Shown here: in pieces, positions 1-64,000 of the stretch | How positions within the stretch are numbered: the first letter of the stretch is position 1 | Layout: each line of letters opens with the position of its first letter | NCBI GenBank assembly: GCA_005777185.1 | Contig: SXNL01000328.1 | Coordinates: 1-64,000 of the forward strand | Direction of reading: 5' to 3' | Length of the DNA stretch: 64,000 nucleotides | Source: Myxococcales bacterium | GTDB taxonomy: Bacteria; Myxococcota_A; Polyangia; Polyangiales; Polyangiaceae | Made by a program: the position numbers and the translations under genes | Notes under the pieces: generated by a model | The model's database searches: none | The model's input: the letters and a program-made list of their open reading frames with translations, nothing else | Told to the model about the DNA's origin: nothing

Positions 1-160
1 AGGGGAGAGGGGGCACGTGAACGGGAGAATCGCCTCTCGCAGGGTCTCCCGGTTCAGTCGTGCGTTCTCGAGGCGAACAACGCGGACGCCACGGCGCGCG
101 AGGATCGTCGTGCGCCTCGCATCCCGTTCGGCCCGCTCGAGGGAGGCCGGGAGGGTGAGG
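1..160 (-). pseudogene. Possible C-terminal piece of a DUF559-type (VSR-like endonuclease fold) protein, runs off the left edge
   Basis: Read leftwards, one frame stays open to the window edge and gives a segment around ERAERDARRT and GVRVVRLENARL. This resembles the C-terminal end of DUF559 proteins, where an Arg/Asp-rich helix is followed by a G-(F/Y/V)-x-V-x-R strand and a closing helix. The upstream part of such a domain (the core strands with the acidic residues) is not present: the frame instead runs into the palindromic repeat at 184-241 with no recognisable start. It therefore looks like a 5'-truncated remnant or a gene disrupted by the repeat. The match is by eye and short (about 45 residues), so the family assignment is tentative. 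Confidence 0.35.
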
Positions 161-183
161 TCGGGGCTCCCGGAACCTCTTCG

Positions 184-241
184 TCTCCCCCTGAGCGCGC
201 GTAGCGCGCGATTTGGGGGAGACCGACGCGCGCAGCGCGTC
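184..241. repeat. Two adjacent GC-rich perfect palindromes (REP/MITE-like element)
   Basis: The first hairpin has arms TCTCCCCC (184-191) and GGGGGAGA (215-222), with an inner GCGCGC/GCGCGC stem (195-200 and 204-209) around a GTA loop. The second has arms GACGCGC (225-231) and GCGCGTC (235-241) around a GCA loop. The element lies 57 nt downstream of the stop of the VWA gene at 298 (which reads leftwards), so it could act as a terminator or mRNA-stabilising structure. The paired-hairpin layout also resembles interspersed palindromic repeats. No T-run follows on either strand. Confidence 0.6.
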
Positions 242-297
242 GAGTGGGGGCACCCCTTCTCTTGCGCTGGATCGCGCCTAACCCATCGGCATTGGCG

Positions 298-1515
298 CTA
301 GGCGTGGCGCCGTCGCGCGTCGCCACGCGACAGGTGCTGCACCGCCTCGCCGAGGCCGTCGAGCGTCATGTGGAACATCGGGTACACCTTGCCGATGGCC
401 TCGCAGGTGCCGCCTCGCCAGTACGAGGGTGGATCCGGGTTGAGCCACGCCGACTTGGTGAACCGGTCGTGGATCGTCGTGAGCCACGCGAGGCCCGTCG
501 ACGCCTCGCGCGTCCCGGCTGCGCCGCTCGCGTAGTACTCCCAGTCGCCCGCGCCGAGGAGCTCCGCGGGGTGCATGGCGGCGTCGCCGACGACGACGAG
601 CTTGAACTCGGGCGTGCACGCGTCGAGGACCTCGTGCACGGGGGTAGCCTCCTGGAAGCGCTCGGACTCGTAGAGGCGCCCGTAGATGCAGTTGTGGAAG
701 TAATACGTCTTCAGCGTGCGGATGTTCGACGCCTTCTTCGCGGCCGAGAACAAGCGTGACACGAGGTGCGCGTGCGGGTCCATCGAGCCGCCCACGTCCA
801 TGAGGAGCAGCACCTTCACGTTCGACCGGCGCGGCGGCCGCATCACGATCTCGAGCTCGCCCGCGTTCTTCCCGGTCTTCTCGATCGTCGCGTCGAGATC
901 GAGCTCCTCCTCGGCGCCCTCGCGCTGGAACTTGCGGAGCTTGCGGAGGGCGACCTCGATCTGCCGCACGTCGAGCACGACGTCGGATCGATACGGCCGG
1001 TAACGGCGAGCGTCCGCGATCCCCATCGCGCTACGGCCACCGCCCCTGGCGCCCACGCGGAGGCCGCTCGGGTGGACGCCGCGCTGGCCGAACGGGCTCG
1101 TCCCGCCCGTGCCGATCCAGCGGTTGCCCCCGTCGTGGCGCTCCTTCTGCTCGCGCATGCGCTCCTCGAACAGGCGCCGAAGCTCCTCCATGTCGAGCGA
1201 CTCGAGCGCGGCGCGATCCTCGGGGGAGAGCTCGAGCTGGTTCCTGGGATCGTCCAGCCACTCGGCGAGCTCGTCGAGCATCTCGAGCTTCACACGCTCG
1301 ATGCCGCGGAAGTGGGCTGAAAACGCCTCGTCGAAGGCGTCCAGATCGCTCTCCTTGTGGACGCAGAGCGCGCGCGCCACGTGGTAGAACCCCGTGAGCG
1401 AGCTCTCGTGGAGGCCTGTGCCGAGCGCCGTCGCGAGCGCGATCGCCTCCTGCGCGCCCACCTTGATCTTGCGCGCGCGGAGCTCGTAGAGGAACGGGAC
1501 GAACGAGGCGCTCAT
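298..1515 (-). CDS. VWA-domain protein, CoxE-like family (405 aa)
   Basis: This is a cytoplasmic-looking protein with an N-terminal helical region and a C-terminal von Willebrand A domain starting near residue 233. The MIDAS loop reads [13 protein letters not shown] (D240, G242, S244). It is a DxGxS variant of the usual DxSxS, so metal binding may be altered, although I believe this form also occurs in COG3825-type VWA proteins. Such proteins usually work with MoxR-type AAA ATPases, but none is in this window. The start at 1515 was chosen over an ATG 21 nt upstream because the family N-terminus begins at [12 protein letters not shown]. It is the last gene of a leftward three-gene operon and overlaps the transglutaminase gene by 4 nt. 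The exact role is unknown. Confidence 0.8.
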
Positions 1516-3200
1516 GGCGAGACCCCCGCACCGCACCGCGTATCGCCGCGGGTGCGCGCGACGATCTCGTACGCGCCGAGCGTCATGGACGAGGGAAGCA
1601 CGATCGACCCCTCGTACGCGCCCTTGTCGTCGGTGGCAAGCGCGCCGACGGAGACCTCGCTACCCCTTCCAGGGCGAAGCGCGATGTCGACCATCACGTG
1701 CGCACAGGGCTCGCGCTCGGCGGTGACCTCGCCCTTCACGTGCAGCGGCATGCCGCGGCGGACCTGTCCGTCGACGAGGACGACCGTGAGCTTCGCGCGC
1801 GGGCGATCGTCGGCCTGTCCGTCGTCGGCGTCCCGCTGTGGACCGCGTGGAGAGGGTCTGTCGCCCCTCCCTTCGGGCGAGGCGTTCGGGCCGCCCGACG
1901 ACATGACCCCGCCGGAGGAGGTCGGACCGGCGGACGCCACCGCCGACGGCGACGCCAGCCCGCCGCTGCCGTTCGCCGTGTCCCCCGCCTTCTCGCGCTG
2001 CTCCTGGCGGGTGCGGTCGGCCATCTCGGATCCGCGCGTCGAGCCCGACGGCCACCGGAACGGATCCGCGGGCGGCTGGTACGGCGTGTTCGTCGACTCC
2101 GCGTCGCGCAGCGTTCGCCCTGCGCCGCCCAGGTCGATGCGCCGCCACGCGTGCCCGTCGAAGACCTCGACCCATGCGTGCGCCTCGTTCGTGATCACGC
2201 GCGTGGGGATGCCGAGCGACATCGCCGTGACGAAGAAGGCGAACGACCGGTGCCGGCACACTCCCTTCTTCGAGAGCGCGAGATCGAGGTAGATGTCGCG
2301 GCTCGGCGGCGGCCCCTCGTCGGCGTCGGCGAAGCCGCGGAAGTAGGCGACCAGCTTCGCGACGGCCTCGCGCGGCGGATCCCGGCGCGACACGCCGATC
2401 TGCGTCTTCACCTGCTCCGCGGCGCGGAGCGCGTTCGGGGGGAGCGTGACCGGCAACACGCCGAGCTCGGCCCACGAGGGGCTGCCGAAGTCTCCGCCGA
2501 ACGCGGCGCGCGGGATGGCGATCTCCATGACGACGCGGACGCGCGAGGACTGCTCGCCCATGACGAACCAGTTGTCGGCGCCGTCCTTCACGAACCGCAC
2601 CGTGACGTCGGCGCTGCCCACGCCCGCGCGCGCCCGGAGGATGCGCGCACCCGGGCCCACCGACGGGATCCGTACGGGCTTCAGGGCCGCGAGATCGACG
2701 ACCATGTCACCGTAGAACGACTCCTCTCCGTCGCCGGGGCGCGTCCCGGCAACCGGGAGGATGTGGACCCCCTTGTCGCGCACCGAGAGCGTGTACGCCG
2801 CGTCCACGGCGTCGTACGCGTTGAGGCGCTTGAAGGGCGCGGTGGAGGGCGTGAACGGCTCGTCGTAGGGGAGCGTGTCGGGGCGCCGCGTGTCGCGGTC
2901 GGGCTGGAAGGTCGCGTCGGGGGCCGCCGACCGATCGGGCACCGCGTCGCGCTTGGCGCCGGCGGGCGGGATGGCACGCCGCGGATCCGGCGCGGGCACG
3001 GTGCCGCTCCGCGTGTCGATCGCCGCAGGGAGGTCGCCGTCGAGGGAGAGCGAGAGGGCGATGTCCTCGCGGGGATCCGGCGGGATGGGCTCGTGCAGCA
3101 CGAACGTGTTCCTCGCGCGCGCGGGCGGACCGGCGAACAGGAGCGCGAGGGCGGGGGCGAGGAGCAGCGCGCGCGCGCCCGATCGCACCCGACCGCCCAT
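1512..3200 (-). CDS. Exported transglutaminase-like protein with C-terminal Ig-like domain (562 aa)
   Basis: An N-terminal signal peptide (residues 1-30, ending near PARAR) is followed by a long N-terminal region and a transglutaminase-like core at about 290-370. The Cys-His-Asp triad is visible as C315 (KKGVCRHRS), H341 (NEAHAWVEV) and D356 (RRIDLGG). A Ser/Gly/Pro-rich linker (about 400-465) leads to a C-terminal beta-sandwich-like domain (about 468-550). Family members act as transglutaminases or as peptidases. Location in the periplasm or on the surface is inferred from the signal. The start at 3200 follows the lipoprotein stop by 2 nt; upstream in-frame codons are low-complexity and were not used. 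Its VWA and YXWGXW neighbours suggest an envelope function. Confidence 0.8.
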   Translation of the reverse strand: MGGRVRSGARALLLAPALALLFAGPPARARNTFVLHEPIPPDPREDIALSLSLDGDLPAAIDTRSGTVPAPDPRRAIPPAGAKRDAVPDRSAAPDATFQPDRDTRRPDTLPYDEPFTPSTAPFKRLNAYDAVDAAYTLSVRDKGVHILPVAGTRPGDGEESFYGDMVVDLAALKPVRIPSVGPGARILRARAGVGSADVTVRFVKDGADNWFVMGEQSSRVRVVMEIAIPRAAFGGDFGSPSWAELGVLPVTLPPNALRAAEQVKTQIGVSRRDPPREAVAKLVAYFRGFADADEGPPPSRDIYLDLALSKKGVCRHRSFAFFVTAMSLGIPTRVITNEAHAWVEVFDGHAWRRIDLGGAGRTLRDAESTNTPYQPPADPFRWPSGSTRGSEMADRTRQEQREKAGDTANGSGGLASPSAVASAGPTSSGGVMSSGGPNASPEGRGDRPSPRGPQRDADDGQADDRPRAKLTVVLVDGQVRRGMPLHVKGEVTAEREPCAHVMVDIALRPGRGSEVSVGALATDDKGAYEGSIVLPSSMTLGAYEIVARTRGDTRCGAGVSP

Positions 3201-3202
3201 CG

Positions 3203-3568
3203 TCAGCGGACCGCGTGCGCGCTCGGCCTGCGCGGATCGGGCGGGCCGTCCCCCCGCTGCCACTGGCCTGGCTGGTAGTAGTGCGCGCCCTCGCGAGACG
3301 AGTACCGCGGCCGAGCCCACACCGCGCCGGGAGGGGGCGTCTCCCAGTGACCGATGATCCACGTGTACTGGGAGCCGGTCCAGTGCCAGTAACCACCCAC
3401 CCAGACGGCGTCCGCGGATGGGGGCGCCGGTGGGTGCTCCTGCACGGCAGAGGGGGGCGGGCCCGCGACGACGTACCCGCGCGTGGGCGCGGCGGGCTCG
3501 GTCGCGACGCAGGCCGGGAGGGCGAGGACGAAGGCGATCGTGGCGGCGAGGAGGCAGAGGCGGTTCAT
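3203..3568 (-). CDS. YXWGXW-repeat-type lipoprotein (121 aa)
   Basis: The N-terminus MNRLCLLAATIAFVLALPAC is a lipoprotein signal with Cys20. The rest carries aromatic repeats such as VWVGGYWHWTG, YTWIIGHWE and HYYQPGQWQRG, typical of the small YXWGXW (BBP7-like) surface lipoproteins. The function of the family is unknown. It is the first gene of the leftward operon with the transglutaminase-like and VWA genes. The 223-nt region to the divergent hydrolase gene at 3792 must hold its promoter, but no clear -10 was recognised on this strand. Confidence 0.75.
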   Translation of the reverse strand: MNRLCLLAATIAFVLALPACVATEPAAPTRGYVVAGPPPSAVQEHPPAPPSADAVWVGGYWHWTGSQYTWIIGHWETPPPGAVWARPRYSSREGAHYYQPGQWQRGDGPPDPRRPSAHAVR

Positions 3569-3774
3569 GGGATCGGTGTCGCGCGGTGGAACGAAACGAC
3601 AACGCTCGCGTTCAGCGTATCGCTTCCTGGCAGAGGATCGAGGAGGGCGGCTGGTTTCTTTCACGTGGTACGCATGGAAACGGCACTTCTGCCGCCGGGG
3701 TGCAATTTTCCCGTTCGCGGGGATCGGAGGCCGAGGCCGACGGGGCCGCCGTTGCAGGGTCCCGGCTGGCGGGC

Positions 3775-3780
3775 TAGAGT
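3775..3780 (+). promoter_or_regulatory. Candidate -10 (TAGAGT) for the hydrolase operon
   Basis: TAGAGT ends 11 nt before the ATG at 3792, which would leave a leader of only a few nucleotides. There is no Shine-Dalgarno sequence before the ATG. The pattern recurs at other starts in the window. Confidence 0.35.
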
Positions 3781-3791
3781 TCGTCGGACAG

Positions 3792-4973
3792 ATGGGCGTG
3801 AATTTCCGCGGAATTCCCCTGCTGGGGCTCGGACTCGGGCTCGTTTTCGGGCTCGGGGGATGCGGGTCGTCCACGGCGCCCTCGGCCGCCCAGGCGTCGG
3901 CGGCGGATGGCGGGTCGACCTCCGTGGCCAGGATCGCGACCCCGACCGGCGATCCCCTGACGTGGGCGGTCGATGCCGTCGGCCCGTTCAACGTGGGCCA
4001 CCGCGTCCTCGACGTGACCTACACGCCGCCCGGAGGCCTGCCGTCGCGCACCATCCCGGTCGACCTCTTCTACCCGACGCTCGACGCCGACGGGGAGCAC
4101 CCGCGGTACAAGAAGCTCTTCGCCGACAAGGACGTGCTCGAGAACGCCTCCGTCGCGGCGCCCATCGACCCCAAGGGGTACCCGGTCCACGTGTACTCGC
4201 ACGGCTCGTCGGGGTTCGGCGGCACCTCGAGCGACATGGCGCACTGGTTCGTGTCGCACGGATGGGTGTATATTGCACCCAACCACGTCGGCAACACGCT
4301 CGGGGATCCGGAGGGGAAGCGGCCGCTCACGATGTCCGTTCTCCGCTCGACCGACGTGAGCGCCGCGCTCGACGCGGTCGAGAAGCTCACGGCGCCCGAC
4401 CTCCTCGCGGGGAAGCTGCGCACGAAGCGGGTGCTCCTCTCGGGCCACAGCTTCGGCGCGTTCACGGTGTGGATCTCATCGGGGGCGACCGTGGACGGCG
4501 CCGTGCTGCAGGCGCGCTGCAACGCGGGCGACTTCACGGCGTGCCGACCGGAGGACATCGCCGCCCTCGTGAAGGGCCTCGCCGATCCGCGCGTCGTTGC
4601 GACGATCCCGATGGCGGGCGGAGCCGCCGAGTTCATCACCGACTACGACGCGCCGAAGAAGCCGGTGCTCCTCATGAGCGGGAGCGACGACGTCTCGGGC
4701 GGCCCGATCTTCGACAAGGTCCAGACGCTGGACCTCACCTGGATCGAGTTCACGGGCGGGTGCCATCAGCTCTTCGCGCTCGGGGGCTGCGCGAACTTCG
4801 ACGAGAAGCTCGGCTGGAAGCTCACGAACACGTGGGCGCTCGCGTGGGGCCGGCGGTTCGTGCTCGGAGACGGCGGGGACGCCGTGATGAAGATCGCCAC
4901 CGGCGCCACGTCCCTCTCCGACAAGATCAAGCTGAAGAAGAAGGGCACGTTGAGCCCGCCAGGAGGGCCATGA
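3792..4973 (+). CDS. Alpha/beta-hydrolase lipoprotein, PAF-acetylhydrolase-like (393 aa)
   Basis: The signal ends in the lipobox LGGC (Cys24), so the protein is probably anchored to a membrane. The body is an alpha/beta hydrolase related to platelet-activating-factor acetylhydrolase/dienelactone hydrolase types: an oxyanion region VYSHGSSGFGG (near 134-144), the nucleophile elbow LLSGHSFGAF with S220, a candidate acid in the LLMSGSDD segment, and a late His in TGGCHQLFALGG. The substrate is unknown; an ester is likely. It is the first gene of a four-gene operon and overlaps the next gene (ATGA). The longer open frame upstream has poor coding character and was not used. Confidence 0.8.
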   Translation: MGVNFRGIPLLGLGLGLVFGLGGCGSSTAPSAAQASAADGGSTSVARIATPTGDPLTWAVDAVGPFNVGHRVLDVTYTPPGGLPSRTIPVDLFYPTLDADGEHPRYKKLFADKDVLENASVAAPIDPKGYPVHVYSHGSSGFGGTSSDMAHWFVSHGWVYIAPNHVGNTLGDPEGKRPLTMSVLRSTDVSAALDAVEKLTAPDLLAGKLRTKRVLLSGHSFGAFTVWISSGATVDGAVLQARCNAGDFTACRPEDIAALVKGLADPRVVATIPMAGGAAEFITDYDAPKKPVLLMSGSDDVSGGPIFDKVQTLDLTWIEFTGGCHQLFALGGCANFDEKLGWKLTNTWALAWGRRFVLGDGGDAVMKIATGATSLSDKIKLKKKGTLSPPGGP

Positions 4974-6634
4974 TGAAGTCGTCCGGGCAAGCACCCAGAG
5001 GCGCACGCGCGCTGATCGCCACGACACTCTTCGTGGCGTCCGTCGCCTCCACCGCGTGCAAGAGCCACGAGTCCTCGGCGCCCGCGCCGGTGCCAACAGG
5101 CCCCGTGGGCAGCGCGCTCGCCTCCCCCACGGGCGCGCAACGGCTCACGCGCTCGCAGTACGCGGCGTCGATCCGCGACATCTTCGGCCCGGAGGTGGTG
5201 GTCCCGAGCGCGATCGAGCCGGACGTGGCGACCGACGGGTTCGAGTCCGTCGGCGCGACGAACAGCACCGTCTCGGCGCGTGGCGTCGAGCAGTACGAGA
5301 TGGCGGGCCTCGCGATCGGGAACCAGATCGTCAACGACGAGAAGCTCCGCGGGCGCATCCTGAAGTGCAGGCCCGCCGCCTTCGACGACGCCGCGTGCGC
5401 GCGCGACGTCGTGTCGCTGGTCGGCGCGAAGGTCTTTCGCCGCCCGCTCACCGACGCGGAGACGAAGGCCCTCACCGACATCATCACCCTCACCGGCCGC
5501 TCGCTCGCGTCGTTCGAGAAGGGCCTGGCGTACGGGATCTCGCGGATGCTCCAGTCCCCGATGTTCCTGTACCGGCCCTCCGTGGGTGAGCCCGATCCGG
5601 AGCACGCTGGACAGAAGCGCTACACGGGGTTCGAGCTCGCGACGCGCCTCTCGTACTTCCTGTGGGACAGCACGCCGGACGACGCGCTCCTGGACGCGGC
5701 GAGGACCGGCAAGCTTGGCGGCTACGAGGGCCTCGACGCGGAGGTGACGCGCATGCTCGCGTCCCCCAGGGCGCGGGACGGGCTGCGCGCGTTCGTACGG
5801 CAGTGGCTCCGCCTGGGCGAGCTCGACCTGATCCAGAAGGACTCGAAGCTCTTCACGACGTACACAGCGGAGCTCGGCCCGATGGCGCGCGAGGAGACGC
5901 TGCGCGTGTTCGAGGATCTCGTCTTCGAGCGGGACGCCGACGTGCGGGAGGTCATGCTCACCCGGCGCACGTTCGTGACGCCGAAGCTCGCCTCGATGTA
6001 CCAGGTGATGGCGCCGTCGGCGACGGGGTTCGCGCCGATCGAGCTGCCTGCGGACGGCAAGCGGAGGGGGCTCCTCGGGCAGGTGTCGTTCCTCGCGCTC
6101 TACGCGCACCCGACCTCGTCGTCGGCCACGCTCCGCGGGAAGTTCGTGCGCGAGAAGCTCCTCTGCGTCACGATCCCGCCGCCGCCGGTGAACCTCAACA
6201 CCGCGCTCCCGGAGCCGACGGACACCGCGAAGACGCTGCGCGAGCGCGTGAAGATCCACTTCACCAACCCGGACTGCGCGGGGTGCCACTCGATGACCGA
6301 TCCCATCGGGCTCGGCCTCGAGAACTTCGACGGCATCGGGCGCGAGCGGACGAAGGAGAACGGCGTCGTCATCGACCCCACGGGCAAGCTGGACGGCGTC
6401 GACTTCGACGGCCCCCTCACGCTCGCGCAGGCCATCCACGACCACCCCCGCTTCGCGCCGTGCATCACGCGGAGGGCGTACCAGTTCGCCACGGGCACCA
6501 CACCCCAGCCCCTCGAGGAGCCGACCTTGACGGCCCTGAACGAGCGCTTCGTCGCGGCCGGGTACCGCCTGAAGCCCCTCCTCCGGGCCATCGCAACGAG
6601 CCCCGCCTTCCGCACCAAGGGAGCTCCGCACTGA
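4970..6634 (+). CDS. DUF1587/1595/1592/1588/1585 protein with c-type heme motif (554 aa)
   Basis: The order of recognisable modules is DUF1587 (about 57-110), DUF1595 (about 130-200), DUF1592 (about 215-345), DUF1588 (about 360-460) and DUF1585 (C-terminus). C436-AGC-H440 is a covalent heme attachment motif followed by the typical DPIGLGLENFD. The N-terminus is a signal peptide ending in STAC, a weak lipobox. The family is abundant in Planctomycetes and Myxococcota and is generally paired with DUF1552, as here. Its biochemical function is not established; the heme implies redox activity outside the cytoplasm. The start ATG lies in an ATGA overlap preceded by AGGAGGG. Confidence 0.9.
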   Translation: MMKSSGQAPRGARALIATTLFVASVASTACKSHESSAPAPVPTGPVGSALASPTGAQRLTRSQYAASIRDIFGPEVVVPSAIEPDVATDGFESVGATNSTVSARGVEQYEMAGLAIGNQIVNDEKLRGRILKCRPAAFDDAACARDVVSLVGAKVFRRPLTDAETKALTDIITLTGRSLASFEKGLAYGISRMLQSPMFLYRPSVGEPDPEHAGQKRYTGFELATRLSYFLWDSTPDDALLDAARTGKLGGYEGLDAEVTRMLASPRARDGLRAFVRQWLRLGELDLIQKDSKLFTTYTAELGPMAREETLRVFEDLVFERDADVREVMLTRRTFVTPKLASMYQVMAPSATGFAPIELPADGKRRGLLGQVSFLALYAHPTSSSATLRGKFVREKLLCVTIPPPPVNLNTALPEPTDTAKTLRERVKIHFTNPDCAGCHSMTDPIGLGLENFDGIGRERTKENGVVIDPTGKLDGVDFDGPLTLAQAIHDHPRFAPCITRRAYQFATGTTPQPLEEPTLTALNERFVAAGYRLKPLLRAIATSPAFRTKGAPH

Positions 6635-6635
6635 C

Positions 6636-7955
6636 ATGAAGACCAAGATCCACCGGCGAACGCTGCTCCGCGGCCTCATCTCGGGTGCGGCCGTCACGAT
6701 CGGCCTGCCCTTCCTGGAGATCTTCGGCCACGAGAAGCGCGCCTCCGCCGCGCCCGACGGCCTTCCCAAGCGGTTCGGCATCTTCTTCTGGGGCAACGGG
6801 GTGCTCCCCGACCAGTGGGTCCCCGCGCAGACGGGTACGTCGTACGCGCTCTCGCCGACGCTGAAGATCCTGGAGCCGCACCAGGCCAAGATCTCCGTCG
6901 TGAGCAACATGAAGGTCCCCGGCGTGAACGCCGTCCCGCACTGGTCCGGACCGATCGGGCTCCTGTCCGGCGCCCCCCCGCTCGCGAGCGATCCCGGCGA
7001 GTTCTCGCGCCCGACCCTCGACCAGGTCATCGCCGAGGGGGTCGGCGCCGACTCGCGCTTCCGTTCGATCGAGGCCGCCGTACAGCCCGGCGCGATGGGG
7101 ATCTCGCGCAACGGCCCCAACAGCCAGAACCCCGCCGAGAGCTCTCCCGCCGCCCTCTTCGCGCGCGTGTTCGGCCCCGAGTTCGTGAAGCCCGGCTCGA
7201 CGCCCATCGCGAACCCGACCCTCGACGTTCGCAAGAGCATCCTCGACGCCGTCACCTCCGACGCGAGGGCGCTGCAGGGCGTCCTCGGCGCGACCGACAA
7301 GCAGCGGCTCGAGCAGCACCTCGACGGCGTGCGCGCCCTCGAGCGCCGCATCCAGAAGCTGAAGGAGACCCCGCCCAACCTCGCCGCGTGCAACGTCCCC
7401 ACGCCGCCCAAGCCCGACTACCCTGCGAACGCGGGCCGGCCGCCGATGAGCGAGATCTCCCGCGCGATGGTCGACATCCTGGCCATGACGCTCGCCTGCG
7501 ATCAGACGCGCGTGTTCAGCCTCTGGTTCACGCACCCGGTGAACAACACGCTGTTCGCGGGGGCGCCGGCCGGCCACCACCAGCTCACGCACGACGAGCC
7601 GGGCGCGCAGCCCGAGGTGGGCAAGATCCTGGGGCAGATCATGACCGAGCTCGCGTACCTGCTCTCGGCGTTCGATGCCGTGAAGGAGGGGGACGGCACG
7701 CTGCTCGATCACTGCGCGATCCTCTGTACGAGCGACGTCAACTACGGGCGCCAGCACACGCTGGACGACTTCCCCATCGTGCTCGCGGGCTCGTGCAATG
7801 GCGCGCTCAAGACAGGCCAGCACTACCGCGCCCCGAGCCCCGACAACACGAGCAAGATCGGCCTCTCGCTGGCGCGCGCGATGGGGATGACGATGGAGTC
7901 CTTCGGCGTCGGGGACGCGAAGGCCACGACCGGCCTGTCGGCGATCGAGGTGTGA
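6636..7955 (+). CDS. Tat-exported DUF1552 protein (439 aa)
   Basis: The N-terminus contains HRRTLLRG followed by a hydrophobic stretch (GLISGAAVTIGLPFLEIF), a twin-arginine signal consistent with export of a folded, possibly cofactor-bearing protein. The remainder matches DUF1552: FFWGNGVLPDQW near the start, the central REISRAMVDIL-like helix (here SEISRAMVDILAMTLACDQTR), and the closing CAILCTSDVNYGRQH and VLAGSCNGALK segments. The gene starts one nt after the stop of the DUF1592 gene. The two families are nearly always adjacent in genomes and are believed to act together in an unknown extracytoplasmic process. Confidence 0.9.
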   Translation: MKTKIHRRTLLRGLISGAAVTIGLPFLEIFGHEKRASAAPDGLPKRFGIFFWGNGVLPDQWVPAQTGTSYALSPTLKILEPHQAKISVVSNMKVPGVNAVPHWSGPIGLLSGAPPLASDPGEFSRPTLDQVIAEGVGADSRFRSIEAAVQPGAMGISRNGPNSQNPAESSPAALFARVFGPEFVKPGSTPIANPTLDVRKSILDAVTSDARALQGVLGATDKQRLEQHLDGVRALERRIQKLKETPPNLAACNVPTPPKPDYPANAGRPPMSEISRAMVDILAMTLACDQTRVFSLWFTHPVNNTLFAGAPAGHHQLTHDEPGAQPEVGKILGQIMTELAYLLSAFDAVKEGDGTLLDHCAILCTSDVNYGRQHTLDDFPIVLAGSCNGALKTGQHYRAPSPDNTSKIGLSLARAMGMTMESFGVGDAKATTGLSAIEV

Positions 7956-7956
7956 G

Positions 7957-8820
7957 ATGAGAGGCGCTCTCCTTCCCTCCGCGATCCTCCTCGCCGCCCT
8001 CCCTTCGTGCTCCTCGTCGTCCTCGGCGACGCCCGACCCGACGTGCGAGCCCGGGCCGAACAAGACCTGGGTCATCAGCGCGCTCTCCTTCACACGCGAG
8101 AACCCCGTGGGCGTCTCTCCCGGTTTCGACCTGGACCACTCGGTCTCGCGCACGCCCGAGGAGCTGTCGTGCGGCAAGCTCGATCTCACAGGCCCCGACG
8201 GCACGCCCGGCGTCGACAACCAGCTCGCGCGCGTCATCCCTCTCGTCGAGCAGCAGGTCGGCAACGCGATCGACGGCATCATCCAGGGCGCGATCAACGA
8301 CGGTCGCCTCACCATCGCGCTCGATCTCCTCAACGTGAACCACGCCGTCGACGACCGCTGCGTCGACATCGAGGTCAAGCTCGGGCAGGGCAAGCCCTCG
8401 CTCGGCACGGACGGGACGCTCGAGGCCTACCAGACGTACGACGCACGGAAGGAAGGCCAGCTCCTCAGCCCCGGCAAGGGGGGCAAGTTCGAGAAGGGCG
8501 TGTTCACGATCGGCCCGTTTCCGCTGCGCATCCCGATCGCGATCTTCGACGTGAGCTTCACGATCTTCATCCGTGACGCCCTGATCCGCTTCAAGCTCGA
8601 CGACGACGGCAACGCGGAGGGGCTCCTCGGCGGGGGCATCTCCATCGAGGAGGTCGCCGACGGCGTGAAGAACGGCGCGGGCGTCGCGCCGCTCATCCCG
8701 CAGATCAAGGCGGTGGGGACCCTGTACGCGGACATGGGATACGATCCGAACATCGGGAAGTGCTCGCTGGTGTCTGCCGCGCTCGCGTTCAAGGCGCGCC
8801 CGGCGTTCATCCGGCGTTGA
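7957..8820 (+). CDS. Lipoprotein of unknown function (287 aa)
   Basis: The N-terminus MRGALLPSAILLAALPSCSS is a lipoprotein signal (Cys18). The mature part has no domain I recognise. It alternates short beta-type segments with conserved-looking Asp and Gly (for example TFIRDALIRFKLDDDGNAEG) and has a Cys pair (Cys at CEPGPNK and DRCVDIEV) that could form a disulfide. It starts one nt after the DUF1552 stop and is the last gene of the operon, so it probably supports the same envelope system. It is followed by a hairpin and then a convergent gene. Confidence 0.75.
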   Translation: MRGALLPSAILLAALPSCSSSSSATPDPTCEPGPNKTWVISALSFTRENPVGVSPGFDLDHSVSRTPEELSCGKLDLTGPDGTPGVDNQLARVIPLVEQQVGNAIDGIIQGAINDGRLTIALDLLNVNHAVDDRCVDIEVKLGQGKPSLGTDGTLEAYQTYDARKEGQLLSPGKGGKFEKGVFTIGPFPLRIPIAIFDVSFTIFIRDALIRFKLDDDGNAEGLLGGGISIEEVADGVKNGAGVAPLIPQIKAVGTLYADMGYDPNIGKCSLVSAALAFKARPAFIRR

Positions 8821-8877
8821 GCCCGGTCCCGCGCGCGGCGCACGGCGGGCTCGAGCGACGCGGACCCGAGGAGAGGT

Positions 8878-8906
8878 CCCTCGCGCTCGCGCCGGCGTCG
8901 CGAGGG
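8878..8906. terminator. Hairpin between convergent genes
   Basis: An 8-bp perfect stem CCCTCGCG (8878-8885) / CGCGAGGG (8899-8906) with a 13-nt loop lies in the 97-nt gap between two convergent genes. There is no T-run, so a role as a bidirectional terminator is only plausible. Confidence 0.4.
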
Positions 8907-8917
8907 GCGGTCGGCGC

Positions 8918-10015
8918 TCACCGCTTCAGGAACGCCTCGGTCATCACCTTCCGGGTGTCGTCCTCGCGGACGGCGCTCTTCAGCGGCTGCGCGGTCGGCG
9001 TGGGCGGGCAGGTCGTTCGATCCGCGGAGAGGGTCCTCTGGCCGACGACCGCGCCCGTGCGACGGTTGACGACCTTCACGTCGAGATCGACGTAGACCAG
9101 TACGGCGCCGCTCGGGCAAGGGAACCGACGCTCCGATGCTGTCCCCACACCGACGAGGTCCACGTCGGCGAACGTCTTCGCGCCACCGATGACGATCAGC
9201 GGACCGCTCGGTGCCCCGGTGACCACCATCGCTTCCGGCGGCTTCGCCGGCGCGGGCTCGGGCTCACCCGGGAAGCGAACCGGCCCGCTCGCCGCCTTCG
9301 CGAGCTCGCGCGCCGCGAGCTCGTTCATCCCGGGGCCGCGCAGGATCAACGGCTCGGTGAGGGTGGCACCGTCCGCCTCCAGCGTCGCGGGGAACGCCGC
9401 GTCCTCGTTGCGCGTGACCGGCGTCTGGCCCAGCTTGGCCACGAGATCCACGTCCACGGGGGTCTTCACGCCGGCCGCCAGCGCCACGGACTTGCCCTCG
9501 AGCGTGAGCTTCGCGCTGACGTCGCTCACCACGGAGAGCTGCATCTTCCCGGACTTCGCGAACGCGATGGAAGGCGCCGCGCACATGGCGCCCGGGCACA
9601 GGAACGACGCCTCGTGCGGTGCCCCGTCATCGCCCTTCACGTGGAGCACGTTCCTCGGCGACAGGTCGATCTTCGCGCTCGCCGTGGCCGTGCTCCGCGA
9701 TCCGAGGCTCGACCGCGTCGCACCCACCGTGAGGGTGTTGGCTCCGAGCTTCAGCCTGCTCTTCGGCACCAGGAAGGATCGGTTCGGCAGCGTCCCCGTG
9801 TTCTCCGTCCTGCCATCCACGGTGAGGTCGACACCCGGCGCCGACTTCACGAACACCTCGACCTTGTCCGCGTTGCCAGACCCGGCGGCCTCCCGCACCT
9901 CGACCGAGAGGGGCACGGTCCCTCCGTCGCAACCCGCACACAGCCAACCGCCCAGGAGGAGCGGGGACCGCACGAAGAGCCCCGCGAGATCGAACGGCCG
10001 CTTGCGCACGCGCAT
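8918..10015 (-). CDS. Lipoprotein of unknown function (365 aa)
   Basis: From the ATG at 10015 the protein starts MRVRKRPFDLAGLFVRSPLL and has a lipobox near LCAGC, so it is probably a lipoprotein. The body is beta-rich with repeated VDVDLV/LTLEGK-type strands, one CPGAMC Cys pair and a final domain (about 285-365) with VLVYVDLDVKVVNRRTGAVVG. No family was recognised. Upstream in-frame codons give a Ser/Arg-rich low-complexity stretch overlapping the divergent gene and were excluded. A TACCAT hexamer 11 nt upstream is a possible -10. Confidence 0.65.
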   Translation of the reverse strand: MRVRKRPFDLAGLFVRSPLLLGGWLCAGCDGGTVPLSVEVREAAGSGNADKVEVFVKSAPGVDLTVDGRTENTGTLPNRSFLVPKSRLKLGANTLTVGATRSSLGSRSTATASAKIDLSPRNVLHVKGDDGAPHEASFLCPGAMCAAPSIAFAKSGKMQLSVVSDVSAKLTLEGKSVALAAGVKTPVDVDLVAKLGQTPVTRNEDAAFPATLEADGATLTEPLILRGPGMNELAARELAKAASGPVRFPGEPEPAPAKPPEAMVVTGAPSGPLIVIGGAKTFADVDLVGVGTASERRFPCPSGAVLVYVDLDVKVVNRRTGAVVGQRTLSADRTTCPPTPTAQPLKSAVREDDTRKVMTEAFLKR

Positions 10016-10099
10016 GATGCGCTCCGATGGTACCCCGCGATCGGCCGCTGTCGAGGGGGAGGACGACGAGGGGGGGACGGATCCCCGGACGGCGGGTGC

Positions 10100-10105
10100 T
10101 ATGCT
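10100..10105 (+). promoter_or_regulatory. Candidate -10 (TATGCT) 7 nt before a GTG start
   Basis: TATGCT is followed by CGCGCCC and then GTG at 10113. The layout almost repeats the polyphosphate kinase start (TATACT, then CGCGCG, then ATG at 18020). This is why the GTG is preferred over the ATG embedded in the hexamer. Confidence 0.45.
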
Positions 10106-10112
10106 CGCGCCC

Positions 10113-10958
10113 GTGGAGGAAGCGACGCGACTGCCCGATCTGGAGGAGCCCGGGTACGACTTCGGCGGCGCCACGTTCGATCTGCAGGATCCCGACGACC
10201 GCGAGGTGGTGCGCTTCATCCTGTCCCAGGCGCTCTACGGCGAGGCGACGGGCGTGTACTGCGGGCGCTCGCTCTACGCGGCGAGGTCCCTGGAGGCCGC
10301 GAGATTCTACGTGCGGCAGGCGAAGCAGGAGCTCGCGCACCTCGAGCTCTTCGCCGACGTGTTCCGCAGCCTGGACATGAAGCCGGACCGCGCGCACTGG
10401 GTGATCCGCGCGCTCTCCGCCCACAACGACTACTACCCGCTCAAGGTGCTGATGGAACACGCCATCGGAGAGGGGATGGTGCTCGACATCTTCAAGGACC
10501 TCCTGCTCCAGACGCTGCCGGACGCCGACCCTCGCATCCCCGCGGTCAAGAAGAAGCTCCGCGTGGTGTGCCGCGAGGAGATGGAGCACGTCGCCTGGGG
10601 CGAGAAGGAGACGGTGCGCCTCCTCGCCGAGCGGCCCTGGCTGCGCGTACCGTTCTACGGGCTCCTGGAGATCCAGATGGCCGCGCTGCCCGCGCTCGTC
10701 CGGGCGTTCCGCTCGCGCGCCGCGGACCACCCCGTGCTGTCGCACGTGGAGGGCTTCCTGGCGCACGTCCGATCGCGCGTGTACGCCCAGGGCCGCCGCC
10801 TGGGCTTCGTGCCCGAGTCGAGGCCCGGGCTCCTCGCCCGCGCCTGGGCGATGCTCGTGGGCGTCCTCCTCCTCGCGCGCAGCCAGGTCGCGCGCAGCCG
10901 CTCCCAGCTCCCTGCGATCTACCTCGACGAGCTGGGATTCGGGCGAGACGGGAAGTAG
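10113..10958 (+). CDS. Ferritin-like diiron protein with C-terminal hydrophobic helix (281 aa)
   Basis: A four-helix ferritin-like domain carries a first-helix Glu (GEAT, E44), the first ExxH in KQELAHLELF (E73, H76), a third-helix Glu in MEHAIGEG, and a second ExxH in EEMEHVAWGE (E156 region, H159). This is the E/ExxH/E/ExxH ligand set of diiron carboxylate proteins. Near the C-terminus a hydrophobic segment (AWAMLVGVLLLA) may associate with the membrane. The reaction is unknown; oxidation, hydroxylation or iron handling are all possible. It appears monocistronic. Its stop lies 4 nt from the stop of the convergent M4 peptidase gene. If the ATG at 10101 were used it would be 4 residues longer. 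Confidence 0.7.
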   Translation: MEEATRLPDLEEPGYDFGGATFDLQDPDDREVVRFILSQALYGEATGVYCGRSLYAARSLEAARFYVRQAKQELAHLELFADVFRSLDMKPDRAHWVIRALSAHNDYYPLKVLMEHAIGEGMVLDIFKDLLLQTLPDADPRIPAVKKKLRVVCREEMEHVAWGEKETVRLLAERPWLRVPFYGLLEIQMAALPALVRAFRSRAADHPVLSHVEGFLAHVRSRVYAQGRRLGFVPESRPGLLARAWAMLVGVLLLARSQVARSRSQLPAIYLDELGFGRDGK

Positions 10959-10962
10959 CCCG

Positions 10963-13149
10963 TCACTCGAGCAGGTCCTTGCAGACGAACATCCCCGTCG
11001 TCTCGCTCATCGTCGCACGGTTGTTCAGGCGGTCGCCCGTCTGGTCGCTCACCCTCGCGCACGCGAAGCCGGTCGGACATTGAAGGTGCCCGCGCGGAGC
11101 TCGCTTTCCACCTGCGCACAGCGTACCCGCGTACACGGGCTCGGCCCCCGCGGGCGTGGGCTCGTTCTCCTCGCAGTACCAGCCGTCCGCGAGCCCCGCG
11201 CAGTCGATCCGCCCGCCGGTCTGGCAGGTGACGCCGCCGTAGCGTGCGGCGTCGGCGTTCGTGAGCACGCCGACGGCGACCCATGCGCACGCCACGGCCG
11301 AGACGTCGATCGCGCGGCTCCTCGCGAAGGCGACCTGCGCGAGCGCGAACGTCCGGTAGGGAGTCGTGGGCCCGATGCTGGGGACGGCGTCCAGCCACAG
11401 CCGGATGGCCCCCTCCCAGCCGAGCCCGCGCGAGACGCGGACGCGGGACCTGTCGTTGATGCCGCCGAACGACATCAGGTACCACGCGTTGTCGCCGATT
11501 CCAGCGTTCGCGTGGACGCAACCCCAGTCGTTGGTGGGGAGAGGGATCGACTCGCAGAGCACCCTGCGCATGCCGCCGAGCATGCGAACGTCTCGCGTGA
11601 GCGAACGGCTCGTGTGGTCCTTGACCCGATCGCCCCCCGGGGTCTTCCGGCTCGAGGGGTGGACCATGCTTCGCACCCCCGTGTGGCTCCTGAGCAGCAC
11701 CTCTCCGATGACGTCGCGGCGCCGGCTCGGGTACCGCGCCAGCTTCGCCGACATACCGATGGCGTCGGACACCGCCTCGTTCAAGCCGCCGGCCTCGCCC
11801 ACCTGTATCGGCTGGAGGAGGGAGGCGATCCGCTGCGGCGTGCGCGCGGCGCCCGCGAGGAGCGCGCGGATCACGTACCCGTGCGTGAGCTCGTGGCCGA
11901 CGACGTCGAGCGCGATGGACGTAGGGAACGTGAGCGAGCCGCCGTCCCCGTACTTCATCACGTCGGCGTACGGATCGTAGCTCGCGTCCTCGGGGAGGTC
12001 GGGACGATGGACGATGCTCACGATCGGCCCGTCGAGCGGTGGCCTGTTCGCGTAGCGACGGAAGAAGGCGTCCATGAAGCTCGCGTTGTAGTGCGCGTCG
12101 ACGCCCGCGCCGGGGCCCGGGAGCAGGACGCCCGAGATCCTGCGATCGTCCCACTCGGACTTGCTGCGACTACCAACCTCGCGCGTCCTCCGCAGGCCCG
12201 GCAGCTCGCCCGGACCGTCGTCGGCGAGCGTGCGGACCTCGCTCGACGCTCCGGTCCGCTCGCGGAGGAGGTAGGACATCTCGTCGGGCGTGCCCTTCAG
12301 ACGCGTGGCGACGTCGATCGGGAGCGTGAGCCCGCGATACCCCTCCGGGAACGGGAGGTAGTTCCCGATCGACAGCGCATCCACGCGCTCCGCGTCGAGG
12401 CGCAGCTCGCCGCCGGCGATCGAGAAGAGCGAGCCATCCTCGGCGCTCACGGTGGCGATCCACGACGCGGGCCGGTCGTCGGTCGGGCGCAACAGCGCGA
12501 CGTACGCGAGCGCCGGGGCGCCGGACGGATCCGTCGTGGCGACGAGCGCGGGCTCGTGTGCGAGCTCGGCCTCGGTCGGGGGCGGAGCGACGTGCTCTCC
12601 GACCCTCGCGAGCACCGCCCTCTTGGCCTCCTCCGGGGAGAGTCTCGGCGACGGACCGACGGCGTCGAACGCGTCGTCGACGCTGGACGCGACGTGGACG
12701 ATGCGCCCCTCGGCGTCGAGGGTCATGCGCGCTCCCTTGCCGAGGACGGGGACGCCCGAGCCGAGGAGGTGCTGTTCCACATGGACGGTGCGCATCCCGT
12801 CGAGACCCGGCTCGACCCGCGGAGGCCCGGTGCGGTCGAGCGCGCGCGAGATCCCCATCGCGGCGCCGTGCACCGCGAGGAGATCGACCAGCGCGGCTGC
12901 GGTGCCCTCGTCGGAGCTCGCGACCGATCGCGTGGGCGAGAGGGGCAGCGCGAACTCGACGCGACCCGAGGGGCTACGTGACGCGGCGAACGGGGCGCCG
13001 TAGTGTTGCTCGAGGTCCTTCTCGAGCGGATCTTCCGGGAAACCCGCGGGGGCGGGCTCCTCGGCCTGGCAGCCCGAGGAGGCCGGGAGCACGGCGAGGA
13101 CGGTGACGAGGGCGGTGACGAGCGCGACGGGGGAGCGGTGGGCTTTCAT
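10963..13149 (-). CDS. M4 (thermolysin-family) metallopeptidase, probable lipoprotein (728 aa)
   Basis: A signal peptide with a lipobox-like end (SSGC27) is followed by an FTP/PepSY-type propeptide region (about 50-250) and the M4 catalytic domain. Zinc ligands and catalytic residues are visible: H419-E-L-T-H423, the second Glu in GGLNEAVSD (E458), and the transition-state His in HANAGIGDNAWYL (H546). A Cys-rich tail (about 640-728, CQTGG, DCAG, WYCEE, CPTGFAC, FVCKD) is appended and probably forms a disulfide-bonded module. It is an extracellular or surface zinc protease, and the propeptide suggests autocatalytic maturation. The gene is monocistronic and flanked by other secreted proteins. 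Confidence 0.9.
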   Translation of the reverse strand: MKAHRSPVALVTALVTVLAVLPASSGCQAEEPAPAGFPEDPLEKDLEQHYGAPFAASRSPSGRVEFALPLSPTRSVASSDEGTAAALVDLLAVHGAAMGISRALDRTGPPRVEPGLDGMRTVHVEQHLLGSGVPVLGKGARMTLDAEGRIVHVASSVDDAFDAVGPSPRLSPEEAKRAVLARVGEHVAPPPTEAELAHEPALVATTDPSGAPALAYVALLRPTDDRPASWIATVSAEDGSLFSIAGGELRLDAERVDALSIGNYLPFPEGYRGLTLPIDVATRLKGTPDEMSYLLRERTGASSEVRTLADDGPGELPGLRRTREVGSRSKSEWDDRRISGVLLPGPGAGVDAHYNASFMDAFFRRYANRPPLDGPIVSIVHRPDLPEDASYDPYADVMKYGDGGSLTFPTSIALDVVGHELTHGYVIRALLAGAARTPQRIASLLQPIQVGEAGGLNEAVSDAIGMSAKLARYPSRRRDVIGEVLLRSHTGVRSMVHPSSRKTPGGDRVKDHTSRSLTRDVRMLGGMRRVLCESIPLPTNDWGCVHANAGIGDNAWYLMSFGGINDRSRVRVSRGLGWEGAIRLWLDAVPSIGPTTPYRTFALAQVAFARSRAIDVSAVACAWVAVGVLTNADAARYGGVTCQTGGRIDCAGLADGWYCEENEPTPAGAEPVYAGTLCAGGKRAPRGHLQCPTGFACARVSDQTGDRLNNRATMSETTGMFVCKDLLE

Positions 13150-13199
13150 GCCCGCCCGGTCGGATCCCGCGCCGCGCCGTTGCGCGAAAAACGATCAGG

Positions 13200-13871
13200 T
13201 CAGCGGCGACACCCCTCCATCTCGCCGTTGTTGGAGGCCTGGTGCGTCTTGCAGGCCTTCACGTACTCGACCACCATCTTCTTCGTTGGAAGGAAGCACG
13301 TCCCGTCCTTCGCGGCGCCCGTGATCCACTTCGAGAGACCGGTTCGCCACGCCCAGAGGGACGCGGACGATGCGTTGCCGAACGACTCGGGCTTGGAGTA
13401 GTCGTCGACCCAGTTGTAGAAGCTCCCGCTCCACCGGCCGTACTCGGAGAGGAACGCCTTGAGCTCCGCGGGCGGCTCCTTCATGATCGCCTCGAAGCGG
13501 AGCGTCGCCGCCCACATGCAGCGCTTGCCGATCTCGGTCCCGTTGTCCCAGTTGTGATCGGCGCTCACGCCACCCGGCCACTTCTGGAACCAGTCGACGC
13601 CGTACAGCGACGGACCCGCAGGGCTGCGGTACCCGGAGCTGGGCGACTTCACCGGCGACTTCTCGCGCCGCACGAACTTGACCTGCGACACCTCCACGTC
13701 GACGACGACCACCTTGCGTATCGCCTCGGTGCGCTTGGTGTCGATCTGCTCCGCGGAGAGGTTGTCTTCGGATGTCTCGTCGTCCGCGACTTCAGCCGCG
13801 GTACATCCGCTGGCGAGGGGACCGAGGACAAGGGCGAGCAGGGCGACGGGGAGGGGTGTTGAGAGGCGCAT
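13200..13871 (-). CDS. Lipoprotein of unknown function (223 aa)
   Basis: The signal ends in the lipobox LASGC (Cys23). The mature part has an acidic N-terminal stretch (ADDETSEDN), then a basic segment, and a Trp/Tyr-rich C-terminal half with three Cys residues (KRCMWAATLRF, DGTCFLP, VKACKTH). No family was recognised. It could be an inhibitor or propeptide-like partner of the neighbouring M4 peptidase, but nothing in the sequence shows this. The upstream TTAGCT hexamer at 13879-13884 sits 7 nt before the ATG, with no Shine-Dalgarno sequence. Confidence 0.65.
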   Translation of the reverse strand: MRLSTPLPVALLALVLGPLASGCTAAEVADDETSEDNLSAEQIDTKRTEAIRKVVVVDVEVSQVKFVRREKSPVKSPSSGYRSPAGPSLYGVDWFQKWPGGVSADHNWDNGTEIGKRCMWAATLRFEAIMKEPPAELKAFLSEYGRWSGSFYNWVDDYSKPESFGNASSASLWAWRTGLSKWITGAAKDGTCFLPTKKMVVEYVKACKTHQASNNGEMEGCRR

Positions 13872-13878
13872 GCTCGAC

Positions 13879-13884
13879 AGCTAA
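13879..13884 (-). promoter_or_regulatory. Candidate -10 (TTAGCT) 7 nt before the start
   Basis: TTAGCT then GTCGAGC then ATG (13871). There is no Shine-Dalgarno sequence. It has the same geometry as several other starts in the window. Confidence 0.35.
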
Positions 13885-14039
13885 CATCCATCGATGCCGC
13901 GGTCGCTCTCGGAGCGCAAGCGCTGCGCAGATCGGTGGCGTGCTGTAGCCAGGTGACCCACACGATGGTGCAGCGCCGATCCAGCCATCCGCCGATTTTC
14001 TCGACGATATCGAGCATCCGACATTGGACTACACATTGC

Positions 14040-14723
14040 ATGACGGGCGGCGTGCGCACCGTGACCCTGCTGCTCCTGGCCTCGCTTGCCTCGTGCGTGA
14101 CCGCGTGCAGCGGCGCTGGGGAAGCCGCCATGGGCTCGAGCGACGAGGAGCTCGTCCTCGCGCAGCGGTGCGAGCGCGACTTCGGCGCGCCGCTCCGCGC
14201 GAAGGTCTCGAAGGCGCGGGCCGCGCTCGAGCGATCGCCGACCCGGTTCGGCGCGGAGGTACGGGGCGAGCTCGACGCAGGCCGCGTGAAGGTGCTCCCC
14301 TTCTGCGCCATGACGTCCGACCACTTCGAACACTTCAGGAAGGACGTGGATCTGTCGGCGTTCGGCGCGACGCCGGACGAGCAGCGGCGCCGCCTCCGCG
14401 CCGGCGAGACGCGCGGGATGCGCTCGGTGCACACGCAGGTGTACGGGTACCAGTGGGACGATCACGTGTACATCGCATCCAACATGAGCCAGGAGCTCAC
14501 GCTCGAGACGCTCGGCCACGAGACCCGTCACGTCCTCCGTCGCGCGCACGAGCGGAACTTCAACGATCAGCGCGTCACGTGCGTCGAGGAGCTCGAGGCT
14601 GCGCGCGCCGAGGTGCTCATCCACAAGGACACGCTCACCGCCACGGAGGAGCGTGCCCTCCTCGATCGCGTGCACGATCTCTACGAGCTCGACAAGCTCG
14701 CGAGCGGGAGCTGCGGGTACTGA
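14040..14723 (+). CDS. Lipoprotein with HExxH motif, putative metallopeptidase (227 aa)
   Basis: From the ATG at 14040 the protein begins with MTGGVRTVTLLLLASLASCVTAC, a signal with a probable lipid-anchored Cys. The mature part contains LETLGHETRHVLRRAH, that is H-E-T-R-H, a zinc metallopeptidase signature, followed by Glu-rich helices (CVEELEAARAEVLIHKD) that could supply a third ligand. No specific peptidase family was recognised, and it may also be non-catalytic. Longer in-frame N-termini are upstream but lack a signal peptide, so the internal ATG is preferred. A TACACA hexamer lies just before the ATG. It is convergent with the S1 protease gene. Confidence 0.65.
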   Translation: MTGGVRTVTLLLLASLASCVTACSGAGEAAMGSSDEELVLAQRCERDFGAPLRAKVSKARAALERSPTRFGAEVRGELDAGRVKVLPFCAMTSDHFEHFRKDVDLSAFGATPDEQRRRLRAGETRGMRSVHTQVYGYQWDDHVYIASNMSQELTLETLGHETRHVLRRAHERNFNDQRVTCVEELEAARAEVLIHKDTLTATEERALLDRVHDLYELDKLASGSCGY

Positions 14724-14729
14724 GCCGAC

Positions 14730-14748
14730 GACGCGCGGCCGGCGCGTC
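14730..14748. terminator. Hairpin between convergent genes
   Basis: Perfect 7-bp stem GACGCGC (14730-14736) / GCGCGTC (14742-14748) with a 5-nt loop, in the 29-nt gap between converging genes. It lacks a T-run. Confidence 0.35.
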
Positions 14749-14752
14749 CGCG

Positions 14753-16186
14753 TCAGCGTGACCGGGAGAGCCGACGTCGAGCGAGGAGGGCGACGCCCAG
14801 GGCCGCGAGGACGGGCCACCACGCCATGGGCATCGCGCCCGCGGCCGCGCTGCACCCCGAGCGGGTCGTGGTCACGCTCTGCTTTTCGGGGGCCGCGGGT
14901 GGAGCGGGCTCCGCGGCGGGATCGACGGGGGCCTCCGGATCGACCGTGGGCTCCGGGATGACGCCCGTGCAGGCCGAGCACTTCTTCCGGCACACCGCGA
15001 GCTTCTGGTAGGGCTCGTTGGCGCCGCACCCCGCGTAGGTGCCGCCGCTCTGGAGGCACTGGTACCCGAGGCCGTCCTTCGCGGCCGCGCCGACCTCACC
15101 GCAGCACGACGACTCGAGGCACGCCTGGCAGTCACCGGCCTTCAGTCGGTATCCGCACTTCGCGGCGCCGCCGCAGATCGCGGGGCCGCACGTGGCCGCG
15201 CACCCCGCGCGGCACTCGCACGTCTCGAGCGCGACCTGGGGGCCGACGCCCAGCGGGAAGCGCTTCTCGCACTCCGCCTGGCACGCGCCGGGCGTGGAGC
15301 AGTTCTTGAGGCAGTCGACGAAACCCTTGCACGCCGTGCCGGCGAGGCACGCGGCCTGATCGAGCGCGCACGCGTTCTTGCCGTAGAAGACCTTGTCCCG
15401 ACAGAGGCCACACGCGTCGCCCGTCGGCGTCTTCGCGAGCTCGCCCTGGAGCCACGCGCTGGACGGCGCGATGCGCCCACTGACGGAACCCTGCGTGCAG
15501 TCCCCGACGACGTACGAGTGGACGCCCGCGACGTACTCCTTTCCCCCGACGACGTAGAGGACCGGCCCGCCGCTGTCGCCCTGACACGTGCCCCCCCCCG
15601 CGAACCCGAAGGACAGCTTGTTCGTGCTGACCTGCCCGACGTTCAGGGTGATCCGCTTGCGGCGGCTGTTCTTCGGGGTGTCCGCCGTCTGCGTCTTGCC
15701 GTACCCGACGCTCGTGACCGACTTGCCCGCGGAGAGGTTGTCCTGCGCGGACGCGAGCGCGGGGATGGTCGGCGTCGTCGCGTCCGTGCCGATGACGCGG
15801 ACCACGGCGAAGTCGTACGAGGAGTCGACCGCGCCGGTGTAGCCCGGATGCGCGGCGTAGCCGACGACCTTGTAATAGAGTGGCTTGTCCTCGTAGTCGG
15901 GCCCCTGCAGCACGACCTGGGGCGGAGTCGCCACGCAGTGCGCCGCGGTGAGGACCCAGCCCGCGCCGGTGGCGGGGTCGACCTTCACGAGCGTGCCGCT
16001 GCAGAGACCCTGCGTCTGCGCGACGGCCACCACCGCCTCGTGTGTCGTGTCGTACGTCCCGCCGATGATGGCGTCGGAGATGCGGTCGGTGCGCTCGCCG
16101 GCGTCGTCCTGGGAAGGGGCGGTGCACGCGACGACGAGGGCGCCGCACGCCACGAGCGAGACACGGGAGAGAAGTTTTCGACGCAC
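14753..16186 (-). CDS. Trypsin-like serine protease (S1) with Cys-rich region and MYXO-CTERM-like tail (477 aa)
   Basis: A signal with lipobox VVAC (Cys21) is followed by a zymogen-like junction ISDAIIGGTY (activation before I40-I-G-G) and an S1 domain with the triad H83 (TAAHC), D125 (SSYDFAVVRV) and S205 (CQGDSGGP). From about 258 to 405 there is a Cys-dense region with over 30 Cys. Then comes a Pro/Ala/Glu spacer and a C-terminal tail with SGCSAAAG, a hydrophobic helix and RRRLSRSR, matching the MYXO-CTERM sorting signal. The start is GTG with GAGGAG upstream. It is predicted to be a cell-surface protease. Having both an N-terminal lipobox and a C-terminal sorting tail is unusual. Confidence 0.9.
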   Translation of the reverse strand: MRRKLLSRVSLVACGALVVACTAPSQDDAGERTDRISDAIIGGTYDTTHEAVVAVAQTQGLCSGTLVKVDPATGAGWVLTAAHCVATPPQVVLQGPDYEDKPLYYKVVGYAAHPGYTGAVDSSYDFAVVRVIGTDATTPTIPALASAQDNLSAGKSVTSVGYGKTQTADTPKNSRRKRITLNVGQVSTNKLSFGFAGGGTCQGDSGGPVLYVVGGKEYVAGVHSYVVGDCTQGSVSGRIAPSSAWLQGELAKTPTGDACGLCRDKVFYGKNACALDQAACLAGTACKGFVDCLKNCSTPGACQAECEKRFPLGVGPQVALETCECRAGCAATCGPAICGGAAKCGYRLKAGDCQACLESSCCGEVGAAAKDGLGYQCLQSGGTYAGCGANEPYQKLAVCRKKCSACTGVIPEPTVDPEAPVDPAAEPAPPAAPEKQSVTTTRSGCSAAAGAMPMAWWPVLAALGVALLARRRLSRSR

Positions 16187-16236
16187 GAGATCTCCTCGGG
16201 GGCGAGGAGCCTAGTCTTGCACGGGGTCCCCCTCCG

Positions 16237-17481
16237 TCAAGGAGGTGTAATTTTCGTCGCCTCGAAGAAAGCGCAGAACTCCGCGTGCCGGGCGCGGGCG
16301 TCGCTCTTGCCGAGCTCGATGAGTTCGCGCGCGAACTCGCCGTCGAAGAGGAGGTACGAGAGCAGATCGGACTCGTCGTCTGGCTCGCGATCGGCGAGGC
16401 GCCGCATGAGCCGCCCGGCGCCGCCACCGACGCGCCGCGCGAACGTGGGCGATCTCACGAACGCGGCGGCGAGCTTGCCGACGTCCTGCGAGGTGCGGAT
16501 GAGGAGCGAGCGCATGGGTCGCATGCCGCGGCCCCTCGGGTGCCCGAGGACCTCGTTGATCTCGTCGACGAACCCCGGTCCGTACCTGCGCGTCCCCGCC
16601 TCGAGGATGTCGTTGATGCTGCGGAGGCGCGCCAGGTCGGTGTCGATGCGATCGAGCAAGAGCGCGTTCAGCGTCTTGCCGAGCAGGAAGAGCGGCCCGG
16701 GTACGACGTTCTCGGCGGAGCCTTTCCCGCTGTCGTCGACCTTGGTGTCGATGTGGCGCGGGTTGATCACGATGACCGCTCGCGCGCCGAGGCGGCGGGC
16801 CGGTGAGAGGGGGACGTTCTGGCGGAGGCCGCCGTCGCAGTGGAACTCGCCGTCGAGGTGGACCGCCCGGAACATGATCGGGATGGCCGCCGAGGCAAAC
16901 GCGTGGTGGGCCGTGATGCGGGCTGCGCGAGGCGTGATCGTCGGATCCTGGCTCCACGGCGGGAGCCCGCCCTCGCGCCGGTGCACGAAGACGATCGTAC
17001 GCCCGGTCGCGATGTGGGTCGTCGAGACGGTCAGGGCGGAGAGCAGACCCTTCTGCATGTGGCCGTCGATCGCGTCGAACGGGATCTTGGCCTCGACCAG
17101 CCGCTCGAGCCCCTGCGGGTGCACGAGCCCACCCTCCCCCTTGGCGATCACGTCGCCCTCGCGACTCCCCCGGAGCCAGCGCTTGCCGATCGACAGCATC
17201 CCTTTGAGGTCGGGCTGGACCATGGCCTCGACGCGCAGATCGGTCCAGATGTCCGCGAGGCGCCGGGCCCGTTCGCGCGGCTCGTCGGCGAACGCGGCGA
17301 GCGCACACGCGTTGATCGCGCCGATGGAGGTCCCGCAGAGGATGTCGAGCGGGATCGGGCGCCCGAGATCCTTCGACACCTCCTCCAGGATGTGCTGCAC
17401 GACGCCCACCTCGTACGCGCCGCGGGCCGCGCCCCCGGCCAGGACGAGCGCGACCTTGGGCGTGTGGTGGGAGAACGGCAT
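16237..17481 (-). CDS. Patatin-like phospholipase (414 aa)
   Basis: The N-terminal motif ALVLAGGAARGAYEVG is the Gly/Arg-rich oxyanion loop. The nucleophile is S52 in CGTSIGA (GxSxG), and the partner Asp is D216 in HCDGGLRQNVPL, giving the Ser-Asp dyad of patatin/RssA-type lipases. There is no signal peptide, so it is probably cytoplasmic or injected/peripheral. The C-terminal 150 residues are helical and lack a known domain. It probably hydrolyses acyl chains from phospholipids. A TATACT hexamer lies 7 nt before the ATG. Confidence 0.9.
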   Translation of the reverse strand: MPFSHHTPKVALVLAGGAARGAYEVGVVQHILEEVSKDLGRPIPLDILCGTSIGAINACALAAFADEPRERARRLADIWTDLRVEAMVQPDLKGMLSIGKRWLRGSREGDVIAKGEGGLVHPQGLERLVEAKIPFDAIDGHMQKGLLSALTVSTTHIATGRTIVFVHRREGGLPPWSQDPTITPRAARITAHHAFASAAIPIMFRAVHLDGEFHCDGGLRQNVPLSPARRLGARAVIVINPRHIDTKVDDSGKGSAENVVPGPLFLLGKTLNALLLDRIDTDLARLRSINDILEAGTRRYGPGFVDEINEVLGHPRGRGMRPMRSLLIRTSQDVGKLAAAFVRSPTFARRVGGGAGRLMRRLADREPDDESDLLSYLLFDGEFARELIELGKSDARARHAEFCAFFEATKITPP

Positions 17482-17488
17482 CCCCCCG

Positions 17489-17494
17489 AGTATA
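17489..17494 (-). promoter_or_regulatory. Candidate -10 (TATACT) 7 nt before the patatin start
   Basis: TATACT, a near-consensus -10, is followed by CGGGGGG and the ATG at 17481. The G-run touches the start codon, too close for a Shine-Dalgarno sequence, so a leaderless transcript is likely. Confidence 0.5.
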
Positions 17495-17545
17495 CCCTCT
17501 CGAGGGCTGGCCTTCCCCCGGCGTTCCCCGGGAACACCCGTCCCC

Positions 17546-17935
17546 TCAGTAGGCGCACACGAGCTCGACCTCGGTCATGCTCGATCCGTTCGCGGCGCCG
17601 AAGGTCATGCCGTAGCGTCGCGAGTAGCCGCCGATCTCGAAGGGCTCGCAGCGCACGACCACGGTCGACCACTGATCTCCGTGCTGGCAACGCACATCGA
17701 CCACGTCCCGGAACGTTTGCACGAGGCAGGCCACGCCGGGCCTCACCGCGACGAGGCCCGAGGAGCCGTTCGGCACGATCGTGGCCCGCGCGGCCCCGGA
17801 GGTGAGATCGGTGATGACGAGCGTCGTCCCGCTCTGCTGCCGGCGCGGGCTCATCGCGAGCCCGGCCGCGAAGCCGAGCGCGAGGAGGCTCGTCACGAGC
17901 ACGACCGCGAGGAACACGCGGAGCGCGCTACGCAT
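17546..17935 (-). CDS. Small membrane-anchored exported protein of unknown function (129 aa)
   Basis: The N-terminus MRSALRVFLAVVLVTSLLALGFAAG is a signal anchor or uncleaved signal. The rest is a small beta-rich domain with four Cys (VACLVQ, VRCQHG, VVRCEPF, ELVCAY), which could form two disulfides outside the membrane. No family was recognised. A TAGCCT hexamer at 17942-17947 lies 6 nt before the ATG. It is transcribed divergently from the polyphosphate kinase gene at 18020, and the two share an 84-nt promoter region. Confidence 0.65.
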   Translation of the reverse strand: MRSALRVFLAVVLVTSLLALGFAAGLAMSPRRQQSGTTLVITDLTSGAARATIVPNGSSGLVAVRPGVACLVQTFRDVVDVRCQHGDQWSTVVVRCEPFEIGGYSRRYGMTFGAANGSSMTEVELVCAY

Positions 17936-17941
17936 CCGCCG

Positions 17942-17947
17942 AGGCTA
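17942..17947 (-). promoter_or_regulatory. Candidate -10 (TAGCCT) 6 nt before the start
   Basis: TAGCCT then CGGCGG then ATG (17935), with no Shine-Dalgarno sequence. Confidence 0.35.
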
Positions 17948-18007
17948 CCCCAGCCGGCGGCGGGGGGACAGGCCGCGACTCTGTTCCCCCGTCGCGTCGG
18001 GGTCCGC

Positions 18008-18013
18008 TATACT
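18008..18013 (+). promoter_or_regulatory. Candidate -10 (TATACT) 6 nt before the PPK2 start
   Basis: TATACT then CGCGCG then ATG (18020). There is no Shine-Dalgarno sequence and no clear -35. Confidence 0.5.
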
Positions 18014-18019
18014 CGCGCG

Positions 18020-19504
18020 ATGTTCGAATCCGCGGAGCTGGGCCACAAGATCGACGACGCCAGCTACAAGAAGCGCGCGGCCAAGCTGCGCGCCGACCTC
18101 CTCGACGCCCAGTACGCCGTCCTCGAGGCCGCGCGGTTCCCCGTCGTGGTCCTCATCAACGGCGTGGACGGCGCGGGCAAGGGAGAGACGGTCAACCTCC
18201 TCGCGGAGTGGATGGATCCGCGCCACATCCGGAGCGTCGCCTTCGGCGGCTCCACCGAGGACGAGCGAGCTCGGCCGCACATGTGGCGCTTCTGGCGCGC
18301 CCTGCCGCCGAAGGGAAGGATCGGCGTCCTGTTCGGGTCCTGGTACACCTTCCCGATCGTCGAGCGCGTCGCGAAGAAGATGTCGTCGTCCGAGCTCGAC
18401 CAGGACATCGAGGAGATCGTGCGCTTCGAGCGCATGCTCACGCAGGAGGGGGCGCTTCTGCTCAAGTTCTGGTTCCATCTGAGCAAGGAGGCCCAGCGGC
18501 GGCGCCTCCGCGCGCTCGAGCGTGACCGCCTCACACGTTGGCGGGTCACGAAGACCGACTGGAGGAACTTCGCGAAGTACGACGCCTATCGCAAGGTGAG
18601 CGAGCGCGTCCTCCGCCTCACGAGCCAGGGCGACGCGCCGTGGACCGTCGTCGAGGGGACCGACAGCAACTTCCGGAGTCTCACCGTCGGCCAGACCCTC
18701 CTCGACGCGCTCCACCGCCGCCTGGAGGACACGAAGGCGACGCAGAAGTCCAGGCCCGCGGCGCCCGGACCCGAGGCCACATCCGTCGACGAGCTCCACA
18801 TGCTCCGCGCGCTGAAGTTCGAGAAGCGCCTCTCGAAGGAGAAGTTCGGCGGCCTCCTTGAGAAGGAGCAAGCGAGGCTCAACAAGCTCTCGCGCACCCC
18901 GGCGATGAAGCGGCACGCGGTGGTCGTGGTCTTCGAGGGGAACGACGCAGCCGGCAAGGGCGGTGCCATCCGACGCATCACCGGGGCGCTCGACGCGCGG
19001 CAGTACCAGGTGATCCCGGTCGCCGCGCCGACGGAGGAGGAGCGCGCGCAGCCCTACCTGTGGCGCTTCTGGCGGCACGTCCCGCCGCGGAACATGTTCA
19101 CCGTCTTCGACCGCTCATGGTACGGGCGCGTGCTCGTCGAGCGGGTGGAGGGCTTCTGCGACCGGCACGCGTGGGGGCGCGCGTACTCCGAGATCAACGA
19201 CTTCGAGGAGCAGCTCGTCGCGCACGGGATCGTGGTGGTCAAGCTCTGGCTCGCGATCACGCAGGACGAGCAGCTACGCCGCTTCAAGGACCGCGAGAAG
19301 ACGCGGTTCAAGCGCTTCAAGATCACCGCCGACGACTGGCGCAACCGAGAAAAGTGGGGCGCCTACGAGCACGCCGCCTGCGACATGATCGACCAGACGA
19401 GCACCGATATCGCGCCGTGGACGTTGGTGGAGGCCAACGACAAGCACCTCGCGCGCATCACCGTGCTGCGGACGATCTCGTCGGCGCTCGAGCGGGCGCT
19501 GTAG
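18020..19504 (+). CDS. Two-domain polyphosphate kinase 2 / polyphosphate:AMP phosphotransferase (494 aa)
   Basis: Two PPK2 modules are fused. The N-terminal one (about 15-235) has Walker A GVDGAGKGE (K54) but a degenerate Walker B, VLFGSWYT, with no Asp. The C-terminal one (about 260-494) has GNDAAGKGG (306-314) and the full VFDRSWYGR (D364) with the downstream lid residues. Class II PPK2 enzymes with this architecture transfer phosphate from polyphosphate to nucleoside monophosphates, chiefly AMP to ADP; catalysis is therefore expected in the C-terminal half. It is cytoplasmic. The gene is single and convergent with kynA. The open frame extends far upstream but is antisense to other genes there. 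Confidence 0.9.
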   Translation: MFESAELGHKIDDASYKKRAAKLRADLLDAQYAVLEAARFPVVVLINGVDGAGKGETVNLLAEWMDPRHIRSVAFGGSTEDERARPHMWRFWRALPPKGRIGVLFGSWYTFPIVERVAKKMSSSELDQDIEEIVRFERMLTQEGALLLKFWFHLSKEAQRRRLRALERDRLTRWRVTKTDWRNFAKYDAYRKVSERVLRLTSQGDAPWTVVEGTDSNFRSLTVGQTLLDALHRRLEDTKATQKSRPAAPGPEATSVDELHMLRALKFEKRLSKEKFGGLLEKEQARLNKLSRTPAMKRHAVVVVFEGNDAAGKGGAIRRITGALDARQYQVIPVAAPTEEERAQPYLWRFWRHVPPRNMFTVFDRSWYGRVLVERVEGFCDRHAWGRAYSEINDFEEQLVAHGIVVVKLWLAITQDEQLRRFKDREKTRFKRFKITADDWRNREKWGAYEHAACDMIDQTSTDIAPWTLVEANDKHLARITVLRTISSALERAL

Positions 19505-19548
19505 CGGGCGGAGCGTCCAGGGGAGCGCGGGAGCCCCTCGGTCCTCTC

Positions 19549-20661
19549 TCAACCCGTGGCGAATCCGTACACCCCTGGGTCGTCGAGCGGCGGCAGCATC
19601 GCCTTGTCCACGAGGATCGTGCGCACGGCCCACACCTCGCGGAAGATCCGGTACTTCAGCGCCGTCTGGTCGAGGTATTCCACGCCAGCCGAGCCCCCGG
19701 TCCCGGTGCGCCGGCCGATGATGCGCTCCACCATCCGCGCGTGGCGTTGCCGGAACACCACGAACGCCTGCTCGAGCGCAACCAGCCCGTCGATGACCTC
19801 CCGCGGCCACGCGAGCAGCGGGAGCTCGCGGTAGCTCTCGATGAACACAAGCGCGGCGCGGATGCGGGAGGCGCGCGGCCGGTCCGCCTCGGGGAGCTCC
19901 TCGGCGAAGAGGAACGCGCGCGCCGACGTCGCCTCGCGCTCGTACCGCGTCTGGAGTCGCTCTTCGTCCGCTGCCGTGAGCGCCTCCGTCCGCCCGTGCT
20001 CGCGCGCGCGCACGGTCGTGGCGCGGTGCACCGCGCAGTACTTCTCGAGGAACGCAGAGACCCGGTCGGCGTCGCCGGGCGCGTCCGGTGCGGAGCCGTC
20101 GATGGGTGTACGATACAACCACTCGTGGATGGCCTCGCGCACGGTGGGCCGGTCCGCCAGGCGCGCCTCGACGCGCGTCGAAGCGATCGACGCCGTGCCG
20201 TCCGGGTTGCGGAGCGCGGTGAGGTAGCTCCCCTCGTGCCCGAGCGGGATGCGCTCGGCCTCGTCGAGCCCGAGGAGGATCTCGATCTCGCGGAGGCCCG
20301 CCGACTGGAAGCCCGACGCGGGGGTGAGCTTGTCGCGGAACGCGAGGTAATCGCGCGTCGTCATGGTCTCCATGAGGGAGAAGTGCGCCGTCGTGTGCGC
20401 GAGCAACGCCTCGATGCGGCGGAGCCCGCGGACCGCGGACGCGAGGGACTGCTCCGGCACGACGGGCGCGGAGAAGAGGTTGCGAACGACGACGAGCTCG
20501 CGGAGCATGAGCTTGAACCAGAGCTCGTCGATCTGGTGGATGGTGATGAACATGACCTCGTCGTTCGAGAGGTCGGCCTCGGACGGGGCGATGCCCGACT
20601 GGAGGGAGAGGAGCTCCTCGACCTTGATGTAGTCCCAGTAGGCGAGGGGTGGGCGCCGCAT
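19549..20661 (-). CDS. kynA: Tryptophan 2,3-dioxygenase (370 aa)
   Basis: This is a heme dioxygenase that opens the indole ring of L-tryptophan to N-formylkynurenine, the first step of the kynurenine pathway. Signature parts are visible: HQIDELWFKLMLREL near the N-terminus (substrate-pocket His), RDYLAFRDKLTPASGFQS, the heme-ligand helix FRQRHARMVERIIG and the closing loop GTGGSAGVEYL. At 370 aa it is longer than the roughly 280-aa bacterial forms because of an insertion around 170-260. No other kynurenine genes lie nearby. A TACAAC hexamer sits 7 nt before the ATG, but the gap to the upstream DUF3052-like gene is only 19 nt, so co-transcription is also possible. Confidence 0.93.
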   Translation of the reverse strand: MRRPPLAYWDYIKVEELLSLQSGIAPSEADLSNDEVMFITIHQIDELWFKLMLRELVVVRNLFSAPVVPEQSLASAVRGLRRIEALLAHTTAHFSLMETMTTRDYLAFRDKLTPASGFQSAGLREIEILLGLDEAERIPLGHEGSYLTALRNPDGTASIASTRVEARLADRPTVREAIHEWLYRTPIDGSAPDAPGDADRVSAFLEKYCAVHRATTVRAREHGRTEALTAADEERLQTRYEREATSARAFLFAEELPEADRPRASRIRAALVFIESYRELPLLAWPREVIDGLVALEQAFVVFRQRHARMVERIIGRRTGTGGSAGVEYLDQTALKYRIFREVWAVRTILVDKAMLPPLDDPGVYGFATG

Positions 20662-20668
20662 GAGGGGC

Positions 20669-20674
20669 GTTGTA
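20669..20674 (-). promoter_or_regulatory. Possible -10 (TACAAC) 7 nt before kynA
   Basis: TACAAC then GCCCCTC then ATG (20661). It is a weak match and lies in the 19-nt gap after an upstream co-directional gene. There is no Shine-Dalgarno sequence. Confidence 0.25.
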
Positions 20675-20680
20675 GCACGG

Positions 20681-21322
20681 CTACCCGGGCCGCTCCCGCT
20701 TCGGGATCACGAACCTCAGCGCGGTGTGCGTCTCCGAGAATCGGGCCACCTTGTTGTCCGTGAGCCCCGCCGCGCGCCCGGCCGCGAGGACGTCGCGCTC
20801 CGCGAGCTCCTTCTTCCCCTTCGGGTACACGATCCACAGACCCGCCGCCGGCGCGAGCCGCGCGCGCGCACCGAGCCCCGCTTCGCACTCCCCGGGCGTC
20901 CGGGCGAACGCGAACACGAAGTCCACCGGTCCCGAGCGCGGCGTGATCGCGCCCGCCTTGCGGAGGTCCTCCTCGAAGCCCTCCTCGGGCCTGCCGACGA
21001 CGAGCACCTTCGGGGACGGCACCTTCGCCACCCCCAGCTTCGCGAGGAGGCTCGGCGGGCTCGTGAGCCTCTCTCTCCACGCCTCGGCCTGTTCCCCCAG
21101 CGCGATCGACGCCCTCTTGCCCGTCTTCCGGTCCGTGAAGCGGAGCTTGCCCGCGCGCACGCAGAGGTCCTCCATGTCGCCCACGCGGAACGCAAACGAC
21201 GCCCTCTCCGCGCCCGGCAGCGCGGACGCGCCCCGAAAGAGCACCTCCTCCGTCTCGAGCAGCGCCTTCCCGTGGTATTTCGCGCGCCCCAGAACGAGCG
21301 TGGTCACGGCCTCACGTCCCAT
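20681..21322 (-). CDS. DUF3052-like protein (213 aa)
   Basis: The C-terminal half (about 105-210) has the order seen in DUF3052 proteins: a VLVVGRPEEGFEEDLRKAG start, a VDFVFAFARTP strand, a GLWIVYPKGKKEL strand, and GLTDNKVARFSETHTALRFV at the end. The N-terminal half (LVLGRAKYHGKALLETEEVLFRG) is a separate small beta domain. The function is unknown. The start is supported by GGAGGGACC directly before the ATG. It follows the small cytochrome c gene by 36 nt in the same direction and may be the last gene of the respiratory operon or a separate unit. Confidence 0.7.
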   Translation of the reverse strand: MGREAVTTLVLGRAKYHGKALLETEEVLFRGASALPGAERASFAFRVGDMEDLCVRAGKLRFTDRKTGKRASIALGEQAEAWRERLTSPPSLLAKLGVAKVPSPKVLVVGRPEEGFEEDLRKAGAITPRSGPVDFVFAFARTPGECEAGLGARARLAPAAGLWIVYPKGKKELAERDVLAAGRAAGLTDNKVARFSETHTALRFVIPKRERPG

Positions 21323-21358
21323 GGTCCCTCCTCCGCTCGCCGTGATCCGCTGTCCCCC

Positions 21359-21733
21359 TCACCTTCCGAACCCCCGGATCTCCAAGACCAGCCCGTCCAG
21401 GATCTGCGGCGCACCGAGCAGCTCCTCGTTGCCGGGCATGATCGGGTTCTTCCCCACACCGAGCCCACCCTTCACCACGATGGTCCGGATCTGCTCGTCG
21501 GTCACCGTTCGCTGCCACTCGCGATCCGCGAAATTGCGCGGCTTGGGGCTCAGGGTCGCCGCCGACGGGCCGTCTCCCCTCCCCTGCGCGCCGTGGCAGC
21601 CGGCGCAGCGCATCGCGAAGTACTCCTTCGGTGTCGTCGCGGTGAGCGCGCCCGACTGCGTCGCGACCGGCCTGGGCGCCTGCTTCGAGGCGTCGTCGCA
21701 ACCCGCCGTCCAGGCCAGACAGGCGACGATCAC
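21359..21733 (-). CDS. Small monoheme cytochrome c, probable lipoprotein (124 aa)
   Basis: One heme motif, MRCAGCHGAQGRGDGP, is followed by PKPRNF and a distal Met candidate in NPIMPG. The signal VIVACLAWTAGC is short and ends in a lipobox. The start is uncertain: GTG at 21733 is used here, but CTG at 21769, overlapping the coxD stop as CTGA, would give a longer n-region with an Arg. It is last in the act-cox gene string, so it probably carries electrons between complex III and caa3. Its mature part is about half identical by eye to the cytochrome at 35807-36232. Confidence 0.85.
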   Translation of the reverse strand: MIVACLAWTAGCDDASKQAPRPVATQSGALTATTPKEYFAMRCAGCHGAQGRGDGPSAATLSPKPRNFADREWQRTVTDEQIRTIVVKGGLGVGKNPIMPGNEELLGAPQILDGLVLEIRGFGR

Positions 21734-21765
21734 GCCGGGCGCCGGAAGGGTCCCGATGGAACGGC

Positions 21766-22323
21766 TCAGTGGCGCTGCTCGGTCGTCACGCCCGGCGCCG
21801 GGTGGTGATCCCCGTGCGGCGCCTCGTGCCCGCCCGCGCCCGCGGCGCCGTGGCCCGCGTGCTCCTTCACCATCTTCGCTCGACGCTCCTCCTGCACCTT
21901 GACGTCGAGGCCGCCAGGAGCGTGCTCCCCGGTCTTCGGCAGCACCCAGACGGCGCTCGTCTCGTCGATCTCGCCCCGGCGCTCCGTGTCGTTCATCGTG
22001 TACGTGAAGAACACGCCGATGAACAGGAGGCCGGAGACGAACATCAGCGCGTTGAAGCGGTTGTCGTGCTTCAGGTGCATGAAGAAGGTCACCACGAGCG
22101 ACGCCTTGCACGTCGCGATGAGGATGACGACGAGCAGGTTCATCTTGCCGAGGTCGACGTACGACTGACCCACCGTGATCACGGTGAACACGAGGAGCAT
22201 CGCGAAGATGAAGATGTAGAACGGCACCGACGAGATGTGCGCGTGGACCGCGCCGTCGTCGTGGTGCCCGCCGTGCCCGCCGTGGCCGCCGCCTTCGTGC
22301 TTCGAGTTGGAGTGGGACGCCAT
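21766..22323 (-). CDS. coxD: Cytochrome c oxidase subunit IV (185 aa)
   Basis: Three transmembrane segments (about 33-53, 61-82 and 90-110) form the subunit IV/CtaF core of caa3 oxidases. The ATCKASLVVTFFMHLKHD helix end is typical of the COX4_pro/CyoD-like family. It has a His/Gly-rich N-terminal extension (SKHEGGGHGGHGGHHDDG) and a His-rich C-terminal tail (HGAAGAGGHEAPHGDHH), longer than in most relatives. It lies 8 nt after coxC and is part of the act-cox operon. Confidence 0.88.
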   Translation of the reverse strand: MASHSNSKHEGGGHGGHGGHHDDGAVHAHISSVPFYIFIFAMLLVFTVITVGQSYVDLGKMNLLVVILIATCKASLVVTFFMHLKHDNRFNALMFVSGLLFIGVFFTYTMNDTERRGEIDETSAVWVLPKTGEHAPGGLDVKVQEERRAKMVKEHAGHGAAGAGGHEAPHGDHHPAPGVTTEQRH

Positions 22324-22330
22324 CTTGGCC

Positions 22331-23026
22331 TCAGATCAAGTAGAGGAGGGGGAACAGGTAGATCCACACGAGGTCGACGAGGTGCCAGTACAGGGCGACG
22401 AGGTCGACGGGGGTGAAGTACTCCTTCGAGAAGTCGCCGCGCCGGTTGCGCGCCCAGATCCAGAGGAGCACACCGATGCCGACGGCGACGTGGATGCCGT
22501 GCACGCCCGTCATCATGAAGTAGATGGAGAAGAACGCGTGACCGTTCGGCGGCAGCGGCTTGTCGCCGTGGATGTCGTGCGGCGCGTACCAGTACCCCGG
22601 CAGGAGGCCGGAGTGGATCTTGTGCGAGTACTCGAAGTACTTGATCACGAGGAACGCGCAGGCGCACGCGATCGTGATGAGCAAGAAGCGCCCCGTGGCC
22701 TTCTTGTTGCCGACCTGCGCCGACCGCACCGCGAGCGCCGCCGTGAGGCTCGAGAAGAGGAGCACGACGGTGTTCGTGCCACCCATGATCTTGTCGAGCT
22801 GGTGGCTGCACGCGATGAAGGTCTGCGGGTACCAGCTCCGGAACACACCGTAGGCCACGAAGAGGCCGCTGAAGAACAGGAGCTCCTGCACGAGGAACGC
22901 CCACATCCCGAGCTTGTCGGCGTCGAACTGCTGCGCGGGCGTCTCGAAGTGGTGGGCGAGCCACTTCGGGTGGGCGTGGTGATCGCCCTCGTGCTCGTCG
23001 TGCGGGCTCGCGGCCTCGGTGCTCAT
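22331..23026 (-). CDS. coxC: Cytochrome c oxidase subunit III (231 aa)
   Basis: The protein has five predicted transmembrane helices and the conserved features of heme-copper oxidase subunit [48 protein letters not shown] and the closing [21 protein letters not shown]. It lacks the first two helices of the mitochondrial type, as is usual for caa3/short forms. The start overlaps the coxA stop (ATGA). Confidence 0.93.
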
Positions 23027-24861
23027 GACTTCTCCTCGTCGTCGCCCTCGTCGCCCTTGGATTTCGCGGGCTCGGCCTTCTCCGCAGGCTCGCTCTTCGC
23101 GGGCTCGGTCTTCTTCACGGGGTCGGCCCCGTTCGCCTTCGCGAGCTCGGCGTCGAGGTCGGCCATGCCCTCGTCGAGCTCGGCGTCGGTCGCCAGGTGG
23201 TACTCGTAGGGTCCGCGGTTCACGACCGGGTCCTTGACGAAGTTGAACAGCGGCGGCGGGGAAGGCGTCTGCCACTCGAGCGCGGCGGATCCCCACGGGT
23301 TACGCGGCGCGCGCGGGCCCTTCATGAGCGACTCGGCGAAATTCCAGAACAGGATCAGGAACCCGAGGCCGAGGATCCAGGAGCCCACGGTGGAGATCTG
23401 GTGAAGCTGCTGGAACTCCGGGAGGTAGTCGTAATACCGGCGCGGCATCCCGCGCGAGCCGAGCACGAACTGGGTGAGGAAGGTGACGTTGAAGCCCAGG
23501 AAGACCAGCGCCCAGCCGGCGACGCCCTTCTTCTCGTCGTACATCTTGCCGGTGAACTTCGGCCACCAGTCCTGCAGCCCGCCGAAGAAGCCCATCACCG
23601 TCCCGCCGACCATGACGTAGTGGAAGTGTGCGACGACGAAGTACGTGTCGTGGAGGTGGACGTCGACGGCGAGCATGCCGAGGAACAGGCCCGTGAGGCC
23701 GCCGATCGTGAAGAGGAAGATGAAGCCGAGCGCCCACAGCATCGGCGTCTGCAGCGAGATCGAGCCCTTGTAGAGCGTGGCGACCCAGTTGAAGATCTTC
23801 ACGCCGCTCGGAATCGCCACGAGGAACGTGAGCGCGCTGAACACCATGGTGGCGTACTCGCTCATGCCCGCGACGAACAGGTGGTGTCCCCACACGAGGA
23901 AGCCGAGGAGCGCGAGCCCGAGAGAGCTCATCGCGATGAACATGTACCCGACGATGTCGCGCCGTGAGAACGTGCCGATGAGCTCGCTCACGACGCCCAT
24001 CCCCGGGACGATCATGATGTAGACGGCCGGGTGCGAGGAGAACCAGACGCAGTGCGGGAAGAGCCCCGGGTCGCCGCCCCTGCGGGCGTCGAAGATGCCG
24101 AGACCCGCGAAGCGCTCCATCGTGAGGAGGAGCAGGGTGATCGCGAGGACCGGCGTCGCCAAGATCTGGATGACGCTCGTGGCGTACAGGGACCAGGTGA
24201 ACAGGGACAGGCGGCGCCACGTGATGCCCGGCGCGCGCATCTTGTGGATCGTCGCGAGGAAGTTCACGCCGGTGAGGATCGACGAGAACCCCATGATGAA
24301 CGCGGAGAGCGTCATCGGGATGACCGCCGACGGCGACCCCACGCCCGGCGGGCCGCACGGGGTGAGCTGGCCGCACGCGGGGTCGCTCGACGAGTACGGC
24401 GTGTAGAACGTCCACCCCGTGTCGACCCCGCCGTGCACCATGCTGTAGAGGCCGAAGCACGCGCCGAAGATGTAGATGTAGAGGCTCATCAGGTTGAGCC
24501 GTGGGAACGCGACGTCCTTGGCGCCGAGCTGGATGGGCAGGATGATGTTGCCCATCGCCGCCGGGATCGACGGGATGATGAAGAGGAACACCATCACCAC
24601 GCCGTGGAGCGAGAACATCCGGTTGTAGGTGTCCGCGTCCATCAACGTCTTCCCGGCCGTGAAGAGCTCGGCGCGGACGAGGAGCGCGAAGATGCCCCCG
24701 AGGGCAAAGGCGACCGTGACGCTGATGAGGTACATGATCCCGATCCGCTTGTGATCGAGGGTCACGATCCAGCTCATCGGTCCCTTCGCGACGTCGAGGA
24801 AGCTCGCGTTCGGATCGCCGTGCGCGTCGTGATGTTCCGGGGATGTAGCTACCGTTGCCAT
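23023..24861 (-). CDS. coxA: Cytochrome c oxidase subunit I, caa3 type (612 aa)
   Basis: This is the catalytic subunit, with 12 or so helices, holding heme a, heme a3 and CuB. Visible ligands are the heme a His in [10 protein letters not shown], CuB His and the cross-link Tyr in [15 protein letters not shown], the His pair in [10 protein letters not shown], and HFHYVMVGG (heme a3 and heme a). The K-channel Lys is in [10 protein letters not shown]. The helix VI motif is SSHPAVY: there is no Glu (A1 type, HPEVY), and the Tyr of the usual A2 motif YSHP is Ser. The C-terminal tail after about 560 is Lys/Glu/Ala-rich. It lies between coxB and coxC in the operon. Confidence 0.95.
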
Positions 24862-24873
24862 CTTCCCTTGCTC

Positions 24874-25812
24874 CTACTTCAGCGTCTTCAGGTACGCGAT
24901 CATCGCGTCGAGTTGCGGTTCCTTGAACACGAACGGCGGCATCTGCTGCTGCGTGTACCCCTCGACGATCTTGGCCTGCGGGCGCAGGATCGACTCCCGG
25001 AGGTAGTTCTCGTCGGCCATCGCGGGTGGACCTCCCGCGATGGGCTGCATCGTGCCGGCGACGCCCTTGAGCGATGGGCCGACGAGGCGCGAGCCGTCGC
25101 GCGAGTGGCACGTCGGGCAGCCGCTCTTCTCGAACAGCGTCTTGCCCCACTCGGCGGGCGTCTGGCCGGGCGGCGGCTTGTCGATGTCGTCGAGGTGCTT
25201 GGCGTACTCCTCCTCGCTGACCACGTACACTTTCGCGAGCATCCCGGAGTGGCTCGTGCCGCAATACTCCGCGCAGAACACCTGGTACTCGCCCTTCACG
25301 GTGGGCGTGAGCGCGATGTGCGAGTACACGCCCGGGACCGCGTCGCGCTTCGCGCGGAACGCGGGCACGTAGAAGCTGTGGAGCACGTCCTCGGAGGAAA
25401 GGATGAGCTTCGTCGGCTTGCCCACCGGCAAGTACAACACCCCGGGCTCGCGGCTCCCCGTGGGGTACTCGAACTCCCACGCCCACTTCTTGCCGCGGAC
25501 GCGGATCTCCATCGCGCCCTCGGCCACCGTCGAGTTCTTGATGTAGACGGCGAACGAGACGTGGAACAGGTAGGTGATGAAGATGAGCGGAGTGATCGTC
25601 CAGAACAGCTCGAGCTTGGTGAGGTCCTTCGTAGGCTCGGCCTTCACCCCCTTGCGCCGGCGGTACGCCCACACGAAGTAGAACATCGCGCCGACGATCG
25701 CGACGAAGAAGATGACGCTGAACCAGTAGACGAAGTAGTACAGGCCGTCGATCTCGGCCGCGCCTTCGGCCGCCTGGATGGGGAGCTGGAATGTGGGGGG
25801 ATCGAGTCGCAT
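24874..25812 (-). CDS. coxB: Cytochrome c oxidase subunit II with fused cytochrome c domain (312 aa)
   Basis: Two N-terminal transmembrane helices (about 25-47 and 69-90) are followed by the cupredoxin domain with the CuA site: H in SEDVLHSFYVP, then CAEYCGTSHSGM (Cys, Cys, His, Met). A C-terminal heme c domain contains GCPTCHSRDG and a Met candidate in QQQMPPF. The fusion identifies a caa3-type oxidase that takes electrons from a soluble or membrane-anchored cytochrome c. The start at 25812 (MRLDPPTF) was chosen over an upstream Arg-rich extension that overlaps sco. No cleavable signal is evident. Confidence 0.94.
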   Translation of the reverse strand: MRLDPPTFQLPIQAAEGAAEIDGLYYFVYWFSVIFFVAIVGAMFYFVWAYRRRKGVKAEPTKDLTKLELFWTITPLIFITYLFHVSFAVYIKNSTVAEGAMEIRVRGKKWAWEFEYPTGSREPGVLYLPVGKPTKLILSSEDVLHSFYVPAFRAKRDAVPGVYSHIALTPTVKGEYQVFCAEYCGTSHSGMLAKVYVVSEEEYAKHLDDIDKPPPGQTPAEWGKTLFEKSGCPTCHSRDGSRLVGPSLKGVAGTMQPIAGGPPAMADENYLRESILRPQAKIVEGYTQQQMPPFVFKEPQLDAMIAYLKTLK

Positions 25813-25814
25813 GG

Positions 25815-26699
25815 TCAGGTCACCTGGTCCGGGGTGAGCGCGTCCTTCGTCGTGGCGGAGCCGAGGAGCCCGCCCTTCCTCCGCTCGCGCGCCCACAGGA
25901 GGCCGAGCGTCCCGAAGAGCACGGTCGCCGTCAGCCCGCCGCCCACGCGCATCACGCGTGTGGCGACGAGGACGTACTTACGGCCCTTCGGATCGTAGTG
26001 GTAGCAGTACAGGATGAGCTGCTCGACGGTCGAGATGCTGCGCCCCTCGGAGGCCTCGAGGAGGCCGAGCTTGAGGTCTGCCGCGGGGAACTCGAGGCCG
26101 TAGAGGTACCGGGCGAGTTGCCCGTTCGGCTTCGTGATCATGACGACGGATGGGTGGGCGAAGTTCTTCTGGTCCTCGTCGCGGCGGTACTCGAAGCCGG
26201 CCGCCGACGCGACGCGGTCGATGCTCGCCTTGTCGCCCGTGAGGAAATGCCAGCCGTCACGCGCCTCGGGTCGCTTGTAATCGGCGAGGAGCCGGTCGCG
26301 TTTCTTCGCGGTGTTCTCCGGGGTCTCGTCCGGATCGATGCTGATCGTGACGACGTCGTACTCCTTGCCGATCGTCCATCCGACGCCCGAGAGGCCTGCC
26401 CCGACCCCGTTCAGCACCATGTTGCAGATGACGGCGCAGGAGTGGTACGCGAACGTGAGCACGACGGGGCGGTCGCCGCGCCAGTACTGGCGCAGGGTCA
26501 CGGCCCTGCCGGTAGGGTCGCGGAACGGGACGTCGAGCGGGATCGCCTGGTCGAGGTGCTCCGTGACGCCGACCCGCTCGAGCTCGGGAGGTGTCCCGGC
26601 CGGCACGACCCCGAGCTGCCCCAGGCGCTGCGCGCGCGCCGGCCCCGCGAGGACGGTCGCGAAGGCGCAGGCGAGGAGGAGGAGCCGGGATCGCGTCAT
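25815..26699 (-). CDS. sco: Sco/SenC-type copper chaperone (294 aa)
   Basis: A cleavable signal (TRSRLLLLACAFATVLAGPARAQ) precedes a thioredoxin-like domain with the Cu-binding CAVIC motif (in YHSCAVICNMVL) and the distal His in KNFAHPSVVMI. A C-terminal transmembrane helix (about 255-275) anchors it. Sco proteins deliver Cu to the CuA site of subunit II, which fits its place directly upstream of coxB. The C-terminal anchor with an N-terminal signal is the less common arrangement. The start overlaps the upstream gene stop (ATGA). Confidence 0.92.
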   Translation of the reverse strand: MTRSRLLLLACAFATVLAGPARAQRLGQLGVVPAGTPPELERVGVTEHLDQAIPLDVPFRDPTGRAVTLRQYWRGDRPVVLTFAYHSCAVICNMVLNGVGAGLSGVGWTIGKEYDVVTISIDPDETPENTAKKRDRLLADYKRPEARDGWHFLTGDKASIDRVASAAGFEYRRDEDQKNFAHPSVVMITKPNGQLARYLYGLEFPAADLKLGLLEASEGRSISTVEQLILYCYHYDPKGRKYVLVATRVMRVGGGLTATVLFGTLGLLWARERRKGGLLGSATTKDALTPDQVT

Positions 26700-27247
26700 C
26701 AGAAGGGGTTCGGAGCGAGACGCCGCTGCGTGGTCGGAGGGGGAGCGGTGCGGGGCCGGGGGCCGGCGTCGCCGCCGGCCGTCGTGGTCGCACCGGCGTC
26801 GGCGGTGGCGAGCGTGGCACCGCCGTCGGTGGCCAGGGCGGTGCCGCCGTCGGCGGGCGCCGTCGGCGATGGCACGGTGTCGCGCGCGTCGGCGGGCTTC
26901 GCGGGGATGTCGAAGCGCCGCGGGTTCTTGGTCCACCCCGTCATCGCGCCGAGATCGTCGGAGGGACGCGGCGCGATGACGTCGGGGCCGCCCACCTCGG
27001 AGCGGCCTCGACCCAGATCGGTCATGGCGGCCGTGATGCTGACGGGAGACGTGGTGAGGTGCTTCTCGGCCTCGGCGCGAACGTTTGTGAGCTGGGTGGT
27101 CGGAGCGCGCTTCTCGGCGACGGCCTCCTCCGAGAGGGCGATGAAGTAGGAGTCGAACGCGAACTTCAGCCCGCCGAGGGTGAGCACCGTGGTGACGGCG
27201 ATGCCGACGATGAGCCCGATGCGCGGCGGTGATTCGTCTACGGCCAT
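26699..27247 (-). CDS. Single-pass membrane protein of unknown function in the act-cox operon (182 aa)
   Basis: One N-terminal transmembrane helix (IGLIVGIAVTTVLTLGGLKFAF) follows a short acidic cytoplasmic start. It continues into a helical segment (EEAVAEKRAPTTQLTNVRAEAEKHL), a short folded segment around MTDLGRGRS and WTKNPRRFD, and an Ala/Thr/Pro-rich tail. There are no Cys and no recognised cofactor site. It lies 73 nt after actF and overlaps the sco start (ATGA). The position between complex III and oxidase genes suggests an assembly or supercomplex-linking role (inference). Confidence 0.75.
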   Translation of the reverse strand: MAVDESPPRIGLIVGIAVTTVLTLGGLKFAFDSYFIALSEEAVAEKRAPTTQLTNVRAEAEKHLTTSPVSITAAMTDLGRGRSEVGGPDVIAPRPSDDLGAMTGWTKNPRRFDIPAKPADARDTVPSPTAPADGGTALATDGGATLATADAGATTTAGGDAGPRPRTAPPPTTQRRLAPNPF

Positions 27248-27320
27248 GGTCGATGTCGCTTGGTTTCAGGCGGTTTCAGGGGAGCGCGGGGGGCCTGTCC
27301 GGCCCCTCGCAACCAGGGAG

Positions 27321-28739
27321 CTACGCGTTGACGAAGTGCAGCGATCGCGCGAGGCGCGGGTCGCCGATGGGGATGAGGGGGTGCTTCGTCATCTGCCAGA
27401 AGACGAAGCCGAGGTACACGCCGCCGACGCCGAGGAGACACGCGCCGTCCACCCACGAGAAGTTGAACGAGTCGGGGTCCAGTCCCGCCGTGTACGTGAA
27501 GTTCGGCATCACGAACCAGTACATGTCCACGACGTGCATCAGCAGCATCCACGCCGCGCCGATGCGGAGCAGCGGCAGCCTGCGCTTGATGTTGCGCGAG
27601 ATGAGGAACAGGAACGGCGTCACGAAGTGGCCGAACAGGACCGTCATGCTGACGCCCGCCCACGGCCCGAAGTCCCACCGGCGGTGGTAGAACGGCGTCT
27701 CCTCGGGGAGCGCCGCGTACCAGATGAGCATCATCTGCGAGAAGCCGATGTACGCCCAGAAGACGTTGAAGCCAAAGAGGAGCTTGCCGAGGTCGTGGTA
27801 GTGCTCGACCGTCACGACGTCCTTGAGCGGCCCGCTGTCCCGGAGCGCCATCGTGACGACGATGATGAGCGCCAGGCTCGAGACCACGCTCGTCGCGAAC
27901 ACGTACACGCCGTAGATCGTCGAGAACCACGTCGGGTCGAGCGACATCATCCAGTCGAACGCCGCGAACGTGAGCGAGAACGCGAACAGGAACGTGGACG
28001 GGGGCGCCCAGCGCTGGGCCTTGAGCGTGAGCTGGGCGTCCTTCGTCTTGTCCTGCTTGGTGGAGAAGTTGAAGAAGTTGATGCCGAGGATCGTCCAGAT
28101 CGCGAAGTAGGCGACCGCGCGGACGAGGAAGAAGCTGCGGTTGAGGTACGGCGACTTGCGCTCCATCAGCGCCGCGTGCTCGACGGCGTGCGCATCGTTG
28201 CCGCCCGCCTGGGCGTGGGCCGGCGCCGCGGCGTTGCCCCCGTGGGCAGCCGGCGGAGCCTTGGCCGCCGCCGCGGGGGCGTGGGGATCGGCGGCGACGG
28301 GCGGGGCGGCGTGCTCCTGCGCGTGCGCTTCGCCGACGATGAGCGACACCTGGCCGTGGTGCCCGCCGCCCTCGTGGCCTCCGTGCCCGAGCCAGGGGAA
28401 CAGGCTGTTCATCTGGAGCAGGATCGGCAGGAACAGGATCGCGAACAGCGGCAGGCCCGATGCGAAGAACTCGGCGGTGCGCCGCACGGTGACGCTCCAG
28501 TGCGCGCTCGTGAGGCGCTGGATCAGCACGAAGAAGAGCGAGCCAAGGGCGATCGTCAGGAAGACGTAGAACGCGAACAGGTACGAGTGCGCGAACCGCG
28601 TCGCGTCCTGCGTCATCCCGAATCCAGCGCCCGCGAGCCCGAGCAGGCCCACGCCAGCGGAGATCTTCCACGCGCTCTGCCACGACGCGGGCAGGTTGTA
28701 GGACTCTTCCTTCTTCTCGGTCTTCTTCTTCTCGGCCAC
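27321..28739 (-). CDS. actF: Alternative complex III subunit ActF (472 aa)
   Basis: This is a polytopic NrfD/PsrC-like membrane protein with about 10 helices, one of the two quinone-interacting subunits. Segments matching the family include FGFNVFWAYIGFSQMMLIWYAALPEET, WAGVSMTVLFGHFVTPFLFLISRN and FDWMMSLDPTWFSTIYGVY. Between helices 3 and 4 there is a His/Ala-rich insertion (about 120-185) rich in HGG, HAQ and PHAP. The start is GTG at 28739, with GAGAGGCG upstream; earlier in-frame codons encode Arg/Pro-rich shadow sequence. It is sixth in the act operon. Confidence 0.92.
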   Translation of the reverse strand: MAEKKKTEKKEESYNLPASWQSAWKISAGVGLLGLAGAGFGMTQDATRFAHSYLFAFYVFLTIALGSLFFVLIQRLTSAHWSVTVRRTAEFFASGLPLFAILFLPILLQMNSLFPWLGHGGHEGGGHHGQVSLIVGEAHAQEHAAPPVAADPHAPAAAAKAPPAAHGGNAAAPAHAQAGGNDAHAVEHAALMERKSPYLNRSFFLVRAVAYFAIWTILGINFFNFSTKQDKTKDAQLTLKAQRWAPPSTFLFAFSLTFAAFDWMMSLDPTWFSTIYGVYVFATSVVSSLALIIVVTMALRDSGPLKDVVTVEHYHDLGKLLFGFNVFWAYIGFSQMMLIWYAALPEETPFYHRRWDFGPWAGVSMTVLFGHFVTPFLFLISRNIKRRLPLLRIGAAWMLLMHVVDMYWFVMPNFTYTAGLDPDSFNFSWVDGACLLGVGGVYLGFVFWQMTKHPLIPIGDPRLARSLHFVNA

Positions 28740-28755
28740 GTTCGCCTCTCGGATC

Positions 28756-29568
28756 TCAGTGCGCGGTGTGGTGGGGGGGCGCCGCGGCGGAGCCAGCGTG
28801 ACCAGGGGCGGTGCTCGCGGAGCCCGACGGCGCGGCGGACGCGTGCGGCGCCGCGGAGCCGGACGCGTGAGGGGCGCCGGAGGAAGCAGGGGCGGCCGAT
28901 CCCGGGGGCGCCCCCGGCGAGGCCGCGCCGCTCGCGGCGGGAGGGGCCTCCTTGGGCGCGACCTTCTCCTGCGAGAGCTGGAGCGCCCGCACGTAGGCGA
29001 CGATGGCCCAGCGGTCGTCGACGGCGATCTGCGGGTAGGAGGGCATGTTGCCCTTCCCGTTGGCGATCGTGGCGTAGAGTTGCCCGTCCGGCATGTGCCG
29101 GATGCGATCCTGGTGGTACGTCGGCGGCACGAACGCCGCCGCGCCGCTCGCCACCGCGCGCTGCTTGACGATGCCGTTTCCGTAGCCCGCGCCGTCATGG
29201 CACGGGGTGCAGTAGATGCCATAGCGCTCTTGCCCGCGCTTGAGCGTCGCGGGCATGCCGCCCATGCGTCCGACGACCTCGGGCGGGATCGCCAGCACCC
29301 ACGCCTGGTTGTCCTCGGTGCGACCCATGGACACGCGGATGTCGATCTCCTTCTCGCGCGCGACGGTCCCCTCGATCGCAGGGCGCATGGTGCGGCGGTC
29401 CAGGAAGAAGTCGCTCTCCTCCTGGATGTCGTACTTGTCCTGGTCGAACATGTTGCGGATGCCGAAGATCGGCGTGTCCTTCGACGTCTGCGCGCGGCAC
29501 CCGGCGAGCGCGCCGACGGCCACGAGCGACAGCGAGGAGAGGAGGAGGATCGGGTGGCGGTGCGTCAT
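28756..29568 (-). CDS. actE: Alternative complex III monoheme cytochrome c subunit ActE (270 aa)
   Basis: The lipoprotein signal (LVAVGALAGC) is followed by the ActE features RNMFDQDKYDIQEESDFFLD and MRPAIEGTVAR, one heme motif YCTPCHDGAGYGNG, and a Met candidate in GNMPSYP. The last about 70 residues form a Pro/Ala/Ser/His-rich disordered tail. It is likely the electron exit module of the complex towards caa3 or small cytochromes. The start overlaps the actD stop (ATGA). Confidence 0.92.
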   Translation of the reverse strand: MTHRHPILLLSSLSLVAVGALAGCRAQTSKDTPIFGIRNMFDQDKYDIQEESDFFLDRRTMRPAIEGTVAREKEIDIRVSMGRTEDNQAWVLAIPPEVVGRMGGMPATLKRGQERYGIYCTPCHDGAGYGNGIVKQRAVASGAAAFVPPTYHQDRIRHMPDGQLYATIANGKGNMPSYPQIAVDDRWAIVAYVRALQLSQEKVAPKEAPPAASGAASPGAPPGSAAPASSGAPHASGSAAPHASAAPSGSASTAPGHAGSAAAPPHHTAH

Positions 29569-30152
29569 GAGGCCTCCGCGTGCCCGAGGGAGAGCTCCTC
29601 GGCCGGACTGTCGTCGTCGTGGATCAGCTCGATATGTGTACAATGCACAGACTCGAGGAGTCGCTTCGTCTTGTCGAGGTCGAACTTGGGGTCGTCCGTG
29701 CCGACCGAGACGAAGAACTTGTCGTCGCTCGCGGCGTCGAAGCGGCTCGAGTTGAAGATGGGGTGGTGGTGCTGGGGAATGCGGTTCAGGTGGAACATCC
29801 CCAGCACCGCGGTGATGGAGCTGAAGAGCACCGTGAGCTCGAACAGGATGGGCACCATCGACGGGATCGAGAACGGCGGCTTGCCGCCGACGACCAGCGG
29901 GTAGTCGACGCCGTTCATCCACCAGATCATGACGAACGCGGTGGTGAACCCCGCGAGCCCGCCCGCGAACACCATGGGCCCGAGCTTGGAGTCGGGGAGG
30001 CCCATGGCGGCGTCCATGCCGTGCACCGGGAAGGGTGTGTGGGTGTCGAAGCTCTTGTAGCCCGCGTCGCGGAGCTTCTCCGCGGCATGGATGAGCGTCG
30101 GCGTGGTGTCGAACTCCGCCAGGAGCAGGGCCGGCTTCTTGTTCTTGGCCAT
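29565..30152 (-). CDS. actD: Alternative complex III subunit ActD, DUF3341 (195 aa)
   Basis: An N-terminal alpha/beta domain (PALLLAEFDTTPTLIHAAEKLRDAG, then FDTHTPFPVHGMDAAMG) is followed by two transmembrane helices (about 58-80 and 98-120) and a C-terminal soluble part. This is the DUF3341/ActD layout. It carries no cofactor and is a structural subunit of the complex. It lies between actC (4 nt upstream) and actE (4-nt overlap). Confidence 0.93.
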   Translation of the reverse strand: MAKNKKPALLLAEFDTTPTLIHAAEKLRDAGYKSFDTHTPFPVHGMDAAMGLPDSKLGPMVFAGGLAGFTTAFVMIWWMNGVDYPLVVGGKPPFSIPSMVPILFELTVLFSSITAVLGMFHLNRIPQHHHPIFNSSRFDAASDDKFFVSVGTDDPKFDLDKTKRLLESVHCTHIELIHDDDSPAEELSLGHAEAS

Positions 30153-30156
30153 GTCT

Positions 30157-31604
<1,448 letters not shown>

Positions 31605-31605
<1 letters not shown>

Positions 31606-34600
31606 CACGCCATCTCCGGGTTGGGGTTGCGGATCTTGCCGAGGTAGCTGGTGCGCGGGCCCGTGCCGATCTCGGCGAGGAGCCGGTAGGCGCGGTCGCT
31701 CTTCGCGTTCTCGGCGACGAGGCTCCTGGCGTTGTTCAGGTCGCCGAACGTGATGGCCTGGGCGGGGCACGCCTGCTGGCACGCGGTGGCGATCTCGTTG
31801 GGGCCGATCTCGCGGTGGTCGCGCTTGGCGGCGATCTTCGTCCCCTGGATGCGCTGCACGCAGTACGTGCACTTCTCCATGACGCCGCGGAAGCGGACCG
31901 ACACGTCCGGGTTGCCGCGCATCTTCTCGGTGTCGGGCAGCTTGCCGTCGTCGCCGATGTAATTGAGGAAGTTGAACCGCCGCACCTTGTACGGGCAGTT
32001 GTTCGCGCAGTACCGCGTGCCGATGCAGCGGTTGTACGCCATGTCGTTCAGGCCCTCGGGGCTGTGCGCCGTCGCGTTGACGGGGCACACGTTCTCGCAG
32101 GGGGCCTCCTCGCAATGGACGCACGCGACGGGCTGGAAGGCCGTCTCCGGATCCGCCTCGTCGCCGGAGAAGTAGCGGTCGATGCGGATCCAGTACATCT
32201 CGCGGCCGCGGCTGACCTGCTCCTTGCCGACGGAGGGGATGTTGGTCTCGGCCTGGCACGCGACGACGCAGGCGTTGCAGCCCGTGCACGCGTTCAGATC
32301 GATCGCCATGCCCCACTTGTGGCCCTTCGAGTAGTCCACCTTGTTCCACAGCGGGAGCACCTTCGGATCGGGCGACCCGCCGCGGCGCCTGCCCTTCCCG
32401 TCGGCGAAGTGCACGAACTTGTGGTTCTTGCGGTACTCCTCGAGCGTGGCGTCGATGGCGACCGGGCGGCCCTCCATCGCGTCGTGGTCCTGCGTCTGCG
32501 AGATCTTGTACTTGTAGGTCTCGACCTCGAACGGATCGTCCGGCTGGATCCGGCCCGCGAGCGGCGAGGGTCCGTGAGCGAGGCCGGGCCGGGCGATCCG
32601 GTCCTTGATGGCGTCGAGCTCCGCGGGATCGAGCTTCTGGACCTTGACGCCATCGGCGAACCAGTGCCCGTCCGAGGTGCGGAGCGGGTGCACGTCGAAG
32701 CCGTGCTTCGCGCCGTAGCGGCCCGTGATCTGCCGGCCCCAGCCCAGCGTGAGGCCGATGCAGTGGTCGGCCTGGCCGGGCAGCACCCACGCGGCGATGT
32801 CGACCGGTCGCGCGCCCTCGCGCGACAGCCGCACCATCGTGCCGTTCTCGACGCCGAGCGCCTTGGCCGTGGCCGGCGAGAAGTACGCGAGGTTGTCCCA
32901 CGTGACCTTGGTCACCGGGTCCGGCAGCTCCTGGAGCCACATGTTGTTCGCGTGACGTCCATCGAGCAGCTTGGAGCAAGGGGCGAACGACACCTCGAGG
33001 TTGTTCGCGTCGATGGCCTTCTGCGACTTCTGGGCGCCGAGCGCCGCCGCGACCTCGACCAGGCGCGCCGCCAGCGGACCGAAGGGCTGCGCCACCGATC
33101 CGGAGAGCACGCCGCGCTTGAGCGACGCGTTCCACACCTTGTCGACCTCGCCCGGCGGCACCGAGGCCTTCACCGTGCCGCGGACCAGATCGTACCCGGA
33201 CGTCTGCGCCTCGCCCGCGAAGCGCGCGAGGATCTCGATCTCCGAGCGACCGCCGTGGAGCGGCGCGATGAGCGGCTGCTGGAGGCTGCGGGTGCCGTCG
33301 AGGGCGCGCAGGTCCCCCCACGCCTCGAGCTCGTGGGCGAGCGGGAGGTGGAACGTGGTCGCGCTCGAGGTCTCGTCGACGTGGGACGAGAGGTGGAACG
33401 AGGTCGGGACGGCCTTCACCTTGTCCCCGAGCTTCAGCTCGGACGGCGCGTCGTACACCGGGTTCCCGCCCAGGATGACGAGCGTGGACACGCGGTTCTG
33501 CTCGAGCTCGGCGGCCAGCGTCTTGACGTCGGTGAGCTGATCCTTCTCGGTCGGATCCGCCGGGGGGTAGTACCCCACCGTCTGCGCCGCGTTTCCGAGC
33601 GCCGCGTTGACCGCGTGGGCGAGCGCGTGGACGCGCGGAGGCTGCCTCGGGCCCACGACGATGATGGACTTGCCGCGGTTGGCGGCGAGATCCTTGGCGA
33701 CGGCGCGGCCCCACTTCTCCGGCACGTTCACCTTCGCCGCGAGGACCGCGGCGCCGACCGGCCCGAGGTCGACGCCGTGCTTGACGCCGAGCTCCTTCGC
33801 CACGGCGAGCAGGAGCTGCTCGCACTCGCGGCCCGGCATCCGCAGGCGATGGTCCGCGTTCATGCCCGTCACCGTGAGCGTGGGCTCGGCCACGTACAGG
33901 CGGCTCATCGCGTCCTCCGCGCTGCGGATCCGCCGCGACCCCGAGAACCCGCGCGTCGCGCGCACGCTGCCCGGGTCGGTCCCGAGGAAGTCGCTGTCGA
34001 TGGCGAGCACGCAGCGGGCCTGCGAGAAGTCCGGCACGACGTTGACGACCTGCCCGAACGCGATCTTCGCGCCCTCGCGCGCGTTCGTCTCGTGGACCGA
34101 GGTGTACGTGTAGAACCGCGCCTGCGGCAGCTTCGTGAGGATCGCATCGCGGAGCCGCAGGAACGTCGGAGAGAGCGACGGCTGCACGAGGAACCGGAGG
34201 CGCGCGCCCTGGTCCGAGGCCGCGCCGCGGAGAGCCTCCGCGATCTGGGCGTCCACGTCGGTCCACGCCACCTTCGCCATGCCGGTGCCCGCCGCCCGCG
34301 AGGATCGCATCGGGGAGCGCGAGCGGTCCGGATCGTACAGATCGAAGGTCGCGCCCTGCGTGCGGACGTCCGTGGAGCCGAGGCTCGACGGGTGATCGGG
34401 GTTGCCCTCGATCTTCGTGGGGCGCCCGTCGTGGGACTCCACGACGAGGCCGATCGCGTCGCCGCGACTCACGCGCACAGTGGCGTAATGATTGGCAATT
34501 CCTGGAGTGATGTCCTCGTGGGCCTTCGCGTACGGCATCAGCTTCTCGACGGGGCGGCGCGCGCAGCCCTCGGCGAACAGCGCCGTCGTGATCGCACCGA

Positions 34601-34772
34601 GCGTGAGGAAGCCACGCCGGTGGAGCTCCGCGTTCCTCAGCTCGTCGAAGAGGCTCGGCCTCTCGGCGGCGGCCGCCGCGGCGTGTGCGCCGGGATCCGC
34701 CTTCGCCTCGAGGCTCTTCCAGAAGACCTTCCCACCGTCGGGGGCGGGGGCAACGTGCGGTTGGCGCTTCAT
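31605..34772 (-). CDS. actB: Alternative complex III subunit ActB, fused molybdopterin-oxidoreductase-like and FeS protein (1055 aa)
   Basis: The N-terminal Tat-like signal ([10 protein letters not shown], near 50) is followed by a molybdopterin oxidoreductase-like domain (about 80-740) that in this family carries no Mo cofactor. A C-terminal ferredoxin-type domain (about 760-1040) has four Cys clusters ([44 protein letters not shown] with CQQACPAQA), matching three [4Fe-4S] and one [3Fe-4S] cluster. The subunit passes electrons from ActC quinol sites to the hemes of ActA/E. The start at 34772 overlaps the actA stop as ATGA. Confidence 0.94.
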
Positions 34773-35395
34773 CGGTGGCACCCCGAGCACTGCTGCGGCG
34801 GGTTCACCTTCGGCGGCGTCCAGTTCTTGGCCATGTCCGGGGTCCACTCCATGTTCGTGACCTGGTCACGCGGGCGAAGGTTCGGCGTGGGGTCGCGGTG
34901 GCAATCGAGGCACCAGCCCATGTTGATGGGCTTCTCGGAACGCACGACCTCCATCTGGTCGACGCGGCCGTGACACGTCACGCAGCCCACGGCCGCGTTG
35001 ACGTGGACGCTGTGGTCGAAGTACGCGTGGTCCGGCAGCTTGTGGACGTGGACCCACTCGATCGAGTTCCCCACCTCCCACGAGTCGCGGACGGCGGCGA
35101 GCTTCGCGCTCTCCGTCTTCACGAGCGCGTGACACCCCATGCACGTCTGGGTGGGCGGGATCATCGCCTTCGCCGACTTCTCCACGTTCGCGTGGCAGTA
35201 GCGACAATCGATGCCCATCTGCCCGGCGTGCAGACGATGCGAGTAGGGCACCGGCTGGGTGGGCGCGTACCCGACCTGGTAGTGCTTCGGCGTGTTGTAG
35301 TACCAGGCCCCGAGCACGACGGCCGGGCCTGCGAGCCCGCCGAGGACCGCGGCCACGAGGGGGAGTTTGTTGAGTTGGCGTGGAAAGAGTTGCAT
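34769..35395 (-). CDS. actA: Alternative complex III pentaheme cytochrome c subunit ActA (208 aa)
   Basis: An N-terminal transmembrane anchor (about 8-28) is followed by five CxxCH heme motifs: CRYCH, CMGCH, CVTCH, CLDCH and CSGCH. A pentaheme ActA is the standard form. It is the first gene of the act-cox operon. The start [10 protein letters not shown] at 35395 is preferred over an Arg-rich extension upstream. A consensus-like promoter lies at 35560-35589, leaving a leader of about 155 nt. Confidence 0.94.
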
Positions 35396-35559
35396 CGCGC
35401 GGACGATCCCGGGAAAGGGCCTGCAGCGGTCGCCAAGGGCGCGCCGGCCACGCAGATCCGGGGGGAGCCTGCGTCGGAGGCGCGCCACTGACGTACGAAG
35501 TCCCGGACAATGCAGCGGCCCGGTCGAGCCCCGCAGAGGCCGGGACCCGTCAGGGGCCC

Positions 35560-35589
35560 CTTATAGAGGAGGAAAGCGCGCGGTTACAA
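35560..35589 (-). promoter_or_regulatory. Sigma-70-like promoter for the act-cox operon
   Basis: On the minus strand, TTGTAA (35584-35589) and TATAAG (35560-35565) are separated by 18 nt, a good -35/-10 pair in otherwise GC-rich sequence. The start of transcription would be near 35553, about 158 nt before the actA ATG. The whole gap 35396-35806 holds this promoter, the inverted repeat at 35688-35755 and no gene. Confidence 0.55.
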
Positions 35590-35687
35590 CCCTGGACTCG
35601 GGATTTGTCGGGCGAAAAATTTTCGGCCCCGCGCTCATCGAGCTGGCGGACGAACGTGGAGGCCGGCGCTCCTCCCTCGCCCCTCGG

Positions 35688-35755
35688 CTGAGCGCTGGGC
35701 TCATCTCCGAGCGAGTCGAGCATCTGGGGCAAGTGAAGATGAGCCCAGTGCTCAG
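35688..35755 (-). terminator. Long inverted repeat after the nos operon
   Basis: Arms 35688-35706 and 35737-35755 are 19 nt each and match at 18 of 19 positions, with a 30-nt loop. The structure starts 52 nt after the last gene of the nos operon and lies upstream of the act promoter, so it could separate the two units. There is no U-tract, so a Rho-independent terminator is not proven; mRNA end protection is an alternative. Confidence 0.5.
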
Positions 35756-35806
35756 GCCCCTCAGGGAGAGGGAGGCTGGCCGGGTGAGGTCTGCGCGGGT
35801 CTGGCG

Positions 35807-36232
35807 CTAGTTGGCGAAGCCCCGGATGATCTTGACCAGCCCGGTCACGACCTCCGGCTTGGCGTCGAGGTCGGGGCTGGCCGGCATCACCGGGCTCTTG
35901 CCGACCGCGGCGCCACCGAAGACGATGGTCTTCGCGATCTGCTCGTCCGTGACCGTCGACTGCCACATCTTGTTCGTGTAGTTCCGGGGCTTCGGGTTGA
36001 GCGCGGCAGCCCCCGGACCGTCTCCCTTGCCATCGACGCCGTGGCAGTTGGCGCACTTCTCGTTGAAGATCTGCTTGGCGGTGGCGTCGTCGACCTTGGC
36101 GCTGTTGGTGGTCGCGGTCGCGGCGGTGGGCGTGCCACCTCCTCCGCCCCCGCCGGACGGGGGGGCCGACTTCTCGCAGGCGAGCAGGCCCGTCGCGACG
36201 AGCGCGAGGGCGAGGATTCGATGGGGCTTCAT
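35807..36232 (-). CDS. Small monoheme cytochrome c lipoprotein of the nos operon (141 aa)
   Basis: The lipoprotein signal LALALVATGLLAC is followed by a Gly-rich linker and a monoheme domain with KCANCHGVDGKGDGP, NPKPRNY and a Met candidate in SPVMPAS. It is the last gene of nosZDFLY, 23 nt after nosY, so it probably donates electrons to NosZ. The mature domain is very similar to the cytochrome at 21359-21733, which closes the act-cox string; the two may be interchangeable carriers. Confidence 0.9.
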   Translation of the reverse strand: MKPHRILALALVATGLLACEKSAPPSGGGGGGGTPTAATATTNSAKVDDATAKQIFNEKCANCHGVDGKGDGPGAAALNPKPRNYTNKMWQSTVTDEQIAKTIVFGGAAVGKSPVMPASPDLDAKPEVVTGLVKIIRGFAN

Positions 36233-36255
36233 GGAGTACCTTTCCTTCCGTGGTT

Positions 36256-37110
36256 TCAACCGACCAGATGCGAGGCGTGGAGCCGCCGCGAAGCACGCCA
36301 CAGGCACAGCGTGCCGAGGAACGCCGGCCACCCCACCCCGATGCAGAGCGCGAGCCGCGGCCCGAGGGTGTTCGCGAACCAGAACCCGACGGGACCGAGG
36401 ACGGATAGCTCGGGGTCGACGCCGCTCAGGACGGCGACGCGAGCGGCCTCCACCGGGTTCGACGCGGCGAGCACGAACACGGCCGTGGGCGACAGCCGGA
36501 AGCGAAGGAGTGCCCCGATGAGCGCAAAGTCGTGGAGGGCGCTCGCCATCACGAAGACGACGAGGGCGAGCACGATCGCGCGCTCCTGGGTCCTCGCCAC
36601 CGACGACACGTAGAAGCCGATGCCGGTGAAGGCCCACGCCAGCGCGCCGGTGACCAAGAGGCACCGCGCGACCACGGGGAGCGTCTCGGGATCGGCCGCA
36701 CCCCGGAAGCGGGAGGCGAGGAGCGCGACCCCGAACAGCACGAACAGGGGCCCCGCGACGACCACCATGCGCGACGCGACCGCCGACACGAACCAGTCGC
36801 GGCGGCGGACGGGACCCGACAGCATGAGCTCGAAGAAGCCGCTCTGCCGCGCCTTCACGATCACCTGGCTCGTCGCGACCAGGGCGACGAGGGGGACCGC
36901 GAGGACCACCGCGTTGGAGACGTTGAGCACGACCCGCGAGATCCCCGTGAACCCGAGGACGGTGCTCTCGCGGAGGCCGAGCCAGACGAACCCAGCGAAG
37001 AGGAGCACGTACACGCCGGTCGTGAACACGAGCCAGCGTGATCGCAGCGCCTCGGCGATCTCGAGCCGGAGGAGGATGCCCGCGGGGGAGGTGGTCGTGC
37101 GCGCGCTCAT
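36256..37110 (-). CDS. nosY: ABC transporter permease NosY (284 aa)
   Basis: This is an ABC-2-type permease with six predicted helices; recognisable segments are RSRWLVFTTGVYVLLFAGFVWLGL, FFELMLSGPVRRRDWF and SNPVEAARVAVLSG, the last typical of NosY. Together with NosD and NosF it supports maturation of the CuZ centre of NosZ. The start at 37110 overlaps the nosL stop (ATGA). Confidence 0.9.
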   Translation of the reverse strand: MSARTTTSPAGILLRLEIAEALRSRWLVFTTGVYVLLFAGFVWLGLRESTVLGFTGISRVVLNVSNAVVLAVPLVALVATSQVIVKARQSGFFELMLSGPVRRRDWFVSAVASRMVVVAGPLFVLFGVALLASRFRGAADPETLPVVARCLLVTGALAWAFTGIGFYVSSVARTQERAIVLALVVFVMASALHDFALIGALLRFRLSPTAVFVLAASNPVEAARVAVLSGVDPELSVLGPVGFWFANTLGPRLALCIGVGWPAFLGTLCLWRASRRLHASHLVG

Positions 37111-37535
37111 CGCTCGGCCTTCTTCCGCTGGATCACCCGCGCCCTCATCTCGTCCCACGCGAGGCCACCCGCCGCGCGCGCCTCGAACCCGAAGTCCATG
37201 GGCGTCTTCGCGCCCTCCGCGTAGCGCGCACCTCGCGCGTCGACCCACGTCCCCTGTTCGGCGTCGCGCACCCACGCGGGGTGGGGCGGGGCGCGCCGCT
37301 CGTCCGCCCAGAGGACCATGCAGCCGATGTCGTCGAAGAAGCGACGCTCGCCGTCCATCGTCGCCTGCGCCGCGTACCGCTTGTCGGACACCAGCATGGC
37401 GCAGTGAGCGCACGGCTGCTTGCCCCACACCGGCTCCTCCGGGCGATCGCTCCGCGCGCACGCTGCGACATGTGCAGCATACACGTATTCGACGGCGAGC
37501 AAGGAGAGCCCCGTCACGAACGCCCGCCGCCTCAC
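37107..37535 (-). CDS. nosL: Copper-binding lipoprotein NosL (142 aa)
   Basis: The signal RRRAFVTGLSLLAVEYVYAA leads to a candidate lipid-anchor Cys (HVAAC). The domain carries the NosL metal motif PCAHCAMLVSDKRYAAQ (Cys, Cys, Met). NosL delivers Cu(I) to the NosDFY-assisted assembly of NosZ. The GTG start at 37535 overlaps the nosF stop (GTGA) and has GGAGG upstream at good spacing. Confidence 0.9.
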   Translation of the reverse strand: MRRRAFVTGLSLLAVEYVYAAHVAACARSDRPEEPVWGKQPCAHCAMLVSDKRYAAQATMDGERRFFDDIGCMVLWADERRAPPHPAWVRDAEQGTWVDARGARYAEGAKTPMDFGFEARAAGGLAWDEMRARVIQRKKAER

Positions 37536-38215
37536 GCCACCACCTCCAGCCGTCGCGCGATCGGCAGGTGAACGACCTCGTGGGCCGCCGCGTCGCCCTT
37601 CACCCTCCCGTCCGCCATCTCGACGACGCGTCCGACGAGAGGCCCCACCTCCTCGAGCCGGTGCGAGCACACGATCAGGATCGCGTCGTCCGGCCGCGAC
37701 GCGAGCTGTTCGAGGAACGCCGCCCTCGCTTCGCCGTCGAGGTTGGCGGTCGGCTCGTCGCACACGAGGACGGGCGCCTCCGTCGCGAGCGCCATCGCGG
37801 CGAGGAGCTTCTGCTTCATGCCCCCGGAGAGGTCGCGGAACCTCTTCCGCCGGCTGCCGTCGAGGTCGAGGCCGAGGGCGGCTGCGCGGCGCCACGTCTC
37901 CTCCTCGCCGAGGCCCCGCAGCCCGGCGTGGGCCCGCACCACCTCGGCGACCGGCGCCTCGAGCGGGGGCGCGATCTGCGGGATGTACGCGACGCTGCGG
38001 AGGGCGATCTCCGGCTCCCGCGCCACGTCCTTGGCCCCGATCGTGAGCGATCCGTCGAAGCGCACGAGCCCGAGGATGGCCCTGAGGAGCGTCGTCTTGC
38101 CCGACCCGTACGCCCCGACGAACGCGACCCGCTCCCCGCGCGCGATCGCGAGGGTCACGCGGTCGAGGGCCACGACGGTCCCGAACCGCACCGAGAGATC
38201 CTTCACCGAGATCAC
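37532..38215 (-). CDS. nosF: ABC transporter ATPase NosF (227 aa)
   Basis: This is a cytoplasmic ATPase with Walker A GAYGSGKTT (the usual GPNGAGKTT changed at three places but with Lys and Thr kept), Q-loop PQIAPPLE, signature LSGGMKQK, Walker B VLVCDEP and H-loop VCSH. It powers NosY/NosD in copper-sulfur cluster maturation of NosZ. The start is GTG, overlapping the nosD stop. At 227 aa it is shorter than typical NosF (about 300). Confidence 0.9.
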   Translation of the reverse strand: MISVKDLSVRFGTVVALDRVTLAIARGERVAFVGAYGSGKTTLLRAILGLVRFDGSLTIGAKDVAREPEIALRSVAYIPQIAPPLEAPVAEVVRAHAGLRGLGEEETWRRAAALGLDLDGSRRKRFRDLSGGMKQKLLAAMALATEAPVLVCDEPTANLDGEARAAFLEQLASRPDDAILIVCSHRLEEVGPLVGRVVEMADGRVKGDAAAHEVVHLPIARRLEVVA

Positions 38216-39564
38216 GGCGCCTCCACGACGGGCGGGCGGGTGAGCGGCGCCGGATCCACGAGGACCTTCTGCGACGCGAACACGGGCACCGCGCGCGACA
38301 CCGCGTCGACGAGGCCCATCGCGGCCGTCCCCGCGAAGAACTTCAGCGCGGGCCGCCTGTCGCCGAGTTCGGAGGAGAGCGCCTTCACCTCGTGGGGCAC
38401 GTCACCGATGGCATCGCCGTCGAGGTCGTACCCCTCGTACTCCGTGAAGTGGTTGCCCCGCGCGTCGACGCCCAGCGCGCCACCGCCTCCGTCGACCTCG
38501 ACCGTGCGGCCGTTGCTCCGGACGTCGTTCCCGAGCACGTGGAGACCCTTCTCGGAGCTGTGGAGCCGGAGCGCGACGTCGTTGAGCGCGATCACGTTGC
38601 CGCGAACGAAGACGGCGTCGTCGGGGTTGCGCGGCGTGTTGTCGAGGTAGGCGCCGGCCGTGTTCGCGACGATCCAGTTCCCCTCCACCGTCACCGCGTC
38701 GCTGTCCTTGAGGCCGAGCCCCATGCCCGCGGCGCCGCGCGCGCCGGAGAGGAGATTCCGGCGGAGGGCCACCCTCGCGCTGTACATGACGAACACCCCC
38801 ACCACGTTGCCCTCGAAGCGGTTCCGCTCGGCGGTCCCGTCGTGCGCGAACATGAAGTGCGCGCCGTACCGCCCGCCGCGGACCACGTTCCCCTCGAGCC
38901 GCGCGCGCCGCGTGTACCAGACGACGAGATCGCGCGAGCGATCGATCACCGACCGCGACACGCGCGAGCCGTGGGCCTCCCACAGCTTCACGCCGTCGCC
39001 CCGCATCTCCGCGTCGTCGGCCGGCCCGGTGATCCGCGCGCGCTCGACCTCGCACGCGCGGCACGCCGCGAGCGAGATCCCGAACAGCGTGTCCTCGACC
39101 GCGACGTCCGCGATGCGGACGCGGTCGCCCGAAGCCTTGATCCCCGCGTCCTCGGCGGTGTGCCGGTGCCCGGACCGCCGCAGCGTGACGTTCTCGACCG
39201 TGACGTCCGCCGCGTCGATGGTGAGCACCGTGGCGGTCCCGCTCCCCTCGAGGACCGCCCCGGCCATGCCCCGGATCGACACCGGCCGCTTCACCGTGAC
39301 GTCGCCCCGGTGGACGCCCGGGGCGAGATCGATCACGCGCGGCCCGGACGGATCCGCGATCATCGCGCGGAGCTCGTCGGACGACCGCGCCCACGCCGCG
39401 CCGGGCCGCGCCTCGACGTGGCGCGGGCCCGCGTCGTCGCTCGTCCCGCTCGCGACCGACGACACCGGCGCGACCTCGGCCGCGGCGGGGATGCCGCCGG
39501 GCGCGGTGCCGGGGAGCGCGAGCGCCGCCCCCAGCAGCCACGCGGACGAGCCGAGAGCACGCAC
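38212..39564 (-). CDS. nosD: NosD, periplasmic parallel beta-helix protein (450 aa)
   Basis: A signal peptide (WLLGAALALPGTAPGG) is followed by a right-handed beta-helix of repeated strands (VLTIDAADVTVENVTLRRSG and later VTVEGNWIVANTAGAYLDNTP). Family marks such as DGVKLWEAHGSRVSRS, GRYGAHFMFAHD and NLLSGARGAAGMGLGLKDSD match NosD. It works with NosFY in NosZ cluster assembly. The GTG at 39564 has GGGAGG five nt upstream and is preferred over the GTG at 39579 that overlaps the nosZ stop. Confidence 0.9.
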   Translation of the reverse strand: MRALGSSAWLLGAALALPGTAPGGIPAAAEVAPVSSVASGTSDDAGPRHVEARPGAAWARSSDELRAMIADPSGPRVIDLAPGVHRGDVTVKRPVSIRGMAGAVLEGSGTATVLTIDAADVTVENVTLRRSGHRHTAEDAGIKASGDRVRIADVAVEDTLFGISLAACRACEVERARITGPADDAEMRGDGVKLWEAHGSRVSRSVIDRSRDLVVWYTRRARLEGNVVRGGRYGAHFMFAHDGTAERNRFEGNVVGVFVMYSARVALRRNLLSGARGAAGMGLGLKDSDAVTVEGNWIVANTAGAYLDNTPRNPDDAVFVRGNVIALNDVALRLHSSEKGLHVLGNDVRSNGRTVEVDGGGGALGVDARGNHFTEYEGYDLDGDAIGDVPHEVKALSSELGDRRPALKFFAGTAAMGLVDAVSRAVPVFASQKVLVDPAPLTRPPVVEAP

Positions 39565-39575
39565 GGTGGCCTCCC

Positions 39576-41573
39576 TCACTTCCGCTTCGGCTTGACGAGG
39601 AAGTAGCCTTGCATCTCGAGGTGCAGCGCGGAGCAGAACTCCGTGCAGTACATCGGGAAGGTCCCCGGCATGTCCGCCTTGAAGCTCATGTTCTCGTGCT
39701 TGCCGGGCTCGAGGCTCACGTTGATGTTGTAGAGGTCGATCGTGAACCCGTGCGTCATGTCCTCGGACGTCTCGAGGCTCGTGACGTGGATGGTGACGTC
39801 GTCGCCCTCCTCGACCTCGATCTGGTCGGGCGTGAAGTGGCTCCGGATCGCCGTCATGTAGACGTCGACCTTGGTGCCGTTGCGCACGATCTTCTCCTTG
39901 CCGCCCTCGACGCGGGCGGGATCGAGCTCGCCGGTGAAGGGGTTGGTCCCGGGCTTGTAGACCTTGATCGGCTTGACCTTGTCGGCCTTGATCATCTGCG
40001 AGTAGTGCGGCTCCGCGTTCGGGAGCGGCATGTCCGCAATGAGCCGCATCTTCTCGCCGGTGAGATCGACCAGCTGGAAGTTCTGCGGGTAGAGCGGACC
40101 AACCGGGAGGAACCGATCCATCGACATCTTGTTCATCGCGACGAGGTACTTCCCGTCGGGGCTGACCGTGTCGCCCTCCGCGGCGAGGATGTGGCCGATG
40201 TTGTACTGGACCTTCAGCTTCTCGACGGGCTTCTTGAAGTCCTTGTAGCTCCACTTGGCCACGACGCTCTCGATGAAGACCGAGGTGAACGCGTTGCCCT
40301 TGTCGTCGTAGACCGTGTGGAGCGGGCCGAGCCCGATCTCCACCTGCCCCTGGAGGGTCTCCTTGAACGGCAGGATGCCGAGGCCGTAGGGGTCCTTCGA
40401 CTCGTACTTCTTCTCCGCGATGAGCTGCTTGATCTTGGCGAAGTCGTAGATCGTCGCGTGAGTGTCGAGCTTGCCACCCACGACGATGGCCTTCCCGTCG
40501 GGCGTCACGTCGCACCCGTGGGGGCTCTTCGGCTGTCCCACGAGCGCGAGCACCCCCTCGGGGCCGCTCACGTCCATCATGAGGACGCGCATCCCGGCGA
40601 TCGTCTTGGTCTTGCCGGCGTTGACGAGCTCCTCGGCCTTCTTCCAGTTGATGATGTGGAGGTAGTCCATGTCGTTCTGCGACGACCCGGACTCGATGGC
40701 GGGCTTGCCCTGGAGGGTGCCGCCGGTGGCCATCTCGCTGTTCCACGAGTTGACGAACGCCCAGCCGTCGCTGTCGAGCTTGCCGGCGTCGGCGAGGTCC
40801 TGCGTGTAGGGAGGCAGCTCGAGCGCCCAGCTCTTCGAGACGTCGATTCGCCCCTTCTGCCGGTCGAACTTCCAGAAGATGGCCGTGCCCCGGTACTTCT
40901 CCTTGTACTCGGACAGCGGCACGTAGTCGCGCCCGAGCGGCGCGGGGTACTGGCTCGTCTCGATGACGTAGTCGGTGTCCGGCGTGACGAACGCGCCGCC
41001 GTGGTCGCTCGCGGCGAGAGGGTTCGCGACGATCTGCTTCGTCATGAAGTCCGCGAGATCGATGACCGCGACCCGCGCGTTCGCCTTGTCGTTCACGAAC
41101 AGGTACTTGCCGTCGTAGTCACCCTTCGTCTCGGACAGGTTCGGGTGGTGCATGTCGGCCCAGCGGATCTTGTGGTTCCCCTGGTTGCCGCCCTCGAGCA
41201 CCTTGTCGCCGTCGCCGCCGAAGCCCCACCCCTGCCACGACTCCGGCGTGAAGACGCCGATGACCTTGAGCATCCGCATCGACGGGACGCCGATCACGTT
41301 CACGTTCCCGGACTGCCCGCCGGACGCAAAGATGTAGTACTCGTCGTGCTTCCCCGTCGGCATGTACGTCTTCAGCGCGGCCTCGACGTCCGCCTCGGAG
41401 AGGTTGCGCGCCTTCATGAGGTCCTGGAGCGACGCCGACGCGCCGAGGGTCCCCGACCCCTGCTTCTTGTCCTCGACCTTGCCGTTGGTGGGGCTGTTCT
41501 CACAGCCCGCGATCGCCGAGGCGATGACGAGGGCCGCGACCGCGGAGCCGACTACGAGGGTCCTTTTTCGCAT
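39576..41573 (-). CDS. nosZ: Nitrous-oxide reductase, clade II type (665 aa)
   Basis: This enzyme reduces N2O to N2. The N-terminus MRKRTLVVGSAVAALVIASAIAGC is a Sec signal with lipobox (not a Tat RR signal), typical of clade II enzymes, and implies a membrane-tethered NosZ. Seven CuZ His are in DMHHPN (two), SDHGG, SPHGCD, GPLHT, NIGHIL and EPHYSQ. The C-terminal cupredoxin domain has the CuA motif CTEFCSALHLEM. It is the first gene of nosZDFLY plus a cytochrome c. No nosR, nosB, nosG or nosH is present here. No clear FNR-type box was found upstream. Confidence 0.95.
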   Translation of the reverse strand: MRKRTLVVGSAVAALVIASAIAGCENSPTNGKVEDKKQGSGTLGASASLQDLMKARNLSEADVEAALKTYMPTGKHDEYYIFASGGQSGNVNVIGVPSMRMLKVIGVFTPESWQGWGFGGDGDKVLEGGNQGNHKIRWADMHHPNLSETKGDYDGKYLFVNDKANARVAVIDLADFMTKQIVANPLAASDHGGAFVTPDTDYVIETSQYPAPLGRDYVPLSEYKEKYRGTAIFWKFDRQKGRIDVSKSWALELPPYTQDLADAGKLDSDGWAFVNSWNSEMATGGTLQGKPAIESGSSQNDMDYLHIINWKKAEELVNAGKTKTIAGMRVLMMDVSGPEGVLALVGQPKSPHGCDVTPDGKAIVVGGKLDTHATIYDFAKIKQLIAEKKYESKDPYGLGILPFKETLQGQVEIGLGPLHTVYDDKGNAFTSVFIESVVAKWSYKDFKKPVEKLKVQYNIGHILAAEGDTVSPDGKYLVAMNKMSMDRFLPVGPLYPQNFQLVDLTGEKMRLIADMPLPNAEPHYSQMIKADKVKPIKVYKPGTNPFTGELDPARVEGGKEKIVRNGTKVDVYMTAIRSHFTPDQIEVEEGDDVTIHVTSLETSEDMTHGFTIDLYNINVSLEPGKHENMSFKADMPGTFPMYCTEFCSALHLEMQGYFLVKPKRK

Positions 41574-41726
41574 GCCCGGCGACGTGAGCAACCCCCGCGC
41601 CAGCCAGGATCCCCTGCATTCTCAAGTCATTTCGCGCACCGTACGCGCCGCATCCGGCAAGGCTTGCGACGGGTGCAACGGGTGCGCGGCTCGGCGCGCG
41701 GGGTTCTCAGCGCCTCGAACCCGTCA

Positions 41727-41912
41727 CTAGTCCGTGCAGGGCACGTCGTCGTACCGGTGCTCCGGCGCGTCGGGGGGGAGGGAGCCACGGGCGACCACGA
41801 GGCGGGTCTCGCTGTCTGCCGCGGTGCGTCGCTCCGGCTCGGGGTTCTTCTCGGTGCGGACGCGGGCGGGGAGGTCGGAGGGTCTCACGCTTCGTGACTC
41901 AGCAAGCTGCAT
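41727..41912 (-). CDS. Small hypothetical protein (61 aa)
   Basis: This short frame ends in PEHRYDDVPCTD and shows nearly all third positions as G or C over its last about 50 codons, the mark of real coding sequence here. The N-terminal nine codons are less biased, so the start could instead be the GTG nine codons in. GGAGG lies 10 nt before the ATG. It is hydrophilic, with many Arg, Glu and Pro, has no signal and no known family. It could also be the C-terminal remnant of a longer gene. The remaining gap 41574-42119 holds the nosZ promoter region and nothing else recognised. Confidence 0.4.
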   Translation of the reverse strand: MQLAESRSVRPSDLPARVRTEKNPEPERRTAADSETRLVVARGSLPPDAPEHRYDDVPCTD

Positions 41913-42107
41913 GCCGTTCGGGCCTCCGATGGAATCGCGGGCTTTTCGCGCAGGAGAAGGGGAAGCCGCGCAAGCAGCTTCACATCGTGTGTGCGCAGAC
42001 GATCGCACGCCGCGCGCGATCGTGGCAAGAAAGACCACACGAGAAAGGCGCCGTGGCTCGACACACCGCGGCATGGAACGCCAGCACCACGCGTGGCGTC
42101 ATCGCAG

Positions 42108-42113
42108 TACTGT
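42108..42113 (+). promoter_or_regulatory. Candidate -10 (TACTGT) 6 nt before ligD-like start
   Basis: TACTGT then TGGGCC then ATG (42120), with no Shine-Dalgarno sequence. Confidence 0.4.
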
Positions 42114-42119
42114 TGGGCC

Positions 42120-44291
42120 ATGCCGCGCAGGGAGGATCGAAAGCTCTCGACCTACTTCGAGAAGCGCACCGCCTCCACCAACGAGCCGTTCGGAGAGGCG
42201 GACGCGGGTCACGGGCCCACGCTCTCCGGCGCGTTCGTCGTGCACCAGCACGACGCGACGCGCATGCACTTCGACCTGAGGCTGGAGATCGGCGGCGTCC
42301 TCGCGAGCTTCGCGATCCCGCATGGCCTCGGCCTCGAGCCCCTCGAGAAGCACCTCGCCGTGCACACGGAGGACCACCCTCTCGAGTACCTCGACTTCGA
42401 GGAGGTCATCCCCGAGGGCAACTACGGGGCGGGCGCGATGATCGTGTGGGATCGCGGGCGGGTGAGCTACCTCGAGGGCCCCGCCGAGGAGGGGATGCAG
42501 CGCGGCAAGCTCGACCTCTACCTGCGCGGCTACAAGCTCGTCGGGCGATGGGCGCTCGTGCGCCTCGCGGGCGAGCCAAGGAACTGGCTGCTGATCAAGA
42601 AGAAGGACGGGATCCCTCGCGACAAGGAGCGGTTCGCGACCCTGACACGGTCGATCCTATCGGGGCTCACCGTGGCCGAGCGCGCGCGCGGGCCGGATCT
42701 CGCGCGCGCGTGGGAAGAGGACGCGGCCTCGCGTGGCGCACCGCTCCGCGAGGCCGGCGAGCGGTACACCCTCCCGATTCCACGTGAGGGGAAGCCCGCG
42801 AAGGGGGCCGTGTTCGACGTGGCGCTCGGGGGCGTGCGCGCGCTCCTGATCAAGGAGGGGGATCGGGTCGACGTGCTGCACGAGGGCGAGCGCGACGTGT
42901 CCGCGTTCTACACGGAGCTCGTGCGCGCCGCGCGCACGTGGCCCACCTCCCGCGTCGTGCTCGACGGCGAGATCGTCATCTTCGACGAGGCCGGCCAGCC
43001 AAGCCCCACGCTCCTCGGGCGGCGCGTCGAGCGCCTGCGCGCCGAGGACGCGCACGCGGTCCTGCTCGATCACCCCGTTCAGTACGCCGCCACCGATCTC
43101 CTCGCGCTCGGCGATCGCGACACGCGCCCGCTGCCCCTCCTGGCGCGGCGCGATCTCCTCGCGGGAATGCTCCCCGACGTGCCGGGCGTGTTCCGCGCGC
43201 CGCGGCCCCTCGTCGCGAAGGCGGCCGTCATGCGCGAGCTGGTCGTCGCCCACCACCTCGGCGGGGCCGTCGCCAAGCCCCCCGATGGGCCGTACGGCGA
43301 GGGCGCCGGCTGGACCTCCTTCACGGCGGGCGACGCGAGCCCGCGCCTCGTGATCGACCACGCCATGGAGGGGCCGGGGCCGGCCCTCCGCAAGGTGGCG
43401 GTGACGAACCGCGCGAAGGTCTTCTGGCCCGCGGACAGCCTCACCAAGGGCGACCTCGTCGCGTACTACGCCGAGATGGCGCCCGCGATCCTGCCCTACC
43501 TCGCGGACCGCCCCGTGATCCTCGTCCGCTACCCGGACGGGATCGACGGCAAGAGCTTCTTCCAGTGGCGCACGCCACCCGCCGCGCCATCGTGGCTGCG
43601 CACGGTCGTGTTCGTCGATCGGGAAGACCGGAAGGAGAAGCGTGGCTTCCTGATCGACGATGTCGCGGCGCTGACCTACGTCGCCAACCTCGCGTGCATC
43701 CCGATCCACATCCTCGGCTGCCGCGTCGGCGCCTGGGAGGTGGCCGACTTCTTCACCGTGGACTTCGACGTCAAGCAGTCCACCCTCGCGGCTGCCGTTT
43801 CCTTGGCACGGCGACTCATGGAATGGCTGGCCGCGATCGGCCTCCCGGGCCGCGTGAAGACCTCGGGCCAGTCCGGGCTGCACGTGCTCGCGCCGCTCGG
43901 GCCGGGGCAGTCGTTCACGACGGCGCGGGGGCTCGCGGACCTGCTCGGGCGGCTCCTCGTGCGCGCGTTCCCGGAGACGGCGACGATGGAGCGCCACGTG
44001 AAGAGCCGCGGCGAGCGGGTGTTCGTCGACACCGGCCAGACGGGGCCCTCGCGCGCGATCGTGGCGCCGTGGTCGGTGCGCGCAGCACCGCGGGCGACGG
44101 TGAGCACGCCGATCGCGCTCGAGGAGCTCGAGGACGCGCTCGATCCGGGCGCGTTCACCATCCGCACCGTGCCCGCGCGCTTCCGCGAGCGGGGGGATGC
44201 GATGGGGGATCTGCTGTCGGCACGCCCGGACGTGGGCGTGGCGATCGCGAGGCTCGATGCGCTGGTGAAGGAGGTGGGGGAGAGGCGGTAG
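42120..44291 (+). CDS. ligD: LigD-type repair protein: phosphoesterase and primase-polymerase domains around a degenerate ligase domain (723 aa)
   Basis: The order is 3'-phosphoesterase (about 36-165; VHQHDATRMHFDLRLE, HTEDHPLEY, IPEGNYGAGAMIVWDRG), ligase-like region (about 225-402), then primase-polymerase (about 425-700; catalytic D548 and D550 in TVDFD, SGQSGLH, D637 in VFVD). In the ligase part the adenylation motif ExKxDG is replaced by FDVALGGVR (A235 for Lys, G237 for Asp), motif IV has Gly for Glu (GGAVAKPPDGPY), motif V Lys residues are absent (WTSFTAG), and the OB fold is missing. Only motif III (LDGEIVIFDE) is kept. It probably processes DNA ends but cannot ligate. No ku gene is nearby. 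Confidence 0.88.
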   Translation: MPRREDRKLSTYFEKRTASTNEPFGEADAGHGPTLSGAFVVHQHDATRMHFDLRLEIGGVLASFAIPHGLGLEPLEKHLAVHTEDHPLEYLDFEEVIPEGNYGAGAMIVWDRGRVSYLEGPAEEGMQRGKLDLYLRGYKLVGRWALVRLAGEPRNWLLIKKKDGIPRDKERFATLTRSILSGLTVAERARGPDLARAWEEDAASRGAPLREAGERYTLPIPREGKPAKGAVFDVALGGVRALLIKEGDRVDVLHEGERDVSAFYTELVRAARTWPTSRVVLDGEIVIFDEAGQPSPTLLGRRVERLRAEDAHAVLLDHPVQYAATDLLALGDRDTRPLPLLARRDLLAGMLPDVPGVFRAPRPLVAKAAVMRELVVAHHLGGAVAKPPDGPYGEGAGWTSFTAGDASPRLVIDHAMEGPGPALRKVAVTNRAKVFWPADSLTKGDLVAYYAEMAPAILPYLADRPVILVRYPDGIDGKSFFQWRTPPAAPSWLRTVVFVDREDRKEKRGFLIDDVAALTYVANLACIPIHILGCRVGAWEVADFFTVDFDVKQSTLAAAVSLARRLMEWLAAIGLPGRVKTSGQSGLHVLAPLGPGQSFTTARGLADLLGRLLVRAFPETATMERHVKSRGERVFVDTGQTGPSRAIVAPWSVRAAPRATVSTPIALEELEDALDPGAFTIRTVPARFRERGDAMGDLLSARPDVGVAIARLDALVKEVGERR

Positions 44292-44399
44292 GGACCGCGG
44301 GCCGCACCTTGCGCGCGTGTCCTACATTGTGAGACGGAAAGTACGGGCGGACGAAACAAACGAACCTCTTCCAACGTCTTTCCCTGGCTCGACCGTAAG

Positions 44400-44423
44400 G
44401 AGGACGCGACCCTACGCGTCCTC
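44400..44423 (+). repeat. Perfect hairpin upstream of the membrane protein gene
   Basis: A 9-bp stem GAGGACGCG (44400-44408) / CGCGTCCTC (44415-44423) with a 6-nt loop lies 108 nt after the ligD-like stop and 69 nt before the ATG at 44493. It could end the upstream transcript or be a leader structure. A direct repeat GTGAGACG flanks it at 44329-44336 and 44433-44440. Confidence 0.4.
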
Positions 44424-44492
44424 ACGCACAGGGTGAGACGATCACGAGCGCCGGCCAACGCGACCGGCCTCCCCGAGAAGGCAGGGACGACG

Positions 44493-44930
44493 ATGGCGAA
44501 CGAGACATACAGGCGACCGACCGTGGCAGGCTGGCTGGCCCCCGTGATGGTGGGCCCGTGGATCTCGATCTTCCTCTTCGTGACGGCCTACGCCTTCCTC
44601 GGCCCGGAGTGGCGCTACGTGCCGCGCTGGGGGATCTGGGCAATCGGCATGCTCTCCGGGACCGTGATCGGGGCGGTCTACGTCGCGCTCCTCGCCCTTG
44701 TCGACGTGCTCCTCCTCGCGGTGAAGGTGCGGATGTTCCCGACGGGCAAGCGCGGGTGGCTCACGGCGACGTTGTCCCCGCTCGTGTTCATGACGAGCTA
44801 CGCGATCCTCCGCCCGTGGGCGTACTGGAAGGGCGGGCCGTGGACGGTGGTGGCGATCCTCGCCGTGCCGCTCGTCGTGACCGCGATCGGGACCCGCCTG
44901 TTGACCGGAGCCAGGGTCCCGCGGAGCTGA
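44493..44930 (+). CDS. Four-helix membrane protein of unknown function (145 aa)
   Basis: Four hydrophobic segments are visible (about 13-35, 46-75, 88-105 and 114-133), with a conserved-looking basic loop KVRMFPTGKRGW between the second and third. There is no signal peptide, no Cys and no recognised family. The ATG at 44493 (MANETYRR) was preferred over an upstream Arg/Pro stretch because the hydrophobic part begins soon after it. The stop is 3 nt from the stop of the convergent ATPase gene, so there is no room for a separate terminator. Confidence 0.6.
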   Translation: MANETYRRPTVAGWLAPVMVGPWISIFLFVTAYAFLGPEWRYVPRWGIWAIGMLSGTVIGAVYVALLALVDVLLLAVKVRMFPTGKRGWLTATLSPLVFMTSYAILRPWAYWKGGPWTVVAILAVPLVVTAIGTRLLTGARVPRS

Positions 44931-44933
44931 CCC

Positions 44934-46631
44934 TCACCGTATGCAGGTGCGCCGCACCTCCGCGAGGTCCGTCACCCCGAGGAGCGCCTTGCGGATCCCG
45001 TCCTGCTTCAGCGTCGTCATTCCCTCGCGGCGGGCCTGCTCCCGGACGTCGGAGACGGGGCGCTTCTGCTGCACCATCCGCCGCAGGTCGTCGTTCATCT
45101 CCATGACCTCGTAGAGGCCCGAGCGACCACGGTAGCCCGTGCGCAGGCAGGCCTCGCACCCTCGCGCGCGATAGAGCCGGGCGTCCTCGCGGCCGACGCC
45201 GAGCGCCTCGAAGGCCTCGACACCGTACTCCTCGCGGAGGTGGTCGTAGTCGTCCTCGGAGAGCGTGAACCCCTCCTTGCACTTCTCGCACAGCTTGCGC
45301 GCGAGCCGCTGCGCCACCACCCCGACGAGCGCGTCGGCGAACGCGTAGGGCTCGACGCCGAGGTCGAGCATGCGCACGATCGTCTCCGGCGCGGTGTTCG
45401 CGTGCAGGGTCGACAGCACGAGGTGGCCCGTGAGCGACGCCTGCACACCGATCGCGACCGTCTCCGTGTCGCGCATCTCGCCGATCATGATCACGTCCGG
45501 ATCGGCGCGGAGGAGCGAGCGCAGGGCGGTCGGGAAGGTCAGCCCCGCCTTGTTCGCGACCTGGACCTGGCGGAGGCCGAACTGCGTGATCTCCACCGGA
45601 TCCTCGATCGTCCAGATCTTGAGGTCCGCACGGTTGATGCGCGAGAGCGCCGCGTGGAGCGTCGTCGTCGTGCCGGAGCCGGAGGGGCCCGCGACGAGGA
45701 TCATACCGTACGGCAGATCGGTCATGCGCTCCACGCGCGCGGCGTCCGTGGTGGAGAAGCCGAGGTCGGCCAGCGGGAGTGGGCGCATCGAGGGGAGGAT
45801 CCGGAGCACCACGTCCTCGACGCCGCCGCGCGTCGGGACGACCGCGACGCGGAGCTCGACCTCGCGGTCGTCCGCCCTGAAGCGCATCTTGCCGTCCTGC
45901 GGGAGGCGGCGCTCGGCCACGTCGAGGCCCGCCATGATCTTGAACCGCGCGATCAGGCGCTGCTCGAGCTCGTGCGGGACGGTGTCGAAGACCAGGCAGC
46001 TCCCGTCGACGCGGAAGCGGATGTGGAGCGGGCGCCGATCCGTGTAGGGCTCGAGGTGGATGTCGGAGGCGCCGTGGTCGAGCGCGCTCCGCAGGATCTG
46101 GTCAGCGAGCCTGGACACGGTGCGGTCCTCCCCGCCGGGTGCACCGGAATCGGCCCGCGCGAGCGCCTGCTCCAGGAAGGGATCGATCGCGGTGTCGGCG
46201 TAGGAGCCGTGGTGGATGTACGCGACGAACCTCGCGACGTCGCTCGCGAGGGCGACGCACCACTGCGGCTCCCGATCGCCGAGGAGGGCATCGACGGCCT
46301 CGCGCCTCGCGCGATCGCGCGGATCGTCCGTGACGACGAGCGTGCGGCCGTCGTGATCGCGGATCGCGACGCACCCGCGGCGCTCGAGGAACGCGGTGGA
46401 CGCGCCCTCCGGCAAGTCGGCGGCCGCGAACGCAAGATCGAAGGCGACGAAGCGACAGCCGTGCGCGCGTCCGAGCGCGGCGCCGACGGCGGCCTTCGAG
46501 GCGATCCCGCGCGCGACGAGCACCTCCGTGATCGCGGTGCCCTCGGCGCGCGCCTCCTCGGCGGCCGCGCGGATCTGCGCGATCGGGACGCCCGCGTGCT
46601 CGACCAGATCGGCGAAGATCTCGTAGTCCAT
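44934..46631 (-). CDS. GspE/PilB-type secretion ATPase with substituted Walker A lysine (565 aa)
   Basis: An N-terminal GspE_N-like domain (about 1-160) is followed by the type II/IV ATPase core: RSALDHGASDIHLEPY, Walker A GPSGSGTTTT (315-324; T321 where Lys is expected), Asp box WTIEDPVE, Walker B VIMIGEMRD, His box HLVLSTLHAN, and a tetra-Cys zinc site (CEKC at 448-451 and CEAC at 492-495). Family members drive pilus or type II secretion assembly by ATP hydrolysis. The codon is ACG in a run of ACG codons, so AAG to ACG is a single base change. No other pilus genes are in the window. TACGCT at 46644-46649 may be its -10. Confidence 0.9.
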   Translation of the reverse strand: MDYEIFADLVEHAGVPIAQIRAAAEEARAEGTAITEVLVARGIASKAAVGAALGRAHGCRFVAFDLAFAAADLPEGASTAFLERRGCVAIRDHDGRTLVVTDDPRDRARREAVDALLGDREPQWCVALASDVARFVAYIHHGSYADTAIDPFLEQALARADSGAPGGEDRTVSRLADQILRSALDHGASDIHLEPYTDRRPLHIRFRVDGSCLVFDTVPHELEQRLIARFKIMAGLDVAERRLPQDGKMRFRADDREVELRVAVVPTRGGVEDVVLRILPSMRPLPLADLGFSTTDAARVERMTDLPYGMILVAGPSGSGTTTTLHAALSRINRADLKIWTIEDPVEITQFGLRQVQVANKAGLTFPTALRSLLRADPDVIMIGEMRDTETVAIGVQASLTGHLVLSTLHANTAPETIVRMLDLGVEPYAFADALVGVVAQRLARKLCEKCKEGFTLSEDDYDHLREEYGVEAFEALGVGREDARLYRARGCEACLRTGYRGRSGLYEVMEMNDDLRRMVQQKRPVSDVREQARREGMTTLKQDGIRKALLGVTDLAEVRRTCIR

Positions 46632-46643
46632 GGGTGCGGGGCG

Positions 46644-46649
46644 AGCGTA
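46644..46649 (-). promoter_or_regulatory. Candidate -10 (TACGCT) for the GspE/PilB-type gene
   Basis: TACGCT lies 12 nt before the ATG at 46631, inside the 66-nt gap after ctaB. The same hexamer precedes the giant repeat gene at 55106. Confidence 0.35.
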
Positions 46650-46697
46650 CCGCGTCGCGGGTGGTCGTGCACGCGGCCCGGGCGGTCGCGGAGGACG

Positions 46698-47615
46698 CTA
46701 CGGATCCAGCCCCAGCGCCGCGAACAGCAGCACCAGGTACACGATCGAGATCCCGAACAACCGCCGCGCCCACGCGCGCGTGCCGGCGCCACGGCGAAGG
46801 CCCGCGACGCCCCCGCCGAGGAACATCGCGCCGAGGAGCCCAGCCGCGACGCCGTACCCGCGGTGCGCGACGCCCAGCGGGAGGAGCAGCATCGACACCG
46901 CGACGAGCGCCAGCGTGTAGCGCACGATCACGTGCCGTGTGGCGTGGTCGCCGATCACGTTCGGCGTCACGACGAGGCCCGCGCGCGCGTAGTCGCCCTT
47001 GCGGAAGAGCGCGATGGCAAGGAAGTGGGGCACCTGCCAGAAGAAGAGGATGCCAAACAGGACGAGACCCGCGGGCATGATGCGCCCCGTCACCGCCGTC
47101 CAGCCGAGGAGCGGCGGGATCGCGCCGGGGACGGCGCCGACGAGGAGCGCGTGGTGGGAGCGCTGCTTCATCGGCGTGTACGCGAGGACGTAGCTCACGT
47201 TCGCGAGCACGGCGAGGAGGGCCGTCAGCGAGTTCACCCCGATGGCGAGGATGGGCACGGAGACGGACGACATCGCCACCCCGAACCACAGCGCGACGCG
47301 CGGGCTCATGCGGCCGGCGGGGAGGGGCCGCGTCTTGGTCCGGTCCATGTGCCGGTCGATGTCGCGCTCGAGGTACATGTTGAGCGCGTTGGCGCCGGCG
47401 ACGATGAGCGACGTGCCGAGCAGCGTGCACACGACCGTCACCCACGAGAGCGGGAGCGCCTGCGCGCGGTGCGCGAGCCAGAGACCTCCCGCGGTCGTGA
47501 CGACGACCATGAAGGTGATGCGCGGCTTGGCGAGCTGGACGAGGTCCGCGAGCGCGAACGTCCGCGCACGGGGACCGGCGAGGCTCTGCGAGGGCTCGAG
47601 GAGGCGCTGGGTCAT
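46698..47615 (-). CDS. ctaB: Protoheme IX farnesyltransferase (heme O synthase, 305 aa)
   Basis: This is a UbiA-type prenyltransferase with about nine helices. It has the first Asp-rich motif in NALNMYLERDIDRHMDRTKTRPLP, the second conserved segment YTPMKQRSHHALLVGAVPGAIPPLLGW, and YARAGLVVTPNV. It converts heme B to heme O, the precursor of heme A needed by the caa3 oxidase encoded 22-25 kb to the left. No ctaA is in the window. It is divergent from the gene at 47709, with 93 nt between them. Confidence 0.94.
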   Translation of the reverse strand: MTQRLLEPSQSLAGPRARTFALADLVQLAKPRITFMVVVTTAGGLWLAHRAQALPLSWVTVVCTLLGTSLIVAGANALNMYLERDIDRHMDRTKTRPLPAGRMSPRVALWFGVAMSSVSVPILAIGVNSLTALLAVLANVSYVLAYTPMKQRSHHALLVGAVPGAIPPLLGWTAVTGRIMPAGLVLFGILFFWQVPHFLAIALFRKGDYARAGLVVTPNVIGDHATRHVIVRYTLALVAVSMLLLPLGVAHRGYGVAAGLLGAMFLGGGVAGLRRGAGTRAWARRLFGISIVYLVLLFAALGLDP

Positions 47616-47671
47616 GGGGCCGACCGTGCGCTTCTAGGTGTGCGCCGCCCGGGAGTCAAGGACGCCCGGGC

Positions 47672-47701
47672 TTGACCCTTCCCCCCGCGGCACGGGACAC
47701 T
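47672..47701 (+). promoter_or_regulatory. Promoter of the Hsp70 island (TTGACC - 18 nt - GACACT)
   Basis: The -35 TTGACC (47672-47677) and the -10-like GACACT (47696-47701) are 18 nt apart, and the GTG start at 47709 follows 7 nt after the hexamer. There is no Shine-Dalgarno sequence, so a leaderless transcript is likely. Confidence 0.45.
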
Positions 47702-47708
47702 TCTCCGC

Positions 47709-48941
47709 GTGCCGCTGAGGACGGAAGACGAGGCCCTCCTCCTGCGCCTCGAGGACGAGGAGATCCTGCGCGGCCTGTTCGGCTTCGACACCGCGCCGCT
47801 CGGCCTGCCGCCGCCGCACCCGCGCGCCGCAGGGATGATCCGGCTCCTCTCCCGGATGCCTGGGGGGGGGGAGGCGAGGGACAGGGCCCTGGCGCTCGAC
47901 TTCCGCGCGCTCGCGTCGATGATGCGGCCCGAGACGCTGACCGGGCTGGCGCCCGAGCTGCTCCACCACCTCGCCCTCTACTTCGGGCGGCTCGGGGCGC
48001 TCCTCACGGAGCGCTCGCCGAACGTCGCGGTCGGCGCGATCGTGCGGGCCAACGCGGCGTGGCTCGCGCTGGAGGAAGAGGGGAAGTACCTCTCGAACAT
48101 CGCCACGACGATCGCGGGAGCGGACGCGACGCGCGTGGCGGCGCACTTCGCGATGGACCGGATCGACGAGCTCGGCGGCGTGGCGGAGGCGGCGTCGACG
48201 ACCCTCGACCAGGCGGGGCAGGTCGCGCTGCGCGCGCTGGCGAGCGTACCGACGTCGTGCCTGTCGGCCGGGGTATCGCAAGCCATCGAGCGGCGCGCGG
48301 TGGCGCGGGCGCGCGCGCGCCGGGGATCGGCGGTGGACCTCGCCGTGGAGCGCGTGCGGCGCGCGGTGCTCACCATGGCCAGCGACGGCGCGCCCGCGAA
48401 CGCGCGCGCGACCGAGCTGGAGAAGGTCATCCACGTGTGGGCGTGGTCCGACAAGGACGAGCTCGTCGAGCAGGTCGTCGCCGAGGAGCTGCAGCCGATC
48501 GGATGGGAGCTCTACCACGCGGCGAACTGGGACGGCCTGCGCCGCGCGCTCGCACCCTTCCGCGCGGTGATCGACTCGCTCGCGGCGCGCATCGAGAGGA
48601 ACCCGGACAAGATCGCCTACGCGGCGGGATGCGCGGAGATACTGATGTTCACATCGGAGACCGAGAGCACGATCGAGAAGCAGATCGCGGCCGGCGAGCG
48701 AACGCTCCGCGTGTGCCCGACGCACCGGAACGGGCGGCTCGTGATGGCGTCGTACCTGTGCGACAAGGCGACGCGGTCGCTCGACGTTCCGTGGGTGACC
48801 GGCGAGGTCGCGCGCACGGCGGAGGCGCTGGTCGCGCGCGCGGAGCAGCTGTACCCCGCGTCGAAGAGCCTTCCCGAGGCGCGGGAGCGACTCGAGGCTG
48901 CGAAGGCGCGGCTCGGGCGCGCCTTCTGGGGGACGGGATGA
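47709..48941 (+). CDS. Helical protein of unknown function, first gene of the Hsp70 island (410 aa)
   Basis: The protein is almost entirely helical, with no signal peptide and no recognised domain. Some segments look like TPR or ARM-type helices (EKQIAAGERTLRVCPTHRNGRLVMASYLCDKATRSL and EALVARAEQLYPASKSLPEARERLEAAKARL). The C-terminal part resembles a TPR pair; the middle (EEEGKYLSNIATTIAGADATRVAAHFAMDRIDELG) may form a separate bundle. The start is GTG. It overlaps the next gene by ATGA and is probably co-transcribed with the two following chaperone-related genes. Confidence 0.7.
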   Translation: MPLRTEDEALLLRLEDEEILRGLFGFDTAPLGLPPPHPRAAGMIRLLSRMPGGGEARDRALALDFRALASMMRPETLTGLAPELLHHLALYFGRLGALLTERSPNVAVGAIVRANAAWLALEEEGKYLSNIATTIAGADATRVAAHFAMDRIDELGGVAEAASTTLDQAGQVALRALASVPTSCLSAGVSQAIERRAVARARARRGSAVDLAVERVRRAVLTMASDGAPANARATELEKVIHVWAWSDKDELVEQVVAEELQPIGWELYHAANWDGLRRALAPFRAVIDSLAARIERNPDKIAYAAGCAEILMFTSETESTIEKQIAAGERTLRVCPTHRNGRLVMASYLCDKATRSLDVPWVTGEVARTAEALVARAEQLYPASKSLPEARERLEAAKARLGRAFWGTG

Positions 48942-49351
48942 AGCCGCGCGGAGGAGACGGGCAGGGGGACCACGCGGAGAACCCGTTCGAGCGGTACGAT
49001 GTCGACCCACGGGAGGGGCCCGCGGGCATCACGCGCGTGCTCCGCGAGCGGATCGAGGCGGCGCCGGACGAGGCGACGCGGGACAGGATCCGCGCGGCGT
49101 GGGAGGAGCTCACGATGCACCCCGAGCGCCGCCTCCGCGCCGCGCTGCTGGCCCACCCGGAGACGCGGGCGCCGATCGGGCTCCCCCCGCCCGCTGCCCG
49201 CGCGGACGCATCACCGCCCGTGTTCGCGGAGCTGGAGGACGAGGCGCTCCTGTACGCGCCGGAGCTGCTGGCGCTCGCGGGGCTGGAGCCGGGCGACGCG
49301 GCGGAGCCCGCGATGCCGAGGCTCTCGGACGATCCGCACCTGCGGGGGTGA
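48938..49351 (+). CDS. Small Hsp70-associated protein of unknown function (137 aa)
   Basis: The protein begins with a Gly/Asp-rich stretch, then ENPFERYDVDPREGPAGITRVLRERIEAAPDEATRDRIRAAWEELTMHPERRLRAALLAHPETR. This resembles the scaffold of a J-domain-like helical hairpin, but the HPD motif is absent (the nearest is MHPERR). A possible role as a J-protein-like partner of the next-gene Hsp70 rests on position only. The ATG overlaps the upstream stop. The C-terminal half is acidic and Ala/Leu/Pro-rich. Confidence 0.6.
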   Translation: MKPRGGDGQGDHAENPFERYDVDPREGPAGITRVLRERIEAAPDEATRDRIRAAWEELTMHPERRLRAALLAHPETRAPIGLPPPAARADASPPVFAELEDEALLYAPELLALAGLEPGDAAEPAMPRLSDDPHLRG

Positions 49352-49419
49352 AGGCGGTCGAGCGGTCCTCGGGGGCCGCCAGGCGCGCAGATCTCGGCGG
49401 CCGCGTGCCCGTCTCGGCG

Positions 49420-49425
49420 TATGAT
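49420..49425 (+). promoter_or_regulatory. Candidate -10 (TATGAT) and Shine-Dalgarno for the Hsp70 gene
   Basis: TATGAT lies 24 nt before the ATG at 49450, and GAGGAG (49440-49445) lies 4 nt before the ATG. The Hsp70 gene may thus have its own promoter in addition to readthrough from 47709. Confidence 0.4.
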
Positions 49426-49449
49426 CGTGGGCCCAGCCAGAGGAGCCTC

Positions 49450-52023
49450 ATGTTCGTCGACCGTCCCGTTGGAATCGATCTCGGCACCACCAACTCGGAG
49501 ATCGCGCTGCTCCACCCGTCCGAGCGGGACATCCTCATCTACAAGGACCGCTTCAACCGCAAGACCGTCCCGTCGGCGGTGGCGTGGGATCCGGTCGGTG
49601 AGAGGATCCTCGTGGGCCACGCCGCGCGGAGCCGGCGCGGCAAGGAGCCGGGGCCCATCGAGTCCATCAAGCGCAAGATGGGCCAGCGGACGACGACGCG
49701 CCTCGGCAACGAGGATCTGCTCCCGGAGCAGATCTCCGCCAAGATCCTCCGCGAGCTCGCCGATCGCATGCAGGAGCAGCTCGTGCAGGAGGCGACCGAA
49801 GGCGTCGACATGCGCGTGGGCCGCGCCGTCATCACCGTGCCCGCGTACTTCGACGCGCCGCAGGTCGAGGCCACGCGCAAGGCGGGCGAGATCGCGGGAC
49901 TGGACGTCATCGGCATCCTGCACGAACCCACCGCCGCGGCCATCTACCACACCTGGAAGAGCCGCCTCGGCGACGGGTGCTCGCTCGTGTACGACCTCGG
50001 CGGTGGCACGTTCGACGTGTCGATCCTGCGGTGCGTCGGGGGCGAATACCAGGTGCTCGCGATCGACGGCGACAACTACCTCGGCGGGGACGACTTCGAC
50101 CGCATGTACGCGGACTGGCTGCGGCGCGACCTCGCGGGGCGGGGCTACAAGCTCGACCTCGACGTGCGCAACAACGCGGCCGATCGCGCGCGCTTCCAGC
50201 GCATCGTGCACCTCGCGCAGGAGATCAAGGAGAGCCTGTCGACGCAGGCCGTGGTGAGCGTCTCGAAGCACGGCGTGCTCGAGGATCAGGACGGCGAGAG
50301 CGTGTCGTTCGAGGCCGAGGTCGGACTCGCGGACTACGAGAAGATCATCCAGGACCTGGTCGACACGACGATCGGCTGCTGCGAGCGCGCGCTCGCGCGG
50401 AGCCAGGAGGTCGCCAAGGTCGGGATCGGCGAGATCGACCACGTCATCCTCGTGGGCGGGTCGACGCGCGTGCCGCTCGTGATGCGTCGCGTGATGGACG
50501 CGATCTGCAAGCCCAGCCGCGCAGAACTGTTCCTGCAGGACGAGGTCGACACGTGCGTCGCGCTCGGAGCGGCCATCCACGCGTCGCAGATCGGGGGCAT
50601 GCGCGTGGGCGACGAGGATGCGGAGGTGCACTTCCACTCCCCGCTCGTCGGGCACGGGGAAACGATCAAGCTGGACCTCGAGATCACGAAGGCCCCACCG
50701 GGGGCGAGCGACGTGGTCGTCCTGCGCGGCCAGGCGGGAGACGAGGAGGTGCTCCGGGAGCCCGCGTCGCCCGCGCGGCAGAAGGCCGAGCTCGCGCTCG
50801 GGCCCGACGAGGAGACGCGGCACGAGGTGGTGCTCTGGGGGGGGGGCAAGGAGCTCGCGCGGCTGCCGTTCATGCTCTACAAGGGCGACGTCCGGCCGCG
50901 GGCCAGCATGCTGTCGCGGCCGAGCGTGATCGCGAAGGACATCGCCATCGAGGTCGTGCGTGCCGGGAGGCGCGAGCGGAAGGTCATCCTGTCGCGCGGG
51001 ATGGGGCTGCCCGCGTCGGCGACGCACAGGTTCTTCACGTCGGATCAGAGCGGGGCGGTCGTGCTGCGCATCCTGCAGAACCGGCTGCCGATCAAGACGC
51101 TGGTCGTCGAGGTGCCGAAGGAGACGGCGATCGGGACGCCGGTCGAGATGACGATCCAGTGCGACGAGGCGATGCGCATGAAGGCGCGCGCCGTGGTCGT
51201 GGGCTCCGAGGTGTGGGCGCAAGTCGAGGCGCCGGATCAGCACAGGTTCGATCCCAAGGGGAACGTGGACGAGCTGCTCGCCGAGGCCGAGACGGCGGGG
51301 CGCGGGTTGTGGGGACAGCACGCGAGCTACTACCGACGCGAGGCGGATCAGCTCGTGGTCGCCATCCGCGAGGTGGCCGCGATCGATCCCGACAAGCTGC
51401 TCGCGCTCTGCGAGCGCCTCCGGCTGCTCATCGACGAGTGCCGCGGATCGGCCGACGAGGAGCTCGTGCCCCCCCTCGCGCGGTTCGACGACACGCTCAA
51501 CGCGCTCCGCGTGATCGTGTTCCGCAGCCAGGGAGCCGTCGCGGGGTTCGATCGTGGGCAGTGGGAGGGGAAGATCGCGGAGCTCGAGCAGCGCGGATAC
51601 GCGGCCCACGACGCGCGCGACGCGAGCCTGTGGCGGCGGACGTACAACGAGCTCCAGGCGCTGCTCGAGACGGCGCACCAGGAGGAGTTCGCCATGATGA
51701 AGGTCGACGATCCGGTGTACCTGACGCGACGGCTTGCGAACACGCGCGCGTGCGCGAAGCGGCTCGAGGCGGACGTCGCGGAGTTCGTCCCGGCGGCGGC
51801 CGAGGAGCTTCACGCGATGCAGGCGGCCGAGCAGAAGCGACTGGCAGCGTGGCTCGAAGAGAAGGTGAACCGGCCGCTCCACGCGCTCGAGGTCCGGGAG
51901 GGCCAGTCCGCGGCGCTGAGGCGCGCGCTCGATCAGATCAACGGGGAGCTCGAGCGGGTGGAGAACGCACTCGAGCGGATCCCCTCCCTCGGGCTGGTGA
52001 CCGATCGAGGGGGCAGCGGGTGA
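49450..52023 (+). CDS. Enlarged Hsp70 (DnaK-like) chaperone with insert and extended helical C-terminus (857 aa)
   Basis: An intact nucleotide-binding domain (1-380) shows GIDLGTTNS (8-16), the catalytic-Lys region IKRKMG (K74), EPTAAAIYH (159-167), DLGGGTFDVSIL (182-193), GGDDFD (212-217) and GGSTRVP (336-342). It is followed by a roughly 100-residue extra beta-rich segment (about 385-485). Then comes an SBD-beta-like domain (about 490-585, RPSVIAKDIAIEVV, SRGMGLPASATHRF) and a long helical tail (about 600-845), far longer than in canonical DnaK (about 640 aa in all). It is an ATP-dependent chaperone of a divergent type. Cognate dnaJ and grpE genes are not in the window. Confidence 0.85.
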   Translation: MFVDRPVGIDLGTTNSEIALLHPSERDILIYKDRFNRKTVPSAVAWDPVGERILVGHAARSRRGKEPGPIESIKRKMGQRTTTRLGNEDLLPEQISAKILRELADRMQEQLVQEATEGVDMRVGRAVITVPAYFDAPQVEATRKAGEIAGLDVIGILHEPTAAAIYHTWKSRLGDGCSLVYDLGGGTFDVSILRCVGGEYQVLAIDGDNYLGGDDFDRMYADWLRRDLAGRGYKLDLDVRNNAADRARFQRIVHLAQEIKESLSTQAVVSVSKHGVLEDQDGESVSFEAEVGLADYEKIIQDLVDTTIGCCERALARSQEVAKVGIGEIDHVILVGGSTRVPLVMRRVMDAICKPSRAELFLQDEVDTCVALGAAIHASQIGGMRVGDEDAEVHFHSPLVGHGETIKLDLEITKAPPGASDVVVLRGQAGDEEVLREPASPARQKAELALGPDEETRHEVVLWGGGKELARLPFMLYKGDVRPRASMLSRPSVIAKDIAIEVVRAGRRERKVILSRGMGLPASATHRFFTSDQSGAVVLRILQNRLPIKTLVVEVPKETAIGTPVEMTIQCDEAMRMKARAVVVGSEVWAQVEAPDQHRFDPKGNVDELLAEAETAGRGLWGQHASYYRREADQLVVAIREVAAIDPDKLLALCERLRLLIDECRGSADEELVPPLARFDDTLNALRVIVFRSQGAVAGFDRGQWEGKIAELEQRGYAAHDARDASLWRRTYNELQALLETAHQEEFAMMKVDDPVYLTRRLANTRACAKRLEADVAEFVPAAAEELHAMQAAEQKRLAAWLEEKVNRPLHALEVREGQSAALRRALDQINGELERVENALERIPSLGLVTDRGGSG

Positions 52024-53381
52024 TGCTGGAGCGGCTGGGGCTCGCCGCAGCCGAGCGGACGAGGAGGAGCCTCGGCGCGCGAGCCGGGCTGGCGCTGTAC
52101 GACCAGCTCGCGCGGAACACGGCGGACGCGGAGGCCCTGGGCGCGGCTCTCCTGGGGGTGATCGGGTGCGGGCTCGAGCTCGGGGACGCTCAGGCGATCT
52201 CCCGAGGCGTGGCCGCCTGGGGGAAGGTGGATGGAGGCGCCTTCGCGCCGCAGATCGTCGAGACGGCCGCGGCACTCGCGGACGCGATGAGGCGCGATGA
52301 GGCGCTCGCGCTCGCCCGCGCGGAGGCGAGGATGCGGCCGGACGCGCGGCTCCTCTACCTCGTGGCGCGGCTGGAGGAGACGGCGAGCGCGTTCGCGGCC
52401 GCGGAGGAGAGGGCGGACCGCGAGGGGCTGGCGAGGCTCGCGGCCGTGTGCCGGGCGCGCCGGGCGCGGCTCCTGGTGCGGGCGGGCCTCGTGGAGCAGG
52501 GGATCGAGCTGGCGCGCGGGATCGACACCGAGCGGGTGTCGCCCGAAGAGGTCGTGGGCATCGCGCGGCTCGTCCTCAAGAGCGGCAGCAGGTTCGTGCG
52601 CGCGGGGGCGATCGGGATGCTGGAGCGCGCGATGGCCTCGGGAGATCCCGCCTGCAGGAGGCGCGCGGTCGCGGTGGCGCTTCTCCACGCGGACGAGCTG
52701 GGGGACGCGCTCACGCCGCTAGAGGCGGATCGCGTGCTCGCGTTGATGAAGCGCGCAGCGCTTCCCGAGGCGGCGATCGCGCAGGCGCGGGGCATCCTCA
52801 CGGGCGTGGGCGCTTCGGATCACGCGCGCGCGGCGATCGCCCCTGCGCCGGGAGGGCCGGCGCTGCTCCGCCGCGTGGCGGCGGCGCGGGAGGGGGGCGG
52901 GAAGAACATGGTGTGCCCCGACGGCGGCGGCGCCGTGCGCCTCGCGTGGCTCGCGATCGACGCATGCCTGGCCATCCGGGACGGGGAGGCGGGGCCCGCG
53001 GCGCTCGCGCTGATGGAGATCGGGCGGCGGCTCGATCCTGCTGTGCGGACACCGCGCGCGGTGTGGACGGCGGTGCTGTTCGCGCTGGGCTCCGGAGGGC
53101 CGGCTGCGAGCGACGCCGCCGTGCTCGCGGATCGGCTGCTGGGCACGGAGGCGCGGGCGGAGGCGCCGCCGGGGGGATACGCGAGGCTCGCCGCCCTCCT
53201 CGCGCGCGCGGGCCACGTGGGGATCGCGGAGCGAGCCCTCCGGCGCGGCGCGGAGATCCGGCAGCCAGAGGCGCGGCACGGGCTCGCGAGACACCTCGTG
53301 CGCGAGGCCTACCGGCTTGCCCGGGCGGGGGAGAGCGCGGAGGCGCTGGCGCGGTTGCGGGAGGGTAAGCGGGCTTCGTGA
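52023..53381 (+). CDS. Helical-repeat protein of unknown function, last gene of the Hsp70 island (452 aa)
   Basis: The start ATG shares its A with the Hsp70 stop (TGATG), so the two are translationally coupled. The protein is Ala/Arg/Leu-rich and helical throughout, with repeated 30-40-residue units such as AALADAMRRDEALALARAEARMRPDARLLYL and AALLARAGHVGIAERALRRGAEIRQPEARH. These look like TPR or HEAT-type repeats. There is no signal peptide and no recognised family. The coupling suggests a partner of the Hsp70. The GTG at 52020 is an alternative start. Confidence 0.65.
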   Translation: MLERLGLAAAERTRRSLGARAGLALYDQLARNTADAEALGAALLGVIGCGLELGDAQAISRGVAAWGKVDGGAFAPQIVETAAALADAMRRDEALALARAEARMRPDARLLYLVARLEETASAFAAAEERADREGLARLAAVCRARRARLLVRAGLVEQGIELARGIDTERVSPEEVVGIARLVLKSGSRFVRAGAIGMLERAMASGDPACRRRAVAVALLHADELGDALTPLEADRVLALMKRAALPEAAIAQARGILTGVGASDHARAAIAPAPGGPALLRRVAAAREGGGKNMVCPDGGGAVRLAWLAIDACLAIRDGEAGPAALALMEIGRRLDPAVRTPRAVWTAVLFALGSGGPAASDAAVLADRLLGTEARAEAPPGGYARLAALLARAGHVGIAERALRRGAEIRQPEARHGLARHLVREAYRLARAGESAEALARLREGKRAS

Positions 53382-53465
53382 GCGACGTGGGGGCGGCGCC
53401 TCACGAGATCCGCGTCAGGTGAGGCCAGGCTCACCGGAACCGGGAAGCTCCCCACCCCGCGGGCG

Positions 53466-53471
53466 TATACC
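53466..53471 (+). promoter_or_regulatory. Candidate -10 (TATACC) for the 53535 lipoprotein gene
   Basis: TATACC lies in the 153-nt gap, with an expected leader of about 55-60 nt. An upstream 6-bp stem GGTGAG (53418-53423) / CTCACC (53430-53435) may end the previous unit. A Shine-Dalgarno sequence AAAGGA precedes the ATG. Confidence 0.35.
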
Positions 53472-53534
53472 CCACCACCACGCGCCTCCCGCCGTGCCGC
53501 GCCCGCGCGCGCTTCCCCCGCGAAAGGACTTCCC

Positions 53535-54284
53535 ATGCGCTCTTCTCACCTCGTCGTCTCCGCGTTCCTCGCCATCGCCGTCGTCACCGGATGCGGCGGC
53601 TCCAGGCAGGGGGCCAACGCGCCCACCACCTCGTCCGCGAAGGTCGAGCTGTCGGCCATGGAGGAGCTGAAGGCGATCCCGAAGGACCTCGACGCGGAGG
53701 CCGCAGCGCTCACGAAGCCCATCGACGACGTGCAGAGTGTCCTCGATCAGCTCGCGAACCTCCCGAAGAAGCACGGCATCACCGCGGGCGACATGAGCGC
53801 CATGGCGAAGGCCACCTTCGAGAAGGGCACCGTGGAGGTGAAGCTCGACGCGAAGGCGAGCGCCGAAGCGAAGGCCGAGGTCGAGGCCGCCCTGAACCGC
53901 CTCAAGGACACCGTCGTCGCCCTGAAGGCCACGCCTGACAGGGTCGCGAGCCTCACCACCAAGATCGCGTCCGCCACCGCGAAGGCGCCGGTCCTTGCCA
54001 CGAAGATCACGAGCTCCGCGACCATCACCGCCTCGAACCCGATGGCGAGCGCCGACGCGAAGGCCCACGCGAAGGCTGATCTCGAGGGCGTCAAGCAGGC
54101 CCAGGCCGACGTCCAGAAGTCGATCGGTGACACGCAGGCCAAGGTCACCGGCATCCCCGCCCTCGCGACGACGGCCCTCGCCAAGCTGAGCGCCTCGTTC
54201 GTGGGAGGCGCGAGCGGCGGTGGGAAGTCGGCGGTCAAGGGGCCCGCGCCCAAGACAGGCCCGGGCACGCGTTCGCGGCCCTGA
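53535..54284 (+). CDS. Lipoprotein with long coiled-coil/helical body (249 aa)
   Basis: The signal ends in the lipobox VVTGC (Cys20). The mature part is Ala/Lys/Asp-rich and almost all helical, with heptad-like stretches (AEAAALTKPIDDVQSVLDQLANL, ASAEAKAEVEAALNRLKDTVVALK, AHAKADLEGVKQAQADVQKSIGDTQAKV), and ends in a Gly/Lys/Pro-rich tail. It could be a periplasmic spacer or adaptor; no specific family was recognised. It is preceded by AAAGGA and a candidate promoter at 53466-53471. Confidence 0.75.
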   Translation: MRSSHLVVSAFLAIAVVTGCGGSRQGANAPTTSSAKVELSAMEELKAIPKDLDAEAAALTKPIDDVQSVLDQLANLPKKHGITAGDMSAMAKATFEKGTVEVKLDAKASAEAKAEVEAALNRLKDTVVALKATPDRVASLTTKIASATAKAPVLATKITSSATITASNPMASADAKAHAKADLEGVKQAQADVQKSIGDTQAKVTGIPALATTALAKLSASFVGGASGGGKSAVKGPAPKTGPGTRSRP

Positions 54285-54309
54285 CGATCCGGGCCGTTCC
54301 TGCTAGCGT
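54281..54309 (+). promoter_or_regulatory. Promoter of the TPMT-type gene (CTGACG - 17 nt - TAGCGT)
   Basis: The -35-like CTGACG (54281-54286) and the -10-like TAGCGT (54304-54309) are 17 nt apart. The GTG start at 54318 follows 8 nt after the hexamer, with no Shine-Dalgarno sequence. Confidence 0.4.
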
Positions 54310-54317
54310 TCGCGGCG

Positions 54318-54953
54318 GTGGACCGCGACTTCTGGCGCGCGCGCTGGCGGGAGGGACGGATCGGCTTTGACGAGGGCCGACCGAACGACCTGCTCGTGGC
54401 GCACGCGCGGGAGCTCGGCGAGCGGTCGCGCGTCTTCGTCCCGCTGTGCGGGAAGACCGAGGACATGGCGTGGCTCGCCGGCCGGGGGCACCGGGTGGTG
54501 GGCGTCGAGTTCGAGCCGGCCGCCGTCCGCGCGTTCTTCGCGGCTCGCGGCCTCACGCCCGAGGTTGCGCGGCGCGGCAGGGTCGACGCGTACGCGGCGG
54601 GCCCGTTCGAGCTGCTCTCCGGAGATTTCTTCGACGTCACGGCGGCGCACCTCGCGGACGCGAGCGCAGTCTACGACCGGGCCTCGATCGTGGCGCTGCC
54701 CGGTGATGTCCGCGCTCGCTACGCCGCCCGGTTGCGCGAGCTCTTCGCGCCGGGCACGCCCGCGCTCACGATCACGCTCGAGTACGACGAGGCAGCGACG
54801 CAGGGGCCGCCGTTCAGCGTGGATGAAGCCGAGCTGCGGCGCGTGTACCCGGCCTCGGTGATCGACCTCCTCGCCGAGCGCCGGGTCGCCTCCGGTCGCT
54901 TCCACGCCGAGGGCATCGCGGCTCTCGAGAAGGCCTGGCGCGTCGTCTTGTGA
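54318..54953 (+). CDS. tpm: Thiopurine S-methyltransferase-type SAM-dependent methyltransferase (211 aa)
   Basis: The family layout is clear: an N-terminal FWRARWREGRIGFDEGRPNDLL, the SAM-binding segment VFVPLCGKTEDMAWLAGRGHRVVGVEFE, and GDFFDVTAAHLADASAVYDRASIVALP in place of the usual Asp-rich turn. TPMT-family enzymes in bacteria methylate thiols and also selenium or tellurium species; the natural substrate here is unknown. Length is typical (about 210 aa). The start is GTG. It is likely monocistronic. Confidence 0.9.
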   Translation: MDRDFWRARWREGRIGFDEGRPNDLLVAHARELGERSRVFVPLCGKTEDMAWLAGRGHRVVGVEFEPAAVRAFFAARGLTPEVARRGRVDAYAAGPFELLSGDFFDVTAAHLADASAVYDRASIVALPGDVRARYAARLRELFAPGTPALTITLEYDEAATQGPPFSVDEAELRRVYPASVIDLLAERRVASGRFHAEGIAALEKAWRVVL

Positions 54954-55081
54954 GCTCCACTGCGCGGACTCGATGCGCCGGGCACGCTGGTTGCTCTGCG
55001 TCCCCGCGGCTCGTGTGAGCCCAGCGGGGGCGGGCCGTCTCGCCCGCGACAAGACCGCTTCCCACACCCCCCGCGCTCCAG

Positions 55082-55087
55082 TACGCT
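55082..55087 (+). promoter_or_regulatory. Candidate -10 (TACGCT) for the giant repeat gene
   Basis: TACGCT ends 18 nt before the ATG at 55106. No Shine-Dalgarno sequence is evident in the short leader. Confidence 0.3.
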
Positions 55088-55105
55088 GGCACTCCCCCGC
55101 GGACC

Positions 55106-58100
55106 ATGCAGCCGAGCGCCGGTATCCCCAACTTCGACGATCCGCTCCAGAACGAGGAGGCGGTCCTCGACGCGATGCTCGTGGCCCTCGGAAAGGGCCA
55201 GCTCCCGCAGACGGCCTGGCAGGACCTCCACAACGCCGCAATCCGAGACGACCGGGTCGCGGAGCTCGACGCCGCGTACAACAAGTTCGCGGGCAGCCCC
55301 CGGGTGAAGGCGCTCCCAGCGCCGGCGATGGCCGAGTTCTTCTTCCGCGTCGCCCAGTTCCTCGGCAACGATCTGGGGGACGAGTTCGGGAGCCGCTCGT
55401 TCCTCGACAAGGCGATCGCCGCGTTCCCAGGGCACGTCGCGAGCTTCCGACGCCTGGAGGAGCTGCTGATCGAAGGACGCGAGGACGCGGAGCTTGCGGA
55501 GCTCTACCGGCTGGCCGCCCCGCACCGGCCCCGCCCCGAGCAGCAGGAGCTCCTCCGCCGCGCGGGGCGCGCGTTCGACAAGCTCGACACGTTCGACGAG
55601 AAGTCGATCGAGGTCTATACGCAGCTCCTCAAGCTCGACCCGGCCGACGAGGACGCGCGCGCACGGCTCGAGGCGCGATATGCCCGCACCAACCGACACC
55701 GGGACATCGCGAAGCTGCTCGAGGGAGCCCTCGCGCCACCTGCGCCCGCCTCCCCCCCACCACCCGACGAGGCCGTGCGGCTCCGCGCGCGGCTGCTCGA
55801 CCTCTACACCAACCTCCTCCACGAGCCGGAGCGCACGATCCCCCACATCGAGGCGCTCCTCATCCACGATCCCGCACGGGAGGACGCGCACCGTGTCGCG
55901 GAGAAGCTGCTCAGCCACAAGGTGCTCGCGGCACGGGCCGCCTCCGTGCTCGCCACCGCGTTCGAGCAGCTGGGCAACGCCAGCGAGGTCCACAAGCTCC
56001 TGCAGGTCGAGCTCGAGAACACGCGCGGGCCCAAGCGCAAGGACGTCTTCAAGCGGCTTGGGGACCTGCGCCTCGGCAAGCTCGGAGACACGGCGGGGGC
56101 ATACGAGGCATACGAGGGTGCGCTCGCTGTCGATCCCTCCGACGACGAGCTACGCGCGAGCTACTGCGGCCTCGCGATGACCCTGGGAACGGCGCTCGAG
56201 GCTGCGCGCACGCTGTCGCGCGTATCGAACCTGGTGAAGGAGACCTCCACGCGCGCGCGCATCGCGGCGGACATGGGGGAGCTGCAGCGCTTCGCGGGCG
56301 ACACCAAGCGCGCTCGCGCGACCTTCGTCAGCGTCCTCGGCTCCCCGAGCGGCGACCCGATCGCGATCCTGAAGAGCGCGCGAGCCCTCACCGGGTACTT
56401 CGCCCAGGAGAAGGATCTGAGGGGCCTCGCCGACGCGCTCGAGCGCATCGGCAACCTGTCCCCCGACGCAGAGGAGAAGCAGGACGCCAACGAACGGCTG
56501 GCCGTGCTCGCGAGCGGTCCCCTCGGCGACGACGCGAGGGCGATCGCCGCGTGGCGCAGGCTCGTGGACTCTCCTCTTCGCGCCCGGGCGCTGGACGCGC
56601 TCGGGCCGCTCTACGAGAAGAGCGGCGACGTGTCGTCCCTGTCGTGGGTGCTGGAGGAAAAGAGCAAGGACGAGCCGGATCCGGAGCGCGCACGGGCGCT
56701 GCTCTTCGACGCAGCGCGGACGAAGGCCCCGGAGGAGGCGGTCCGCGCGTGGGAACGGTTCGTCGAGCGGTTTGGCGAGGACCACGACGTCCTCGCCCAG
56801 CAGATCCCGCTGTTCGAGGCGCTCGGCCGGTGGGACGATCTCGCCCTCGCGCTCGAGGCCGACGCGCGGCTCGCGGCAGCCTCCAACGACGACGGCGCGC
56901 GCGCGGAGATCTTCGCCCGGCGTGGTGGCGTCCACCTCGCGAAGACGGGGGACGTCGAGAAGGGGATCGAGGCGTACGCCCAGGCTCTCATGGCGGATCC
57001 GTCCTGCGCGCCCGCCCGCGCAGCGCTCGAGAACCTCCTCGCGAGCGGAGCGCACCGGCTCGCGGCCGCGGAGGTGCTCGAGCCCATCTATCGCCTCGAT
57101 CGCTCGGCCGGTGGCGCCGAGTCGGGAGCAGCCGAGCGAGGCATCCTCGCGATCCTCGCCGTCCGGGCCGACCTCGGCGAGTCTCCAAGCGATCGGCTCA
57201 CGGCGCTCGACGAGGCCACGCGAATCGCCGAGGCCTCGTCGCCGGACCAGGCGGTGGTCCTGGCGGGCCGCGGACTCGCAGAGGCGCTGGCCAGCCACAC
57301 CGCCCTGGACCCCTGGCTCGCCGCGCTCGATCGGCTCGGCGGGCTCGGCGTGGACGCGACGAAACGCGCTGCGGTGCTCGAGGGTGCGCTCGGCGAACGA
57401 GCCATCGATTCGCGCGAACTCTGCGCGCTCGCCACGAGCTCCGCGGAGGCGCACGCGGCAGCGGGGAGCGTGGACGCGGCTCTCGGCGCCTTCCGACGCG
57501 CGTTGGCCTTCGATCCCTCGTCACGCCACGTGCTGGCGCGGATCGACGACCTCCTCCGCGAGCAAGGCAACGCCACCGAGCGCGTCGCGATGTTCCGGGC
57601 GGCCCTCGACACGGTTGGCGGCGACGTCGCGCGACGCCGCGAGCTGCTCCACACGATCGCCTCCCTCGAGCGGACCGATCTGGGCAACGTCGACGGCGCG
57701 GTCCTCGCCTACAAGGCCGCGCTGCTCCACGACCCCGACGATGGGAGCGCGTACGCCGCGCTGCTCGAGCTCTACGAGGAGACGCAGGCCTGGGAGAACC
57801 TCTGTGACCTCCTCGAGGCGCACCTCGCGCAGTGCGACGGCGACGAGCAGAAGGAGACGCGCGCGCGGCTCGCCGAGGCCGCCGCGGCGCACGGGCAGGT
57901 GGAACGCGCCGCGACGCAGGCGTTCGAGCTGCTCGCGGATCCGTCGCTCGCCGATGTCTGGCTCGACGTGGTGATCCGCGTCGCGCAGACCCTGCAGCAC
58001 GTGGCGCTCATGCGCGCCGCGATCGGGCGGCGGGTGGAGCGGCTCGAGGATCCGGCGCAGCGGGCTTCCTGGCTCACGCGCCTCGGCGATCTCCTCGAGG

Positions 58101-61100
58101 CGAGCGGCGCGACGGACGACGCCATCGAGCAGTTCAAGCTCGCTGCGGACGCGGCCGCGGCCATGGGGGATGACGCGACGGCGCGCGATCTCCACCAGCG
58201 CGTCATGGGCCTCCGGCCACGCGACGTGGAGAGCGCGCGGCTCCTCGTGGAGATCTACGGGCGTGTCGAGCTGCTCCAGTTGATACCGCCGCTCCTCACG
58301 CTGCTCGCCGAGGAGGCCTCGACGCCGCGCGAGAAAGTGACGCTCCTGATGGAGAAGTCCCGCATCCACAAGGGCATGGACGATCCCGGCCGGGCCACGC
58401 TGGCGATCGCCGCCGCGTTCGAGGCCGCGCCCGCCGACGCCGACGTCGTCGAGGCGTTCGAGGAGGCGGTGGAGGTCTCCCACGATCAGGACCTGTTCGC
58501 GCGCACCATCGACCGCACGACCGACGCGAGTGACGACCAGGCCCTGCGCGGAGATCTCCAGCTGCGGAAGGCGCGCGTGCTCGAGGGCTCCGCCCTGCAC
58601 ATCGGCGCCGCGGGGCGCACCTACCGGCACATCCTCGGGCTCGAAGAGCTCGACGACGCGAGGCGCCAGGCCGCCCTCCTTGCGTTCGAGGGCATGCTCG
58701 CGCGGCGGCCGGACCGCGTGGACGACGTGCGCTGGCTCTTCGCCTGGAAGTGCGACCGCGCGACCGACGCCGAGCGCGCGGCGATCCTCCTCGAGTGGGC
58801 CGAGATGGAGGAGCACACGCTGCAGGCCAAGGAGGAGGCGCTCGGGCTGTATCGCCGCGCCGTCACCTCGGACCCGTTCAACGAGGCCGCGCGGAGCGGC
58901 GTGGCGCGCGTCGCGCTCCAGACGGGCGACGTCGAGACGGCGGTGTACCACCTGGTCGCGCTCCGCGATCAGAGCCAGGGCGACGCGCGCGTTGCGCGGG
59001 ACGTCGAGATCGCCACCATCCTCCTCGATCGCCAGGGGAAGGCCGACCAGGCCCTGGATCGCGTGGCGGAGATCCTCGCGCACACGCCCACGCACCCCGC
59101 CGCTCTCGAGCTCGGTGAGCGGCTGCTCGCGATCCCGAGCGTCGGTACGCGCGCGCTGGTGGTCATGCAGCAGGCGCTCGAGCACACCGACGACGCGGGA
59201 AAGAAGATCCGCATCCTCTCCGACCTCGTCGCGCGCGACGTCGGCGCGCCGCCCGAGGTCCGCTGGGGCTGGTACCGCAGCCTCTGCGATCTGCTCGATG
59301 CGAACGACCTCCACGAAGACGCGTTCCAGAAGCGCGTGCAGGCCGCACGCGAGCTCCCCGGCCAGCTGGAGCTCTGGGACCGGCTCGAGGCGCAGGCGCG
59401 AGAGCGCGGGTCGCCGGAGGAGGTCGCCGCGGCGTACGAAGAGGCCCTCCGCCGGCTGACCGACAAGGGGCTCGCGCTCGAGCTCGGGCAGCGCGCGACG
59501 GGCTTCTACGAGGAGTGGTTCGAGGACGATCCGCGCGTCGTCTCCATCCTGGAGCGCGTGCTGGCGCTGGATCCCACGGACACGTGGGCGTTCGACCGGC
59601 TGAAGCTGCTGTACGATTCCAGCGAGCGCTGGGACGATCTGTTCATCCTCTACGACCGCGCGATCGAGGTGTCGGAGGGGATCGCGCGCCTGGACTTGCT
59701 GGAAGAGGTCGCCCAGATCGCGAAGGATTTTGCGAACCACTCCGAGCGCGCGATCGACTACCTCGAGCAGCTCCTCGCCCTCAGGCCTGGAAACGCGCGG
59801 CTCTCTGGCGCGCTGGAACGCCTGTACGAGAAACATGGACGCCACCGCGAGCTCGTCTCGCTCCTCACGCTGAACCTGCCCCAGCTCAAGGGCAGGGAGG
59901 CCCAGGAGAGCCGCGCCAAGATCGCGGGGCTATGGCTCGACGAGCTGGCCGACGCCGCCGCGGCGCTCCTGGTCGTCGAGGACCTCATCAACCACCAGCC
60001 CGACGCCGCCTCCGTCGGTGTCGACCTCTGCGCCCTCCTCGAGAAGGTGCTGGAGATCGCCGCGCCCAACGCGGAGGTCCGCGAGTCGACGGCCCCCGGC
60101 CCCATCGGCGGGAGCCGCGACTCGTCCAGCGGCATCTCGACCAAGCGCCAGCTCGTCCGTCAGCGCGCCGCGGTGCTGCTCAAGGAGCGCTACTCGGAGC
60201 CCGGGCGTGAGGCCGACCTCGTTCGCGTGCTCGAGGTGGAGATCGAAGGGGTGAAGAGCGTCAAGGAGCGCATCCGCCGCCACCAGCAGATCGCCTCGCT
60301 GTACGAGGGCCTCGGCCGTCAGGTGGAGGCGCTCGAGCACGTGGTGGCGCTCGTCCTCCTGGAGCCCGAGGTCGCGGGACACCGCGAGAAGCTGTACCAG
60401 CAGTCGGAGGCCGCGCAACGCTTCGACCGGTTCGTCGACGTGCTCATCACCGCCGCCGACGACTGCAACGACGAGGCCCTGAAGGTCGAGCTGATGCTCA
60501 CGGCGGGCCGGGCATGCGCCGAGCGCCTCGGGGATGCGTCGCGGGCGATCGACCTCCTGTTCCGCGTGCTCCAGATCGCGCCGCTCGCGGACGAGCACCT
60601 CCTGGCGACCTCGCGTCTCCTGGAGCCCTTGCTGGAGCAGGAAGGCCGCCACAGCGAGCGCCTCGACGTACTCGAGCGTCTCTCGATCCTGGAGGGCGGG
60701 CCGGAGACGCGGCTCGACGTGCTCGGTCGCGCGGCGCGCCTCGCCGTGATGCTCGGGGAGTACGAGCGCGCCATCTGGGCGTGGGAGGGCCGCCTCGAGT
60801 CGTACCCCCATGACCAGGAGGCGCAGGACGGGCTCGTCCAGCTCTTCGAGCGCACCGAGAAGTGGCCGAAGCTCGTCAAGATCCTGAACCGGCGCGCCGA
60901 GACGCCCGCCGAGCGGACGGACGTCGAACGCCGCGAGGACCGCGTGGCCGTGGCGCGGATCCTCTCGGACCGCCTCGGCTCGGTCCGGGAGGCGATCGAC
61001 GCATGGCAGCGGATCGAGGACACCTTCGGCGAGGCCGAGGACTCCACGCATGCGCTCGCCGACCTGTACCGGAAGTCGGGCTCCTACAGCGATCTGGCGC

Positions 61101-64000
61101 TCCTCCTCGAGCGTGCCGCCTCACGGGCGACCAGCGCCGCGCGGCGGGCCGCGTGGTACTGCGAGCTCGGCGATCTGCAGCGCGAGCACACGCACGAGCT
61201 CGGCAAGGCCGTGGAGAGCTACGCGCAAGCCCTCGACGCCGCGCCGCACGACGAGCTGACACGCGCCGGGCTCATGAGCCTCCTCATGCACCCGACGCAC
61301 AAGAAGGCGGCGACCGCCGTGCTGTTCCGCGCGTTCACCCGGATGGACGAGTGGCAGCGCATCCTCGAGCTTCTCGAGCACAGGCTGGACTCGGCGCCGG
61401 ACGACGCCGTCAAGGTCGCGATACTCCACGAGAGCGCGGTGCTCGCGGAGACGCGCGCGGGGGACCTCGACCAGGCCTTCGCCCTCCTCCGCCGCGCGTT
61501 CCTCGTCGCGCCCGACAGCGGGGAGATCGAGGTCGATCTCGCGCGCCTCGCCGATCTGACGGGCGAGTGGCGCGCGCTCGCGGACGCGCGACGCGAGGTG
61601 CTCGATGGGTGGGAGGAGCGGCCCACGAGCCCATCGTTCCTCAGCGCCCTCCGCTTCCGCCAGGCAGAGCTCCTCGAGACGCGCCTCGAGGACGGCCGCG
61701 CCGCCCTCGGCCTCTACCAGCGCGTCGCGCACGACAACCCGAAGGATCTCGCCGCCATGTCGCGTACGATCCGCGTGGCCGGGCGCGTGTCCCGGTGGGA
61801 CGCGGCTGCGCGGGCGCTGGTGGACGGCGCCAAGGCGGTCGGCAAGGTCGAGTCGCAGCTCATCGTCGCGCTCGAGGACGCCGCGGGGAGCACGGGCGGG
61901 TGGGAGGCCCTGGCGGGCGCCCTGACCACCTGCGTCCACGAGCGGGCCGGAGAGCTGCCGACCACCGTGGCGCGCGACACCGAGGCCCTCGTCGCGCGCT
62001 GGCACCGCGATCGGCGTCGCGATCTCGACGCGGCCGAGGTCTCGTTCGCGCGGGCGCTGGCCCACGATCCCATGAACGCGGAGATCCTCTCGGAGCTGAC
62101 GCAGCTCCAGCGGCGCGTCAGGGGCCGGCCGCTCATCGAGAGCCTGCTCCGGCTCTCGCAGGCCACCGGTGGCGATCTCGAGCTCCTCGCCGAGGCTGCC
62201 GAGATCGCGATAACGGCGCAGATCGATCGCGCGCTGGCGAAGTCGATCCTGGACCGGCTCCTCCGCCTCGCGACCGAGCGTTGGCTCGGCGAGGGCGAGC
62301 CCATCACGGCTGGGTCGCCGCGCAACCCGCAGGAGTACGCGGCGCACGCGCTGGACGATCTCGTGCGTGTCTACAAGGACGATGGCGATCTCGAGCGCGT
62401 GGCAGAGCTCCTCGTCGAGAACGCCCACCTCCCCTTCTCTCGGGAGACGACACGCTCCATGCGCCTCGAGGCCGCGGAGCTGAAGCGGGTCCACCTCGGC
62501 GATCCGGAGGGAGCCGCGGCGCTCTACGCGGGCCTGATCGAGGCCGACCCACACGACATGCAGGCCGTCCTGGCCCTCGTCCTCCTGTACGAGGGGACGG
62601 GCAAGACGGGAGAGCTCCTCGCACTCAAGCGCAGGCTCTTGGCCGTGGCGCGCACGCGCGACGAGCGGACCGCGCTCCGCCTCGAGATCGCGCGACTGGA
62701 GGAGGCGCTCGGTCAGACCGACGCCGCGATCTTCGCGCTCCGCGAGAGCCTCGCGGAGCACGCGGATCACCCGGAGACCGTCGCCTTGCTCTCCTCGTTC
62801 CTCGTTCGCAGCGCGCACCCGTCGGAGCTCGAGCGCCTGTACGCCGACCAGGCGCGGCTCGCCGAGGTGACGAACGCGGCGCAGGCGGTCGAGTTCTGGC
62901 AGCTCGCGGCAGAGGTCGCTGAGCAGAAGCTGCACGATCCCAAGCTCGCGAAGGCGCACTGGGAGGCGTTCGTCCGCGTCGAGGAGCGGCCGTCCGCGCT
63001 CGACGCGCTCTCGCGCCTGTCCATCTCGCTCGGCCAACTCGCGGATGCGTCGGCCTACCTCGACCGGCTACGGGAGCTGTCGTCCGGCGCCGATCGCTCC
63101 CGGATCGCGCTGCGGCTCGCGGACATCCTGATGAAGGCCAACCAGCCGGAGGCCGCCCGCGCGCGACTGGAGGAGGAGCTCGCCGAGGATCCGCAGTCGG
63201 AGGTCGTCCGGCAACGCCTCATCGACATGTACCGGGGCGACGCCGACTGGAGGCCGCTCGCCGGTCTGCTCACGAACGGCGCGGATCACGCGCCCGACGA
63301 CGCGACGCGGCTCGCGCGGCTGCGCGAGGCGGCAGATCTCTACCGGCGCCGGTGCGACGCCCCGGAGATGGCGGTGCCGCTCCTCGAGCGCGCCGCGGAG
63401 ATCGATCCAGAGGACAGGCTCACGCGGCTCGCGCTCGCCGATGCACTCGGGGCCGCGAACCGCGTGGAGGAGGCTCGGGCCATCCTCCGGCGTCTCATCG
63501 ACGGCTTCGCAGGGCGGCGACCGAAGGAGCGGGCGCCCGTCCACTACCACCTCGCGATGCTCGATCTGAAGCTGGGCGACCGCGCCCAGGCGATGAGCGA
63601 GCTCGACGCGGCCACGCGCATCGATCCCGGAAACCCGGATATCCTGCGCGCGCTGGCGGAGCTCGCGCGTGACGACGGGCAGCTCGATCGCGCCGAGCGA
63701 TCGTATCGCGCGCTCCTCACCGTGCTGCGACGGGAGGGCGGCGTCGGGCCGCACGCGATGGTCCGCACCGAGGTGCTGCTCGAGCTGGCCGACATCGCGA
63801 CGCGGCAGGGGCAGGCGGATCGCGCGACGGAGATCCTCGAGTCGGCCTTCGAGATCGCCGAGGAGAGCGAGCTCGAGGCGGAGCGGCTCGAGGCCTCCCT
63901 GCTCGCGCGAGGGGACGCAAGGAACGCGCTGCGCGCGCTCGAGGCGAAGATCGCTCGTTCGAAGGACCCGGCCGTCGTCGGTCAGACGTGGATGACGCTG
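55106..64000 (+). CDS. Giant TPR-like helical-repeat protein, 5' part (at least 2965 aa, continues beyond the window)
   Basis: The frame starting at 55106 (MQPSAGIPNFDDPLQNEEAV) stays open to the last base and keeps strong GC3 bias. I spot-checked lines across its length, found no stop, and the sequence ends mid-gene. It is built from degenerate 34-40-residue helical pairs, with recurring patterns such as LYEKSGDVSSLSWVLEEKS, LYDSSERWDDLFILYDRAI and LYRKSGSYSDLALLLERAA. These look like TPR repeats (A/G at positions 8 and 20, aromatic near 4). No signal peptide, catalytic domain or membrane helix was seen. It could be a scaffold or large assembly protein. The 152-nt gap upstream has only the TACGCT hexamer. 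Confidence 0.85.
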   Translation, partial: MQPSAGIPNFDDPLQNEEAVLDAMLVALGKGQLPQTAWQDLHNAAIRDDRVAELDAAYNKFAGSPRVKALPAPAMAEFFFRVAQFLGNDLGDEFGSRSFLDKAIAAFPGHVASFRRLEELLIEGREDAELAELYRLAAPHRPRPEQQELLRRAGRAFDKLDTFDEKSIEVYTQLLKLDPADEDARARLEARYARTNRHRDIAKLLEGALAPPAPASPPPPDEAVRLRARLLDLYTNLLHEPERTIPHIEALLIHDPAREDAHRVAEKLLSHKVLAARAASVLATAFEQLGNASEVHKLLQVELENTRGPKRKDVFKRLGDLRLGKLGDTAGAYEAYEGALAVDPSDDELRASYCGLAMTLGTALEAARTLSRVSNLVKETSTRARIAADMGELQRFAGDTKRARATFVSVLGSPSGDPIAILKSARALTGYFAQEKDLRGLADALERIGNLSPDAEEKQDANERLAVLASGPLGDDARAIAAWRRLVDSPLRARALDALGPLYEKSGDVSSLSWVLEEKSKDEPDPERARALLFDAARTKAPEEAVRAWERFVERFGEDHDVLAQQIPLFEALGRWDDLALALEADARLAAASNDDGARAEIFARRGGVHLAKTGDVEKGIEAYAQALMADPSCAPARAALENLLASGAHRLAAAEVLEPIYRLDRSAGGAESGAAERGILAILAVRADLGESPSDRLTALDEATRIAEASSPDQAVVLAGRGLAEALASHTALDPWLAALDRLGGLGVDATKRAAVLEGALGERAIDSRELCALATSSAEAHAAAGSVDAALGAFRRALAFDPSSRHVLARIDDLLREQGNATERVAMFRAALDTVGGDVARRRELLHTIASLERTDLGNVDGAVLAYKAALLHDPDDGSAYAALLELYEETQAWENLCDLLEAHLAQCDGDEQKETRARLAEAAAAHGQVERAATQAFELLADPSLADVWLDVVIRVAQTLQHVALMRAAIGRRVERLEDPAQRASWLTRLGDLLEASGATDDAIEQFKLAADAAAAMGDDATARDLHQRVMGLRPRDVESARLLVEIYGRVELLQLIPPLLTLLAEEASTPREKVTLLMEKSRIHKGMDDPGRATLAIAAAFEAAPADADVVEAFEEAVEVSHDQDLFARTIDRTTDASDDQALRGDLQLRKARVLEGSALHIGAAGRTYRHILGLEELDDARRQAALLAFEGMLARRPDRVDDVRWLFAWKCDRATDAERAAILLEWAEMEEHTLQAKEEALGLYRRAVTSDPFNEAARSGVARVALQTGDVETAVYHLVALRDQSQGDARVARDVEIATILLDRQGKADQALDRVAEILAHTPTHPAALELGERLLAIPSVGTRALVVMQQALEHTDDAGKKIRILSDLVARDVGAPPEVRWGWYRSLCDLLDANDLHEDAFQKRVQAARELPGQLELWDRLEAQARERGSPEEVAAAYEEALRRLTDKGLALELGQRATGFYEEWFEDDPRVVSILERVLALDPTDTWAFDRLKLLYDSSERWDDLFILYDRAIEVSEGIARLDLLEEVAQIAKDFANHSERAIDYLEQLLALRPGNARLSGALERLYEKHGRHRELVSLLTLNLPQLKGREAQESRAKIAGLWLDELADAAAALLVVEDLINHQPDAASVGVDLCALLEKVLEIAAPNAEVRESTAPGPIGGSRDSSSGISTKRQLVRQRAAVLLKERYSEPGREADLVRVLEVEIEGVKSVKERIRRHQQIASLYEGLGRQVEALEHVVALVLLEPEVAGHREKLYQQSEAAQRFDRFVDVLITAADDCNDEALKVELMLTAGRACAERLGDASRAIDLLFRVLQIAPLADEHLLATSRLLEPLLEQEGRHSERLDVLERLSILEGGPETRLDVLGRAARLAVMLGEYERAIWAWEGRLESYPHDQEAQDGLVQLFERTEKWPKLVKILNRRAETPAERTDVERREDRVAVARILSDRLGSVREAIDAWQRIEDTFGEAEDSTHALADLYRKSGSYSDLALLLERAASRATSAARRAAWYCELGDLQREHTHELGKAVESYAQALDAAPHDELTRAGLMSLLMHPTHKKAATAVLFRAFTRMDEWQRILELLEHRLDSAPDDAVKVAILHESAVLAETRAGDLDQAFALLRRAFLVAPDSGEIEVDLARLADLTGEWRALADARREVLDGWEERPTSPSFLSALRFRQAELLETRLEDGRAALGLYQRVAHDNPKDLAAMSRTIRVAGRVSRWDAAARALVDGAKAVGKVESQLIVALEDAAGSTGGWEALAGALTTCVHERAGELPTTVARDTEALVARWHRDRRRDLDAAEVSFARALAHDPMNAEILSELTQLQRRVRGRPLIESLLRLSQATGGDLELLAEAAEIAITAQIDRALAKSILDRLLRLATERWLGEGEPITAGSPRNPQEYAAHALDDLVRVYKDDGDLERVAELLVENAHLPFSRETTRSMRLEAAELKRVHLGDPEGAAALYAGLIEADPHDMQAVLALVLLYEGTGKTGELLALKRRLLAVARTRDERTALRLEIARLEEALGQTDAAIFALRESLAEHADHPETVALLSSFLVRSAHPSELERLYADQARLAEVTNAAQAVEFWQLAAEVAEQKLHDPKLAKAHWEAFVRVEERPSALDALSRLSISLGQLADASAYLDRLRELSSGADRSRIALRLADILMKANQPEAARARLEEELAEDPQSEVVRQRLIDMYRGDADWRPLAGLLTNGADHAPDDATRLARLREAADLYRRRCDAPEMAVPLLERAAEIDPEDRLTRLALADALGAANRVEEARAILRRLIDGFAGRRPKERAPVHYHLAMLDLKLGDRAQAMSELDAATRIDPGNPDILRALAELARDDGQLDRAERSYRALLTVLRREGGVGPHAMVRTEVLLELADIATRQGQADRATEILESAFEIAEESELEAERLEASLLARGDARNALRALEAKIARSKDPAVVGQTWMTL

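Follow-up and report, generated by a model that had tools for sequence, protein, structure and literature searches.

Four open reading frames lie on one strand at positions 3792-8820 (+) of the window, the whole 64,000-nucleotide stretch of a Myxococcales contig (SXNL01000328.1) that was analysed. They encode an alpha/beta hydrolase (P0001), a DUF1592 protein (P0002), a DUF1552 protein (P0003) and a further lipoprotein (P0004). Three of the products, P0001, P0002 and P0004, are predicted lipoproteins. The features are as follows.

3792..4973, + strand: P0001, alpha/beta hydrolase lipoprotein, PAF-AH / PETase / chlorophyllase-like (Pfam and profile matches)
3861-3863, + strand: lipobox-like cysteine C24 of P0001, nearly invariant in alignment A2
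4449..4451, + strand: putative nucleophile Ser220 (GHSFG); Ser in 41/41 linked and 58/58 unlinked distinct relatives
4689..4691, + strand: putative catalytic acid Asp300; Asp in 41/41 linked and 45/58 unlinked (Asn in 10)
4764..4766, + strand: putative catalytic His325 (GGCHQ); His in 41/41 linked and 57/58 unlinked
4970..6634, + strand: P0002, DUF1587-1595-1592-1588-1585 protein (PSD3, PSD5, PSD4, PSCyt3, PSD2), predicted c-type cytochrome lipoprotein (Pfam, alignment)
5057-5059, + strand: lipobox-like cysteine C30 of P0002, invariant in A4 (21 aligned rows)
6275..6289, + strand: candidate heme c motif CAGCH, residues 436-440 of P0002; C436, C439 and H440 invariant (21/21)
6636..7955, + strand: P0003, DUF1552 (HXXSHH) protein with a twin-arginine start and, in the model, an alkaline-phosphatase-superfamily fold (Pfam, alignment, model)
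6654..6659, + strand: twin arginine R7-R8 of P0003; both Arg in 21/21 cassette and 46/46 control DUF1552 proteins
7575..7592, + strand: HHQLTH, HXXSHH-type motif, residues 314-319 of P0003 (alignment)
7957..8820, + strand: P0004, lipoprotein, constant partner of the cassette DUF1592/DUF1552 subfamily (alignment, co-occurrence)
8008-8010, + strand: lipobox-like LPSC, C18 of P0004; the lipobox cysteine column of alignment A1 is nearly invariant, and the window's cysteine is three residues off it

The junction of P0001 and P0002 is an ATGA overlap, and each of the next two junctions is a 1-nt gap. P0002 starts with the ATG at 4970, or alternatively at 4973, and ends at 6634. The coupling of the four genes, described in an earlier note on this DNA, is thus legible in the sequence. 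The same note placed a heme site in the DUF1592 protein and a Tat signal on the DUF1552 protein; as motifs, both are present, as the single CAGCH of P0002 and the RR at residues 7-8 of P0003. Because the arrangement recurs at loci whose four proteins each average just 36-53% identity between loci (34 loci compared), it is non-random, and chance adjacency is rejected.

The four proteins

The Pfam family PAF-AH_p_II matches a short stretch of P0001 with 26.5 bits (cut-off 20). Among 19 hydrolase members compared with Pfam at E 0.01, all match Chlorophyllase, 16 PAF-AH and six PETase. In profile searches, PAF-AH (E 1.7e-6) and a PET hydrolase (4.9e-5) are matched weakly and over part of their length. 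P0001 resembles the PAF-acetylhydrolase, PET hydrolase/cutinase and chlorophyllase families in having SHG, GHSFG, Asp and His in the same order, but differs from them in several conserved cysteines and the lipobox. The putative triad S220/D300/H325 with GxSxG is complete in all 41 linked distinct hydrolase sequences.

P0002 matches DUF1592 with 130.4 bits, and DUF1588, 1595, 1585 and 1587 likewise score above cut-off. The domain order DUF1587-1595-1592-1588-1585, together with the CxxCH, is that of PSD/PSCyt3 proteins. The 21 alignment rows of the cassette subfamily contain 21 CxxCH motifs, and the C, C and H are found in 49/49 control DUF1592 proteins. The planctomycete-specific PSCyt3 and PSD2-PSD5 proteins (DUF1588, 1585, 1587, 1592, 1595) have the same domain set, the CxxCH and an adjoining DUF1552 gene. 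However, the cassette proteins form a distinct sequence subfamily, with the P0004 partner and often with the hydrolase. The cassette DUF1592 profile gives 734-846 bits on its own subfamily versus 200-471 on other pairs.

P0003 matches DUF1552 / HXXSHH (PF07586) with 207.4 bits (cut-off 30). H314, H315 and H319 of the motif are present in 21/21 cassette members; in this subfamily T replaces S at 318, and H319 is followed by D or N. Several invariant His and Asp residues may bind metal. Sequence searches of the PDB with DUF1592 and DUF1552 gave nothing convincing, and no functional assignment for DUF1552/DUF1592 or related names was found in the open-access literature. The predicted model of P0003, of moderate confidence (pLDDT 76.6), has the core fold of the alkaline phosphatase superfamily: Foldseek matches 1p49 at E 3.9e-5, and VIA aligns PafA with Z 16.1 and rmsd 3.9 over 275 residues, with ENPPs and sulfatases also matching. 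Sequence identity is about 10%, and the likeness to the alkaline phosphatase / sulfatase superfamily is one of overall fold in the model.

P0004 has no match in Pfam at E 1, none below 0.08 in a PDB sequence search, and none at E 1e-3 when its model is compared by Foldseek; 22 P0004 members have no Pfam match below E 0.08. VIA relates the model to beta-barrel proteins with a best Z of 8.1, perhaps just a common arrangement. A Cap15-, avidin- or OmpA-like barrel (Z 7-8) was not adopted, as such scores are common without a clear match. The P0004-like genes of loci L133 and L136 adjoin a SurE-like gene.

Distribution of the cassette

DUF1552 proteins occur in 117 of the 192 class genomes, often many per genome. 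The cassette type is present as one strong copy (>600 bits) in each of 22 of them. Exactly these 22 also carry P0004 (>300 bits), and 18 of them, but no other class genome, have the hydrolase (>480 bits; Fisher p 8e-22, kinship ignored), either beside the pair or elsewhere in the genome. Since the class genomes scanned had themselves supplied rows for profiles A1-A3, high scores there arise partly by construction; the informative part of the scans is absence from the remaining class genomes, and the phylum sample. In the latter, 377 genomes of which most are not in the profiles, 65 of the 67 genomes with the hydrolase also hold the cassette DUF1552 type. Conversely, 46 of 111 phylum genomes with this DUF1552 type have no hydrolase match at E 1e-90, and thus the hydrolase is not obligatory. 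One set of loci, mostly chosen for holding the hydrolase or P0004, was kept out of the fractions relied upon.

At 37 of 80 hydrolase loci the hydrolase is linked to the cassette, as the first gene in 27, the last in six and divergent in four; the corresponding numbers in the phylum sample are 22 first, eight last and five opposite. The three gene orders require at least four changes on the hydrolase tree. In the main clade, all 33 searched genomes whose hydrolase locus was not counted as linked have the DUF1552 type elsewhere (11 further unlinked loci outside this clade were left out of the count). P0004 adjoins the pair in 19 of 20 loci chosen for lack of a strong hydrolase match, and at six of these a diverged hydrolase nonetheless adjoins the cassette. 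Beyond the cassette, neighbours are poorly conserved: excluding the four families and antisense ORFs, the largest shared clusters occur in four and three of 26 loci. Neighbouring genes were predicted by a simple GC-codon caller, which is noisy.

No P0001-type hydrolase was found at 45 control DUF1592/DUF1552 loci. Weak P0001-like hydrolases several kilobases from other DUF1592 subfamilies (loci L109, L112) were not counted as linked. In a Pfam tally of control-pair neighbours (74 of 86 same-strand neighbours; 166 called), none of the 25 families listed, of 131, occurs in three or more members, and lone alpha/beta hydrolases there are possible.

The association of the cassette genes is nearly certain, and the cassette DUF1592/DUF1552 proteins are a distinct subfamily travelling with the P0004 family. 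Coupling to an alpha/beta hydrolase lipoprotein, claimed in the earlier note, holds in related genomes and is kept through changes of gene order. Its reach is narrower than the widespread pair: 18 of 22 class genomes of one subfamily but 0/45 controls, and so the hydrolase was rejected as a general partner. Since gene order varies and 46/111 phylum genomes lack a strong hydrolase match, the core is DUF1592, DUF1552 and P0004, with the hydrolase as a frequent fourth partner. P0004, previously listed as a second lipoprotein, is the more constant of the two (22/22 versus 18/22 class genomes).

Homologous trios (P0004-like, DUF1592, DUF1552) are carried by plasmids of Sphingobium and Novosphingobium. 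Their DUF1552 proteins are 36-37% identical to P0003 among the ten matches listed, their DUF1592 proteins 38-40% identical to P0002 among the top matches listed, and the P0004-like proteins match at E 9.9e-24 to 1.8e-29. The P0004-like gene, often longer, is upstream of DUF1592, whereas P0004 is the last of the four genes here. No P0001-type hydrolase was found in five sphingomonad stretches at E 1e-2. Genes of cytochrome c' and cytochrome b561 adjoin the trio at three of four sphingomonad loci.

Possible function

We tentatively favour, as quite possible though short of probable, an envelope-anchored redox module acting on the product of ester hydrolysis. In this model an ester would be cleaved outside the cytoplasm by the P0001 hydrolase. 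The product set free would then be acted on by the DUF1592 cytochrome lipoprotein together with the Tat-exported DUF1552 protein, while P0004, a beta-rich lipoprotein, would hold or present a ligand. The heme would pass electrons to cytochromes, soluble or in the membrane, and from there to the respiratory chain. By analogy, the cytochrome neighbours at the sphingomonad loci favour such a redox role, which the earlier note had suggested; this indirect support does not extend to Myxococcota, where 77 loci with cassette-type DUF1552 (some duplicates) have no homologues of the Sphingobium cytochromes c' and b561. Thus the sphingomonad electron route is not encoded beside the myxobacterial cassette. 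A more specific version is rather doubtful: DUF1552 would be an alkaline-phosphatase-fold protein turned metal oxidoreductase together with the DUF1592 cytochrome lipoprotein, with a substrate set by subfamily, the esterase and the ligand-holding P0004 here supplying a hydrophobic alcohol or phenol and the respiratory chain taking up the electrons. The fold could mean plain hydrolysis of phosphate or sulfate esters, which counts against a redox model.

The hydrolase and DUF1552 might be two esterases that jointly break down a lipid or polymer containing phospho- or sulfo-esters, with the DUF1592 heme structural or regulatory, although we consider this somewhat improbable. The hydrolase profile is nearest to PAF-acetylhydrolase, a phospholipase, and then to PET hydrolases and cutinases, and the DUF1552 model is nearest to phosphatases and sulfatases. 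The nearest relative, locus L091, has a PhoD-like phosphatase gene between the hydrolase and DUF1592, and the SurE-like gene at L133 and L136 points the same way. However, CxxCH is kept in all members examined, and cytochromes adjoin the sphingomonad trio at three of four loci. Moreover, phosphatases of the alkaline phosphatase superfamily have a metal-binding Asp at the end of strand 1, whereas strand 1 of the DUF1552 model ends in a conserved N-G. Functionally unrelated neighbours, adjacent through common ancestry, are very improbable. The strongly correlated distance matrices of the four proteins (Mantel r 0.83-0.90) are what co-inheritance alone predicts, but three gene orders with at least four changes, the DUF1552 type elsewhere in 33/33 genomes and the poorly conserved flanks argue for a functional link.

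The cassette is unlikely to supply electrons to some other extracellular oxidative enzyme while its esterase strips acyl decorations from the same polymer. The model for such a donor module is Cbp2D (X183/X132 domains), for which a donor role toward lytic polysaccharide monooxygenases (LPMOs) has been proposed. PMC8981238 states that the X183 cytochrome can reduce LPMOs and draws a DUF1587 domain in Cbp2D, and PMC12542752 describes Cbp2D as important for growth on insoluble cellulose. Cbp2D, TERTU_2913 and TERTU_3803 (X183, X132 domains) have an X132 region that bears a CxxCH, a motif shared with P0002. A segment at the start of X132 is printed as 'DUF1687' in PMC10916295; we suspect that DUF1587 is meant. 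However, these proteins are large and built of many domains, in some cases including carbohydrate-binding modules, whereas P0002 is a predicted lipoprotein of 554 aa with no carbohydrate-binding domain in Pfam at E 1. No conserved oxidase gene was seen next to the cassette at the 26 loci, and the Teredinibacter study deems its own results inconsistent with LPMO donation (PMC10916295).

Returning to the envelope redox module, the presence of the cassette in many myxobacteria suggests an unstudied route of attack on ester-containing compounds at the cell envelope. The subfamily is a small testable system, with a constant lipoprotein, a frequent esterase and cultured hosts (Polyangium, and Sphingobium for the trio). 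The esterase partner narrows the search for the substrate, and the cytochrome c' and b561 loci of sphingomonads suggest an electron route. If true, the metal-oxidoreductase reading of DUF1552 would define a new class of envelope oxidase.

Four genes of the window and their flanks

At 3792-8820 on the forward strand, the window (contig C312; the assembly measures 6.44 Mb and is 82% complete) contains four genes separated by overlaps or by one base. The hydrolase P0001 has SHG, GHSFG, Asp and His in the same order as PET hydrolases and related esterases. P0002 combines five DUF domains of planctomycete-specific cytochromes with a single CAGCH, and P0003 is a DUF1552 protein with an N-terminal twin-arginine. 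No Pfam family was matched by P0004. Lipobox-like cysteines occur in P0001, P0002 and P0004, and a crude pattern finds a lipobox in 16/19, 18/21 and 19/22 rows, respectively. The cysteine of P0002, absent from the earlier note, is invariant (21/21 rows). The neighbouring features are as follows.

298-1536, reverse strand: VWA domain protein, CoxE type (Pfam)
about 10111-10958, forward strand: frame with EExxH-like stretches
10963-13149, reverse strand: thermolysin-type M4 metallopeptidase (Pfam)

The second of these, in a 589-aa frame without a Pfam match, might encode a ferritin-like di-iron protein.

No paper describing the cassette was found in the open-access literature searched. PSCyt genes of Verrucomicrobia adjoin unknown families, and the same source calls their functions wholly unknown (PMC5615132). 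Proteins that resemble Cbp2D and carry X183 and X132 domains are the subject of three papers (PMC8981238, PMC10916295, PMC12542752); the authors of the Teredinibacter study are aware of no characterised X132 homologue (PMC10916295).

Association of the hydrolase with one DUF1592/DUF1552 subfamily

DUF1552 proteins were found in 117 of the 192 class genomes, frequently in many copies. Profiles made from cassette members divide the fetched loci into two separate populations: cassette loci (DUF1592 734-846 bits, DUF1552 633-741 bits) and other pairs (200-471 and 46-282 bits). Forty-five of the latter, mainly from the best-scoring DUF1552 matches of the class (L144-L146, L148, L150-L190), served as controls. 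None has a hydrolase or P0004 match in its flanks, which reach 2 kb or more in both directions in 39 loci and are cut by contig ends in the remainder. The same holds for L110, a second DUF1592/DUF1552 pair in the genome from which the window comes. Thus the hydrolase is the partner of one subfamily, and the coupling proposed in the earlier note, supported by profile scans for this subfamily, does not extend to the pair in general (0/45 control loci). Of the 80 best hydrolase loci, 37 adjoin a cassette.

Genome counts were made irrespective of adjacency, using profiles built with rows from the class genomes then scored. The subfamily DUF1552 profile has a single match above 600 bits in each of 22/192 class genomes, and P0004 exceeds 300 bits in the identical set. 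The hydrolase exceeds 480 bits in 18 genomes, all within these 22 (Fisher test on 18 and 0 vs 4 and 170, p 8e-22, uncorrected for kinship). It adjoins the cassette in fifteen of them and lies elsewhere in G147 and G181; in G005 the hydrolase and P0004 are on one contig end and the DUF1552 gene is at the end of another contig. Weak hydrolase matches (214-264 bits) were observed in seven further genomes, three inside the 22 (G150, G159, G164) and four outside (G033, G076, G132, G142). G048 (loci L132 and L140) has a weaker P0004 match of 212 bits. It contains five P0004-like matches and no DUF1552 match, so the P0004 family occurs without the pair too.

Among the 377 phylum genomes, the DUF1552 type is present in 111 (E 1e-150) and the hydrolase in 67 (E 1e-90), 65 of them with both; the exceptions are G354 and G363. 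The two genes lie within 8 kb in 35 pairs from 34 genomes, with the hydrolase upstream in 22, downstream in 8 and on the opposite strand in 5. At E 1e-90 the hydrolase is absent from 46 of the 111 genomes. Twenty of these genomes without a strong hydrolase match were sampled at a single locus each: P0004 stands beside the pair in 19 loci, and 6 loci have a diverged hydrolase next to the cassette (184-286 bits). The exception, L278, lacks both P0004 and the hydrolase; there an FAD-linked oxidase gene adjoins DUF1552 on the same strand (L278:4645-6102).

Gene order and evolution of the hydrolase loci

The hydrolase alignment was scanned against a collection of 84,980 species and yielded 111 relatives; the best 80 were examined. 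Their record names are Polyangium, Myxococcales, Myxococcota and Deltaproteobacteria, more loosely Proteobacteria or bacterium, and a few others; Polyangium fumosum DSM 14668 and three further Polyangium isolates are included. Two metagenome records (L218, CAMDBH010000072.1; L259, CAMAXZ010000003.1) are labelled Klebsiella pneumoniae, which looks wrong since their hydrolase or cassette genes are of myxobacterial type. In the 37 linked loci the hydrolase gene is first (27), last (6) or divergent (4), and 35 have a P0004 match, sometimes partial or broken. In G135 (L095:11911-12675 and L126:8275-9189) the P0004 beside the cassette is split in three frames, and an intact copy is on a different contig.

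Forty-three hydrolases were scored as not linked; linkage is undecided for some, as only 14 have at least 4.5 kb on both sides. One of them, on a 4.7-kb contig (L196), adjoins P0004. Cassette-type DUF1552 was searched for in 33 genomes, namely that of L102 and those of 32 of the 43 hydrolases; the other 11 lie outside the main tree clade. All 33 contain it, G195 and G198 as partial matches alone, and at least three (of L206, L209, L261) additionally have a linked locus. With L094 and L196 scored as linked by inference, the tree of the hydrolase requires at least 11 changes of the linked/unlinked state and at least 4 of gene order. The hydrolase of G187, from the window's family, groups with that of P. 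fumosum, which makes an uncultured member of the Polyangiaceae the most likely source of the window. Across 34 loci, the four proteins have correlated pairwise distances (r 0.83-0.90). With the four families and their antisense ORFs excluded, the largest shared neighbour clusters comprise 4 and 3 of 26 loci.

Each of the 41 distinct linked hydrolases retains Ser, Asp and His. Among 58 distinct unlinked ones, the position of the putative catalytic Asp is occupied by Asp in 45 and by Asn in 10, whereas Asn occurs there in 0/41 linked ones; the unlinked hydrolases with Asn include L102, L206, L209 and L217.

Plasmid relatives, structure models and possible function

Fifteen records of the plasmid collection contain DUF1552 relatives, and 14 of these records are named Sphingobium or Novosphingobium. 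Four DUF1592 loci (L291-L294) share the order P0004-like gene, DUF1592, DUF1552, with the first two immediately adjacent; in TomTYG65 (L295) the P0004-like gene is separate from the pair. Three loci contain P0004-like, DUF1592, DUF1552, cytochrome c' and cytochrome b561 genes.

L292:7766-14805: cytochrome c' gene upstream, b561 homologue downstream
L293:20946-26389: cytochrome c' and b561 as the next genes
L294:19924-24873: cytochrome c' and b561 as the next genes

Neither cytochrome was found within the fetched stretch of L291, nor, with the same queries, in any of 77 Myxococcota loci with cassette-type DUF1552. The plasmid loci give indirect support to a redox role; the negative result in Myxococcota speaks against it. 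L293 and L294 also have TonB receptor and AraC regulator genes close by, and glycosidase genes within about 20 kb; in L291 and L292 a glyoxalase-like gene follows DUF1552. Steroidal glycoalkaloid catabolism is known from tomato-root Sphingobium, in a report whose relevant sections do not mention the cassette genes (PMC10653915). It is our guess that the plasmid strains are those of that work.

The P0004 model (pLDDT 88.7, pTM 0.82) is beta-rich with four helices. It has no Foldseek match at E 1e-3, and its best VIA Z of 8.1 is at the level of common arrangements. The DUF1552 model is of moderate quality (pLDDT 76.6), and yet clearly belongs to the alkaline phosphatase superfamily: Foldseek matches 1p49 (E 3.9e-5), and VIA gives Z 14.8-16.1 to PafA, ENPPs, sulfatases and related enzymes among the 50 matches listed. 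Sequence searches alone do not reveal this membership. H102, D129, H314, H315, H319 and H374 of DUF1552 are conserved in 21/21 cassette rows and at least 45/46 controls. T318 and E321 are also present in 21/21 cassette rows; the controls have S (39/46) and mostly G, Q or M, respectively. All 21 cassette DUF1592 rows contain a single CxxCH, and upstream of it His430, invariant in the cassette and kept in 47/49 controls, might be a second axial ligand.

The analysis establishes the subfamily to which the cassette belongs, the co-occurrence and adjacency of its genes, the presence of predicted export signals and of CxxCH, and the fold of the DUF1552 model. It is possible that the cassette is purely hydrolytic, without redox turnover. 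The phosphatase fold of DUF1552 supports this, as do a PhoD-like phosphatase gene that separates the hydrolase from DUF1592 in the nearest relative (L091:7579-9834) and the SurE-like, short-chain dehydrogenase and aldehyde dehydrogenase genes that adjoin a P0004-like gene in L133:7434-12336 (Pfam). P0004-like lipoproteins of L134-L137 are in similar company (SurE of L136 by Pfam, the others by look). In the preferred reading, a redox-active envelope module in line with the complex suggested by the earlier note, the hydrolase would cleave an ester at the envelope, the released product would be bound or presented by P0004 and acted on by DUF1552 with a bound metal, and DUF1592 would hand the electrons onward.

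Follow-up and report, generated by a model that had tools for sequence, protein, structure and literature searches.

The window, i.e. the whole stretch of 64,000 nucleotides that was analyzed, encodes a LigD-type protein, LigD-alpha, which quite probably goes back to the duplication of a LigD whose domains then degenerated reciprocally in the two copies; alpha would be one of the two halves and the paralog beta the other, the pair being used together with Ku. This reciprocal division rests on the losses of domains and residues on both sides, on the co-occurrence of the two proteins with each other and with Ku, and on the clade formed by the beta sequences. The features of alpha are listed in Table 1.

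Table 1. Features of the LigD-alpha gene in the window
Feature	Residues	Position	Strand	Basis
LigD-alpha, PE - dead LIG - POL protein, 723 aa		42120..44291	+	ORF; Pfam and NCBIfam domains
3′-phosphoesterase (PE) domain	42-148	42243..42563	+	Pfam PF13298; structural match to 3n9b; residue table
Dead ligase (LIG) nucleotidyltransferase remnant, no OB after it	211-406	42750..43337	+	PF01068, 41.7 bits; fold match to 6nhz
Degenerate motif I, FDVALGGVR (canonical ExKxDGxR)	232-240	42813..42839	+	Alignment of 60 LigD-type proteins
Degenerate motif IV, GGAVAK (canonical EGVVAK)	381-386	43260..43277	+	Alignment of 60 LigD-type proteins
Degenerate motif V, WTSFT (canonical WxKxK), POL almost directly after	398-402	43311..43325	+	Alignment
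Primase-polymerase (POL) domain	424-700	43389..44219	+	PF21686, E 5e-71; structural match to 2irx; residue table

Pfam recognized LigD_N at residues 42-148 (E 5e-36) and LigD_Prim-Pol at residues 442-694 (E 5e-71), together with a weak match to DNA_ligase_A_M (residues 232-395, 41.7 bits); with the NCBIfam models, the protein passed the cut-off of the PE domain and scored 60 against a cut-off of 228 for the LIG domain of NHEJ ligases. The metal and phosphate residues H44, H50, D52, R54, H86 and Y90 of the PE domain, corresponding to H42, H48, D50, R52, H84 and Y88 of Pseudomonas aeruginosa LigD (PMC8656161), are all retained, and so are the catalytic D548 and D550 (hhhDhD motif), H588 (sxH) and D637 (hD) of POL, as a first-pass annotation made from the letters alone had proposed for the phosphoesterase residues and for the three aspartates. 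N430, K433 and K443 are retained as well; from the motif spacing, they would be the equivalents of N13, K16 and K26, which form the 5′-phosphate pocket of Mycobacterium tuberculosis POL. The predicted PE domain matches that of P. aeruginosa LigD (3n9b) with Z 23.2 and 1.5 Å, and the predicted POL domain that of M. tuberculosis LigD (2irx) with Z 36.1 and 1.4 Å.

Alignment with 59 related proteins revealed that in motif I the nucleophilic lysine is replaced by A235, the aspartate by G237 and the glutamate by D233, while the glutamate of motif IV is G381 and the lysine positions of motif V are occupied by S400 and T402. In the aligned active LigDs, K235, E381 and K400 are conserved in 38 of 38 sequences and K402 in 36 of 38. 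The equivalents of A235, G381, S400 and T402 in M. tuberculosis LigD are K481, E613, K635 and K637; K481 is the nucleophile, and the E613A or K637A enzyme has no nick-sealing activity (PMC8656161). Pfam gave no match to the OB, or C-terminal ligase, family (PF04679) in the window protein, and only about 27 residues lie between W398 and the start of POL, compared with an OB domain of well over 100 residues in the active relatives, which indicates that OB was deleted and not frameshifted. An OB domain hidden in another frame was also considered and rejected, because the frame is open and there is no room between W398 and POL. The loss of the lysine nucleophile, of the motif IV glutamate, of the motif V lysine pair and of the OB fold should leave alpha unable to ligate by the known mechanism; without the LIG and OB characters of LigD, it is better named a LigD paralog than a DNA ligase. 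The first-pass annotation had read the same replacements in motifs I, IV and V and the same absence of an OB fold, and each of these readings holds in the alignment and in the domain search, with no other lysine placed at the nucleophile position.

The dead domain is nonetheless predicted to be folded. The AlphaFold2 model of alpha, with a mean pLDDT of 90.8 overall, was built on 52 sequences rich in active LigDs, so that a bias towards the family fold is possible; in this model the LIG remnant adopts an OB-less nucleotidyltransferase fold, which matches the M. tuberculosis LigD ligase domain (6nhz) with Z 20.7 and 2.4 Å over 182 residues. The dead members mostly keep the structural positions G238, G283, G292, D326, R343, Y392 and W398, while they lose the ATP-contacting positions K235, R255, F325, E381, K400 and K402. 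In the closer ortholog pairs, pairwise Nei-Gojobori dN/dS is 0.12-0.41 for the LIG remnant and 0.07-0.29 for PE and POL; in active LigDs, too, LIG is mostly the faster-evolving domain. Thus, the remnant is under purifying constraint in these pairs, being less constrained than PE and POL, yet not neutral; for the window protein and its nearest relative (L062) the constraint is weaker or poorly measured, the value of 0.65 being a poor estimate at that divergence. The idea, also put forward initially, that selection removed ligation and retained end processing is supported by the pattern of lost and kept residues, with the refinement that the dead domain was not simply removed, being predicted as folded and constrained.

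Orthologs of alpha were searched in 144 genomes of the order and then in 108 genomes of the family, 17 of which contain it (Polyangiaceae/Labilithrix relatives of six genera); the sequences come from Labilithrix, Polyangiaceae and Myxococcales MAGs. They span PE, dead LIG and POL in open frames, with roughly 40-58% identity to the window protein. The losses are common to all 16 orthologs that bear the remnant: the motif I lysine is changed to A, D, E, Q, C, R or W, with no substitute lysine at motif I in any of the 16, the motif IV glutamate is missing in every case, and the motif V lysines are missing wherever that region is present. The PE and POL residues are retained wherever covered, two copies being cut by gaps or contig ends; the G122 copy runs off its contig, yet the same loss is visible. 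In G055 (L047/L073) the LIG region is wholly deleted, and since L073 nests inside the dead-LIG alpha clade, this deletion came after the inactivation. An assembly or sequencing error in a gene truly coding for an intact LigD might be suspected, as the window belongs to a fragmented MAG (6.44 Mb, 413 contigs, 82% complete); this explanation has practically no probability left, given that the same losses are found in open frames of separate assemblies from 16 genomes, and the varied substitutions in 16 of 16 remnant-bearing orthologs rule out a base-calling error.

The window genome also encodes ku (C52), a LigC-like ligase (C181), a stand-alone POL (C349) and, on contig C287, a 712-aa LIG-OB-POL protein without PE, which is the beta of this genome. 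The POL of this protein is apparently intact and active; POL thus appears active in both alpha and beta, and in the window genome the split is of PE versus LIG only. Beta, a myxobacterial LigD-type ligase with intact motif I and OB and devoid of PE, occurs in 16 of the 17 alpha genomes, the 17th (G163) being 88% complete. Its motif I reads ELKLDGV or ELKLDGA in G000, G055, G100, G122, G125, G127, G130, G139, G141, G156, G161, G162, G164 and G165, and ELKFDGA in G082 and G121. Beta is a ligase alone in G100, G055 and G122 and, adjoining ku, in G127, G139, G082, G121 and G156, while in seven genomes (G125, G130, G141, G161, G162, G164 and G165) the ligase is followed by a dead POL remnant; here the hhhDhD motif reads VALRV, VAVRV or close variants, the first Asp being changed to Arg and the second being gone, and the His of sxH and the third Asp are also lost. 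These seven genomes contain mirror images: an alpha with PE and POL and a dead LIG, and a beta with LIG and a dead POL, lacking PE. The dN/dS of the beta POL remnant is 0.42-0.56 in the closest pairs and about 1 in some distant pairs. The genes for alpha and beta were not found side by side. The reliance of alpha on a separate ligase, which the first-pass annotation had suggested, is supported by these findings, ku and other ATP-dependent ligases being present in the genome; the refinement is that the ligase would be a paralog from the same LigD with complementary losses. However, beta need not be the sole partner, because the genomes hold other ATP-dependent ligases, both LigC-like and, in G100 and G130, another complete LigD adjoining ku.

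Among the genomes of the family, 38 have a LigD of this clade in one piece (PE-LIG-POL) and neither alpha nor beta; the one-piece protein is missing from every alpha genome. In two of the 38, G118 and G124, it is broken by a frame shift or a contig end, although contiguous in content; in G118 (L092:7911-9944 and 9664-10554) motif I is intact and POL lies in the second, overlapping frame, as a result of a frameshift, an assembly error or gene fission. As the genomes are related, the alpha/beta pattern represents co-retention after few events and not many independent trials. The beta ligase domains (n=11, tree computed without row L094) form one clade with support 95/91; the alpha PE+POL sequences (n=14) lie on one side of a branch with support 43/84, hence they probably form one clade, although weakly supported, and more than one LIG loss is possible. 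In the trees, alpha and beta have the same neighbors, namely full-length LigDs from Polyangium and its relatives. Since seven genomes keep dead remnants in both proteins, duplication followed by complementary loss fits better than gene fission, and the duplication may have been a single one.

The same data bear on another reading, in which alpha would be a LigD duplicate of the ordinary kind, in partial decay, with a rotting ligase and an accessory end-processing remainder, devoid of any special partnership with beta. Drift at the motif I position is, indeed, free, with A, D, E, Q, C, R and W all represented, the remnant has been deleted in L073, a separate PE-POL protein (L048) is also without LIG, and some genomes contain further ligases. 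However, the remnant is folded in the model, is under purifying selection in the closer pairs and persists across six genera, and all alpha genomes lack the one-piece LigD while 16 of 17 have beta; simple decay is accordingly considered improbable.

Division between two paralogs remains the preferred reading, and the following sequence of events is proposed. One LigD would have been duplicated and the copies would have lost complementary domains. Alpha, with its retained active sites, would trim 3′ ends by PE and fill gaps by POL at Ku-bound breaks, with no ligation, and beta, through its nucleotidyltransferase and OB domains, would seal in trans the ends prepared by alpha. Recruitment by Ku has been described as involving PolDom (PMC5124664); direct recruitment is therefore expected for alpha, while beta would be brought in through its dead POL, in the genomes that have one, or in some other way. 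A special form of this explanation, not exclusive of it, is that the two proteins constitute an obligate two-subunit LigD, a stable heteromer put back together on Ku, with the dead nucleotidyltransferase on the alpha side and the dead primase-polymerase on the beta side serving for docking. At least seven genomes retain the two dead domains, the pattern of kept structural and lost ATP-contacting positions in the dead LIG agrees with such a role, and beta could still be positioned on Ku by its dead POL, given the PolDom-Ku recruitment (PMC5124664). On the other hand, the beta POL remnant evolves fast, and the pair persists without one or both dead domains in G055, G127, G139, G100, G122 and G156, so that a heteromer held together by these domains is not universal: several lineages deleted one dead domain and keep the pair. 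Thus, a structural or docking role of the remnants may exist in some lineages, but as a general explanation it is doubtful.

Neither ku nor a ligase was found among the neighbors of alpha in the window, which are NosZ, a 165-aa ORF and a type II secretion ATPase; in the Labilithrix relatives the conserved neighbors are a HAD hydrolase and a Ser/Thr kinase, which provide no functional lead. The nitrous oxide reductase gene NosZ (Pfam; 39576-41591), beside the LigD gene, belongs to a region on the minus strand (37532-41591) that also contains genes resembling NosD-type and ABC ATPase genes by sequence. That alpha is not adjacent to ku in the window is in line with a different proposal, namely a role of alpha in base-excision or ribonucleotide repair instead of NHEJ, like that of the mycobacterial LigC/Prim-PolC, a stand-alone ligase with a separate prim-pol, which is reported to act in base-excision repair (PMC5663958). 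The window genome has a LigC-like ligase (C181), and in several relatives such a ligase is found near a stand-alone POL. However, in the relatives this locus is different from that of alpha, so that the arrangement is not that of LigC/Prim-PolC; moreover, alpha carries a PE domain, which, like its 5′-phosphate pocket, is LigD-type, and its POL falls inside the myxobacterial LigD clade, apart from the stand-alone POL that the window genome encodes. As Ku is also found in 17 of 17 alpha genomes, a role outside NHEJ seems unlikely, even more so than simple decay of a duplicate.

With bacterial LigD, in which PE, LIG and POL are arranged as in P. aeruginosa, alpha shares the domain order, the PE and POL active sites and the fold, and its closest relatives are the full-length myxobacterial LigDs; unlike them, its LIG has lost the nucleophilic lysine, the motif IV glutamate, the motif V lysine pair and the OB fold. 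The closest split systems are those of non-conventional NHEJ: in Streptomyces, LigD, POL and Ku are encoded by stand-alone genes (PMC5124664), structures are available for the PE and POL of Methanocella (5dmp, 5dmu), and split cases were classified as non-conventional NHEJ, by the presence of domains, in a survey covering about 6,000 genomes (PMC7719229). As in these systems, ligase and end-processing activities are on different polypeptides of one genome that also encodes Ku; indeed, in G000 and its relatives LIG, POL and PE are distributed over different proteins in the presence of Ku, PE and POL on alpha and LIG on beta. In contrast to them, the two paralogs here still bear, as dead domains, reciprocal traces of the division. 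In the open-licence PMC literature searched, no paper was found that describes a LigD with a catalytically dead LIG, or reciprocal degeneration or subfunctionalization of LigD.

If this interpretation is true, the pair would offer a clear natural case of domain-level subfunctionalization within a single repair enzyme, the intermediate stages of which are alive today: the one-piece LigD, the pair with both dead domains and the pair from which a dead domain has been deleted. It would also imply that PE/POL and LIG need not share one chain for bacterial NHEJ, and it would make the reason for keeping dead catalytic domains directly testable. A further consequence concerns surveys of NHEJ based on domain presence, which would count the alpha/beta genomes as having conventional LigD, because the dead LIG passes the Pfam threshold and alpha would be scored as a complete PE-LIG-POL protein.

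Several other LigD-type proteins were observed. In G131, a PE-POL fusion of 580 aa without LIG (L048:8491-10230) is divergently oriented beside ku (L048:7547-8788, minus strand); in the PE+POL tree its origin is separate from that of alpha. A second, distant family of dead nucleotidyltransferase-POL proteins, which lack PE, is represented by L050:3470-4996 in G127 and L049:337-2181 in G102; motif I reads FDVAWDGHR or AELAWEGQR, with Lys changed to Ala, OB is missing and POL is intact. In G102 this protein coexists with a full-length LigD, and C437 of G182 looks similar to the two. A LigD-type POL alone occurs in G149 (L208:5803-6849), where neither Ku nor a ligase of this LigD clade was found. 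Finally, G126 and G136, which are large one-contig genomes of the same family, encode full-length PE-LIG-POL LigDs of another type (L210 and L211), with the motif I EPKLDGY and a Ku-like ORF nearby.
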